From NCBI GenBank assembly GCA_009839745.1, contig VXPE01000017.1, positions 1-43,243 on the forward strand: a stretch of DNA of 43,243 bases, given 5' to 3'. Below, piece after piece: positions 1 to 43,243 of the stretch (within the stretch, counting starts at the first letter, position 1; every line of letters begins with the position of its first letter). The position numbers and the translations under genes are program-made. The notes below the pieces were generated by a model, which was not told the origin of the DNA, ran no database searches, and saw nothing but the letters and a program-made list of their open reading frames with translations. This DNA comes from Candidatus Poribacteria bacterium. Lineage in GTDB: Bacteria > Poribacteria > WGA-4E > WGA-3G.

Positions 1-107
1 GACAACGCTTGATGAAATCATAAAAGTGTATAACTAATTATGGGCTTTACTATAAAGGATACCCATTATCCTGACACAACTCAACTTTATTTATGAAACA
101 CCCTCAT

Positions 108-746
108 TTAACTTATAATCACGTTCCTAAATGTAAGCGATATCCGCCGTCCCCGCGGATACGTCTGACCTTCCCAAACATCAGATCTCCGAGCGGTTAT
201 CCCGTGCATCCACTTCTCGCGGGCTTCACCGCTCATCACAAGTAGACTCCCTGGTTCGAGCCAAACCTGCGCCGTTCGCCTATCATATCTGTGTGTGAAA
301 TTCATAACGCAACCTGCTCCTAAGCTCAATGAACTAATTGTTCCCTTGAAACAAGGTTCACAGTCAATGTGACTTGCTATACCTTGTCCTGGAAGGTACT
401 CATTGATGATTACCTGATCTGCGACTTCCGGCATGTATTCATCTTTAAGCAATTTCTCACTCAGTTCCTTCAACCACTCTGGCAACTTTCCGATACGCAT
501 ATCATGGTTCACTTTCCGTGCCCTGTAGTCATATTTAAAGCCGTAATGCTGAACGCGCCGCTTTAAGTCATCAAGCCATGGGTGTGTGTCTACCTCAGTT
601 AATAACAAATCATGTCTTTTCGCTGTTATATAGTTTTCTATATACCGCAACCCTGGTATCGTAGTGGGTATTTCTTGTTTTTCAAGAGGTTGTGGCTGGA
701 GAGGTTGCGTATCTGGTTGAAAATCTATTTTTAATTGTAGGTCCAT
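108..746 (-). CDS. ALKBH8-like AlkB family 2-oxoglutarate/Fe(II) dioxygenase
   Basis: Predicted Fe(II)/2-oxoglutarate-dependent oxygenase of the AlkB superfamily, 212 aa. Seen: the iron-binding H-x-D (H126, D128) in the stretch GQGIASHID, the distal His in WMHGI (H181) and the C-terminal 2-oxoglutarate arginine region RRISLTFR. The RVQHYGF and YLPGQGIASHID segments resemble the ALKBH8 (tRNA hydroxylase) branch more than classical DNA-repair AlkB; that subgroup call is from memory. The ATG at 746 is chosen because AAAGGAG sits six bases upstream, inside the end of the preceding methyltransferase gene; an in-frame TTG at 767 has no such signal. The gene begins two bases after the methyltransferase stop, so the two are probably co-translated. 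Substrate (tRNA, other RNA or protein) cannot be told from sequence. Confidence 0.85.
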   Translation of the reverse strand: MDLQLKIDFQPDTQPLQPQPLEKQEIPTTIPGLRYIENYITAKRHDLLLTEVDTHPWLDDLKRRVQHYGFKYDYRARKVNHDMRIGKLPEWLKELSEKLLKDEYMPEVADQVIINEYLPGQGIASHIDCEPCFKGTISSLSLGAGCVMNFTHRYDRRTAQVWLEPGSLLVMSGEAREKWMHGITARRSDVWEGQTYPRGRRISLTFRNVIIS

Positions 747-748
747 GC

Positions 749-1660
749 TCAACTCCTTTGAAAACAAAAGTAATCACAAGATACGTGAAGATTGGAGTTC
801 ACTGTTCTTTCCATTAACCGTTCATATATTACATGCATGGGTTTCATGTCATTTTGAGCAATAAAATTAATCCCGGGAAAAGAGCACATAACACTCTCTT
901 TGAGTTTCTTCCAATTTTCATCGTTACCTCTGATATTCTGATACACCATGGCAATTTTAGAGTCAAGGATCGCTTCCACAATATCAAGAAATACATTGAT
1001 TAACGCATTGATCTCTCCTTGGAATGTCAAAGAGGCAAGCACGTAACTGAAGTTAAAGAGTATCAATGTATCAGAGGGGTTGCCCTTTTCAATGCCATCT
1101 AATAAACCGCTCAGGTCCTCGTAATTCATACAAGAACGGGCTTTGTTAAAGAAAGGTCCACTACTACCATCGGGGCCATGTTTGAGGATTTCCCGTGCCT
1201 TATTAAGCATGTATTCCGATTTCTCAACACCTATATAAGTGATATTGCCCTGTGCCGTTGCAGCCCAAAATGCAATACCTGAGGTTAATGGGCCACAACC
1301 AAAGTCAATAAAGACTATGTTCCTGTATTCGGTTAGGTGCCTAAGGTGATTGCTATAAAAATGATAGGCACTATAAAGATGCATGGGCATATAAGTGGCA
1401 CAATAAAGTAACACCTTCTGCTCTGGTGTATAATTCCCAGCATGTTCTGACCTATAGTTCTGATCGAAATCTGTTGAACCGCGTTCCAGAACGTCTTCTC
1501 TTAACCGCCTTTTATATTCCCAATTGATGTCCCTCTCATATTCATTTGCTTCTTCTGGAAGTGACTCCCTAAATGGCGTTAGGACTGTCTTCTCAAACAA
1601 ATTCTGTAAATTTTCACTCGGATAATAACCTCTTGTGTCAGAATAATTAATATACGACAA
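749..1660 (-). CDS. SAM-dependent class I methyltransferase-like protein
   Basis: Probable S-adenosylmethionine-dependent methyltransferase, 303 aa, cytoplasmic, substrate unknown. Seen: a motif I-like glycine loop FIDFGCGPLTSG around residues 117-128 after a beta-strand, followed by YIGVEKSEYMLNKARE (about 142-156), where the acidic residue ends strand 2 as in Rossmann-fold methyltransferases. The first 110 residues are an additional mostly helical region. The start is TTG at 1660, with AAAAGGAG seven bases upstream; there is no good ATG. It is the first gene of a two-gene unit with the AlkB-like oxygenase. Methyltransferase and AlkB domains are fused in eukaryotic ALKBH8, so a joint RNA-modifying role is possible but only inferred. 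Confidence 0.7.
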   Translation of the reverse strand: MSYINYSDTRGYYPSENLQNLFEKTVLTPFRESLPEEANEYERDINWEYKRRLREDVLERGSTDFDQNYRSEHAGNYTPEQKVLLYCATYMPMHLYSAYHFYSNHLRHLTEYRNIVFIDFGCGPLTSGIAFWAATAQGNITYIGVEKSEYMLNKAREILKHGPDGSSGPFFNKARSCMNYEDLSGLLDGIEKGNPSDTLILFNFSYVLASLTFQGEINALINVFLDIVEAILDSKIAMVYQNIRGNDENWKKLKESVMCSFPGINFIAQNDMKPMHVIYERLMERTVNSNLHVSCDYFCFQRS

Positions 1661-2184
1661 TTCAAGACTCCTTTTACCGACAGATATTCAGCATATAAAA
1701 CGAGGGGTCGCTCGTCAACTCGTCAGCACCGTCTCACGGTATAGGATAGGGCTCAACGCGGGGGGCGTTGGGGTGAGAATCCTGTCCACGAGCTTGGGAA
1801 TAGTATAACAGGGGACGTTTGGGGATGTCAAGGAAAAGTGTGGCACATATGCATAAGTGCACGTGTAATATGCTGCAGGTGTGCAACACAAAACTTGATC
1901 GCTACACTACAGATAAAGGTCCACCCTTCGTCAATGAACGATGCTATGCACAACCTAACAGGTTATGCTACAAAAGAGGGTAACGTGCTCCTCAGCATGC
2001 AGAAGCCTATCGTCGGCGCGGCGAGGCGTGGCATCATCTTAAAGAACAGCAAAAAGCGAATGCCGATTGGAGGGTTGCTAAAGAACTGGAGATGAATAGG
2101 ACTTCGCCTGTCAGCGTGTAAGTCTGTTTTACAGGAGTTCGGGGTTCATCTAGTTATTGGTGTGCCCGTGAATAAGGCAACAAT
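1661..2184. other. Gene-poor intergenic stretch
   Basis: About 520 bases between the methyltransferase start and the end of the caspase-like gene. Apart from the TPR remnant no intact gene is supported. Upstream of the methyltransferase (minus strand) there is a TTGACG hexamer at 1713-1718 and a TATATG at 1692-1697, but the spacer is only 15 bases, so I do not call a promoter. Confidence 0.6.
1999..2121 (+). pseudogene. Remnant of the C-terminus of a TPR-type protein
   Basis: In this frame 40 codons read as a TPR-like helical repeat (A-E-A-Y-R-R-R-G-E-A-W-H-H-L-K, then K-A-N-A-D-W-R-V-A-K-E-L) and end at TAA 2119-2121. A stop codon lies 15 bases upstream of the first codon and no start or ribosome-binding site is seen, so this looks like the 3' end of a decayed or truncated tetratricopeptide gene. 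The longer open frame over the same DNA (1838-2095) has no recognisable protein character. Confidence 0.45.
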
Positions 2185-4350
2185 TCAAGGCGTTACGGAT
2201 TGGACACACCGGAAACCCACGTTCCTGACTCGGGTTTCTGGAGACTGTCCAAAGCGGCTGGCGATCCAGGGGACTGAATCATACCAGGAACTCCCACGTG
2301 TGACGCGGAGTTTATTGACAGCGACGATATTGCTGGCGCCATCTCTTATAAGAATTTCAGCGATCGGATTCGCGTAAGGTGAATCCGCATAGAAATTTTC
2401 ATCGTATGCATCGAAACACCACTCCCAGACATTGCCTTCCATATCATATAGACCGTATCCATTCGGTGGATAACTCCCAACGGGTGCTATGTATGCGTAG
2501 CCATCATCGAGCGTTTCATCTGCCCAATTATCGTCGGGGTCTTTTTCTCTGTTCCAGATCTCCCAGAGTCTCTTATCTGCGAAATTGCACTGCGTTCCGT
2601 CCGGTGGGGTGTCCCCCCAGGCGTGATTTTTCTGGACTAACCCACCCCGTGCGGCTTTTTCCCATTCTGCTTCTGTTGGGAGCCGCTTGCCTGCCCATTT
2701 CGCATACGCTCTGGCATCCTCCCAACTGACACCGATAACGGGGTGCGCATCCGTCGACGCATACTGATATACCCAATCGGGTAAGGGGCGATGATTCGTC
2801 GCCAGCACAAATTGATTGTATTGTCCGAGGGTGACCTCGTATTTGTCGATATAGAAGGCATCAACATAGACTATATGGTCAGGAGTTGTAGCGGAAGTGT
2901 AGAAGGTCCCTGGACTACTCCCCATCTGAAATTCACCTGCGGGAATCAGAACCATCGGTGCAGTATCTGCTCCGAGAATCGTCTGTGGTGTATTTGAAGA
3001 AGGCGATAGTGTTTCCGCAGTTGAAGCGGTGTCCTCTTCAAGAATCGCTTGTGGCACATCGGGTTGCTTCTCGGAACTATCGGAATCCACGGAGGAATCA
3101 GGGGGATCGCTCGTGTTTGTCTGGCTATTTTCTGTCAGGTCAGCTGGTGACTGGTTCAATTCTGGTTTCGAGGATACTTTCGGGCGTTCCATTTTCTCTA
3201 AATCCACATCCCATGAAAGTTTTTGTCCACCCTTTAAGGATATTTTCCGGACACGACTTTTGTAACCCGGGAACTCCACACCGACATACACCGATTTTTC
3301 AAGGTGAATTCCCGTGTCAATCGGATAGCCTTGGAGTGGCGTTCTTCCAACAAAAACACGATCGATGTAAACTGTCGCGCCTTTGAGCGTAGTGGTTATA
3401 TCTAATGTCGCTATGGTATCCACCTCGACAGCCTTTTCCGCTTGCCAATTGTTTTGGGGTAGCACAAACACGAAATCACCCGTATTCAACTGCGGATCTC
3501 GGATTTTCCCGTGCTGCGGGTGTTGTCCTTCAGGTAAAGCGGGGACGGTTCTGTATAGATAATCCGCTAACTCAACGCCCGTGAGATAACCATCCGGCAG
3601 CGGTTCCATAACACGTCGTTCCAGCAGGTTCAGGAATGCCATCTTAAACACACTTCTGCTTGGCACGGGTTCATCAGCGAGACCTGCTGTGATGAACTGG
3701 CGGACAGGGTTTCTAATCTGCTCCGTGATAGGTAAAGGTATATCCTGGTTCTGCAGGTTGAGAATTGTCCCTGAGAAGCGGCTGTCAAACATAAATAGGA
3801 CATGCTTGGCATGAATTTTCTTTGAGTCTGACACCAACTTGACCATATCTACACTATAAAGGTCAAACTCGGCTGCATTCTCTGGGGGCGGTGTGTCAAG
3901 CATCACGAGATAGCCGAGGTCTTCGTCTATCGTCGACTTTGTTGTATATCCGTGTCCGGCATAGTAGAACAGAAGTCGATTGTCTGTGTCTTTGCCAGAT
4001 TCATAGATGAAATCGGAGAAAGCTTGATGAAACTCAGCCGTTGTCACATCGGTTTTCAGGTTTACATCGAAGCCGTGGTGTTCGAGGACTTCTGCGACTT
4101 CCGTGACATCGTTCACTGCCCCTGGTAGCGGATTCCAGCCATTCTTTGCGGGGTATGCACCATTTCCGATGACGAGGGCGTGGGAGTTCTTGTAGAGTGG
4201 AAGTTCTGTGCCGTCTTCAGTACGGACGGTGACGTTCATACTGTGCTGGGCGGCTGCCTCAGGAACAGCAATGAACTGCATTGGAACAGAAAGGAGACCC
4301 GAAAATAGCAGGACCGGAGATAGCACTGCAAAAACGAAAGATTTCTTCAT
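2185..4350 (-). CDS. Secreted caspase-like (C14) / PEGA / FGE-like protein, catalytic Cys lost
   Basis: Multi-domain exported protein, 721 aa. Order: signal peptide (about 1-35); caspase-like p20 domain (about 54-260) with HALVIGNGAY, the histidine motif YYAGHGY (H133) and the usual cysteine motif; PEGA domain (about 308-385); Ser/Asp/Pro-rich linker (390-460); FGE-sulfatase domain (about 465-720) with MVLIPAGEFQMGS, RLPTEAEWEKAARGG and GNVWEWC. The expected D-S-C-F-S-G is D-S-R-F-S-G: R191 replaces the nucleophile, codon CGC at 3778-3780, one transition from TGC. Proteolysis is therefore unlikely. The FGE-like domain lacks the paired C-terminal cysteines of true formylglycine-generating enzymes, so it may bind rather than modify. 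Last gene of the envelope operon, 10 bases after the metalloprotease; ribosome-binding site weak. Confidence 0.85.
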   Translation of the reverse strand: MKKSFVFAVLSPVLLFSGLLSVPMQFIAVPEAAAQHSMNVTVRTEDGTELPLYKNSHALVIGNGAYPAKNGWNPLPGAVNDVTEVAEVLEHHGFDVNLKTDVTTAEFHQAFSDFIYESGKDTDNRLLFYYAGHGYTTKSTIDEDLGYLVMLDTPPPENAAEFDLYSVDMVKLVSDSKKIHAKHVLFMFDSRFSGTILNLQNQDIPLPITEQIRNPVRQFITAGLADEPVPSRSVFKMAFLNLLERRVMEPLPDGYLTGVELADYLYRTVPALPEGQHPQHGKIRDPQLNTGDFVFVLPQNNWQAEKAVEVDTIATLDITTTLKGATVYIDRVFVGRTPLQGYPIDTGIHLEKSVYVGVEFPGYKSRVRKISLKGGQKLSWDVDLEKMERPKVSSKPELNQSPADLTENSQTNTSDPPDSSVDSDSSEKQPDVPQAILEEDTASTAETLSPSSNTPQTILGADTAPMVLIPAGEFQMGSSPGTFYTSATTPDHIVYVDAFYIDKYEVTLGQYNQFVLATNHRPLPDWVYQYASTDAHPVIGVSWEDARAYAKWAGKRLPTEAEWEKAARGGLVQKNHAWGDTPPDGTQCNFADKRLWEIWNREKDPDDNWADETLDDGYAYIAPVGSYPPNGYGLYDMEGNVWEWCFDAYDENFYADSPYANPIAEILIRDGASNIVAVNKLRVTRGSSWYDSVPWIASRFGQSPETRVRNVGFRCVQSVTP

Positions 4351-4360
4351 GATGGAACCT

Positions 4361-5908
4361 TTATTTCCGTATTAACATTTTACGCGTGGCAGTAAAATCA
4401 CCTGCGGTGAGTGTGTAGAAATAGACCCCGCTTGCGACGGGTTCACCGATGTTGTTTCTGCCGTCCCAATAGGCAGCCCTGCTCTGCGTCTGATAGTTCC
4501 CCGCGGGTTGGTGCCCTATGTCTAACGTTCGTATCAATTCCCCGTTTATAGCATAAATACGTACGGCGATGTCCGCAGGTTTTGCTAGCTGATAGGGGAT
4601 CCAGGTTTCAGGGTTGAACGGATTCGGATAGTTGGATAGCAGTTGCGTCCGTTCTGGGACCTTCGGAGCGGTAGGGGCGGCGGCTGCATTTAACTGTTTA
4701 ATAATCAGGTCAACATCCGCTTGGGTTACCACACCATCTCGGTTGACATCGGGATTTGGATCTGTCCCTTCGTCAATATTTTCCCCCAAGTTTGAAATAA
4801 CGATGTCCAAATCCACGATATTCACAAGTCCATTCCCATCTACATCTATACTTTTCAAATGCTCTTCAAATCTGTCCAGATCACAAAGGATACAATCAGG
4901 AAATTGCTCACTATCAGCGGGTTCGTTGTTGCTAGGCGGCTTAGGCAATGTATATGTTTTAGGATTGTGATAGGTCCAATTACCATCAGCATCCATGAAT
5001 TGGAAATATATCTTATTGTCATTTAAGTGCTCTCTATCAATATCGGTAAAATCAATCTTTGCTTTCACACCAAATTCAAAGAAGGCAGGATCGAAGAAAT
5101 TCCAACCAATAATAGCTGTATTAACCCAGCCGTAAGCTTGAAATATACTGCTTTCATCCAATGCAGTTGCGCTGAATCTAATTTTACCGTTATCCAATAC
5201 CTCAACACCGTGAAATTCTTCTAGGTTAGGTGCTACATTATGGTTCCAGGCATTATTAAAATAATGGTTTCTGGATAGCCAGCGAGCTTCATGGAAAGCA
5301 AGTCTATCACCGCTCCCCATAATCCAATCATTCCCATCATATAAAGCGATATGGTGTAACCCAAAAGCGTGTCCTAATTCGTGCCGAATTACACCTTCAA
5401 TGTAATCTCGTCCCCGAGTTTCCACACTTAAACAATAAGCGTAATACTCCGAATTGCCACGCCATCCCCCGACAGGGCGCGCGCTAGCAATGCCCGCCGC
5501 AAAATTGTTCCACAGAGCACCCATGCCTGCCATCACCACAACATATATACTCTGACGGTCATTATAACCCTTCCTTTTTAATTCTTCTCTTACAATGGGT
5601 AACGTATCACCAGAATAATGTGCTTTGTTATGTGTCCCTTTTACTTTGTAAACAATTACTTGACCATTGTGAGTTGTCTTTAATCTAAAGGTTTTGCCTC
5701 TAAAACCGTGACGTTCCATCTCAGACTGATATGTGTCCTGAATAGACTTCATCATAGCATCTAAATCTAACCACTCCGATCTATCTTGACTATCGGTTGG
5801 TTGAAAATATATCACCTTCACCTCAAAATTAGCCGCAGATATATTAGCAAGTAACAGACTTAAAATTACGAAATTAGTCGTTTTGGACTTGAACCGTTTT
5901 CTAAACAT
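4361..5908 (-). CDS. Secreted metzincin-type zinc metalloprotease with dockerin-like and FlgD-like domains
   Basis: Predicted exported zinc endopeptidase, 515 aa. Seen: N-terminal signal sequence (about 1-26); zinc site HELGHAFGLHH at 176-186, fitting H-E-x-x-H-x-x-G-x-x-H; a possible Met-turn WIMGSGD about 12 residues later; two Ca-binding EF-type dockerin-like loops (D-V-D-G-N-G-L-V-N and D-V-N-R-D-G-V-V-T) around 350-405; and a C-terminal FlgD-type Ig domain (about 425-515) starting NYPNPFNPETWIPYQL and ending in TRKMLIRK. In other phyla this C-terminal domain type is linked to secretion or surface anchoring; here that is inference. It begins four bases after the lipoprotein stop, with a G-rich ribosome-binding site overlapping that stop. 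Substrate unknown. Confidence 0.85.
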   Translation of the reverse strand: MFRKRFKSKTTNFVILSLLLANISAANFEVKVIYFQPTDSQDRSEWLDLDAMMKSIQDTYQSEMERHGFRGKTFRLKTTHNGQVIVYKVKGTHNKAHYSGDTLPIVREELKRKGYNDRQSIYVVVMAGMGALWNNFAAGIASARPVGGWRGNSEYYAYCLSVETRGRDYIEGVIRHELGHAFGLHHIALYDGNDWIMGSGDRLAFHEARWLSRNHYFNNAWNHNVAPNLEEFHGVEVLDNGKIRFSATALDESSIFQAYGWVNTAIIGWNFFDPAFFEFGVKAKIDFTDIDREHLNDNKIYFQFMDADGNWTYHNPKTYTLPKPPSNNEPADSEQFPDCILCDLDRFEEHLKSIDVDGNGLVNIVDLDIVISNLGENIDEGTDPNPDVNRDGVVTQADVDLIIKQLNAAAAPTAPKVPERTQLLSNYPNPFNPETWIPYQLAKPADIAVRIYAINGELIRTLDIGHQPAGNYQTQSRAAYWDGRNNIGEPVASGVYFYTLTAGDFTATRKMLIRK

Positions 5909-5912
5909 GCCC

Positions 5913-6515
5913 TCACCCCTTCTCCGGCTTTATCTCGGTTACAAAAGTGATGATACTATCCGGATGCCAGTTCTGTTCTTCGTCTGCCACTGAAATTTCT
6001 ATAGTGTATGCTCTACTTGGTTTTAACGCTAAACTCTCTGCGACTTTTAAAAGCACAACTTGTGTGCCGCGTATAAAATGTTCCCATTCCATATCGGTGC
6101 GTTTCCCTTCTGTAATATCTACGAGTTTGATAATCGTAGCATCGATATTTTCATCAAAAGTGAAAATGAATTGGTTGGTGTGTAAAGCGATACCTACATC
6201 GCCATGCCATACAGTGCTATCTACGAATTTTGGGTGAGTCTCGTCTTTTGGTTCCTCTGGTTCTTCTTCAACAGGTTCTGGCTCTGGTTCTGGTTCTTCT
6301 ACAACCGGCTCCTCTATAACGGGTTCCTCTACGATAGGTTCTGGGACCGGTGGAGGCACCACTTGGACGGGAACTACTGGAGGCGTTGCTTCTTGTGTTT
6401 CCTCAGGAATTGTTGGAGGGACAGGGAATATAGATGCGTCATCCGTGTTGTCCGTAGAGCATCCGATAACATAAAACGCCAATAGACACAGAACAAAGAA
6501 GGTTTTGTATGCCAT
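5913..6515 (-). CDS. Lipoprotein with Pro/Glu-rich stalk and Ig-like (Big_5-type) domain
   Basis: Predicted lipoprotein, 200 aa, of unknown exact function. Seen: a hydrophobic leader ending in V-I-G-C with lipidated C19; a Pro/Glu/Val-rich stretch (about 31-90) of PVIEEPVVEEPEPEPEP type, which would be an extended rigid stalk; and a C-terminal domain (about 95-195) with FIFTFDENIDATIIKL and YTIEISVADEEQNW, the style of SbsA/Big_5 Ig-like domains. Start ATG has AGGAG eight bases upstream. It sits between the barrel-TonB gene and the metalloprotease. The stalk resembles the periplasm-spanning region of TonB-like proteins, so a link between membranes or to the wall is possible. Confidence 0.75.
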   Translation of the reverse strand: MAYKTFFVLCLLAFYVIGCSTDNTDDASIFPVPPTIPEETQEATPPVVPVQVVPPPVPEPIVEEPVIEEPVVEEPEPEPEPVEEEPEEPKDETHPKFVDSTVWHGDVGIALHTNQFIFTFDENIDATIIKLVDITEGKRTDMEWEHFIRGTQVVLLKVAESLALKPSRAYTIEISVADEEQNWHPDSIITFVTEIKPEKG

Positions 6516-6528
6516 AGCGAATCTCCTA

Positions 6529-7611
6529 TTAATTGGTATTTCTGAGGGTAAACCGATAGCGTAATGTAACGCGTTTAGGGGTCAATCTTCCATCCTTGAT
6601 AGCAGGATAGAAAGTTGTTTTCCTCAATGCTTGCATTGCGGCTTCCTCAAGTCCGAACCCGAGGGTGGTGAGTGCCACAACGTCTAACGGGAGTCCCTGT
6701 TCATTGATGGTTGCTTCTAAAACGACCTCACCCTCTATTTTCCTGTTCTTTGCTATGACTGGGTATAAGGGTTCTACTCTGAACTTGTAATCGGGCGGTG
6801 TGACACCAGGTTCAGGGTCAACATCGATACCGGCTAATCGGGTGGTAAGCGGTGAGGATGAAGTATTCGTTTTTCGGGGCTGTGGTGTTGTTTTATTCTG
6901 TATGTTGAGAGTAGGTGCCTGATGAAAGTTTAATCCGAAGCGATACAGCAATTCCGAACTTTGAAAAGAGAATTCAACACTCCCGATGGCACTCATTGTG
7001 GGTGACAACTCAATCTCTACGCCTGTTTCGCCGGTGAAAAAATTCTGTGCGGTATTCACGTGGACTTTCTGAGTTGTTGAGACGTTGTTCCAGGCTTGCG
7101 TATAGAACATCCCAAAGAAAGGCTTAAGACGCCATGCATAGCCGGTTTCAAGAATATGTAACAGCCCCGCACCGCCGCGGAGGGTCATATTTATGGAATG
7201 CAGCGGCAGGTCCCCGGTCCTGACAATATTCGTATATTGGGTTCGGAAACCACCGACTAAAAAAAACTTCAATCCCGTCATGTTCATATCATTGACGTTT
7301 AGCAGTCGAAGATCAACGGAAGGACTGGGTGCTATTTCGTAAGGTGTTTGGGTGTTCGCTTCAAAAAAAGAGACTCCTGGCAAGAACGATATTTTTAGAT
7401 CGTTGTTGAACGCATAATCCAGATTCCCTAAGAGCGTTTGGGCATGAAAACGGAAGGGTGCCTCTGTTCGCTCCGGGGGGCTATAGCGTTGATACCCTAT
7501 ACCAACGCCTATTTTCCCCGCTGGCGACCTATAAAACCCTGTTTGCGCGGACACGACAGCAGAAAACACAAGCACGTAGAAAAAAGACATAGCAAGCATT
7601 CGCTTGTTCAA
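6529..7611 (-). CDS. Outer-membrane barrel-like protein fused to a TonB C-terminal domain
   Basis: Exported protein of 360 aa from the chosen start. Seen: signal peptide MNKRMLAMSFFYVLVFSAVVSAQ; residues about 30-235 rich in alternating aromatic/hydrophobic strands and glycine (VGIGYQRY, KISFLPGVSFFEA, LKPFFGMFYTQAW, LLYRFGLNF), typical of a small outer-membrane beta-barrel; a Thr/Ser/Pro linker; and a C-terminal TonB domain (about 280-358) with YPVIAKNRKIEGEVVLEATI, AMQALRKTTFYPA and VTLRYRF. TonB domains normally sit on inner-membrane anchored proteins, so this order is unusual. The start is TTG at 7611 with AAAGGAG nine bases upstream; TTG at 7635 would lie upstream of that site. First gene of the envelope operon. 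Confidence 0.8.
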   Translation of the reverse strand: MNKRMLAMSFFYVLVFSAVVSAQTGFYRSPAGKIGVGIGYQRYSPPERTEAPFRFHAQTLLGNLDYAFNNDLKISFLPGVSFFEANTQTPYEIAPSPSVDLRLLNVNDMNMTGLKFFLVGGFRTQYTNIVRTGDLPLHSINMTLRGGAGLLHILETGYAWRLKPFFGMFYTQAWNNVSTTQKVHVNTAQNFFTGETGVEIELSPTMSAIGSVEFSFQSSELLYRFGLNFHQAPTLNIQNKTTPQPRKTNTSSSPLTTRLAGIDVDPEPGVTPPDYKFRVEPLYPVIAKNRKIEGEVVLEATINEQGLPLDVVALTTLGFGLEEAAMQALRKTTFYPAIKDGRLTPKRVTLRYRFTLRNTN

Positions 7612-7786
7612 TAGTGTATTCTCCTTTGATAACAATTAAAATGGCGCGACTTCGGAAGTCCCCACTGCACCAAAAAATGCCCGCAGCACGCGGCACTGTG
7701 CAGAACAGCGCGCGAGTGGGCACTAAGCGATTCCATCCGACGTTTGATGGTTGGAGAGAACTGTCTATTGGAAAAAAACTTAACGT

Positions 7787-7818
7787 AAAATAAGTGGGAG
7801 GGGGGGGGTAAATGTCAA
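7787..7818 (-). promoter_or_regulatory. Candidate phase-variable sigma70-type promoter of the envelope operon
   Basis: On the minus strand TTGACA (7813-7818) and TATTTT (7787-7792) are separated by 20 bases that include a run of nine C (nine G on the plus strand, 7800-7808). A spacer of 17 is optimal, so slippage in the homopolymer would change promoter strength. About 170 bases separate the predicted start point from the TTG at 7611. Confidence 0.45.
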
Positions 7819-7951
7819 CTTGATTAAACAATTAGGCATACACACGAGTGGAGAAATATCCATCGTGTAAACTGAAATTTGAGATAGGAAATTCGCAAGT
7901 TGCCTTTTCATGTGTGTTATTTCAAAAACGTGTGATTGTTCAGTGATTTTC

Positions 7952-7969
7952 GTGGGAGCTCGCTCCTAC
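7952..7969. repeat. Short palindrome GTGGGAGC-TC-GCTCCTAC
   Basis: Eight-base arms with one G-T pair. It is the style of small palindrome seen elsewhere in this window; function unknown. Confidence 0.5.
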
Positions 7970-7973
7970 AGAT

Positions 7974-7999
7974 AGGACTCAATAGCCGTGTCGAGTCCT
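7974..7999 (-). terminator. Possible terminator hairpin after the multiheme cytochrome gene
   Basis: Arms AGGACTC (7974-7980) and GAGTCCT (7993-7999) pair perfectly around a 12-base loop, about 75 bases beyond the stop of the minus-strand cytochrome gene. No strong T run follows, so termination is uncertain. Confidence 0.35.
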
Positions 8000-8074
8000 C
8001 CCTAACGTCTGTGAATATTATACACAAAAATGAAAATAAATTCAATTTTTTTCAGCTCAGTGGCATGTTGATGT

Positions 8075-10828
8075 TCAGGGGTTGGGTAGCGGTTCATAAC
8101 TGTTGGTGTGTTCGTGAATCCGTTGGCGTTCGCGATTGACATCCGGGTCTGCACGGCGCGGGATACCCGTGATTGCATCGACGGATTCGTCTGCCTTGAA
8201 GCGTAGGTAGAGTTTTTGCGATTTGGCGGCGAGCGAGGGGTTCTTGAGGGCACGGTAACACCGCATCATGTTGTAATGTGCGTCCAGATCTTCTGGATCG
8301 ACGGTGAGCGTCTTCTGGAATTCTGATAGCGCGGTTTCGTAGTTGCGTTTCAAGAAATGCATACGTCCGAGTTTATTTCGGACACGCGTATCACGCGGGA
8401 ATTGCGCAGCAGCCTGCTGAAGATGTTCAATCGCTGTGTCGTAATTGCCATACGTCTCCTGAATGAGTGCGTAAAAGTAGTGGACCTTCGCACGATGTGG
8501 GTTTTCAGGGGGCAAGGTCTGCTGGATTTCAAACGCCTTTTCAAGCATCACTTCTGCGCCTTGCATGTCTCCTTCTTGGATTCTAGCTCTTGCCACGTTT
8601 ACCCATCCATCGAGGTATGTTGGCTCTATCTCGGTTACCTTTAAGAATGCGGTTTCTGCGGCTTTCAGATCGCCTTGTAGGAGTAACCCGATACCGTAGT
8701 CGTTCCACCGTTCACGCGTATTTTCAGATTGGGATGACATAGAGACTACATCTCCTGCTTTTTGTAACGACGCAGAAGGTGTTTCACCTACTTCGGCTGG
8801 CAGCACAGGGTGGGAGAAAGCCGCGTGTGGGCTTTCTAAAGACCCTGCTACTTTTAAGGTTGCTGTTGTAGATGCCATGACGACGGTGGGTAGGTTTGGG
8901 ATCTCCTTAATTTTTCCTGCGACATCCGAGGTGTCGCCCGTCCAGACCCACTTGCCATCGTCGTAGCCTTTATCTACCTGAAAATCTGTATCTTCTGGGT
9001 CGCGCACGCCTGCGTAAGCCCACTGTGTGTGCCACCAATTGAATTTGCGGTAATTGAGTTTCGCCTCCACTGTGAGCAGATTTCCACAATCGGACGGGAT
9101 TTCGAGTCGGTAGCGCGCAGTATCAGCGGCACCCGGCGGGATTGTGTTTGAATAGAGGAGTGTTCGGGTTGCCCAAGCATTTCGTTTATTAATCAGGTTT
9201 CCGTGTGCATCCAGCATATAGGCACGATAAAAGTGCGCGCCTGGGTCAACGGGTCCGTTTCCGTTCGGCGCGGCAATTCTGCCGTTCCAGAAGACAATTT
9301 TACCGTTTTCGTCGGTAATTTTCACTTCCAGCCAGATGTCGAATGCGTCGATGGTGCCAGTTGGAAAGCGGTGACCGACCCCCCGTGTGCGGACGACGAC
9401 ATCGATCCGTGTGTTCTCGCCTCGGACGACTTCAGTGCCGTCCCGGGGGATGGGTGTGCCGGCTGCGAATAAATCTAACGTTACCACGTCATCTTGCAAA
9501 AAGTCTGTTACGATTTTGAGTTGTTCTGGGTGCTGATTCACAAAGGGCAGTGCTGTGTTCGCGGCGGGGAATCGGTGGTTATGCACCTTGCCGTTGATAT
9601 TCCCGGCATCTGTAGAGTCAACGAGTGGCATGTGGCAATCGACGCATTTCTTCGCCGTTTCGGGGTAGTAGAAGGACAACGCGCCTTGATGTGAGACCCC
9701 ACTTTTCTGCCACTGATCGTAGTCGTTAAAACCGCGGAGCCATCGAAAGTTGTTGACCGGTTCGTCGAGATGCACTTTATGACAGGTTGAACAGAATTCG
9801 GCGGTGTTTTCACGGTGAAACGGTTTAAGGAAGCTTTTTTTGTGAGGCTCCGGATCAAGTCGGATGAGGTAGTTGTGCAGATTGCGGATAACAGGATTAT
9901 CGCTGGCGGCGATGTCGTGAAGGGGTGGGTATTTAATCACATACCCACTGTTACCCATCGTGTCTTTGACTTTTTCCATGGAATGGCACGCTGTGCAGGC
10001 GAGTCCTGCTTGAGCGGCGGGTGTGTGGAGGTTTTCACGGATGGGTCTATCCATCACACCGTTGAGTAAAATTGCGGGGTCGTGGCATCCCCCGCACCAT
10101 TTAGAGGGTTGGATACCGTTGACCTCCTGCATATAGATAATGGACTTGCGATACCACTGGTTATTGAAGGAGGAGAAATGGTGAGCGGATTCGTTCCACT
10201 GCCGATAGATATCTGGGTGACAGCCCTTCGTAGCACAGGTTTCCGATGTGAGAAAGAAGTCGGTTGGAATCAGACCGCCGGTCTCTGTTTCAACGGAGGC
10301 GGGGAAAAAATGACCGGTTGTGCCACCGCCTTCTTCATACATACTCGTGGGAGGGAGTGCGGGATTCTCGACGAGATATGTTTCATTGGGTAAATAGTGT
10401 TGTGTGAGTTTCGCGCCTATCGGGAAAAGGACGACAGCAATTAGCACCCCGAGGCTGATTTTTTTGAATAATGGCGTGAGGCGTTCTTTGTCTCTTAAGA
10501 GGTGGATACAGAGGAGAAGACTCCCGGCGCTTACACTGATAATGTGTGTGATGAGTAGCCACCGATAGGGAGTTGTCGCGCCGACAATCATCAGATAGCC
10601 ACCACTGATGATACCACCGGCTATTCCGATAATCCCTATTTGTCCGAGTGTTGAGAGATGCCTGAATTGTCGGTAGACATAGATACTGAATGGAATTATG
10701 AGAACAACACCGAGTCCAACGTGGAATAGGACGTTGAAAATGTAAAAGAGCGTCGGTTCACCGAAGCTGAACAGGTACGCGCTGTTTATGAGTAGAATGA
10801 GGAAAGTAATCAGAAAAAATTTTCGCAT
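8075..10828 (-). CDS. Membrane-anchored multiheme cytochrome c with C-terminal TPR repeats
   Basis: Predicted electron-transfer protein, 917 aa. Seen: about five N-terminal membrane segments (3-20, 28-50, 62-83, 90-110, 123-141); then a periplasmic part with heme-binding motifs C-x2-C-H at 245-249, 278-282, 346-350 and 395-399, plus a variant C-A-T-K-G-C-H (C-x4-C-H) at 198-204; a beta-rich middle region; and several TPR units (about 700-890), such as WNDYGIGLLLQGDLKAAETA and HYNMMRCYRALKNPSLAAK. The substrate is unknown; the layout recalls cytochrome c554-type and other multiheme families fused to TPRs. It starts two bases after the SDR stop with only GGAT and an A-rich stretch before ATG, so it is likely coupled to that gene. 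Confidence 0.85.
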   Translation of the reverse strand: MRKFFLITFLILLINSAYLFSFGEPTLFYIFNVLFHVGLGVVLIIPFSIYVYRQFRHLSTLGQIGIIGIAGGIISGGYLMIVGATTPYRWLLITHIISVSAGSLLLCIHLLRDKERLTPLFKKISLGVLIAVVLFPIGAKLTQHYLPNETYLVENPALPPTSMYEEGGGTTGHFFPASVETETGGLIPTDFFLTSETCATKGCHPDIYRQWNESAHHFSSFNNQWYRKSIIYMQEVNGIQPSKWCGGCHDPAILLNGVMDRPIRENLHTPAAQAGLACTACHSMEKVKDTMGNSGYVIKYPPLHDIAASDNPVIRNLHNYLIRLDPEPHKKSFLKPFHRENTAEFCSTCHKVHLDEPVNNFRWLRGFNDYDQWQKSGVSHQGALSFYYPETAKKCVDCHMPLVDSTDAGNINGKVHNHRFPAANTALPFVNQHPEQLKIVTDFLQDDVVTLDLFAAGTPIPRDGTEVVRGENTRIDVVVRTRGVGHRFPTGTIDAFDIWLEVKITDENGKIVFWNGRIAAPNGNGPVDPGAHFYRAYMLDAHGNLINKRNAWATRTLLYSNTIPPGAADTARYRLEIPSDCGNLLTVEAKLNYRKFNWWHTQWAYAGVRDPEDTDFQVDKGYDDGKWVWTGDTSDVAGKIKEIPNLPTVVMASTTATLKVAGSLESPHAAFSHPVLPAEVGETPSASLQKAGDVVSMSSQSENTRERWNDYGIGLLLQGDLKAAETAFLKVTEIEPTYLDGWVNVARARIQEGDMQGAEVMLEKAFEIQQTLPPENPHRAKVHYFYALIQETYGNYDTAIEHLQQAAAQFPRDTRVRNKLGRMHFLKRNYETALSEFQKTLTVDPEDLDAHYNMMRCYRALKNPSLAAKSQKLYLRFKADESVDAITGIPRRADPDVNRERQRIHEHTNSYEPLPNP

Positions 10829-10830
10829 TT

Positions 10831-11580
10831 TTATCCGGCAGTGTAGCCACCATCAATCGGTAAGGCGATGCCTGTAACGAAGGCAGATTCGTCGGAGGCA
10901 AGGTAGAGCGCGCCGTAGGCGATCTCTTCGGGTTGCGCGAGCCTGCGCATCGGATGTCTGTCTCCAAGACTCTGATATTCCTCTGGTGTTTTAATGACAC
11001 CGGCGACTAACGGTGTTTCAACGAAGCCGGGACAGATACAGTTAACACGGATATTATCCTCGGCGTAATCGAGTGCCATCCCGCGGGTGAGGTTCGTCAC
11101 ACCCCCTTTGGAAGCGACATACGCTGCTCGAACGTCCGCGCCGACAAGCCCGTAGATAGAGGACAGATTGATGATGGAACCCCCACCATTTTCCAGCATG
11201 GCAGGGATCGCTGCTTTGGCACAGAGATAGACACCCGTGAGGTTCACATCTAAACACCGGTGCCAATCCTCCTCTGGCAAATCGCCGACAGGGAGTCGCA
11301 TTGCAATGCCCGCACTGCTAAGCAAAATATCGAGTTTTCCGTAGGTGGTAAGGGTCTCGCGCACCATCCTTTCAGTATTGTTTGAAAGGGTTACATCGGT
11401 TTGGATGTAGATCGCTTCGTTGCCTGCATCTCGAATAACGGCAACAGTTTGGTTTGCACGGTCTTCATCGATATCGGCAACGACTATTTTTGCGCCGTGT
11501 TCGGCGAATAGGATCGCTGTGGCTTTTCCGATACCGGATGCAGCACCTGTAACAATGGCTACCTTGTTTTTAAGTCGCAT
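10831..11580 (-). CDS. Classical short-chain dehydrogenase/reductase
   Basis: NAD(P)-dependent oxidoreductase of the classical SDR family, 249 aa, the usual length. Seen: cofactor loop TGAASGIG (11-18), DI at the end of strand 2 (37-38), S-S-A-G replacing the common N-N-A-G (88-91), N113, catalytic Ser140/141, Tyr154 and Lys158 in YVASK, and the P-G-F-V-E-T-P loop. The acidic residues after strand 2 favour NAD over NADP. The substrate is not evident; many FabG-like sugar or alcohol dehydrogenases look alike. Start ATG is preceded by CTATTAAA with no clear Shine-Dalgarno site. It lies directly upstream of the multiheme cytochrome gene. Confidence 0.9.
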   Translation of the reverse strand: MRLKNKVAIVTGAASGIGKATAILFAEHGAKIVVADIDEDRANQTVAVIRDAGNEAIYIQTDVTLSNNTERMVRETLTTYGKLDILLSSAGIAMRLPVGDLPEEDWHRCLDVNLTGVYLCAKAAIPAMLENGGGSIINLSSIYGLVGADVRAAYVASKGGVTNLTRGMALDYAEDNIRVNCICPGFVETPLVAGVIKTPEEYQSLGDRHPMRRLAQPEEIAYGALYLASDESAFVTGIALPIDGGYTAG

Positions 11581-11588
11581 TTTAATAG

Positions 11589-11627
11589 TTATCAGTTGTC
11601 AGTAAGAATAGTCGTCAGTTATCAGTT
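11589..11627. repeat. Short tandem-like TTATCAGTT repeat
   Basis: TTATCAGTT occurs at 11589-11597 and 11619-11627, with related TGTCAGT and CGTCAGT units between, in the region upstream of the SDR gene. It is simple filler-like DNA with no known role. Confidence 0.5.
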
Positions 11628-11654
11628 AAGGGGTTTTTCGTTAGTCCCAAACTT

Positions 11655-11762
11655 GTAGCTCGTAATGAAATGGAGAGCGGATATGAGCAACGCACGTCAA
11701 AGTCCAAACGTACGTTGTTACTCCGCAAGGTAAAATTAAAAATCCGAAAGGAAAAATTAAAG
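11655..11762 (+). repeat. Leader cassette copy A (hairpin plus two CCGCAAGG-type blocks)
   Basis: Hairpin arms GCTC (11658-11661) and GAGC (11675-11678) followed by GGATATGAG. Further on come two tandem Shine-Dalgarno-like blocks: CCGCAAGGTAAAATTAAA from 11723 and CCGAAAGGAAAAATTAAA from 11744. This copy points in the plus direction and runs into the 3' end of the minus-strand FAH gene, covering its stop codon, so it serves no visible start codon. Confidence 0.7.
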
Positions 11763-12686
11763 TCCTTTTTCCGTCCATCCGGCGGGATTCACTTCCGGTT
11801 CACCGATCTGGTTTCTGATCATACCGATGTTTTCAACCTCAAGTTCAACAACATCACCGGGCTGGATCCAGCGGTCGAGCTCCCACCCACACCCGTTTCC
11901 CACGGTGCCGGAACCTAAAAACTCACCCGGATAGAGCGTCTCTGACTGTGAAACGAACGAAATCATTTCTTCAAATGAGTAATACATATCCGAGGTATTG
12001 CCGTCTGCCCAGACTTCGCCGTTGACTCTGGCGATCATTCGGAGGTTGTAGGGATCACCGATTTCATCGGGTGTAACGAGGCAGGGTCCCATGATGTTGC
12101 TGTTATCGAAATCCTTGCCTTTGGCGGGACCGAGTGCCAGCGTCATGTGTCGAAATTGAATGTCCCGCGCACTGATGTCATTGTAAATCGTGTAACCGGC
12201 AATATACTCGGAGGCTTCTGCTACGGAAATGTTTTTCCCGGTTTTGCCGATATAGACCCCCCACTCCAGTTCAAAATCGAGTTTCTGGGTATAGTTGGGC
12301 CAGGTAACAACGGTTTCGTGTCCAGCGATGGAGGACGGACTCGTGCTGCCGCGGTAGTAGTTGGGCAGTTTGAACCATTCAGGTGAAATTTCTTTACCGG
12401 TAATCCGCGCAGCAGCGTCCATGTGGGTTTTGAAGACACCGAAATCCCGCAGGCTCGCAGGGCATGGAAACGGCGCGAGCAGCTGCACATCAGCAACGCG
12501 GACAGCGGCATCGGATAGGTCTGTGCGTTCAATGTACCCTTGCGCATCGGCGATGCAATTCTGTTCAAAGAATTGGGACATATCTGGGGCAACAGCAGTG
12601 AGGTCAATAATCTGATCCCTATCGATCCACGCGCCGAGTTTTGGTGTCGTGTTCGTCGATTTGGTTTGAAAGGTAACGAGTTTCAT
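11757..12686 (-). CDS. Fumarylacetoacetate hydrolase (FAH) family protein
   Basis: Member of the FAH / 2-keto-4-pentenoate hydratase superfamily, 309 aa, cytoplasmic, metal dependent. Seen: the metal-binding region K-L-D-F-E-L-E-W-G (E139 and E141), the third acidic ligand in Y-N-D-I-S-A-R-D (D170), KGKDFDNSNIMGPCLVT and the late GSGTVGNGCG loop. The family splits C-C bonds or hydrates 2-keto acids in aromatic or sugar-acid breakdown; the exact substrate cannot be read here. It has its own promoter at 12742-12770. The stop codon lies inside a repeat cassette of opposite orientation. Confidence 0.88.
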   Translation of the reverse strand: MKLVTFQTKSTNTTPKLGAWIDRDQIIDLTAVAPDMSQFFEQNCIADAQGYIERTDLSDAAVRVADVQLLAPFPCPASLRDFGVFKTHMDAAARITGKEISPEWFKLPNYYRGSTSPSSIAGHETVVTWPNYTQKLDFELEWGVYIGKTGKNISVAEASEYIAGYTIYNDISARDIQFRHMTLALGPAKGKDFDNSNIMGPCLVTPDEIGDPYNLRMIARVNGEVWADGNTSDMYYSFEEMISFVSQSETLYPGEFLGSGTVGNGCGWELDRWIQPGDVVELEVENIGMIRNQIGEPEVNPAGWTEKGL

Positions 12687-12741
12687 AGGCGTTCTTCTTA
12701 AGACGATCGCGATTCCTTATTCAAATAATTGTGTGGTGTTG

Positions 12742-12770
12742 ATTATACGATAGATGCATTTAGAAATCAA
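12742..12770 (-). promoter_or_regulatory. Sigma70-type promoter for the FAH-family gene
   Basis: Minus strand TTGATT (12765-12770), a 17-base spacer and TATAAT (12742-12747), about 55 bases upstream of the start codon at 12686. Confidence 0.7.
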
Positions 12771-12792
12771 GACTTTTTTGAAAAGGATTTTC

Positions 12793-12821
12793 GTTGCGTA
12801 TGAGATGGAGATATGGCATAA
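12793..12821 (+). promoter_or_regulatory. Candidate promoter for the MNT-HEPN gene
   Basis: TTGCGT (12793-12798), a 17-base spacer and CATAAT (12816-12821). It is divergent from the FAH promoter, and its predicted start point is about 65 bases before the ATG at 12895. Confidence 0.5.
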
Positions 12822-12894
12822 TTAGCCCTATACCTTTACCTGTAGTCGCGGTAGGTTCCTGTTGTCGGTAGATCGAACACAAGGGGGAATGAAC

Positions 12895-13647
12895 ATGGTT
12901 ACCCGGGAAGAGATTCAAGCGACCTGTGATGATATCGTGCGCGAGTTCGCACCGCTCCAAATTGTTCTGTTCGGTTCTTATGCGTATGGCACTCCGAGGG
13001 AATACTCGGATGTTGATTTGTTGATAGTGATGCCGGGCTCAAAATCAGAGACTCGCAAGCGAGAGAGGGAGATTTATGGGCGTATTCCGCACCGCTTTCG
13101 TATGGACTTGCTCGTGCGTTCGCCTGAAGAGATTGCGTATCGTCTCTCATATAACGACTGGTTTCTCCACGAAGTCACTGAAAAGGGTGAAGTACTCTAT
13201 GAATCTGCCAATTTTCTCTTGAAACCCCCGAAGAAGGAACAGTGTGCTATGAATCCGTTGACATGGGAATGGGTGGAGAACGCTGAAGAAGATTATATTG
13301 GGATGCGACAGCTTCAGCAAGGGCAGCATCCGCTATATAACATTGTATGTTTCCATGCCCAGCAATGTGTTCAGAAGTATCTAAAGGCGTGGCTGCAAGA
13401 GGCAAATATTCCGTTTTCGAGGACGCACGATTTGAAGGAGTTGTTGGGACTGATTGTTCCGTCTGTCCCGATTTGGCAGGTGTGGGAACCGGACTTTTCA
13501 TCGCTTTCTAAGCATGCGGTAGCAACTCGCTATCCCGGTGCCTCCGCTACAGCAGACGATGCCGAGTATGCGGTGCGCGTCTGCGATGAGGTTCGGCGAT
13601 CCGTGCGCGAGCAGTTAAAACTACCGCTTGATGTGGAAAATAACTAA
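12895..13647 (+). CDS. MNT nucleotidyltransferase-HEPN fusion protein
   Basis: Single 250-aa protein joining two domains usually found as neighbouring genes. N-terminal: a minimal nucleotidyltransferase with L-F-G-S-Y-A-Y-G-T and the metal pair S-D-V-D-L-L-I. C-terminal: a HEPN domain beginning near MNPLTWEWVENAEEDY, with FHAQQCVQKYLKAWL and the segment R-T-H-D-L-K-E-L. In two-gene HEPN/MNT toxin-antitoxin pairs the MNT partner adds AMP to and silences the HEPN RNase. ATG 12895 is chosen with GGGGGA about seven bases before it; ATG 12889 and TTG 12862 fit less well. An internal ATG at 13249 follows AAGGA by nine bases and could yield free HEPN. Its stop overlaps the convergent peroxidase stop. 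Confidence 0.82.
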   Translation: MVTREEIQATCDDIVREFAPLQIVLFGSYAYGTPREYSDVDLLIVMPGSKSETRKREREIYGRIPHRFRMDLLVRSPEEIAYRLSYNDWFLHEVTEKGEVLYESANFLLKPPKKEQCAMNPLTWEWVENAEEDYIGMRQLQQGQHPLYNIVCFHAQQCVQKYLKAWLQEANIPFSRTHDLKELLGLIVPSVPIWQVWEPDFSSLSKHAVATRYPGASATADDAEYAVRVCDEVRRSVREQLKLPLDVENN

Positions 13648-14915
13648 GGGAGTTTAGGTTTTATTAGTAGATGTGCTGGTGGCGGTTCGCCTGTCAATGT
13701 CTCTAAAAACTCGACAAGGTCTCTTTTTTCCTGTTCGCTGAGATGGAGGGGTTCTACTGGGGCTGCGCTCCTGCCGACAAATTCGTTTGTGGTGCCACCT
13801 GCGTCGTTGAATTCAATGACAGAGGCGAGTGTTGGAAATTCGCCAGTGTGGAAGTAGGGCGGCGTGAGTGCGACGTTACGGAGGGTTGGCGTTTTGAATT
13901 CACCTTGGTGTTCCAGTCTTGGCTCCAGCAAATTCAACGTGTTTGCAGCATCCGCCCTTGAATCGCTATAAATGCCTGCACTGTTAAACGGATCGGCTAA
14001 GAGTTTCGCGATGCCTTGGAAACGTCCCGTGTCTTCCGGTAACGGTCCTTGGGGTATCCCCAAGTTATGAAAATCGTCATCTCTGAAATGTGGGGTGCCA
14101 TGGCAGAGGACACAGACCCCTTTTCCGATGAATATCTTTAAGCCGCGTTTCGCTTCAATTGTGATCGCTTCTTCATCGCCTGCTACATACCGATCAAACG
14201 GGGCGTTCCGACGAATCAAAAGGCGTTCGTAAGCTTCAATTGCCTTACCGATGTTTGCGAAGACGGTGTTCACAGCAATCTGATCCGCTTCAGACATGTT
14301 ATCAAACGCCCTATCGCCAGGTTTACCCTGAGGTGGGAAACGTGTGGCATCTTTAAGCTCAGGAAGTGCCCCGAAAACGGTTTCGTATTTTGCTGCATAA
14401 TGTCGTTTGATGAGGTGTGCGTACTGAAGTCGTGTACCTGCTTGTTCTTCCTCCCCTTCGAATGCAAACAGTGCTTGTGTCCAGAGCGTCTCGGCACGTC
14501 CGTCCCAAAATTGCCACTTGTTATAGGCTGCATTGAGGACAGTTGGGGCGTTTCTTGTGCCGCGTCTATTGCCCAATGAAGTGCCTTCAACATCAGCGAA
14601 GCCGTGGAAGGGGGAATGGCATGTTGCGCAGGAAATTGTGCCTTCCTTTGAGAATCGAGCATCGAAGAAAAACATCTGCCCTAACTGTGCCGCATCTGGA
14701 TTATCAGCGAAGCGATTTGTGGGGCTGGGTGGGGGTTTGTCAGGTAGCGGCGATAGGCTTTCAATCACTGCCCATTCGTTCTCGGTAAAGAGATTGAGCG
14801 TCTCTGTGAGGTGTTCTGGCTCAGATTCGGGGTGTATCTCCTCAATACTTTCCTCACCGCACCCAAAGAGAAGTAAGGCGACGCTGCCTATAATCCAGAT
14901 GGTTATGATACGCAT
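13644..14915 (-). CDS. Di-heme cytochrome c peroxidase / MauG-like lipoprotein
   Basis: Predicted periplasmic di-heme peroxidase, 423 aa. Seen: a lipoprotein leader (LLLFGC, C19); first heme motif C-A-T-C-H at 96-100 followed by PFHGFAD; RRGTRNAPTVLNAAY and WDGRAETL, hallmark segments of the CcpA/MauG family; second heme motif C-V-L-C-H at 268-272; and the C-terminal TPTLRNVALTPPYFHTGEF segment. Family members reduce hydrogen peroxide with electrons from cytochrome c or carry out radical oxidation of proteins. It lies 40 bases after the ABC ATPase gene. The stop codons of this gene and of the plus-strand MNT-HEPN gene overlap. Start ATG has GGAAG upstream. Confidence 0.9.
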   Translation of the reverse strand: MRIITIWIIGSVALLLFGCGEESIEEIHPESEPEHLTETLNLFTENEWAVIESLSPLPDKPPPSPTNRFADNPDAAQLGQMFFFDARFSKEGTISCATCHSPFHGFADVEGTSLGNRRGTRNAPTVLNAAYNKWQFWDGRAETLWTQALFAFEGEEEQAGTRLQYAHLIKRHYAAKYETVFGALPELKDATRFPPQGKPGDRAFDNMSEADQIAVNTVFANIGKAIEAYERLLIRRNAPFDRYVAGDEEAITIEAKRGLKIFIGKGVCVLCHGTPHFRDDDFHNLGIPQGPLPEDTGRFQGIAKLLADPFNSAGIYSDSRADAANTLNLLEPRLEHQGEFKTPTLRNVALTPPYFHTGEFPTLASVIEFNDAGGTTNEFVGRSAAPVEPLHLSEQEKRDLVEFLETLTGEPPPAHLLIKPKLP

Positions 14916-14955
14916 ATTGACGCTTCCAAGAGACGAGATGTGCAGATAGCATGTG

Positions 14956-15930
14956 CTATACCGTCAAGGACAGGAACAGCTCCTCAAGAGACATTTCAGT
15001 CGTGTGCATTTCAAGCAGTTGCCACCCGCGTTTGACGATGGTCGCTGCGACTGCTGCACGGATGTCGGTTGCCAGTGTATAGTAAAGGTGGAACGTCGCT
15101 GTGTCATCCGTATCGGTATTGATCTGCTCGACTTGAATCACGTTTGGGATGTCGTGGAGGACGGCGGATACATCGTCTGCTGATGCTCCTGCTATCTCAA
15201 CTGCGAGAATGGAGGAGGCAGCTTGCGAATTCTCTGGACTATTGGTGGATTCATCGTCTTGTCTGGGGACAGCGCGTCCCTCTTTCAACAGGACATCCCC
15301 CGTAATTTTACCGCGGCTGATGATAATCAACCGTTCGCATGTGAGACTGGCTTCGGGTAAGATGTGCGTGCTGAACAGGATAGTCCGTTCCCTGCCGAGT
15401 GCTTTGATTAGTTCACGAATTTCGACAATCTGCCGTGGGTCTAATCCAGAAGTGGGTTCATCGAGAATTAGGACATCTGGTTCGTGAATGAGTGCTTGTG
15501 CTAAGCCAACGCGTTGTCGGAAACCGCGAGAGAGTTGCCCGATAATCTGGTGGCGGCGTTCGGTAAGCCCACATGCCTCGATAGCGGTATCCAGTTGCCC
15601 GTTGATATTGCTACGCGGGACGCTCCGGATCTTTGCCATATACGTCAAGTACTTCGTTACCGTCATTTCCGGATAGAGCGGAACGTTTTCGGGGAGGTAA
15701 CCGATGCGTTTCCGGACCTCTCGCGACTCTTTAAAAACATCATATCCGGCGACGGTAACGCGTCCGCTACTCGCTGGCATAAAACAGGTGAGGATTCGCA
15801 TTGTCGTTGTCTTTCCTGCGCCATTGGGACCGAGGAAGCCGACAATTTGCCCCTTGTCTACTTGGAAGGAGATGTCTTTGAGTGCTTGGAAAGGACCGTA
15901 GTTTTTGGTAATATTTTCAACTTCAATCAT
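14956..15930 (-). CDS. ABC transporter ATP-binding protein (ABC-2 / GldA-like)
   Basis: Cytoplasmic ATPase subunit of an ABC-2 type exporter, 324 aa. Seen: Walker A G-P-N-G-A-G-K-T-T (34-42), Q-loop region GYLPENVPLYPEMTV, signature L-S-R-G-F-R-Q-R, Walker B LILDEPTSGLDP, switch His in STHIL, and an extra C-terminal region (about 215-324) as found in GldA and multidrug exporter ATPases. No permease gene is adjacent: the gene downstream is the peroxidase and the one upstream the metallophosphoesterase. The partner must therefore be encoded elsewhere. Start ATG is preceded by AAGTTAAAAA without a strong Shine-Dalgarno site. Confidence 0.92.
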   Translation of the reverse strand: MIEVENITKNYGPFQALKDISFQVDKGQIVGFLGPNGAGKTTTMRILTCFMPASSGRVTVAGYDVFKESREVRKRIGYLPENVPLYPEMTVTKYLTYMAKIRSVPRSNINGQLDTAIEACGLTERRHQIIGQLSRGFRQRVGLAQALIHEPDVLILDEPTSGLDPRQIVEIRELIKALGRERTILFSTHILPEASLTCERLIIISRGKITGDVLLKEGRAVPRQDDESTNSPENSQAASSILAVEIAGASADDVSAVLHDIPNVIQVEQINTDTDDTATFHLYYTLATDIRAAVAATIVKRGWQLLEMHTTEMSLEELFLSLTV

Positions 15931-15989
15931 TTTTTAACTTCGCCCTGACGGGAGTTATCACCAAGTGAAACTTGGCATTCATAGTTCTT

Positions 15990-16022
15990 AAAAAAAACCG
16001 CATCGCGCCGATGTTGCGATGC
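15990..16022 (-). terminator. Rho-independent terminator of the metallophosphoesterase gene
   Basis: On the minus strand the arms GCATCGC and GCGATGC (16016-16022 and 16000-16006) pair perfectly with a nine-base loop and are followed by GG and eight T. It begins about 25 bases after the stop codon. A second small hairpin CCAAGT-GAA-ACTTGG lies at 15961-15975. Confidence 0.85.
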
Positions 16023-16045
16023 TGCCTCCAGGGGTTAAGGTTTTT

Positions 16046-16924
16046 TCAATCGCTCCGTTGAATACTGAAGTTTAAATCCCGATCTCTGCCCAGTAGATAC
16101 AGATTGTTATCTGGATTAACGGCTTCTGATTCAGCGACGACATCCGGTAAGTCAACCGGGACCGATTTCACATCAACTCTGTCGGGATATACCAGGACCT
16201 GTCGCCACATCATCGGATAACAGATAATGCCAGAGGAGACGATACACAGCATGCCTTGTTCCCTGAAGACGCGATTGAGGTGCAGATGTCCACAGAAAAA
16301 TGCCAAAATTTGTCTCTCAAAGGGAGCGGTAATTTCGAGGACCTCTGCGGAGTTGGCAACCCTTGAACCAATTCCTTGGAATTCGACGTTCGGAAACGGG
16401 AGTTGATGTGAAAAGATGAAAACCTCTTCGTTGTAATCACGTGCTCTTTTCAATTCGCGCTCTGCCCACGCCAGTTGGTTCGTGCTGATATACCCGTGTG
16501 TGAGGTCTTCGGGAACCTCCTGCGAATCGAGGAGGATAAATCGGATATTTTCGTGCACAAAACTGATGGAACCCATGCCGTTGGTGCTGAAGTGTGCCAA
16601 ATAGTGGTCTTTAGAACCGGTTTCGGGATGCAAATCATGGTTACCGGGGATGTAATAGCAGGGGGCATTTAGGCGTTGCCCGAGTTCTTGTGCGCCCTCA
16701 AGTGTGGCTTCAAATTCCTCTGCGGACATGCCGAAACTTTGACCCCCACACACAACGTCCCCACCGTGAATGACAAAGGCAGGCTCAAACGCGTTCAGTT
16801 GTTCAACCAGCTTTTCGTAAAGTTGCAGACTCTTTTTTTGTTGCTGAAGTCCGCTGGCGAAATTTCTTGGGGCGTTTAGGTACAGATGCGTGTCCGTAAT
16901 AAAGGCAAATTTAAAAAGTATCAT
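16046..16924 (-). CDS. Calcineurin-like metallophosphoesterase
   Basis: Predicted binuclear-metal phosphoesterase, 292 aa, no signal peptide. Seen in order: FITDTHL (first Asp and His ligands), HGGDVV, PGNHDLH, FSHQ and CGHLH, the five signature blocks of the family. It could act on nucleotides, cyclic nucleotides or phospholipid derivatives; nothing here decides. The ATG at 16924 is preferred: the upstream in-frame extension to 16978 is encoded by a dispersed repeat (GGGTTACCC type) and starts with a poor codon context. A strong terminator follows. Confidence 0.85.
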   Translation of the reverse strand: MILFKFAFITDTHLYLNAPRNFASGLQQQKKSLQLYEKLVEQLNAFEPAFVIHGGDVVCGGQSFGMSAEEFEATLEGAQELGQRLNAPCYYIPGNHDLHPETGSKDHYLAHFSTNGMGSISFVHENIRFILLDSQEVPEDLTHGYISTNQLAWAERELKRARDYNEEVFIFSHQLPFPNVEFQGIGSRVANSAEVLEITAPFERQILAFFCGHLHLNRVFREQGMLCIVSSGIICYPMMWRQVLVYPDRVDVKSVPVDLPDVVAESEAVNPDNNLYLLGRDRDLNFSIQRSD

Positions 16925-16962
16925 GACATATCTCGTCTTTCGATAAGGCTTCCTATCTGTAC

Positions 16963-16986
16963 GGGCTGGGTAACCCAACCCCTACG
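16963..16986 (-). repeat. GGGTTGGGTTACCC-type dispersed repeat, copy 1
   Basis: This 24-base sequence shares 21 of 24 positions with 32241-32264. It is partly palindromic around GGGTTACCC and lies in the upstream region of the metallophosphoesterase gene. Confidence 0.65.
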
Positions 16987-17078
16987 GTAACACAGATGTT
17001 CTTGACGGACGAGAGTTCCTGGGGAAATACCCACGCAAAAACAACTCACCTGCGCCGCGCCTACCGACACTATGATAA

Positions 17079-17822
17079 TCAGGAATGCATACGTTTAGAT
17101 AAAATTGCGACATACGTCGGTGTATCGGCTGCGTCAATGTAGCGTTCAATCCACCACGCTGTTCCGTCAAGGATGTCTTCGATCTCCGACTTTGAAACAA
17201 ACAGATAATCAAACCACGGGGTGGTATATTGTCGGTAACGAATTCGTAGTTTTAACTGACCGCTCATCCGTCCTCTATCTCGGTTGAATTGGTGATAGGC
17301 TAAATGACATGGTTCCTCTGTTTGATAAGGATCCATTGTTTCAGCGATAATTTTCGCGGTATCTGTTGTCATGGCGGCAAAGCGTTTCAAGAGCCACTTT
17401 GCTCTTTTACGGCTGCCGACGAGTCCGAAATTGTGGCCCATCATGAGAATCGTGTCGAAGGTGCCGATTTTGGAACTCAGCTGTGTGACAGATGTGACGA
17501 GGGCATTTTTGAGCCCGCGGCTTTGACAGATCTGGATGGCTAAGGGTGAGATGTCGGTTCCTAAAACATCAAGACCTTGTTCCTGAAGATAGATAGAATG
17601 CCGTCCTACCCCACATCCAATATCCAAGACGCTGCCTGTAGCGTGTGCTATTCCGGTTCTTTGGTGTTCAGCCCAGTCGTTATATTCAGCAAAGTAGTTA
17701 AAGGGTCCCAAACGGCTTACATCAATGAACCCGTCTTCTCTCTCCACAATTTCAACATTTTCTCTGCCGTTATGGTAATCTGAAAGCAGGTGCCCATAGG
17801 CATCTTGGATGTCACTTAGCAC
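17079..17822 (-). CDS. SAM-dependent class I methyltransferase
   Basis: Predicted methyltransferase, 247 aa from the chosen start, target unknown. Seen: motif I V-L-D-I-G-C-G-V-G-R-H-S with GVGRHSIYLQEQG, acidic motif II in LGTDISPLAI and post-motif FDTILMMGHNFGLVG. The start is GTG at 17822: the sulfatase ends AAG GAG CGG TAA, which supplies GGAG seven bases before this GTG, and one base separates stop and start, so translation is probably coupled to the sulfatase. A longer reading to 17900 overlaps the sulfatase in another frame. Small-molecule methylation is likely but the substrate is unknown. Confidence 0.85.
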   Translation of the reverse strand: MLSDIQDAYGHLLSDYHNGRENVEIVEREDGFIDVSRLGPFNYFAEYNDWAEHQRTGIAHATGSVLDIGCGVGRHSIYLQEQGLDVLGTDISPLAIQICQSRGLKNALVTSVTQLSSKIGTFDTILMMGHNFGLVGSRKRAKWLLKRFAAMTTDTAKIIAETMDPYQTEEPCHLAYHQFNRDRGRMSGQLKLRIRYRQYTTPWFDYLFVSKSEIEDILDGTAWWIERYIDAADTPTYVAILSKRMHS

Positions 17823-17823
17823 T

Positions 17824-19176
17824 TTACCGCTCCTTGATGTAACCTGTTGTGCCGTTTGGGTTGACCCATTCAGTCTCCCAATGCGTTTCAATGCCTTCAC
17901 GCCATGTTTGGGCGGCTTCTGTCAATTCAGCAGTGAGTTCCGAGTGTTCATCTTTAAGGTTCTGTGTTTCACCCATATCGGTGTCGAGGTTTGCGAGATG
18001 CACATCATCCTCTGGAGGTGTGCCTTCTACCAATTGGCCGTTAAGCACCAATTTCCAATTACCCCGACGCACAGCAGTCTGCTTACCCATCTCCCAATAG
18101 ATTTCTCGATGTGGTATGGATTCACCGTTTGTTACTGTAGGTAGGACATTAAGCCCATCTGGTTCGTAAGCATAAGGGTCTCCGCCTGCAGCGGCGAGGA
18201 AGGTCGGGAACACATCCATTGCTGCGCCGACTTCATTGATGACCTGTCCTGCCGGGATTCGCTGGGGCCAGTTCATGATTCCAGGGGAACGAATACCGCC
18301 TTCGTAGAGACTGAATTTATGTCCTTTCAGTTTACCAGCAGTGCCGCCATAATAGGGATCCTGTGTGCCATCTAACCAATTTCGGGTTTCGCGCGACGGA
18401 CCGTTGTCACTCTGGAAATAGGAGAAGGTGTTTTCTGCGAGTCCGAGTCTCTCAAGTTCGGCGAAAATTTCGCCAACACTATCGTCAACGGCACTGAGCA
18501 TCGCCGCCATAATCTGTCTGTCCCAGGGCAAATTTGGGAACCGATCTACATATTTTTCCGGTGCGTGCATCGGATAGTGCGGCGCGTTGTAAGGCACGTA
18601 AAGGAAAAAGGGTTTGCCGAGTTCAACGGATTTTCGGATATATCTGATGGCGTATTCGGTGATGAGTTCGGTGAAGTATTCACCATTCCGATATATCTCT
18701 TCGCCGTTTTCCCAGAGGTCATGTGTCTGGTCGATGCCGGGTTGTCCTAAGCCCCAATAGAAGATGTGTGAGAAGAAATCGATGCATCCTGCCATGAACC
18801 CGAACCAATCGTCGAATCCGTGATGTTCAGGGCGCGAACCTTCTACGAGCCCGAGATGCCATTTTCCCGACATCGCCGTGTAATAACCGCGCGCCTTCAA
18901 TGCCGTTGCGAGTGACGGCACGGAAGGCGGTAACCCTGTAGCAGTGCGATGCCCTGCTAAAATCGAACGCACTCCCGCATGGCACGGGTATCGTCCTGTC
19001 AGTAATGCTGCGCGCGAAGGAGAACAGACGGGTGAATTTGAGTACCAATCCGTGAAGCGTGCTCCCTCTGTCGCCATTCTGTCGAGATGTGGCGTTTTGA
19101 AATCAGGCGCGCCCATGCAGGACAGGTCGCCGTATCCTTGATCATCGGTTAGAAAGATAATGAAGTTAGGTTGCAT
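17824..19176 (-). CDS. Arylsulfatase-family sulfatase (Cys-type)
   Basis: Type I sulfatase, 450 aa. Seen: N-terminal metal-binding FLTDDQGYGD (D11, D12), the sulfatase signature C-S-P-S-R-A-A-L-L-T-G-R (C51 would become formylglycine), SGKWHLG, YNAPHYP and the late metal pair S-D-N-G (FQSDNGP). It would hydrolyse sulfate esters, for example of algal or sponge polysaccharides. No signal peptide is visible, so it appears cytoplasmic as annotated. It needs a formylglycine-generating enzyme or anSME; none with catalytic cysteines is in this window. Its ATG follows a repeat cassette that supplies CCGCAAGG 12 bases upstream. Coupled to the downstream methyltransferase. Confidence 0.93.
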   Translation of the reverse strand: MQPNFIIFLTDDQGYGDLSCMGAPDFKTPHLDRMATEGARFTDWYSNSPVCSPSRAALLTGRYPCHAGVRSILAGHRTATGLPPSVPSLATALKARGYYTAMSGKWHLGLVEGSRPEHHGFDDWFGFMAGCIDFFSHIFYWGLGQPGIDQTHDLWENGEEIYRNGEYFTELITEYAIRYIRKSVELGKPFFLYVPYNAPHYPMHAPEKYVDRFPNLPWDRQIMAAMLSAVDDSVGEIFAELERLGLAENTFSYFQSDNGPSRETRNWLDGTQDPYYGGTAGKLKGHKFSLYEGGIRSPGIMNWPQRIPAGQVINEVGAAMDVFPTFLAAAGGDPYAYEPDGLNVLPTVTNGESIPHREIYWEMGKQTAVRRGNWKLVLNGQLVEGTPPEDDVHLANLDTDMGETQNLKDEHSELTAELTEAAQTWREGIETHWETEWVNPNGTTGYIKER

Positions 19177-19286
19177 CTTTTAATTTTACCTTGCGGAGGA
19201 ACAGCGTGCGTTTGGATTATAACGCGCGTCCCTCAAATCCGCCTGCGTGTTTTTGCTTGGGTATTTCTGCGTATTGTTGCAGGCTA
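19177..19286 (-). repeat. Leader cassette copy B, upstream of the sulfatase
   Basis: Minus-strand order: arms GCCTGC (19279-19284) and GCAGGC (19241-19246) around a 32-base loop, then GGATTTGAGG, a spacer, then CCGCAAGGTAAAATTAAAAG directly before the sulfatase ATG. The loop shares AACAATACGCAGAAATACCC-type sequence with copy C. Confidence 0.75.
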
Positions 19287-19341
19287 CGCGTTTCGGACTA
19301 ACAAATACCTCTTAATTGACAACCGATCTTACTTTGTAGAC

Positions 19342-20880
19342 TTACTTTTTCCAGAAGTTCCGATCGAGACTCCGATATTGTATGGCTTCAGAGATATGAA
19401 CTGCCTCTATATGCGGGTTCCTCTCTAAGTCAGCGATGGTGCGGGCTACCTTCAAAATTCGGTCGTATGCCCGTGCGCTGAGTCCTAATTGGTTAATCGC
19501 GACCCGTAGCAGCTCTTGTGCTTGGGAATCAATTTTGCAGTATTCTCGTATCTGCTTAGATTCCATGCTTGCGTTGGCGTGTATTGTCGTGTCTGCAAAG
19601 CGTTGCTGTTGAATCTGCCGTGCCTTTTCAACCCGTTCTTGGACGTGTGCCGAGGGTTCGCCGGTTGTTTCGTTAGCAAGTTCTGCGTATTTCACCGCTG
19701 GCACTTCAACTTGGATGTCGATTCTATCTAAGAGCGGTCCAGAGATACGGGAGACGTAGTTTTGAATCTGAGTGGGTGAACACTTGCAATCTCTGGTCGG
19801 ATCGCTGAAAAATCCGCAGGGACAGGGGTTCATGGCGGCGACGAGCATGAAGTTCGCTGGATAAGTAAGGGATGCGGATGCGCGGGAGATGGTGACTTGC
19901 CGGTCCTCAAGCGGTTGTCGCATGACTTCAAGGACGTTTCGTCGGAATTCAGGGAGTTCATCTAAAAAGAGGACACCGTTGTGTGCAAGACTCACTTCAC
20001 CGGGACGCGGTATGTTTCCACCCCCGATTAAACCTGCGTCTGAAATTGTATGGTGGGGTGAACGGTATGGGCGCGTCACAACCAAAGGTGTGTCGTTCGG
20101 TAGAATACCGATGATACTTTGGATTTTCGTCGTTTCTAAGGATTCGTCGATAGACAGTCTCGGCAGAATGGATGGAATTCGCTTCGCTATCATGGTCTTT
20201 CCTGAACCGGGGGGTCCGATCATGATGAGGTTATGCCCACCTGCGGCGGCGACTTCGATGGCGCGTTTGACATGTTCCTGCCCTTTCACATCGAGCAGAT
20301 CAAGAAGTGCGTCAGGATGTGCCTTGGGTCCGTGAGTGCTAAGCGTGTGGGGTTCTGGGGCGATCTCTTTCTCCGAATTGAGGAATGCAGCAGCCTCTGC
20401 TAAGCTTGTGACCGGATAGACGTTCACACCTTCCACAATCGCGGCTTCTTTCGCGTTTTCAGCTGGCAGGATGAGGTCTTGAATGCCATTCTCTTTTGCC
20501 GCGATAGCGATCGGGAGTCCACCTTGTATCCCGCGAATGCTGCCGTCAAGTGCGAGTTCGCCTAAAATTATTGCGTTTTCAAGTCTCGCGAGGTTTACTT
20601 GATTGGTAGCTCCCATAACACCGATTGCGATGGGAAGGTCAAACGCCGATCCCGCTTTTCGAATATCCGCAGGTGCTAAGTTCGCCGTGATTCGGGTCGG
20701 TGGGAAGTAGAAGTCAGAGTTCTTAATGGCGGCAGTAACCCGATCTCGACTCTCTTTGATGGCGTTGTCCGGTAAGCCAACAGTACTGAAAGCCGGCATT
20801 CCACCTGAGACATCTACCTCAACTTTCACGATGTAAGCATCGATTCCCAGCATTGCACTGCTTAGGACGGTTGCGAGCAT
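19342..20880 (-). CDS. comM: YifB/ComM-family Mg chelatase-like AAA+ ATPase
   Basis: AAA+ ATPase of the YifB family, 512 aa, the usual length. Seen: N-terminal Lon-protease-like ChlI domain ([39 protein letters not shown]), Walker A G-P-P-G-S-G-K-T (222-229), Walker [21 protein letters not shown], and the C-terminal Mg_chelatase_C helices ([19 protein letters not shown]). ComM homologues help branch migration during natural transformation in Haemophilus and Vibrio; here the role is inferred. Good promoter at 20976-21004. SD: AAGGA nine bases before ATG. Confidence 0.93.
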
Positions 20881-20975
20881 ATATGTGTTTCCTTCCGATT
20901 TGTAAGAGTTTCAGTGTGTTTTGTGAGCGTGTCTTTTGCAGCGGTGAGATTCAATGTCCAGCAAATTCTGACACT

Positions 20976-21004
20976 ATTATATCACGCGGAAGATAACAGG
21001 TCAA
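20976..21004 (-). promoter_or_regulatory. Sigma70-type promoter of the yifB/comM gene
   Basis: Minus strand TTGACC (20999-21004), a 17-base spacer and TATAAT (20976-20981), leaving a leader of about 90 bases before the ATG at 20880. Confidence 0.75.
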
Positions 21005-21014
21005 CGTTTTTCCA

Positions 21015-22034
21015 CTAACTTGAATCTCCGGTGAGTTTGTGTAATGTTTGTAACTGCTTCTGATTGGCTATGACCAGCAAAGCGTCACCGGCTCCAATTT
21101 TCTTATCTCCAGGAGGATTATAGAGGAACGTCCCATCGTTATCATGGATTGCGATAACAACTAAACCGGTTTGTTCGTGGATGCTGGCGGCTTTGAGCAA
21201 GATCCCGTCCAAGGCGGCACCTGCCTGAATAATGGATTCGGTGAACTGGGCACCGTCTCGGTTTTGGGTAATATTTTCCAAAAACCCTACGAGTTGTGGT
21301 TGGAGGATGCCGGAGGCGAGGCGGAGTCCACCGATGTGATCCGGTAGGACGACCTCATCTGCGCCTGCAGTCATGAGTTTTCCGGGAGAATTGTCTTCGA
21401 CGGCTTTAGAGGCGATCCTTAACCGGGGGTTCAGTTTTCTCGCAGAGATCACGACGAACAGATTATCTTGGTCACGGCTGAGGCATGTGACAAGCCCTTT
21501 GGCACGTTCAATTCCCGCCCGTATGAGCAATTCGTCATCGGTTGCGTCGCCGTGGAGGTATAGAAAGTTTCGTGTGTCAGAGAGGTGGAGGAGTCGCTCT
21601 TCCTCGAGTTCGATACCGACGAAATCTACTTCTGACTTTAGCATCTCGTCAAGCACATGGACCCCGGTATCGCCGAGTCCACAGACAATATAGTGGTTTG
21701 CTAATTTATCGACAGTTCGAACCATTTTTTGTTGTCGGAAAAAACTTTGTAGTTGCCCTTCAATCAGGAATGCGGTGGCGATCGTAACACTATAGGTGAA
21801 CACGCCGAACCCGCCAATGAGTAGAAATAGGGTGAAAATTCGTCCAGCATCGCTCATCCCCATGTTCTCATAACCGACGGTTGTTAGGGTGATGACGGTC
21901 ATGTAGATTGCATCGAGAAGTTGCCACTCCCCTTCGGGGTTATCCCTTTCGAGCAATAGGTAGCCGATCGTCCCGGTCCCGAGCAAGCCGATGAGCAGTG
22001 CCATGGCAAAGAGGATCTTGCGTTGATAATTCAT
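21015..22034 (-). CDS. Two-TM potassium channel with RCK (TrkA-N/TrkA-C) domains
   Basis: Inner-membrane K+ channel subunit, 339 aa. Seen: TM1 (about 7-28), pore helix and selectivity filter T-T-V-G-Y-E-N (51-57), TM2 (about 66-92), RCK_N Rossmann domain with Y-I-V-C-G-L-G-D-T-G and acidic E at the end of strand 2, and a TrkA_C domain (about 250-335). The organisation matches MthK/Kch-like channels. The filter carries E-N after TVGY where G-D is common, which may affect gating or selectivity. No strong ribosome-binding site; the gene directly follows a pseudogene on the same strand. Confidence 0.9.
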   Translation of the reverse strand: MNYQRKILFAMALLIGLLGTGTIGYLLLERDNPEGEWQLLDAIYMTVITLTTVGYENMGMSDAGRIFTLFLLIGGFGVFTYSVTIATAFLIEGQLQSFFRQQKMVRTVDKLANHYIVCGLGDTGVHVLDEMLKSEVDFVGIELEEERLLHLSDTRNFLYLHGDATDDELLIRAGIERAKGLVTCLSRDQDNLFVVISARKLNPRLRIASKAVEDNSPGKLMTAGADEVVLPDHIGGLRLASGILQPQLVGFLENITQNRDGAQFTESIIQAGAALDGILLKAASIHEQTGLVVIAIHDNDGTFLYNPPGDKKIGAGDALLVIANQKQLQTLHKLTGDSS

Positions 22035-22048
22035 TCTTGCTTTTCGTT

Positions 22049-22238
22049 TTAATTCTGATACTGCTTTTTAGCACTGCGTTTGACAGCAGGATTCGGATCG
22101 TGCCGCGCGAGGTCGAAGAGCGTGCGGTATGCTACTCTATCAAGCATTTGTGAACCAGACGGCTCCGCCGCGCGGACGGAACCCGTTTTCAATAATCCCT
22201 CTTGCACTGCTTAATGTTGTGCCGTGGTAGAATTCCAT
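22049..22238 (-). pseudogene. Frameshifted small gene (YHGT-type N-terminus, HEAT-like C-terminus)
   Basis: A perfect AAGGAG eight bases before ATG 22238 opens a frame with YHGTTLSSARGIIENGFRP and GGAVWFTN, the style of ADP-ribosyltransferase-fold N-termini, which stops at TGA after 32 codons. The +1 frame then continues with DRVAYRTLFDLARHDPNPA, VKRSAKKQYQN and stops at 22049. The smooth join and good initiation signal suggest a recent one-base insertion (or two-base deletion), or a very short real peptide. Total only about 63 codons, so even repaired it would be a truncated protein. Confidence 0.5.
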
Positions 22239-22343
22239 AGACGATTCTCCTTAAGCGTTTAAGGGAGTTAATCTAATTTACGGCAGATCCTTCATAAAAA
22301 CCGACAGTGTTGAGGTTTGTCTCAGTGATTACTGAACCTTCGA

Positions 22344-22709
22344 TTAAGATGGATTTTCAATGTTTTCCGTGGAGACCTCTTCCTCGGTTTCTTCAGTGTG
22401 TCCTTCTTGCTGTGTGACCGTTTCTTGTCTATTGATGGCACGGACATAGCCCATTCTGAGTTCATAGAGGGTATTTGCCAAGAAGTTGGATTCTGGGGCA
22501 GTGAGGTTTCCCTTCGTTTTTTCCTCAAGCATCTCAATCGTATCAATAATATGTTTCACGAGCGGGAGGTTCGTAACGACCTCGTCGGTTTCGGGGTTCG
22601 GGATTCCCTCTAAGTAGAGCCGTCCTGTTTCTACAAGGTTGGCAAGATAACTAATAAAATCGACAGAAGGAATTTGTTGACCTTCCGCCTGAGCCGTAGT
22701 TTCTTCCAT
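22344..22709 (-). CDS. DUF1844 domain protein
   Basis: Small cytoplasmic protein, 121 aa, of the DUF1844 family, function unknown. Seen: VDFISYLANLVETGRLYLEG, IPNPETDEV, NLPLVKHIIDTIEMLEEKTKG and the LYELRMGYV end of the domain (about 15-92), followed by an acidic Glu/Thr-rich tail. Start ATG has CAGGAG seven bases upstream. It lies downstream of the LecA-like gene, separated by a short GGGCGA hairpin. Confidence 0.85.
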   Translation of the reverse strand: MEETTAQAEGQQIPSVDFISYLANLVETGRLYLEGIPNPETDEVVTNLPLVKHIIDTIEMLEEKTKGNLTAPESNFLANTLYELRMGYVRAINRQETVTQQEGHTEETEEEVSTENIENPS

Positions 22710-22729
22710 ATAGTACTCCTGATTCCAAT

Positions 22730-22745
22730 TCGCCCTTTAGGGCGA
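22730..22745. terminator. Small hairpin TCGCCC-TTTA-GGGCGA
   Basis: Perfect six-base arms between the LecA-like and DUF1844 genes. There is no T run, so it may be an RNA-processing or dispersed palindrome rather than a true terminator. Confidence 0.35.
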
Positions 22746-22767
22746 GTCTATCACACGAAGGATTTCC

Positions 22768-23139
22768 CTATTCGTCGTCGAAGATGATGATTTGTGCAAG
22801 TAAACTTCCTGCTTGATTATTGTTATTTGGGCTTTCGTTCATTGCGAGGAAAATAACACCGTCACCGGGGGCGGGATTGTCGTAGCGTGAGCCAACAGCG
22901 AAGACGACATCTCCGATCTTAGCGATGAGCGCACCGATATTCGTGCCGGGAAGCAGGTAATCGCTGGAACCCGGGGTCTTCGGAACCCCGTCTCCACCGC
23001 ACCATCCGGTCCGATTTTGCAAATCTGGTGACCACGCGCCTTCTGCATCGATAATCAATCGTTGCCCTTTTTCCACGCGCACGTAACTTTCCTGCCAAAC
23101 GGGACTTGGGCGAGCCGTGCGGATAACTGTTAATGCCAT
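22768..23139 (-). CDS. Small LecA/PA-IL-like beta-sandwich protein
   Basis: 123-aa protein without signal peptide. The pattern VRVEKGQRLIIDAEGAWSPD, LLPGTNIGALIAKIGD, VGSRYD and GDGVIFLAMNES followed by a short N-rich loop and GSLLAQIIIFD resembles the PA-IL (LecA) galactose-binding lectin fold, where the acidic/Asn loops near the C-terminus bind calcium and sugar. The similarity is by eye and the sugar site is not proven. Start ATG is preceded by AAGGAGGC six bases upstream. Possible role: carbohydrate recognition or stress-related binding. Confidence 0.55.
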   Translation of the reverse strand: MALTVIRTARPSPVWQESYVRVEKGQRLIIDAEGAWSPDLQNRTGWCGGDGVPKTPGSSDYLLPGTNIGALIAKIGDVVFAVGSRYDNPAPGDGVIFLAMNESPNNNNQAGSLLAQIIIFDDE

Positions 23140-23318
23140 AGATGCCTCCTTGTTATTAAACGCTTCGTAGTTCTAAAGTATTCCTTTAAAGACCACACTC
23201 GTGGAAAGTTGGAAGACTGGAAGGGAATTGGGTTGGATAGAAGGATGGGTACCCACTCTTCCCTTCTTCCGTTGTTCCGTTCCAGTTTCTTCCACGCTTC
23301 CTGTTTTCTTGCATGCCT

Positions 23319-23933
23319 TTACTCAGCGGGCATTCCCTTGTCTCGGATGGTAATGTTCGTAATCACGTCATCGACGACGATGCTGTCAACCACGTCCATC
23401 CCATTGGTGACTTTTCCGAAAATGGTGTAATCACTATCGAGGATCGCGTCCCCTCGGCAGATAAAGAATTCCGATGCGTAGGAAACGCTTGCACCCTCCT
23501 CTTTTGCCATAGCGACAACGCCTCGCGACATCTCTTGCGAACCGTTCTCAATGGGGAGTGTATCTCCAGCGGCAAGTTTTGAGCCTGCTTGGATAAGGAG
23601 TTCTTCTGCACGATTAAACTTCTCACCTTTGTAATACATCACCTGCGCGTTTTTGATGAAGTTCTTGGAAGTTTCCGGTGCTTCAGCTGCGAGAAATTCA
23701 AATTCAATGGTCCCCTTTGCCGTTTCAACGACCGCGACGACCGTTGCGGGATTGATCTGCGGTTTTGCCGCGGTTGTTGCGGTGCCTGTACCCGCGCGAC
23801 GGGCACGCGGAACGGGGGCTGGCTTATCTTCTTGTGCGCAACTCAGCACAAAAGTAGCGAAGAATGTCGCTAAAATAAAAAGTGCTGCGGATGCGAACTG
23901 CCGATGTTGCTTATTCTGCTGTTGCCTGAACAT
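23319..23933 (-). CDS. Cyclophilin-type peptidyl-prolyl isomerase, lipoprotein, degenerate site
   Basis: Predicted periplasmic cyclophilin-fold lipoprotein, 204 aa. Seen: lipobox F-V-L-S-C, Ala/Thr/Arg-rich linker, then VAVVETAKGTIEFEFL, APETSKNFI, YYKGEKFNR, RGVVAMAKE, EFFICRGD, TIFGKVTNGMDVVDSI. Compared with active enzymes the catalytic F-H-R is F-N-R and Q-G-G is Q-A-G, so activity may be weak or lost. Its start overlaps the end of the other cyclophilin gene by 23 bases, so the pair are translationally linked. Confidence 0.85.
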   Translation of the reverse strand: MFRQQQNKQHRQFASAALFILATFFATFVLSCAQEDKPAPVPRARRAGTGTATTAAKPQINPATVVAVVETAKGTIEFEFLAAEAPETSKNFIKNAQVMYYKGEKFNRAEELLIQAGSKLAAGDTLPIENGSQEMSRGVVAMAKEEGASVSYASEFFICRGDAILDSDYTIFGKVTNGMDVVDSIVVDDVITNITIRDKGMPAE

Positions 23934-24516
23934 ATTTTGACTTCGCCTCCAATCGGATTTTGGTCATGACATCGCCGATTGATAACTGATCGACGACATC
24001 TATCCCTTGAATTACACCCCCGAAGGTAGTGTAGTTTCCGTCAAGATGGGGTTGGGGTTTCAAGCAGATATAGAATTGGCTCCCGGCTGAGTCTGGCACG
24101 GAGGGCCGAGCCATTGCCAATGTGCCTCTGACATGTGGGCGTTGGTTCGGGTTTGTGTACTCGTCGACAATAGTCCAACCGGGGCCACCTGTTCCATCGC
24201 CTTCTGGACACCCGCCCTGGATGATATTCAAACCGCGGGCATCGACTTTTCGATGAAATGTTAAGCCATCGTAAAACTTTTGATTAATCAGTTTGATGAA
24301 ATTATCTACTGCCACAGGGGCAGCATCGGGGTAGAACTCGAGCACAAAAGTGCCTTTGTCGGTTGTGACGACCGCGACCTGTTCTTCAGGCGTTAGGTTC
24401 TGGCTGAACGGAAGCGCGCAGCCGATTACAGTCAGTAGTAAAAGAAAAAACGTTGGACTTTTATAAAGCAGATTTTGGTTCGTGAACTGCGCCAACAGAT
24501 GGCGTGTTACTTTCAT
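23911..24516 (-). CDS. Cyclophilin-type peptidyl-prolyl cis-trans isomerase, lipoprotein
   Basis: Periplasmic or outer-membrane attached cyclophilin, 201 aa. Seen: lipobox T-V-I-G-C, VAVVTTDKGTFVLEFYPD, APVAVDNFIKLI, the catalytic F-H-R with I-I-Q-G-G, GTLAMARPSVPDSAGSQFYI, LDGNYTTFGGVIQGIDVV. All expected catalytic residues are present, unlike the downstream paralogue. AAAGGAGG precedes the ATG by a few bases. It follows the LamG gene by nine bases, so a three-gene transcript (LamG, cyclophilin, cyclophilin) from the promoter at 25309 is likely. Role: folding of exported proteins. Confidence 0.9.
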   Translation of the reverse strand: MKVTRHLLAQFTNQNLLYKSPTFFLLLLTVIGCALPFSQNLTPEEQVAVVTTDKGTFVLEFYPDAAPVAVDNFIKLINQKFYDGLTFHRKVDARGLNIIQGGCPEGDGTGGPGWTIVDEYTNPNQRPHVRGTLAMARPSVPDSAGSQFYICLKPQPHLDGNYTTFGGVIQGIDVVDQLSIGDVMTKIRLEAKSKYVQATAE

Positions 24517-24525
24517 AACCCTCCT

Positions 24526-25287
24526 TTATTGTGCGGATTCATCGGTTTTGAGACGTGCCCAAACGGTTGTCAATTTGTCCTGTGCGTCAACATGCAGCGG
24601 GACAGGCTCTTCCATGTCTTTGAGCAATTCTGCTTTGGTTAAGGCATAGTTGTACACTTTGATTTCATCTAAGGCACCAGTGAGGAAGCGGCCACTTCCG
24701 CCGCGTGCACCGATAAAGAGCGGATCGTCATTGGGCTTTAGTTCACCCTTACACGGCATCTCCGCTTCAAGTTCGCCATCAATATAAAGTAGGATATCCT
24801 TACCATCCCATGTTCCGGCAAGGAAATGCCATTCTCCATCTTGGATACTGGGACCGATATTATCGTCGTTACACGGTTCGGGTAAGTCGAAGAATTGAAG
24901 GATTGTTCCGCCGTTATACAGGGCTGCAAGGTTATACAAACCGGAGACCCAAGCGACTCCTTTTTCAACGCCGCTCTGAATTGCCTCTCCCCCTTTAACA
25001 ATCACCCAAAATTCAATGGTAATTCCGTTAACGATATCAAGGCTCGCATGATCGGGAATTTGACCGGAGGTTTTTCCATCGAATTCCAATGCTTGTCCGA
25101 AAACGCCGTCAATCAATTTCGGCTTCCCTTTAAAAGTTGCGTCATTACCAAATTCGGACCGATCCTTTGCAACGTCCCCATTTAATTCATCGAAGGAAAG
25201 ATGCAAAACCAACTCTTGGGCACTGCAAACCGCTGAAAGGCTTATCAAAATGAGAGCGAGTAACCCAAATATAGCGCACTGTTTCAA
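24526..25287 (-). CDS. Secreted LamG-domain protein with C-terminal TTVW-type tail
   Basis: Exported concanavalin A-like/LamG protein, 253 aa. Seen: signal peptide (about 1-23), ELVLHLSFDELNGD, GQALEFDGKTSGQI, ITIEFWVIV, EWHFLAGTWDGKDILLYIDG, LFIGARGG and LTGALDEIKVYNYALTKAEL, the standard LamG order. The last residues K-L-T-T-V-W-A-R-L-K-T-D match the tails of two other secreted proteins in the window. Start is TTG at 25287 with AGGAGGT six bases before it. A perfect TTGACA-17-TATAAT promoter lies directly upstream. Likely binds a glycan or surface structure. Confidence 0.85.
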   Translation of the reverse strand: MKQCAIFGLLALILISLSAVCSAQELVLHLSFDELNGDVAKDRSEFGNDATFKGKPKLIDGVFGQALEFDGKTSGQIPDHASLDIVNGITIEFWVIVKGGEAIQSGVEKGVAWVSGLYNLAALYNGGTILQFFDLPEPCNDDNIGPSIQDGEWHFLAGTWDGKDILLYIDGELEAEMPCKGELKPNDDPLFIGARGGSGRFLTGALDEIKVYNYALTKAELLKDMEEPVPLHVDAQDKLTTVWARLKTDESAQ

Positions 25288-25308
25288 ATTACTACCTCCT
25301 GAAGTAGC

Positions 25309-25337
25309 ATTATAAACGACATCTTTTCAGGTGTCAA
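25309..25337 (-). promoter_or_regulatory. Perfect consensus sigma70 promoter of the LamG-cyclophilin operon
   Basis: Minus strand TTGACA (25332-25337), a 17-base spacer and TATAAT (25309-25314). The leader is only about 15-20 bases and contains AGGAGGT, which predicts strong constitutive expression. Confidence 0.88.
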
Positions 25338-25418
25338 CAAAAATTGAAAATTTCTAAACGGTTGATACAATTTTAAGATAACAACAGTAAAAAAAAAAGT
25401 CAAGGGATAACCATTTTC

Positions 25419-25447
25419 TTGAAACAATTTTTCACTTGTGTTAGTAT
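25419..25447 (+). promoter_or_regulatory. Promoter of the F5/8 type C gene
   Basis: TTGAAA (25419-25424), a 17-base spacer and TAGTAT (25442-25447), divergent from the LamG promoter. GGAGGA precedes the start codon at 25485. Confidence 0.6.
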
Positions 25448-25484
25448 GAGGGTAAGTACTACCGCAAAGATGGAGGAATAGACA

Positions 25485-26198
25485 ATGGGATGGACAAAGT
25501 ATTGGGGGGTTGTGATAGTAGCGATGCTAATGAGCACGCTTGTTGTCTTCGCAGTCCATGATGAAGCGAAGGGACCTGAAAAGTTCGGGCGTTACGAGTT
25601 TAAGGCGCAGGACAAAAAAGCGGCAACGGATGAATGTGATGCTGGCGGCAAGCCGGGACCTGAATTTGTGCCGACGGTTCGAGACAAGGAACCCAATTTG
25701 GCACTCCTCAAAGATGCGAAACCGGAAGCCTCTTCGCAGCTCGAGGGATGGTGTCCTCGCAGACACTGTGTTGAATACCTCAACGACGGTTTTTACAATA
25801 ACTGCCGGAGTTGGATTATCGGTGCGATACCCGGTTGGGCGCAGATTGATATGGGGGATGTGGCGAATGTGAACCGCATCTACTTCGGTAGCGATCATTC
25901 GCAGGGATTTGTCGACAGAACGACTGCTGACTTTGATATTCTTGTCGCAACCTCGAAGGCGGATCCAAACTCCGATGCCAACTCATGGACGAAGGTTTAT
26001 ACGCACAAGGGCGATCCGATTAGTGAAACGACTGAGTTTACCTTCAAAGATGTAGAGGCACGGTGGTTACGTCTCCATATTCGCACGAATGGCGGGGCTC
26101 GCGTTGATGAAATCGAAATTTACGGCGGCAAAGACCCGATGGCTGTTGAGCCGGACGGGAAGGCTGCCACAACGTGGGGAGAGATTAAGACGGAATAA
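25485..26198 (+). CDS. Secreted F5/8 type C (discoidin-like) protein with TTWG tail
   Basis: Exported protein, 237 aa. Seen: signal peptide (about 1-23), a charged linker, then a galactose-binding-like F5/8C domain (about 70-215) with NLALLKDAKPEASSQ, VEYLNDGFYNN, WAQIDMGDVANVNRIYFG, TKVYTHKG, WLRLHIRTNGGARVDEIEIYG. The C-terminus K-A-A-T-T-W-G-E-I-K-T-E matches the tails of the two LamG proteins although the fold is different. Start ATG with GGAGGA seven bases upstream. Divergent from the LamG gene; probably binds carbohydrate outside the cell. Confidence 0.85.
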   Translation: MGWTKYWGVVIVAMLMSTLVVFAVHDEAKGPEKFGRYEFKAQDKKAATDECDAGGKPGPEFVPTVRDKEPNLALLKDAKPEASSQLEGWCPRRHCVEYLNDGFYNNCRSWIIGAIPGWAQIDMGDVANVNRIYFGSDHSQGFVDRTTADFDILVATSKADPNSDANSWTKVYTHKGDPISETTEFTFKDVEARWLRLHIRTNGGARVDEIEIYGGKDPMAVEPDGKAATTWGEIKTE

Positions 26199-26208
26199 AC
26201 GCATCGGT

Positions 26209-26258
26209 TGTAGGCAGAGTTTAGGACATTTCGCTAATGCCCAAATTGTGCCTACAAA
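26209..26258 (+). terminator. Nine-base inverted repeat after the F5/8C gene
   Basis: TTGTAGGCA (26209-26217) and TGCCTACAA (26250-26258) pair perfectly with a 32-base loop, starting 11 bases after the stop. No T run follows on the plus strand. It may be a terminator or a small mobile palindrome. Confidence 0.4.
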
Positions 26259-26328
26259 AAACAAGCGTTACGCCGTAGCAAGAGGATGAAAGGAAATTCG
26301 CGGTAACGTGGGGGGACCTCAAAATACA

Positions 26329-27336
26329 ATGAGCGATCAAAAGCCGTTAGCAATAGGCATTATTGGTGCTGGCAATATGGGAAGACATCATCAGGGGGCG
26401 ATAACCAATTATGGTGCGCGGGTTGTCGCCGTCCATGATGTAAGACTTGAGGCGGCGCGCGAACTCACAGCGCATGCCGAATCAGCACTCGCAACTACGG
26501 CGTTGGATGCCTTCTTTGATGTGGACATGGACGGCGTGGTTATCACGACACCCCCTCCTATCCGACTTGAACCGATCCAAATGGCATGCGACCGCGGTAT
26601 CCCTGTGATGGTTGAAAAACCGCCCGCCTTGAACATGGCTGAAGGCAGGAAATGCCTCGCATGCATCGAGAAGGCGGATGTCATTGCTGCTGTTGGGTTC
26701 CAACTCCGCTATCATCCACTCTATGAACGGCTGAAAGCGTTGATCGCTTCGGAATCGGTCCACCTCGTGCGGACGGTGTGCACCGTTAATTATTATCTGA
26801 GTTTCCGGATGTCGCCTTGGTTTTTACAATATGATATAAGCGGGGGTCCCTTGCCGGAACAGGCGGTGCACGTGTTGGATTGTGCGCGTTTTGTGATGGG
26901 AAATCCGAAGCCTGTGCAAGCACATGCCCTCGCTGCTAAAAACATGGCGTTGGAACGAACCGAATTCGATGCCGAAAATGCCATTCAGATGACCTATCAA
27001 CTGGACAATGGCGTTTTCGGAACACACATGAATCACTGTGGCACCGAAGGCTTTAGTTTTGAGGTTGAAGTCGTCGGGCCGCATTTGCGATTACAAGCGA
27101 AGATGACGGATAACGTTATCTGTGGATACCTTAACGGTGAGATCGTCAACGAATCAGTGACTTCCGAAAACAGTCTGGGTTTAGACAAATCCGGAGCGTG
27201 GTTGCGTGCCATTGAAACAGGCGATAGAACGCTCATTCGTTCGCCATTCGCGGATGCAATTGAGACCCTTGCCCTGATTGATGCCGCGGTCCAAAGTCGG
27301 GGCACCGGCAGATTTATTAATGTGAAGGACCTGTAA
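26329..27336 (+). CDS. Gfo/Idh/MocA family NAD(P)-dependent oxidoreductase
   Basis: Sugar or inositol type dehydrogenase, 335 aa. Seen: Rossmann loop G-I-I-G-A-G-N-M-G-R-H-H, VVAVHDV, the V-I-T-T-P-P segment, cofactor/catalytic V-E-K-P-P-A (the family E-K-P), and a C-terminal beta-sheet domain with VGFQLRYHP and the Q-A-V-H-V-L-D-C active-site helix. Substrate not known. ATG 26329 is preferred; an upstream GTG at 26308 is in frame and cannot be excluded. It is followed by cassette C and the selenoprotein candidate, on the same strand. Confidence 0.9.
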   Translation: MSDQKPLAIGIIGAGNMGRHHQGAITNYGARVVAVHDVRLEAARELTAHAESALATTALDAFFDVDMDGVVITTPPPIRLEPIQMACDRGIPVMVEKPPALNMAEGRKCLACIEKADVIAAVGFQLRYHPLYERLKALIASESVHLVRTVCTVNYYLSFRMSPWFLQYDISGGPLPEQAVHVLDCARFVMGNPKPVQAHALAAKNMALERTEFDAENAIQMTYQLDNGVFGTHMNHCGTEGFSFEVEVVGPHLRLQAKMTDNVICGYLNGEIVNESVTSENSLGLDKSGAWLRAIETGDRTLIRSPFADAIETLALIDAAVQSRGTGRFINVKDL

Positions 27337-27339
27337 TTG

Positions 27340-27479
27340 TAGCCTGCAACAATCCGCAGAAATACCCCGCTGAATGCCACACGCGCATTCAGCGTTGATT
27401 CACAAAAACACGCAGGCGGGACTACGGGAAGGAACACTATCTACCCAAGGTCCTAACCGAACCGCAAGGAATAATTAAA
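27340..27479 (+). repeat. Leader cassette copy C, upstream of the ArsC-type selenoprotein gene
   Basis: Arms GCCTGC (27342-27347) and GCAGGC (27412-27417) enclose a long loop with a nested ten-base palindrome CGCTGAATGC/GCATTCAGCG (27368-27377, 27385-27394). Then come CTAACCGAACCGCAAGG and AATAATTAAA directly before ATG 27480. The Shine-Dalgarno AAGG is ten bases from the ATG. The cassette starts three bases after the Gfo/Idh stop. Confidence 0.75.
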
Positions 27480-27824
27480 ATGATAGATTGGATTTATTCT
27501 CGAAGTAGCTGAAACTCGTGTAAAAAGGTTCAAGAGTTTCTTGACGAACACGGATTACAACCAGAAAGTCGGACGGATGCCCGAAAAGAGCGAATGGATG
27601 CAACAGCGGTTTGGGATTTAATGGGCAGCGCGGCGCAAATCGTTGTTGCGAAAGGGCAGCGCGTGGAAACCTTTGTGCCGACCGCAGACACGCAGGAATC
27701 AATCCTGAAAGTGGTAATGGGACGGAGCGGTAGCCTGCGAGCGCCTACAGTGCGAAGTGGAGATAGTTTCTTTGTCGGATTTAACAACGCGCTCTATGCG
27801 CAGATAATGCCACCTGCGCGCTGA
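27480..27824 (+). CDS. ArsC-family selenoprotein candidate (in-frame TGA as Sec in U-x-x-C)
   Basis: Read through one TGA (27510-27512), this frame gives 114 residues, the normal ArsC/Spx length. Seen: MIDWIYSRSS, then Sec11, then N-S-C-K-K-V-Q-E-F-L-D-E-H-G-L, which lines up with the C-T-S-C-R-K motif of Spx-like thioredoxin-fold proteins, so TGA stands at the first redox Cys. The end LRAPTVRSGDSFFVGFN matches the conserved ArsC/Spx C-terminal strand region. A stem-loop begins just after the TGA (see SECIS entry). I recall an ArsC-family (seleno)protein group of this kind in databases. Start: ATG 27480, ten bases after AAGG of cassette C. If Sec machinery is absent, it would be a nonsense pseudogene. 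Role: thiol/selenol redox reductase, substrate unknown. Confidence 0.78.
27513..27553 (+). promoter_or_regulatory. Bacterial SECIS-like stem-loop after the TGA
   Basis: Lower stem CGTGT (27517-27521) with ACACG (27548-27552); upper stem TCAAG (27530-27534) with CTTGA (27540-27544); apical loop AGTTT (27535-27539). The loop starts 23 bases after the TGA and has G in its second position. This matches the known bacterial SECIS spacing (about 16-37) and the early-loop G rule. Hand folding only. Confidence 0.6.
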
Positions 27825-27881
27825 GACGTGTGGAGGTAAGGTCGTTTCGCCCTTGCAGAGGCATGTTTCTTTTCATGATTG

Positions 27882-27969
27882 TAGCCTGCAACAACGGAGC
27901 AGGCGGATATACGGAGAAGTCCTTCAAATGTTGAACCGACCTGACCGAACCGCAAGGAAAATTAAAAAA
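27882..27969 (+). repeat. Leader cassette copy D, upstream of the epimerase gene
   Basis: Arms GCCTGC (27884-27889) and GCAGGC (27899-27904) with loop AACAACGGA, then GGATATACGG, a spacer, CTGACCGAA and CCGCAAGGAAAATTAAAA (from 27950). It runs directly into the conserved N-terminal codons of the epimerase. Confidence 0.75.
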
Positions 27970-28719
27970 ATTTTGATTACGGGTGCGAATGGCTATCTGG
28001 CACAATTTGTTATTGATCGGTTGTGTGGTGCGTATGAACTCACGCTCACTGATATTGTTGAATTGGATCGGACGGTTTCAGGCACAACTTTTATCAAGGC
28101 AGATGTGACAAATGCTGCCGAAATTGAGGCGGTGTGTGCAGATCAAGATGCTGTCGTCCATCTCGTTGCACTGGTGCGGGGACGGTCTGATAAACCCGCC
28201 TCGCTGTTTGCGGATGTTATGGTGAAAGGGACCTGGAACGTCGCGGAAGCCTGTGTAAAGCAGGGTGTCAAAAAGTTGGTTAACATCTCAAGTATTTCGG
28301 CGTGTCCTCCTGCGCCAAGCGCAAGGTTACCTTACGAGGTGGACGATGCCTTCCAGTTCGGTCCGGGAGATCTTTACTACGCGTTGGCGAAGTACCTCGG
28401 CGAGCGGATCGGTGCGGCGTATCATCAAGCATACGGGTTAGACGTGATCCATGTCCGCCCGGGAGTGATAGAGGGAGACGGACAGAATCCGGGACCTGCA
28501 GCTCCTGAAGTTGTGACGGATCCTTGGTTCGTTTACGTGGACCCCAGGGATGTCGCACAGTGTGTCGCACGCGCCATTGAAACAGAGACGGTGAAGTATG
28601 GCGCGTATAATGCCGTCGCGGGTCGTGCGGATTCCCGTTTCGCGTGGAGACAGGCAGCGGACGATTTAGGATATTCACCAGCTCACAATTGGCCGGAGAT
28701 CCCTGATGGAGATACGTAA
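27928..28719 (+). CDS. NAD-dependent epimerase/dehydratase family protein
   Basis: Extended SDR, 263 aa from the ATG used here. Seen: N-terminal K-K-I-L-I-T-G-A-N-G-Y-L (G-x-x-G-x-x-G type nucleotide loop), acidic residue in LTDIVELD, KADVTNAAEI, VVHLVA, ISSISACPP, catalytic Y-Y-A-L-A-K, and VIHVRPGVIEG. It acts on a nucleotide sugar or related substrate, unknown. Start is uncertain: ATG 27928 (GGAG 11 bases upstream) would translate cassette D in frame as L-N-R-P-D-R-T-A-R-K; an ATT at 27970 or TTG at 27973 sits where the cassette normally places the start, just before LITGANGYL. Confidence 0.85.
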   Translation: MLNRPDRTARKIKKILITGANGYLAQFVIDRLCGAYELTLTDIVELDRTVSGTTFIKADVTNAAEIEAVCADQDAVVHLVALVRGRSDKPASLFADVMVKGTWNVAEACVKQGVKKLVNISSISACPPAPSARLPYEVDDAFQFGPGDLYYALAKYLGERIGAAYHQAYGLDVIHVRPGVIEGDGQNPGPAAPEVVTDPWFVYVDPRDVAQCVARAIETETVKYGAYNAVAGRADSRFAWRQAADDLGYSPAHNWPEIPDGDT

Positions 28720-28860
28720 AGATCTTTATGACATCTGAACTGATTTCACGGATTGAAAGCCCAATCCTTTAGGTTTGGGATGAACGGAAAGACATGGCAT
28801 AGTTTCCATTAGTTTCCGCCGCCCTTGTGAATTAGACCAAAACGTTCCTTTACGGATCGA

Positions 28861-29313
28861 TCATACTTGTTGTGAAACACTTGTGGTATCTGTATTCTCG
28901 CCTTCCGGTTGAGTTGTTTTTTCTTCGGTTCGGCTTGTAGCCAAATTTTCTATGACGCGTGAGAATGTTTCCAATTGAGGGTCTTTTCTGAACGCATTGA
29001 CGATTAAGGCTAAAATTGCTATTGCAGTAGAAATTGCTGCTGCAATAGCAACAATTGAATTTGTCCTTGTCTCTGTGGTAGTTTGCTCTCCGGTCTGATA
29101 CCCTTTGATTGTCGCAACATCTGTTTCTACCGTTCTAAGCCGTTCTTCTAACTTATCAATCTTTTCGTTTATTTTTTCTATTTCCGCCTTTAACTCGTTT
29201 TCTGAGTCTTTGACGATCTCACGTATCTTCTCCAAGTCTTGACTGGTCAACTCACCAAGAACTGGCAGCGCGATGACACAGAACAGTATTGAGAGGGCGA
29301 AGGTGATTTTCAT
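28861..29313 (-). CDS. Small exported coiled-coil membrane protein, unknown function
   Basis: 150 aa, not recognised as a named family. Seen: signal peptide (about 1-20), a long charged heptad coiled coil (about 22-72: L-E-K-I-R-E-I-V-K..., I-N-E-K-I-D-K-L-E-E-R-L), one transmembrane segment (about 87-107, IVAIAAAISTAIAILALIV), then a polar Thr/Glu-rich tail. Start ATG has AAAAGGAG six bases upstream. It has its own promoter at 29366-29394. Possibly a periplasmic sensor, spacer or structural protein. Confidence 0.75.
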   Translation of the reverse strand: MKITFALSILFCVIALPVLGELTSQDLEKIREIVKDSENELKAEIEKINEKIDKLEERLRTVETDVATIKGYQTGEQTTTETRTNSIVAIAAAISTAIAILALIVNAFRKDPQLETFSRVIENLATSRTEEKTTQPEGENTDTTSVSQQV

Positions 29314-29365
29314 TGTGTGTCTCCTTTTGGAGATAGTAAATCATATTTCGGCTACTGATTTTAAG

Positions 29366-29394
29366 AGTATATCACGAAAGGAAAGAAATTGCAA
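29366..29394 (-). promoter_or_regulatory. Promoter of the coiled-coil membrane protein gene
   Basis: Minus strand TTGCAA (29389-29394), a 17-base spacer and TATACT (29366-29371), about 50 bases upstream of the start codon. Confidence 0.65.
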
Positions 29395-29420
29395 ATTCTT
29401 TAGCCACACAAATCGTTAAC

Positions 29421-31118
29421 TTATCTTGTTTCCTGTCCCTTCACAATCCCGTGCCCCTCTTGAATGCGGAGAATTTGGTCGGATTTCAGGTTAGAAAATT
29501 GCTCCGTAAGACCGCTCTGCCAGCGAATTTCGAGGGTATCCACGGCTGAATTCTTTCCCAATCCAAAATGGACACGTAGATCGCTTTGTGAGAGGTAACT
29601 CGCACCGCTCCGGACTTCTTTGGTAAGAGACAGGTTACCGGCTTTCACAACTATTTTTGTGCCGATACCGGACACATTGCTTCGGGTACCGATGGGTTGG
29701 ATCGTCAACCAGTGATTGCTGTTACCCCCCTCGTTTTGGAGAAGCATTGCGGGTTGATTGGAGTTGTTGAGAAAAATATCGGTATCTCCGTCATTGTCAT
29801 AATCCCCGAACGCCGCAGCGCGGCTGACTTTTTTGGGGAATTCTGCCAATCCGACCTCGGTAGACATATCAGTGAAATGATGTGTGCCGTTCTGTCTACG
29901 CACGTTGCGGAAAACCAAATCCATCTGCGGATAGGTGCTCTCCGAAAAAAGCGAGATGTTCTCCTGAAGATGTCCGTTCGCAACAAATAGGTCCAGCAAA
30001 CCGTCGTTGTCATAGTCTAAGAATTCGACCGCCCATTTAAAATACGGGAGCGTCACTGCTCCAATTCCTGAGACAAAAGAGACATCGGTAAAAAACGCGG
30101 CGTTTTCGTTTTGATAGAGAAGTGCGGGCAGTCCAGAGGCGTTGCTGACGACGAGGTCAAGATAACCGTCGTTATTGTAATCACCGAATGCATTTCCCAT
30201 ACCACTTCCCGGGAAGCCATTTTCATCATATCCTGTTCCGGTGAGATCAGCGGTTTCGGTAAACGTGCCATCGCCGTTGTTGTGGTAAAACAGGTCTGCT
30301 TCCATATCGTTAGCGATGTGCAGGTCGGGATAACCGTCATTATCGTAATCTCCGACTGCGACAGCGAGACCGAGGGCACGATGTGAGATGCCTGCAGCTT
30401 TGGTGACATCTGTGAAGGTGCCGTCGCCGTTATTGCGATAGAGGATATCTGGCTCGCTTACAAAATGGCTGCCAGCGATCTGATCTGTCGGGCTACAATA
30501 GGTCCGAATCCCCTCCGTTTCCCACCATTCATTTTCCGCGACAAAAAATTTCATGTAATTGACGACGTATAGGTCAATGTACCCATCTAAATCGTAATCC
30601 AGAAAGGCACAACTTGTGCCCCAGCGTTCATCGCCGACTCCCGCTTTTTGCGTCATATCGGTAAAGGTGCCATCCCCGTTGTTGTAATAGAGGCGATTCG
30701 GTCCATAGTTGGTTACATAAATTTCAGGATAGCCGTCGTTGTTGACATCAGCGGCTGCGCATCCGACGCCGTAGCTGGTATCTCCAACGCCTGCGCTGTC
30801 TGTAATATCAGTAAAAGTGCCGTTGCCGTTATTTCGATAGAGTCTGTTTCGAGGGGCTTGTGTCTGAGGCGTTTTTTCAGGGGTTGGCGGGGGGATGTGT
30901 GTAGCGTTCACTACATAGAGATCCAATGCCCCATCAACATCAAAGTCGAAAAAGACCGCACCGGATCCAAGGGTTTCGAGGAGATACTTCTCACCGGTTC
31001 TGCCATCGACGTGCCGAAATGTGATTCCTGCAGCAGCGGTCGCGTCAACGAATTGGACTTCTGCAGAAGTGGATAGACTCAGAAGGAAAAAGAGAATGAT
31101 ATAGCAGAAGCATCTCAT
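29421..31118 (-). CDS. CRTAC1-family FG-GAP/VCBS repeat protein with ASPIC/UnbV domain
   Basis: Secreted beta-propeller type protein, 565 aa from the chosen start. Seen: signal peptide MRCFCYIILFFLLSLSTSAE; FVDATAAAGITFRHVDG; repeated D-x-D/N-x-D-G Ca-binding FG-GAP units (F-D-F-D-V-D-G, A-D-V-N-N-D-G-Y, L-D-Y-D-L-D-G-Y, G-D-Y-D-N-D-G); NNGDGTFTDMT-like repeats; and a C-terminal ASPIC/UnbV domain with GTKIVVKAG and EIRWQSGLTEQF. Likely binds a carbohydrate or adhesion partner. ATG 31118 overlaps the stop of the TPR gene (ATGA), implying coupled translation. A longer frame to 31223 lies wholly within the TPR gene. Confidence 0.9.
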   Translation of the reverse strand: MRCFCYIILFFLLSLSTSAEVQFVDATAAAGITFRHVDGRTGEKYLLETLGSGAVFFDFDVDGALDLYVVNATHIPPPTPEKTPQTQAPRNRLYRNNGNGTFTDITDSAGVGDTSYGVGCAAADVNNDGYPEIYVTNYGPNRLYYNNGDGTFTDMTQKAGVGDERWGTSCAFLDYDLDGYIDLYVVNYMKFFVAENEWWETEGIRTYCSPTDQIAGSHFVSEPDILYRNNGDGTFTDVTKAAGISHRALGLAVAVGDYDNDGYPDLHIANDMEADLFYHNNGDGTFTETADLTGTGYDENGFPGSGMGNAFGDYNNDGYLDLVVSNASGLPALLYQNENAAFFTDVSFVSGIGAVTLPYFKWAVEFLDYDNDGLLDLFVANGHLQENISLFSESTYPQMDLVFRNVRRQNGTHHFTDMSTEVGLAEFPKKVSRAAAFGDYDNDGDTDIFLNNSNQPAMLLQNEGGNSNHWLTIQPIGTRSNVSGIGTKIVVKAGNLSLTKEVRSGASYLSQSDLRVHFGLGKNSAVDTLEIRWQSGLTEQFSNLKSDQILRIQEGHGIVKGQETR

Positions 31119-32293
31119 CGTTCGGTGGTGTATTTTTCCTGTCCTTTCGTTGAACGGGCATGTGCGTGTCGCGCCTCGCTTTCCAACCCAAGGGCGGTGC
31201 AAACTTGCGAAAGCGTATCCCAATAGTTCGACGCAGTCGGGACCAGACGAACAGCGGTTCGGGCATGAGAGAGGGCTTGATCCAAATCTATCCCCGATTC
31301 TATATAGCAGACGGCGACATTGTTATGTGCAATCGCGAGTGTGGTGTCGAGAGTGAGTGCTTGTTTGTAAGCCGCTATAGCGAGGTTCATTTTTCCTTGC
31401 TTATGGTAGGCATGCCCTAAATTGTAGTGCGCAGTGGCTAAATCGGGGGCAAGAGAAATGGCGTGTTTGTAATTCGCAATTGCATCCTCAGGCCGACGAC
31501 GTGCGAGATAAACAATACCGAGATTATTATAACCTCTTGCGTCGTTGGGGTGTCTTTTTACCCATATTTCGGCTTCTTTGAGGAGCGGATCTGTTTGGCG
31601 AAGAACTTTGAAAAATGCCATCGCTGCGGTGGCTTTTTTCTTTTCGCCGCGTTTGATATAAATTTGAGCGAGTTGATAATGGGCTTCTGTGTTATCCGTA
31701 TGGATTTCAATAGCCTTTTCAACCGCGGTGATGGCATCCTCCCAACGTTCCTGCCTTGCATAAACCTTACTTAATCCTAAAATGGCACTCGGATTTCCGT
31801 TTGGATTCAGACGCGTGGCTTGTTTATAGGCGCGAATGGCTTGTCCGAAATCACCTTGTTTCAAGTAGACCTCGCCGAGTCCGGTATACGCATCTCCCCA
31901 TTCTGCGTCAATAGCAATCGCGCGCTTAAACGCCTTGAGGGCATGTGGGAGATCGCCTTTCTTGAGGTAAACCAGCCCTATATTATAGTGCGGTTCAGCC
32001 GTCATAGGAGACAACGCAAGTGCGCTCTTATAGGCATCAAGTGCGGCATCGTATTGCTTCAGTTCGGAATATGCGACACCGAGTCTATTGAAAATGATAG
32101 GGGAATTTGGATTAAGTGCGATGGCTTTTCTGTATTCGGAGATGGCACGTTCAAATTCTCCGAGATCGTGGTAGGTCGTGGCACTCTTGTAAGACGCTTC
32201 GGCAGGTGAAGTGTCGGATACAGCGATATTTATAAAAGCCGGGATGGGCAACCCAGCCCCTACGAGGATGAATATAATGATATATTTTCGCAT
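31115..32293 (-). CDS. Exported TPR-repeat protein
   Basis: 392 aa. Seen: N-terminal signal sequence (about 1-26), then eight or nine tetratricopeptide units such as ATTYHDLGEFERAISEYRKA, HYNIGLVYLKKGDLPHALKA and HYNLGHAYHKQGKMNLAIAA. TPRs form a protein-binding superhelix; partner unknown. Residues about 11-18 (V-G-A-G-L-P-I-P) of the signal sequence are encoded by a 24-base dispersed repeat also found intergenically at 16963-16986. The stop overlaps the start of the CRTAC1 gene. Ribosome-binding site weak (GAGAAAAG). Confidence 0.88.
   Translation of the reverse strand: MRKYIIIFILVGAGLPIPAFINIAVSDTSPAEASYKSATTYHDLGEFERAISEYRKAIALNPNSPIIFNRLGVAYSELKQYDAALDAYKSALALSPMTAEPHYNIGLVYLKKGDLPHALKAFKRAIAIDAEWGDAYTGLGEVYLKQGDFGQAIRAYKQATRLNPNGNPSAILGLSKVYARQERWEDAITAVEKAIEIHTDNTEAHYQLAQIYIKRGEKKKATAAMAFFKVLRQTDPLLKEAEIWVKRHPNDARGYNNLGIVYLARRRPEDAIANYKHAISLAPDLATAHYNLGHAYHKQGKMNLAIAAYKQALTLDTTLAIAHNNVAVCYIESGIDLDQALSHARTAVRLVPTASNYWDTLSQVCTALGLESEARHAHARSTKGQEKYTTER
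32241..32264 (-). repeat. GGGTTGCCC-type dispersed repeat, copy 2, inside a signal-peptide coding region
   Basis: It matches 16963-16986 at 21 of 24 positions. On the minus strand it reads G-T-A then a G-run and encodes part of the hydrophobic core of the TPR protein leader. Confidence 0.65.
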
Positions 32294-32312
32294 ACGCTTT
32301 TCTCTGATGTAA

Positions 32313-32332
32313 GGGCGGCGTTGGAACCGCCC
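32313..32332. terminator. Hairpin GGGCGG/CCGCCC between the LamG and TPR genes
   Basis: Arms 32313-32318 and 32327-32332 pair perfectly with an eight-base loop. It lies 16 bases past the LamG stop (minus strand) and 20 before the TPR ATG. No T run, so it may be a transcript-end or processing hairpin. Confidence 0.45.
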
Positions 32333-32348
32333 TGGTCAAGCGTATTTC

Positions 32349-33125
32349 TTAATCGCGATCGGCTTTAATGCTGCCCCATGTGGTCGCGAGTTTCTCTGCG
32401 GCTTCTACTGGCAGAAATTCGCCATCCATAATTTCGCTGATTTCTGCCTCAGTGATGATCCGGTTGAAAAGAAACACCTCGTCAATGACGCCTGTGAAAA
32501 ATTCTTGACCCGGATGGCGGGCACCCACCATAATGGAACCATCAATTTCATCAACAGGTGGCGGTTTCGCGCCACCACCGGCTTCTTTCCCATCGTTGTA
32601 AATAACGACTTTTGATTTGGTGTCGTGTGTGACTGCCATGTGCACCCAGTCTTCGGGTTGAACATCAGTGCTGAGGGCTTTCTGTGCCCAAGTACCACCA
32701 GATGTTGACCAGAAAAAAGTTTTGCGACTACCATTCTGAAAGATTGTTGCCCATTTCAAGGAGCCGGCTGCGACCATGTAATTCCAGTCCCGAATTTGGG
32801 CTTTGCCACGCTTAACCCAGAAAGCGACAGAGAACTGTTCTCTTAACTGTAAGGTGTCGTTGATAGGCACGATGACATGTTCTCCCTTGGTTCCATCGAA
32901 TTCCAAGGCTTTGCCGAACTGTCCATCTACCCATTTAGGATTCTGGACAAATTCACCGTCGTGACCATATATGGAACCATCTGCGGCTGTCCCTCCCTTT
33001 CCTTCGTCAAAAGAGAGGTATAAAACGAGAGATTTGTCCTCTAACCCAGCATGTAAAGGTGTCGTAAAGGCGAACAGAGCACATATTGCGACGAGTCCAC
33101 CTATAAATTGTTCAAATTTGCGCAC
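32349..33125 (-). CDS. Secreted LamG-domain protein with C-terminal TTWG tail
   Basis: Exported LamG/concanavalin-like protein, 258 aa. Seen: signal peptide ending T-P-L-H-A, KSLVLYLSFDEGKGGTAAD, FGKALEFDGTKGEHVIV, FSVAFWVKRG, DWVHMAVTHDTKSKVVIYNDG, IMVGARHPGQEFFTGVIDEV and FLFNRIITEAEISEIM. The end K-L-A-T-T-W-G-S-I-K-A-D repeats the tail of the other LamG and of the F5/8C protein. The start is taken as GTG 33125, seven bases after AAAGGAGG; the ATG at 33131 touches that site and is less likely. Located after the radical SAM gene. Confidence 0.85.
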   Translation of the reverse strand: MRKFEQFIGGLVAICALFAFTTPLHAGLEDKSLVLYLSFDEGKGGTAADGSIYGHDGEFVQNPKWVDGQFGKALEFDGTKGEHVIVPINDTLQLREQFSVAFWVKRGKAQIRDWNYMVAAGSLKWATIFQNGSRKTFFWSTSGGTWAQKALSTDVQPEDWVHMAVTHDTKSKVVIYNDGKEAGGGAKPPPVDEIDGSIMVGARHPGQEFFTGVIDEVFLFNRIITEAEISEIMDGEFLPVEAAEKLATTWGSIKADRD

Positions 33126-33139
33126 AGTCATTCCTCCTT

Positions 33140-34864
33140 TTAGCAAGCACCACACTTCTTACAAACGGTCGTATCGCATTCACTCGTCGTGAACCCTTTT
33201 TCGTGTTTATGGAACTCAAGTTGTAGGAATTGCGGTTTAACGTTAAGGTCAAGGTGGTCCCAAGGATTGGTTTCATGCAGCGGGCGTTGACGTGTCGCGT
33301 AAAAATGTGGGACTAATTCGTGTTTGCGGAAGGCTTGGTTCCATGGCATCCCGTGTGCAAGCTCGAGGATGACTTTTCCGAGTCGCCGATCGCCGCGTGC
33401 GAAGACAGCCTCTTGATGTGCGAGTCTGGCACTGGCGGAACCAACTTTGATGCTACCCAGTCGATTAATTTCGCGTTTCAGGAAATCAAGTTTTCGGGAG
33501 ATAGTTTTCGGGGGTTCCATCGCTACCCACTGGAAAGGTGTATGGGGTTTTGGCACCATGGGTGAAATCGTAAAGTGGATACGCGCTATTTTTCCTGTTC
33601 GTTTCGCGTGGGGGAGAACTATAGTTCGCATCTCCTTTGCCATATCGACAATGGCTTCCACATCTGCTGGTGTTTCATGAGGAACACCGATGAGGAAGTA
33701 TAGGCGAAGGTTGAGAATATCACGTTTCAATGCTTCCTCAAACACATAGTAGAGGCGTTCACGTGGAATAGCTTTATTAACAACCTTTTGGAGTTCTTCA
33801 GTCGCAACTTCTGGCGCAATGGTGATGGTCCCTTGTTCACTGTCTGCAAGTGCGTCGAGCAGCGGCGTGCGAACTGTTTCGGCGCGCAGTGAAGCGCAGG
33901 AGATCCGAAAGCCACGTTCAACGAGTCCTGTAGCGATTTCATCGATGTGCGGATGATCAGAAATCGAGGCACCGACGAGTCCGATTCTGTCTGTAATGCC
34001 GCGTGCGCGTTCTGCAAGTGCCAACGTGCTTTCTACAGAACGATGTCTCGGCCATCGGCGGGCATAATCTGCAACACAGAAACGGCACTGCCTACCGCAC
34101 CCGCGCACGATTTCAATGAGATGTGCATTTGCGAATTCGGTGTTGGGGGTGTGGATGTGCGTGCAGGTTTCGACATCATCAAGTTTTGGGACCGCGCCTG
34201 CGCGAATCTGAGCCGATACGCCGGGCTTCGGGGAGACGGCATCAATCGTCCCGTCTTCGCGATAGGTTACGTCATAAAAATGTGGGACGTAAAGCCCGGG
34301 AACAGTTGCGAGTGTTTCGAGTAATTCGCGCTTCGGTGCACCGGATCTTTTCCACGCATCGAAATGTGCCATGAGTTGGTGGATGATAAGTTCGGCTTCC
34401 CCGACGACGAAAACGTCAACAAAATCGGCAATCGGTTCTGGATTGTAGGCGATATTAATGCCACCCGCAATAACGAGTGGATCCCATTCCGTTCGTGCCT
34501 CGGCAAGGGCGGGGATGTTCGCCAATTCTAACGCGCGAGGAATGTTCACATAATCTGATTCAAAGGAGACTGAAAACCCAATGATGTCAAATTGGTTCAA
34601 AGGGGTCTGCGTTTCAAACGAGAAAAGTGCCTTTTTTTGAGAGGCAAGTTTCCGCAGATAATTAGGTTCAGGGATAAAAACGCGTTCACAAGCGGTATCT
34701 GGTCGGTTGTTAAGCGTCGTGTACATAACCTGCACACCGAGACTTGACATACCGAGGGCATACGTGCTCGGATAGACGAGCGCGAATTTGTTAGGTTTTC
34801 TGAAGTTATTATGTGCGCCGTGTTCTTCACTGCGCAAGTGTTGATAATGTTGATGTAGATTCAC
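33140..34864 (-). CDS. B12-binding-like radical SAM protein (TIGR03960-type)
   Basis: Radical S-adenosylmethionine enzyme with an N-terminal B12-binding-like domain, 574 aa from the chosen start. Seen: FALVYPSTYALGMSSLGVQV, VAGGINIAYNPEPIADF-type core, GEAE, the [4Fe-4S] motif C-G-R-Q-C-R-F-C (about 256-263), and a C-terminal Cys cluster C-D-T-T-V-C-K-K-C-G-A-C that may hold another cluster. Family role is not settled; possible methylthio or methyl transfer chemistry. The start is GTG 34864 with GAGG five bases before it: the longer frame to 34990 reads through a nine-base hairpin and looks non-coding. Confidence 0.85.
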   Translation of the reverse strand: MNLHQHYQHLRSEEHGAHNNFRKPNKFALVYPSTYALGMSSLGVQVMYTTLNNRPDTACERVFIPEPNYLRKLASQKKALFSFETQTPLNQFDIIGFSVSFESDYVNIPRALELANIPALAEARTEWDPLVIAGGINIAYNPEPIADFVDVFVVGEAELIIHQLMAHFDAWKRSGAPKRELLETLATVPGLYVPHFYDVTYREDGTIDAVSPKPGVSAQIRAGAVPKLDDVETCTHIHTPNTEFANAHLIEIVRGCGRQCRFCVADYARRWPRHRSVESTLALAERARGITDRIGLVGASISDHPHIDEIATGLVERGFRISCASLRAETVRTPLLDALADSEQGTITIAPEVATEELQKVVNKAIPRERLYYVFEEALKRDILNLRLYFLIGVPHETPADVEAIVDMAKEMRTIVLPHAKRTGKIARIHFTISPMVPKPHTPFQWVAMEPPKTISRKLDFLKREINRLGSIKVGSASARLAHQEAVFARGDRRLGKVILELAHGMPWNQAFRKHELVPHFYATRQRPLHETNPWDHLDLNVKPQFLQLEFHKHEKGFTTSECDTTVCKKCGAC

Positions 34865-34945
34865 TGTTGCCTCAAGTATAGTAGAGTTTACTTGAAATAT
34901 GCTCGTAAGCAAAAGGTCGATGCTAAAAAAGTGAAAAAGCGATGC

Positions 34946-34980
34946 ACGCCGCACGATGGTATGAAAACACGGTGCGGCGT
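34946..34980 (-). terminator. Nine-base GC-rich hairpin between ftsZ and the radical SAM gene
   Basis: Arms ACGCCGCAC and GTGCGGCGT (34946-34954 and 34972-34980) pair perfectly around a 17-base loop. On the minus strand T-rich sequence (GCATCGCTTTTTC) follows. It may terminate read-through from the division cluster or attenuate the radical SAM gene. Confidence 0.55.
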
Positions 34981-35004
34981 TAGTTTTCAAGGAATCTCAA
35001 TCAA

Positions 35005-35026
35005 AAATTTCGGGGTTACGAACCCC
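35005..35026 (-). terminator. Terminator after ftsZ
   Basis: On the minus strand GGGGTT-CGT-AACCCC (35012-35026) is followed by GAAATTTTTGA, about 45 bases past the ftsZ stop. It is the natural end of the division cluster transcript. Confidence 0.65.
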
Positions 35027-35071
35027 TCCGACAAGGATCAGAAGCGATAGGAGTTGATATAGAAGTCGTTC

Positions 35072-36346
35072 CTATTTATCGTTCCCCCGTCTTTTTTGAA
35101 CGCGCAGAAAAGCCGGAATTTCCCAATCTGTTTCACGCTGCCGCGAGCCTTGAGCTCTGCCTCGGGCGGGTTTCTGCGGGTTATTTTGGGGTCGGTTATC
35201 CTCCTCTATAGGAGGTTCAACATTTGCGCTTGCCCCACGCCTCGGAATCCTGGGTCTATCGGATTGTGTTCTGGCGATCCTTGATCTTGCCCGGCTTGGA
35301 CTGGGTCTACGCTGTTCAGAAGTCGCCTGGGGCTGCCTTTGATAGGTGTCTGTGTCATCGAGGCCATAGCCTCCGCCTTCAGTGGAATTAAATCCTGTTG
35401 CGATGACGGTTACAAGGACTTCATCGCCGAGTTCCAATTCATCTTTATAAACAAGTCCAAAAATAATTTGTGCCTCGGGGGCTGTATCTTGAATGACCCC
35501 CATAGCTTCATCGAGTTCGTGCATCATGAAATCCGGCGGTGCGGTTATATTCACGATCATCCCGACAGCACCCGCAATATTAGTTTGTTCAAGGAGAGGA
35601 GAACTGATGGCTTGTTCTGCGGCGATTTGGGCGCGGTTGTCTCCCGTCGCATGCCCCATGCCCATCAAAGCACTTCCTGCGTTTCGCATGATAGATTCAA
35701 CGTCGGCAAAGTCAACGTTAATTTCGCCGGATTCTGTAACGATGTCAGATATACTTTTAACGCCATGTAAAAGAATCTGGTCTCCCATGCGAAATGCTTC
35801 TCGAATTGGGAGTTTCCTGTCCATAGTATCGATGAGACGCTGGTTTGGTACGACGATTACGGAATCAGCAGCAGCTCGGAGTTCTTCGAGTCCTTCTTCG
35901 GCGGTGGCTGCGCGGCGTTGTCCCTCAAAGTTGAAAGGACGTGTCACAACCCCGATCGTCAGGGCTCCACGTTCTTTTGCTTGTGTAGCAATGATGGGTG
36001 CTGCGCCGGTACCGGTTCCACCTCCCATACCTGCGGTGATGAAGACCATATTTGCATTCTCTACGATAGTTTGGAGATGTTCTCTGTCTTCTTCGGCGGC
36101 TTTTCTGCCAATGTCGGGGTTTGCCCCGGAACCTAAGCCTTCGGTCGTGTTAACGCCAATTTGGATTTGAGTCGCACCCCGGCAGGTCACGAGTGCTTGT
36201 TGATCTGTATTGACGGCATAAAATTCTATGCCAGTAAGTCCTGCTTCAATCATACGTTTGACAGCGTTTCCACCTGCTCCACCCACTCCAATGACTTTAA
36301 TCCTGGCGCGTAGACTTTCAAATTCTTCCTGTTCAAATTCTATCAT
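35072..36346 (-). CDS. ftsZ: Cell division protein FtsZ
   Basis: Tubulin-like GTPase that forms the division ring, 424 aa. Seen: IKVIGVGGAGGNAV near the N-terminus, the tubulin signature G-M-G-G-G-T-G-T-G-A-A-P (about 106-117), NVDFADVESIMRNAG with catalytic acidic residues (T7 loop), and a variable Arg/Pro-rich linker (about 325-400) ending in a conserved tail D-W-E-I-P-A-F-L-R. That tail binds FtsA and other partners. ATG 36346 is chosen; in-frame TTG 36358 is the alternative, and neither has a strong Shine-Dalgarno site. It has its own strong promoter at 36465-36493 and a short leader frame at 36362-36382. Confidence 0.97.
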   Translation of the reverse strand: MIEFEQEEFESLRARIKVIGVGGAGGNAVKRMIEAGLTGIEFYAVNTDQQALVTCRGATQIQIGVNTTEGLGSGANPDIGRKAAEEDREHLQTIVENANMVFITAGMGGGTGTGAAPIIATQAKERGALTIGVVTRPFNFEGQRRAATAEEGLEELRAAADSVIVVPNQRLIDTMDRKLPIREAFRMGDQILLHGVKSISDIVTESGEINVDFADVESIMRNAGSALMGMGHATGDNRAQIAAEQAISSPLLEQTNIAGAVGMIVNITAPPDFMMHELDEAMGVIQDTAPEAQIIFGLVYKDELELGDEVLVTVIATGFNSTEGGGYGLDDTDTYQRQPQATSEQRRPSPSRARSRIARTQSDRPRIPRRGASANVEPPIEEDNRPQNNPQKPARGRAQGSRQRETDWEIPAFLRVQKRRGNDK

Positions 36347-36361
36347 GTTGAATTTCAATTG

Positions 36362-36382
36362 CTATATGCAATGAGACAGCAA
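36362..36382 (-). promoter_or_regulatory. Possible leader mini-ORF before ftsZ
   Basis: TTG 36382 is seven bases after a perfect AGGAGG (36390-36395) and opens a six-codon frame ending TAG. It is in the same frame as ftsZ, whose own start lies 15 bases beyond the TAG and has no clear Shine-Dalgarno site. The overlapping ATTGC/GCAAT hairpin could bring the site closer. Speculative. Confidence 0.3.
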
Positions 36383-36464
36383 CCTAATTCCTCCTATCAT
36401 TATAGCCTCAATCTCCAGACCGAGGTTCCTTATTAACTTTCATGAATTCGCTTTTTCACATTAA

Positions 36465-36493
36465 ATTATACGCTATTAGCGAAGTTAAGTCAA
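36465..36493 (-). promoter_or_regulatory. Sigma70-type promoter of ftsZ
   Basis: Minus strand TTGACT (36488-36493), a 17-base spacer and TATAAT (36465-36470), between ftsA and ftsZ. It predicts a leader of about 110 bases and independent ftsZ expression. Confidence 0.8.
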
Positions 36494-36551
36494 GTGTTGC
36501 TAATAGTTTGGTATGAGACGGGGTTACCCTCTTAAATAATGTGGAGAACGT

Positions 36552-37778
36552 TTAATATCCAAACCATTCTTTGACACGCTGCAGAAATGAGCCAAAGGCG
36601 TTTCCTCTATAACGTGCGTTGTGGTCACGTTCTAACTGCCGCAAAGTCTCGCCGTAAAGGGCGAGTCCTATTCCTGTCGAGTACATTGGGTGGTTCACTC
36701 GGTCAGTCAAGCCTTGCAAACCGCGTGGGTATCCGATCTGGACGCGCAATTGGAGCATGGCTTCAGCGAGTTCTTGCAAACCATCCATCAGCGCAGTACC
36801 CCCAGTGAGGACGAGTCCACCTGGAAGTGGAATATTACCTAATTCGTCACCGATTGCGTCCAAGATTTCAGCCATACGGTATTCAATAATTTGGGCAAGT
36901 TCAATCCGGTTGATGAAACGCGGGGGTGTTGAGTCGCCCGCGACTGGAATGGATCGAGCTTCATCAGGGTCAATTAATTCTGTCCACGCGCAGCCCCGGT
37001 GAAGTTTAAGTGCATCCGCTTCTGGAAGGGTGACTTTTAGGTATTGCGCAATATCGTTGGTAACGTGCTGGCCGCCAACAGGAATTACGGCTGTATGTTC
37101 AATAGAATCCTCTTTGTAAATGATAATTTCAGTCGTTCCGTCACCGATATCAACGAGTGCAATGCCGACTTCACGCTCATCCTTTGAGATAGTGGCTTGC
37201 GTTGCTGCGAGCGGTGCGGCGACAAGCGTTTCAACTATAGGCACGCCTGCTTTTTCGATGCTATTGAGCAGATTCTGAATAGCTGTTGTGCCACCTGTAA
37301 TAATGTAGGCGTAAGCTTCAAGACGGGCGCCTGACATACCGACAGGTTCCCGAATACGACTCTGGGCATCAACGACGAAATTCTGTTGGAGTACATGCAG
37401 TATTTCCCTGTCTGCGGGAATGGAGATTGCCTTCGCAGCTATCATCGCTCGGTCAACATCGTCCTGTGAGATCTCGGTATTTGCTACAGAGACAACCCCG
37501 TGTGACGTTTGCCCAATAACATGTTCACCGGAAATACCGACGCAGACAGAGTCTATTTTTACGCCCGCCATCAATTCAGCACTGGAAATGGCTTTACGAA
37601 TCGCCTCGGCTGTTTGGTTGATGTCAACGACAACTCCCCTCCGAAGTCCTTCCGAAGTGGCGTGACCAACGCCGATAATTCCTATTTTGGGACTCTCGCC
37701 GTGCAGTGTATTCCCAACAACTACCGAAATTTTGCTTGAACCGATATCAAGTCCTGCGATAATATTTTGTTTTGGCAT
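36552..37778 (-). CDS. ftsA: Cell division protein FtsA
   Basis: Actin-like membrane tether for FtsZ, 408 aa. Seen: N-terminal phosphate-1 loop IAGLDIGSSKISVVVG, the SHS2/1C domain region (about 85-165, including ISQDDVDRAMIAAKAI), phosphate-2 block VDIGDGTTEIII, adenosine motif LVLTGGTALMDGLQE, and the C-terminal amphipathic membrane helix FLQRVKEWFG. Start ATG is about 13 bases after GGAGGTG. It sits between ftsQ and ftsZ as in most bacteria. Recruits the divisome at the cytoplasmic membrane. Confidence 0.95.
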   Translation of the reverse strand: MPKQNIIAGLDIGSSKISVVVGNTLHGESPKIGIIGVGHATSEGLRRGVVVDINQTAEAIRKAISSAELMAGVKIDSVCVGISGEHVIGQTSHGVVSVANTEISQDDVDRAMIAAKAISIPADREILHVLQQNFVVDAQSRIREPVGMSGARLEAYAYIITGGTTAIQNLLNSIEKAGVPIVETLVAAPLAATQATISKDEREVGIALVDIGDGTTEIIIYKEDSIEHTAVIPVGGQHVTNDIAQYLKVTLPEADALKLHRGCAWTELIDPDEARSIPVAGDSTPPRFINRIELAQIIEYRMAEILDAIGDELGNIPLPGGLVLTGGTALMDGLQELAEAMLQLRVQIGYPRGLQGLTDRVNHPMYSTGIGLALYGETLRQLERDHNARYRGNAFGSFLQRVKEWFGY

Positions 37779-37854
37779 TTAAATGTTTTCACCTCCTTCT
37801 TTAAATATCAAGGGGAACCGTAAACAGATACGGAGTCATGCTATAAGGATAGGA

Positions 37855-38829
37855 CTACCTGTTTTTGGCATAACCCCCCAAGTAGAGTGTATCTTGGTAC
37901 CTTACGTCCAAATATGGCTTTTGGGCACTCGGACTCTTACCAATAAGTTCAAGAATCTGAGTTCTATACTGTTTTAAAAGCAGGGCAGTATGATGAAGCC
38001 CGGATTCGAGGGCATCTCCAGCAAGCCATACAGGTATAGGCAGCGCATCAATCTGTAGCTGAATTTTTTGGAAATCATTTGCGTCAATAATCCGTATTTG
38101 TGCCGCAAGTGCTGGTTCCTGAAGTAGGACAGTTTTTAAAAGTGCTAATCCTAATTGAACCTCGCTGCTTTGAACGATAGTCCCAATTCTCGGGAGTTCA
38201 TTGCTCACTACCGAAAGTATTACCATCTCTTCAGGTATCCCTTCAGACCTCCATTGACCTGTTTCTTTAACCTCTATAGTTTTTAACACATGTCCTTCGC
38301 TATCTACCAAAAAAAACGAAATATCACCATTGCGTAGCGCACTGACAGTGAAGGGTTGGTTTCCTAATGTGTGTGCCTTGAGCATGTCCGCTTGCGGAGC
38401 GTTACTGACCCCCAGGAGCGCGAAAGGTTCACGTTCAGTGACTTCGATGGTGAGTACCCGCTTCATTACATGTTTAACGACATGAACTTCTTTAATGTAA
38501 CTTAAATTTTCCTTTAGATAGCGGGCTGTTTGTTCTTCGGAAGCCGTGACGATATTTTCTAACTTCTCGCCTAATACATCATAGATTTGTACATCAGTAT
38601 AGTGCATATTTCCTGAAAGTTCAAGTGAAACGTATTCAGCACTAAAGAAACCGAGCACTATTTTTCCCGCAAACGATAAAGTAACGATGACCGCGATGAC
38701 GAGAATTATACGCCGCCATACATATATTTTGGCGTTTGGATGTTTACCAAGCCGGCGTGCAGGCATGGAAGTCTGCCATGTGTATTCATTCCGCTTTTTA
38801 CCAATTTTTAAATGATTGAGTCTGGTCAT
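37855..38829 (-). CDS. ftsQ: Cell division protein FtsQ/DivIB
   Basis: Bitopic division protein, 324 aa. Seen: basic cytoplasmic N-terminus (about 1-38), one transmembrane segment (about 40-63, IILVIAVIVTLSFAGKIVLGF), a POTRA domain (VSLELSGNMHYTDVQIYDVL, ENLSYIKEVHVVKHVMKRVLTIEVTEREPFALL), and a beta domain with PRIGTIVQSSEVQLGLAL. Connects FtsA/FtsZ to the FtsB-FtsL complex and peptidoglycan synthesis. Identity rests on domain order and cluster position. The A-rich CATTAAAAA precedes the ATG and no Shine-Dalgarno site is obvious. Confidence 0.9.
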   Translation of the reverse strand: MTRLNHLKIGKKRNEYTWQTSMPARRLGKHPNAKIYVWRRIILVIAVIVTLSFAGKIVLGFFSAEYVSLELSGNMHYTDVQIYDVLGEKLENIVTASEEQTARYLKENLSYIKEVHVVKHVMKRVLTIEVTEREPFALLGVSNAPQADMLKAHTLGNQPFTVSALRNGDISFFLVDSEGHVLKTIEVKETGQWRSEGIPEEMVILSVVSNELPRIGTIVQSSEVQLGLALLKTVLLQEPALAAQIRIIDANDFQKIQLQIDALPIPVWLAGDALESGLHHTALLLKQYRTQILELIGKSPSAQKPYLDVRYQDTLYLGGYAKNR

Positions 38830-38917
38830 TTTTTAATGTATTGGCTTCTGAGCACTATTCCCCTATAAACATGCCAACCCTACAAGGTTCAAAAATGTAA
38901 TGGAACGGTCCCCGGCG

Positions 38918-40282
38918 TTAATCGTTTGAAAGTCTATTTAAAAGCGCGTGTCCTACTTTACTAATGTCCCCGGCTCCCAGTGTAATAACAATATCTTCTG
39001 GTTGTGTTATTTTCATCAAGAGGTCGGTAACTTCATCTGTATCTGGTACATAGAAGACATGACGATGCCCGTGTGATTGTATCGCTTCTGCCAGTTTTTC
39101 AGCCGTGACGTTTTCAATAGGTGCTTCACCGGCACTATAGATTGAAGTGACAATGAGCACGTCTGCCTGATAAAAAGAGCGAGAAAACTCATCTGCTAAA
39201 TCTCTGACGCGCTGGTATCGGTGTGGTTGAAAAACTGCGACGATACGCCGTTTATAACCTTCGCGCGCACCACTTAAGGCGGCTTTCAGTTTCGCTGGAT
39301 TATGTGCATAATCGTCAACGACGATGACGTTATTCGCTTCACCGAGAACTTCAAAGCGGCGATGGACTCCCTGAAATGACTCAAGCCGCTCCCGGATTTG
39401 ATCGAACGGAATATCAAGTTCAAGCCCAACGGCTATTGCTGCTAAGGAGTTAGAAATATTATGGCGCCCCGGCATTTTGAGGTGGATTTCGCCATATAGG
39501 TGTCCGTTTTTGCGAACTCGGTAACGAGATGTCGGACCTTCTGCGGTAATACCTTCAGCCGTCACATCCGCTCGCGTTTCAAGTCCATAAGTAATATAAC
39601 GCTTTTTCACACGCGGGATAAACCTCTGGATGTTCTCAGCATCTAAACAGAGAACTGCAGTCCCGTAGAACGGAACCTTATTGATAAATTTGAGGAAGGT
39701 TTCACCAATCTCGTCAACGCTACGGTAATAATCCAGATGGTCAGCATCGACTGACGTAACAACAGCAACAGTGGGATAAAACATCTCAATAGAGCCGTAG
39801 GCCTCGTCTGCTTCGACTACCATAACATCACCTTTGCCGCTTCGCGCATGACTGCCATTCATGAGTTTCCCGCCTACAACGACCGTCGGATCGAGACTGG
39901 CAAGGACTGTTGCAGTCATCGCTGTTGTGGTTGTTTTTCCATGTGTTCCGCTGACGGCGATGCTATAGCGCATGCGAGTAATTTCATTTAGCATCTCCGC
40001 GCCCCTGACGATTGGAATATTCTGCGTTTCTGCAGCGAGGAGTTCTGGATTGTCAGGTGGAATAGCCGGAGACATAACGATGACATCGGCACCCTGTATG
40101 TGTGAGGCTGCATGCTCATAATGGATAGTTGCCCCGCGTTCGCGCAAGTGTTCCGTCGTATATGATTTTTGGATATCTGAACCTGTTACGTGGAATCCAA
40201 GGTCCAGCAGGATCTCAGTGATGCCACTTAAGCCAGCACCTCCGATGCCAATGATATGGATGTGTCGTGTTTTTCCAAACAT
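38918..40282 (-). CDS. murC: UDP-N-acetylmuramate--L-alanine ligase
   Basis: ATP-dependent ligase that adds L-Ala to UDP-MurNAc, 454 aa, the usual size. Seen: Rossmann loop IHIIGIGGAGLSGI, VTGSDIQKS, ATP-binding S-G-T-H-G-K-T-T-T-T, VVEADEAYGSI, VTSVDADHLDYY, PGRHNISNSLAAI, VDDYAHNPAKL (Mur ligase His) and FQPHRYQR. Start ATG is preceded by AATTAAAAA with no strong Shine-Dalgarno sequence. murB and ddl, which commonly follow murC, are not here. Confidence 0.97.
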   Translation of the reverse strand: MFGKTRHIHIIGIGGAGLSGITEILLDLGFHVTGSDIQKSYTTEHLRERGATIHYEHAASHIQGADVIVMSPAIPPDNPELLAAETQNIPIVRGAEMLNEITRMRYSIAVSGTHGKTTTTAMTATVLASLDPTVVVGGKLMNGSHARSGKGDVMVVEADEAYGSIEMFYPTVAVVTSVDADHLDYYRSVDEIGETFLKFINKVPFYGTAVLCLDAENIQRFIPRVKKRYITYGLETRADVTAEGITAEGPTSRYRVRKNGHLYGEIHLKMPGRHNISNSLAAIAVGLELDIPFDQIRERLESFQGVHRRFEVLGEANNVIVVDDYAHNPAKLKAALSGAREGYKRRIVAVFQPHRYQRVRDLADEFSRSFYQADVLIVTSIYSAGEAPIENVTAEKLAEAIQSHGHRHVFYVPDTDEVTDLLMKITQPEDIVITLGAGDISKVGHALLNRLSND

Positions 40283-40476
40283 TTTTTAATTGTTCGTAAA
40301 GCGTTAAACCCCAGCGATTGGGTTCATAAGGGGTGTCGTTAAAGAGGCACCTGCGTATTTTGGCAGGCTGCCGTCATTTTTTATTCGTATTGGAAGTTAA
40401 AAACCTTTTACAACCTAAAACATGCACATAACTTAGAAGGGAACCACTGCGAAATGTAATCGAGCAGTGCCCAGAT

Positions 40477-41670
40477 TCAATTAATTGAGAAAATTGACTT
40501 GGCAATGGCATCGCTGGCGTCCGGTTTGCCAAGTGCTCGACTTGCGGTTACCATCCGTTCGCGTGTATTTCCCTCCAAGGTTATATTCGTTAGATTTTTA
40601 ACCAGGGTCTCTACTGTGAAAGTGCCTTGTTCAAGGACAACAGCCGCACCGGCTTCTGCAACGGTGTGAGCGTTTAAGACTTGGTTGTTTCCAGTTTGCG
40701 AAGGTAAGGGTATGAAGATGGCAGGGATACCGCATGCGGTAACCTCGGCAATAGTCATTCCTCCTGCTCGGCACACCATAACGTCTGCGATGCTATAGAT
40801 TTCCTCAACAGTATCGAAAAAAGGTTTAACACAGTATAAAAATTCCGAACCTTCAACTCGTGCTTTATTGTCTTGTATGAGAGTCGAGGTGGCGGTTCGC
40901 TGTGAAGCGAGTACCTCATCATACAAGTTTTGAACCTTTTCTACTTCCATGGCACCCGTTTGATGAACTATCTGGATCTGATCGGCATATTCGGCTAAAT
41001 GTGGCAACGCGGCTACCATTACCTCATTGATAGCATGGGCACCTTGACTCCCACCCATCACAAAGATAGTTTTCCGCTCTGGGTGCAACCCGAATTTTCT
41101 ATAGGTTTCTTGGCGCCTCGGGAATGCAGCGATAGCTGGACGGATCGGATTTCCTGTTATCTCTATACGTGTGGTTTGTCGAAACGCATTGCTCACGCGA
41201 ACCGATTCCATAGCAAGGTAGGCGACATCTGCCCATCGTGCCAATATACCGTTTGTTAAGCCGACAGAAGCATTCTGTTCTTGGATAGCAATCGGAATCT
41301 TACACAGAAGACCGGCTAACAGAACCGGACCTGAAACATATCCGCCCGTTCCTATAACGATGTCTGGTTTCAACGCCTTCATATATCGCAATGACTGAAT
41401 AAGTCCATGAAACGTCTTCCAAAGGGTGGGTAACCACTGTAAAGTGAGGCGACGCGGAAACCCTGCAGCCGAAATAGGCAAGAAGCGAAAGCCATGTTGT
41501 GGGACAAGCGTTGATTCCAACTTGTCCGAACCCCCAATGAACGCGATGTCTACAGTGGCATCCAAGCGTTGCAGTGCCTGAGCAATACCGATAGCCGGAT
41601 AGATATGCCCGCCTGTCCCGCCCCCCGCGATAACGATTTTTTTCTGGGGCACATGCCGTTGCAGTGCCAA
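40477..41670 (-). CDS. murG: UDP-GlcNAc:lipid II N-acetylglucosaminyltransferase
   Basis: Glycosyltransferase that makes lipid II from lipid I, 397 aa from TTG. Seen: N-terminal G-G-G-T-G-G-H-I-Y-P, GTGGYVSGPVLLAG, IQEQNASVGLTN, VMGGSQGAHAINEV, the donor-binding C-R-A-G-G-M-T-I-A-E, and IPLPSQTGNNQVLNA. The TTG at 41670 has no ribosome-binding site; the upstream cassette E places AAGG ten bases before an in-frame ATA (41697, nine codons further up), so translation may start there with AUA, giving M-A-E-T-D-D-R-S-L. Either way the enzyme is complete. Confidence 0.95.
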   Translation of the reverse strand: MALQRHVPQKKIVIAGGGTGGHIYPAIGIAQALQRLDATVDIAFIGGSDKLESTLVPQHGFRFLPISAAGFPRRLTLQWLPTLWKTFHGLIQSLRYMKALKPDIVIGTGGYVSGPVLLAGLLCKIPIAIQEQNASVGLTNGILARWADVAYLAMESVRVSNAFRQTTRIEITGNPIRPAIAAFPRRQETYRKFGLHPERKTIFVMGGSQGAHAINEVMVAALPHLAEYADQIQIVHQTGAMEVEKVQNLYDEVLASQRTATSTLIQDNKARVEGSEFLYCVKPFFDTVEEIYSIADVMVCRAGGMTIAEVTACGIPAIFIPLPSQTGNNQVLNAHTVAEAGAAVVLEQGTFTVETLVKNLTNITLEGNTRERMVTASRALGKPDASDAIAKSIFSIN

Positions 41671-41697
41671 TAAACTGCGGTCGTCGGTTTCTGCTAT

Positions 41698-41806
41698 TTT
41701 TAATTTTCCTTGCGGATTTTTAATTTTTCCTTGCGGTTCGGTCAGGGCATCTGAACTTTCGATGTTCCTTTCCGTTTATCCGCCCTCCATTTCATTACGG
41801 GCTACA
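41698..41806 (-). repeat. Leader cassette copy E, upstream of murG
   Basis: Minus-strand order: arms GCCC (41799-41802) and GGGC (41782-41785) with loop GTAATGAAATGGA, then GGATAAACGG, a spacer, CTGACCGAA and two tandem blocks: CCGCAAGGAAAAATTAAA (from 41736) and CCGCAAGGAAAATTAAAA (from 41715). The second ends just before ATA 41697. Confidence 0.75.
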
Positions 41807-41829
41807 GTTACGAAATTAGTTGAAGACGG

Positions 41830-41860
41830 CAGCTTGCAACAACGGCGCAAGCGGATATGA
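41830..41860 (+). repeat. Cassette hairpin, copy F (hairpin part, plus orientation)
   Basis: Arms GCTTGC (41832-41837) and GCAAGC (41847-41852) with loop AACAACGGC, then GGATATGAG. Compared with copy D the stem pairs C-G and T-A have changed together, supporting a conserved structure. A related but weaker hairpin CCTGC/GCAGG lies at 40350-40368. Confidence 0.65.
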
Positions 41861-41909
41861 GAAAAAAATGTCAATGAACCAATTGCCTCGTTTAACGCCT
41901 TGCGAATAA

Positions 41910-43175
41910 TTAAAAATCTGTGTTTTGAATGTTGCTACGTGATATATTCAACAGGATCCCAACGCTTACCAGACTCAGAACAATTGATGAACCCCCGTAA
42001 CTGATAAATGGCAATGTGATCCCTTTTGTCGGCAGCAAGCCCGTCACAACACCAATATTAATGAATGCTTGCAGCCCGATGAGGGTCGTAATTCCGGTGG
42101 CAAGCAAAGAAGCAAAGAGGTCGCTCGCATGTCGGGCAATGTGGAGGCCTCGCCATACAAAAAGCATAAAAATAAAAGTCACAGTCACGGCACCGATAAA
42201 TCCGAATTCCTCACCTAACACGGCAAAAATAAAATCTGTGTGTGGATACGGAAGACGTGATATTTTCTGAAGGCTGCTATCGATGCCTAAACCGAGGAGT
42301 CCACCACTTTCGAGGGCGTCGAGTGAACGTGTTAACTGATAGTTCGTTGCATCAGGAGATTTCAGCATTGCCAAGTAATCCATGAGCCGTTTGAGTTTAT
42401 AGGAATCCCGGATGATCAGTAAACTGACAAGCGCGCTGCCTGTGCCGCCAAGTGCCACCACATGCCAGAGACGCATACCGCCGACGAATAGCACGGTGCA
42501 TGCTGTTACGACTAATAAGGCCGCCGACCCGAAATCCGGTTGGATGTATACGAGACCAAAAGCAGCACCTACAATTAAGATATTCGGAAGTACGCCGTTG
42601 AAGAAACTCTTGACGCGTTCTGGATTGCGACTTATGAAGTTTGCCACATGTATCACCAACGCTATTTTTGCAAATTCCACAGGCTGAAAATTGATAGGCA
42701 ATCCTATGTTGATCCAGCGTTTAAATCTACCGCCTTCTGCACCTTGCACGCTTGTTCCTAAACCTGGGACGAAAACCAATAATAACCCGATAAAGGAGAG
42801 TATCAAAAAAAGATTTGCGAACCTCGCATAAAATCGGTACGGTAGATGGGAACTAAAGAACATACCCACTAAACCAATCCCACAAGCGATGATGTGTATC
42901 TGTAGATAGCGGTAACTATAGCCATCATAGTGTCTTGAAGAGAGAAGATGGCTTGCGCTGTATACCATCAGAATGCCTATCGCAATCAGACAAAGCGTAA
43001 GCGCGATCAACCCTCTATCCATTCGTCCCGATCTTGGCGGCGGGGGTGCTTCTGCCTGTTTCTGCTGTTCCTCTACAACGGAATAGACGCGCGTGTTTGT
43101 CCATTTGAACCCAGATTTTGGTTTGGATTTACGGTTCTTATTGCTACGGATAGAGTTTTGATAATTGCGTCCCAT
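41910..43175 (-). CDS. ftsW: Lipid II polymerase/cell division protein FtsW (SEDS family)
   Basis: SEDS-family peptidoglycan glycosyltransferase of the divisome, 421 aa. Seen: a basic cytoplasmic N-terminus with PPPP stretch, about ten membrane segments (from GLIALTLCLIAIGILMVYSAS to SIVLSLVSVGILLNI), YRYLQIHI, RWINIGLPINFQPVEFAKIA, IQPDFGSAALL, LGLGIDSSLQKISRLPYPHTDFIFAVLGEEFGFIG, and TGLLPTKGITLPFISYGGSS. Being first in a division cluster favours FtsW over RodA. ATG 43175 is used; GTG 43184 is in frame. A TATAAT lies only about 10 bases upstream, so the mRNA could be nearly leaderless. Confidence 0.95.
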   Translation of the reverse strand: MGRNYQNSIRSNKNRKSKPKSGFKWTNTRVYSVVEEQQKQAEAPPPPRSGRMDRGLIALTLCLIAIGILMVYSASHLLSSRHYDGYSYRYLQIHIIACGIGLVGMFFSSHLPYRFYARFANLFLILSFIGLLLVFVPGLGTSVQGAEGGRFKRWINIGLPINFQPVEFAKIALVIHVANFISRNPERVKSFFNGVLPNILIVGAAFGLVYIQPDFGSAALLVVTACTVLFVGGMRLWHVVALGGTGSALVSLLIIRDSYKLKRLMDYLAMLKSPDATNYQLTRSLDALESGGLLGLGIDSSLQKISRLPYPHTDFIFAVLGEEFGFIGAVTVTFIFMLFVWRGLHIARHASDLFASLLATGITTLIGLQAFINIGVVTGLLPTKGITLPFISYGGSSIVLSLVSVGILLNISRSNIQNTDF

Positions 43176-43243
43176 TTTTTCCACTATTATAACCCAAGTT
43201 GCCAGTTAGTAATGAGTTGTAAATCCATGGGATATCCTTTATA

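Follow-up and report, generated by a model that had tools for sequence, protein, structure and literature searches.

The stretch of DNA analysed here (43,243 nt, hereafter the window) carries on its plus strand, at positions 27480-27824, an ATG-initiated frame of 114 codons that closes with TGA (27822-27824) and whose sole internal stop is a second TGA at codon 11 (27510-27512). Read through, the product begins MIDWIYSRSS-TGA-NSCKK, which places the internal TGA, a candidate selenocysteine (Sec, U) codon, at the first position of a U-x-x-C motif (U-N-S-C) whose putative resolving cysteine, Cys14 (codon 27519-27521), is invariant in the family alignment; read by the standard code, the same frame gives a 10-residue peptide. 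A Shine-Dalgarno-like AAGGAA (27466-27471) lies 8 nt before the ATG and is replaced in other genera by TGGAGG-type sites. Both the single-TGA frame with its Sec-N-S-C motif and the well-formed start had been proposed in a preliminary description of this DNA, and both were confirmed on the sequence. The gene is flanked on the same strand by a Gfo/Idh/MocA-type dehydrogenase upstream (26308-27336) and an NAD-dependent epimerase/dehydratase-type ORF downstream (27853-28719), the latter probably with its true start inside the listed frame.

Between the dehydrogenase and the ATG lies one copy (27339-27479, plus strand) of a genus-specific interspersed repeat, which we term the leader element (GTAGCCTGCAACAA ... 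ACCGAACCGCAAGGAATAATTAAA) and which supplies the Shine-Dalgarno sequence of the gene. Copies measure roughly 90-140 nt, with a 5'-proximal GCCTGC...GCAGGC-type hairpin and a Shine-Dalgarno-like 3' end, and are sometimes arranged in tandem with a period of about 116-118 nt; further copies in the window occur at 27881-27970 and, on the minus strand, at 41727-41742. The 3' end reads ACCGAACCGCAAGGAA-AATTAAAA-ATG and, judging by its sequence, can act as a ribosome-binding site. Its core, ACCGAACCGCAAGGAA, is present in 138 copies in the source genome (reversed control, 0) and in 35/36 genomes of the genus, compared with 0/24 genomes of other genera, and the two copies flanking the selenoprotein gene had no match in Rfam. 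An ATG positioned 3-19 nt downstream and opening either at least 60 codons or the selenoprotein frame was found for 24/47 distinct copies versus 4/47 random positions, in a sample biased by the fact that more than half of the 24 are the selenoprotein locus itself. The leader element is possibly mobile and may in this way rewire the starts of translation.

Translated with the TGA as Cys, the read-through protein scored 121.6 bits against the NCBIfam profile NF041106 (ArsC_rel_Se_1; cut-off 85) and covered it completely (1-107/107). Across Candidatus Poribacteria, a phylum known from marine sponges, we found the gene in 70/84 genomes, with exactly one in-frame TGA in 70/70 carriers and with neither a Cys form nor any other stop at codon 11 among these 70 genomes; it was absent from the families outside the carrier order (f5-f10). 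In the set of relatives, source genome included, 48/60 genomes carried the family, each with one in-frame TGA, and codon 11, the column at which an alignment of homologues had been suggested beforehand, was TGA at 91/91 loci (71/71 distinct genes) and never a random stop. Retention of an in-frame UGA at a Cys/Sec position across homologues, a recognised mark of bacterial selenoproteins, is thus what the family displays. Plasmids and viral contigs searched for relatives of the selenoprotein yielded none.

Codons after the TGA showed a pS of 0.71 and a pN of 0.20, indicating purifying selection, with a median dN/dS of 0.11 over codons 24-106. A pseudogene, cut short to its first 10 residues by a nonsense mutation, would agree with the short peptide that arises only under the standard code, but the identical TGA in 70/70 carriers and the strong purifying selection 3' of it exclude a pseudogene or a sequencing error. 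The same two observations uphold the earlier view that a random nonsense mutation was unlikely here, and, with complete Sec machinery also present in the genome, we consider the pseudogene explanation negligible.

That machinery comprises selA (600 bits), selB (346 bits), selD (360 bits) and, on contig 22, a tRNA-Sec (78.1 bits; called by ARAGORN as tRNA-SeC with anticodon tca), with selB located about 100 nt upstream of the tRNA gene. The joint presence of SelA, SelB, SelD and tRNA-Sec in one genome is a second recognised mark of bacterial selenoproteins, and it is the outcome that the preliminary description had proposed to look for. Searches for tRNA-Sec and SelB also gave weak signals in controls, namely genomes of bacteria that are not known to use Sec, but the matches in the source genome far exceed the curated cut-offs. 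In a few carrier genomes (e.g. G030 and G024) selA or an above-cut-off tRNA-Sec was not detected, which we read, as yet unproven, as assembly gaps. The selD gene of the source genome (G000:C117:9834-10757; L103) has one in-frame TGA of its own, as do the above-cut-off SelD matches of relatives, suggesting that SelD is probably a selenoprotein too. One relative (G054) has two equal-scoring tRNA-Sec genes (C41:31543-31633 and C76:20147-20237, 78.8 bits each), which may represent either a true duplication or redundancy of the assembly or bin. Two genomes of the same class, both of family f6 (G051 and G055), lack selA, have no above-cut-off match for selB or selD and give weak tRNA-Sec scores, and f6 may have lost the use of Sec.

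A short hairpin follows the in-frame TGA within the coding sequence, with the core U-CAAGA-GUU-UCUUG-A at 27530-27544 (plus strand). Its stem pairs 27531-27535 with 27539-27543, extended by U27530-A27544, and its apical loop, GUU (27536-27538), lies 23 nt after the TGA. In a synonymous-change test over 70 aligned genes and 100 degenerate codon columns, synonymous change was absent in only 5 columns, namely codons 18-22 (CAA GAG TTT CTT GAC), which spell exactly the CAAGA-GUU-UCUUG hairpin; in the degenerate columns outside this block the commonest codon averaged 0.65 of its amino acid. The pS for codons 17-22 was 0.135. Pairs 22-34, 23-33, 24-32 and 25-31 were constant in 71 genes, and pair 26-30 was A-U in 58, C-G in 3 and A.A in 10 of them, the last of these widening the loop to a pentaloop whose second base is G. 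Genes with C-G belong to two genera (L068 and L093 in g1, L073 in g22), where Ala-Val replaces Glu19-Phe20 or Glu19-Val20, so that the RNA pair was kept while two amino acids of the protein changed. The lower pair 20-37 varies between U-A, C-G and U-G, and in the source clade the lower three stem pairs are lost and a single U-A extends the stem instead, while the loop, 23 nt downstream of the UGA, is invariably G(U/G)U (GUU or GGU). Stem positions were paired in 96.0% of alignment cells, with 12 cells changed on both sides and 0/500 shuffles as high, a count that we weight below the invariant codon block and the double change seen in two genera because related sequences may exceed shuffles without any structure.

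Thermodynamic folding of single sequences was uninformative, and the case for the hairpin therefore rests on comparison. Folded alone, the 56-nt stretch reached -8.9 kcal/mol with a z of -0.09 relative to shuffles, that is, no extra stability, and the 22-nt hairpin piece reached -4.2 kcal/mol, as against the published threshold for a bacterial SECIS (bSECIS) of at most -7.5 kcal/mol. In many relatives the minimum-energy fold is a competing helix that pairs the UGA itself with a hairpin strand; we rejected this candidate, whose pairs are disrupted more frequently and show weaker covariation than those of the hairpin. The bSECIS model specifies a loop of 3-9 nt, a stem of 4-16 bp, G in the first two loop positions and a distance of 16-37 nt from the UGA (PMC13188914), and the 3-nt GUU loop, the 5-6 bp upper stem and the 23-nt spacing all lie within these ranges. 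A covariance model search of the source genome (E <= 1) returned the selenoprotein hairpin as its sole match. Of the stem-loop originally sketched for this site, the 23-nt distance and the fit to a bacterial SECIS model in loop and spacing held; the G is at loop position 2, as then stated, if the closing A-U is counted open and at position 1 otherwise, and fold energy lends no support. Taken together, the comparative evidence points to a SECIS that would help to decode the UGA.

Decoding of the TGA as Trp, or its read-through under an altered code or by a suppressor, would equally result in an open frame, although nothing specific favours it. TGA also serves as the terminator of the selenoprotein gene itself, here and in several relatives, codon 11 is the position of a redox Cys rather than of a Trp, tRNA-Sec, SelA, SelB and SelD are all present, and the hairpin is under synonymous constraint, all of which make such decoding highly improbable. 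Machinery, conserved TGA and hairpin each came out in favour of the selenoprotein reading first put forward for this locus, and we conclude from these sequence comparisons, with a probability of roughly 0.96, that its product is a true bacterial selenoprotein of 114 residues belonging to the NF041106 family.

We next consider the protein. Its AlphaFold model (pLDDT 92.6, pTM 0.85) shows a beta-alpha-beta unit, a helix and beta hairpin (53-65), and then an alpha-beta-beta-alpha unit, and its best structural matches in the PDB are Spx and ArsC-related proteins, with TM of about 0.5-0.58. The N-terminal beta-alpha-beta with its CxxC is shared with glutaredoxin and NrdH-redoxin (Pfam PF00462; 22.5 bits, just under the cut-off of 22.9), from which the model departs in that strand 2 is followed by an additional helix and a beta hairpin before the next long helix begins. 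Invariant residues include W4, R8, U11, S13, C14, K16, Q18, K36, W45, G59, R82, L86-R87-A88-P89-T90 and G100, among others. On this model, the product would be a small thioredoxin-fold protein with a glutaredoxin-like core and an insertion, nearest to Spx and ArsC-related proteins.

The family name, a weak match to Pfam ArsC (PF03960; 16.4 bits, below the cut-off of 24) and the ArsC-related folds among the structural matches would all agree with a canonical seleno-arsenate reductase, and ArsC (PF03960, TIGR00014) does share the remote fold and the N-terminal motif region. However, E. coli ArsC could not be aligned at a significant level (hhalign probability 0.1%), and residues aligned with Spx arginines are not kept as Arg: Ala88 precedes Pro89 where Spx has Arg, and Lys58 stands opposite another Spx Arg, both positions being judged through the Spx alignment rather than against ArsC directly. 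No arsenic gene occurs among the identified neighbours, and we consider it improbable that the protein is an arsenate reductase of the canonical type. The source genome itself contains no canonical ArsC/Spx protein detectable by PF03960 at E <= 0.01. Because E. coli ArsC could not be significantly aligned and the closest proteins of solved structure are Spx and ArsC-related ones, the label 'ArsC' is, as far as sequence can tell, loose for this NF041106 member. Of the ArsC/Spx pattern noted at the outset, the proximity to Spx and ArsC-related proteins stands, whereas an arsenate reductase identity does not follow.

Alternatively, the protein could be a redox switch of the Spx type, binding RNA polymerase and sensing through U-x-x-C. 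The protein resembles Spx (PDB 1z3e, 3gfk, 7f75) in its thioredoxin-like core and, by profile alignment, in the position of the C-x-x-C, and Spx provides its best solved relatives both by fold and by profile (E about 6e-4). It differs in having Sec for the first Cys, a chain shorter by about 17 residues and a probably different insertion, with the helix and beta hairpin of residues 53-65 of the model standing where Spx has the helical insertion that contacts RNA polymerase alpha; taken as a whole, the two structures overlap poorly (TM about 0.55, rmsd about 7). We regard an Spx-like regulator as unlikely.

The preferred reading is that of a selenoprotein acting as a thiol oxidoreductase. On the comparative evidence, SelB with Sec-tRNA(Sec) would decode the UGA at 27510-27512, aided by the hairpin inside the coding sequence. 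Sec11-x-x-Cys14 would most likely form a thiol/selenol redox centre, in which, as motif and fold suggest, the Sec selenolate would attack an oxidised or disulfide substrate, Cys14 would resolve the resulting selenenyl-sulfide, and re-reduction would fall to a system based on thioredoxin or a low-molecular-weight thiol. We consider this general Sec-x-x-Cys mechanism likely.

The genomic context is constant in family f1. Both neighbours were present at 18/18 f1 loci examined, and the trio of dehydrogenase, selenoprotein and epimerase lies on one strand at 26308-28719 and at L040-L050, L089 and L098-L102, in family f1 only, an arrangement that suggests co-transcription. In families f2, f3 and f4 the neighbours differ from those in f1, and the context therefore does not settle the function of the family as a whole. 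In two f3 genomes the selenoprotein gene sits directly downstream of selA (L069 and L070; G040:C268 and G037:C22). We tentatively suggest a distinct seleno-oxidoreductase, neither arsenate reductase nor Spx regulator, that has a dedicated substrate and has retained Sec across one order of Poribacteria; the place of its gene in f1 may point to a role linked to carbohydrate metabolism.

An ArsC-type selenoprotein group is known, as the preliminary description had stated. The NF041106-type family appears as 'arsenate reductase-like protein, UxxC' in two reviews (PMC13188914, PMC9312934), which credit the Global Ocean Sampling (GOS) survey, and has been on selenoprotein lists since that survey in 2008 (PMC2398784). 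The survey described an 'Arsenate reductase 2' with UxxC, represented by 42 Sec and 238 Cys sequences (PMC2398784), which, from motif and citation, is probably the NF041106 family. Our protein agrees with NF041106 in its score above the curated cut-off over the whole profile, in the UxxC motif and in Sec; unlike the family as listed, it was found within Poribacteria in the Sec form only (70/70). NF041106 as a selenoprotein family was thus known before, and what is new is the universal Sec form among Poribacteria carriers, a comparatively defined SECIS and the doubt cast on the name 'ArsC'. The open-access literature yielded no paper on Poribacteria and selenoproteins, and selenocysteine was found at most as a single mention beside Poribacteria; from this search, the phylum seems little studied for selenium use.

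These results indicate that selenium use spans most of the Poribacteria phylum, where standard annotation would cut a Sec-dependent redox protein to 10 residues. With no Cys forms in the lineage, the family lends itself well to asking which function Sec serves that is out of reach for Cys.
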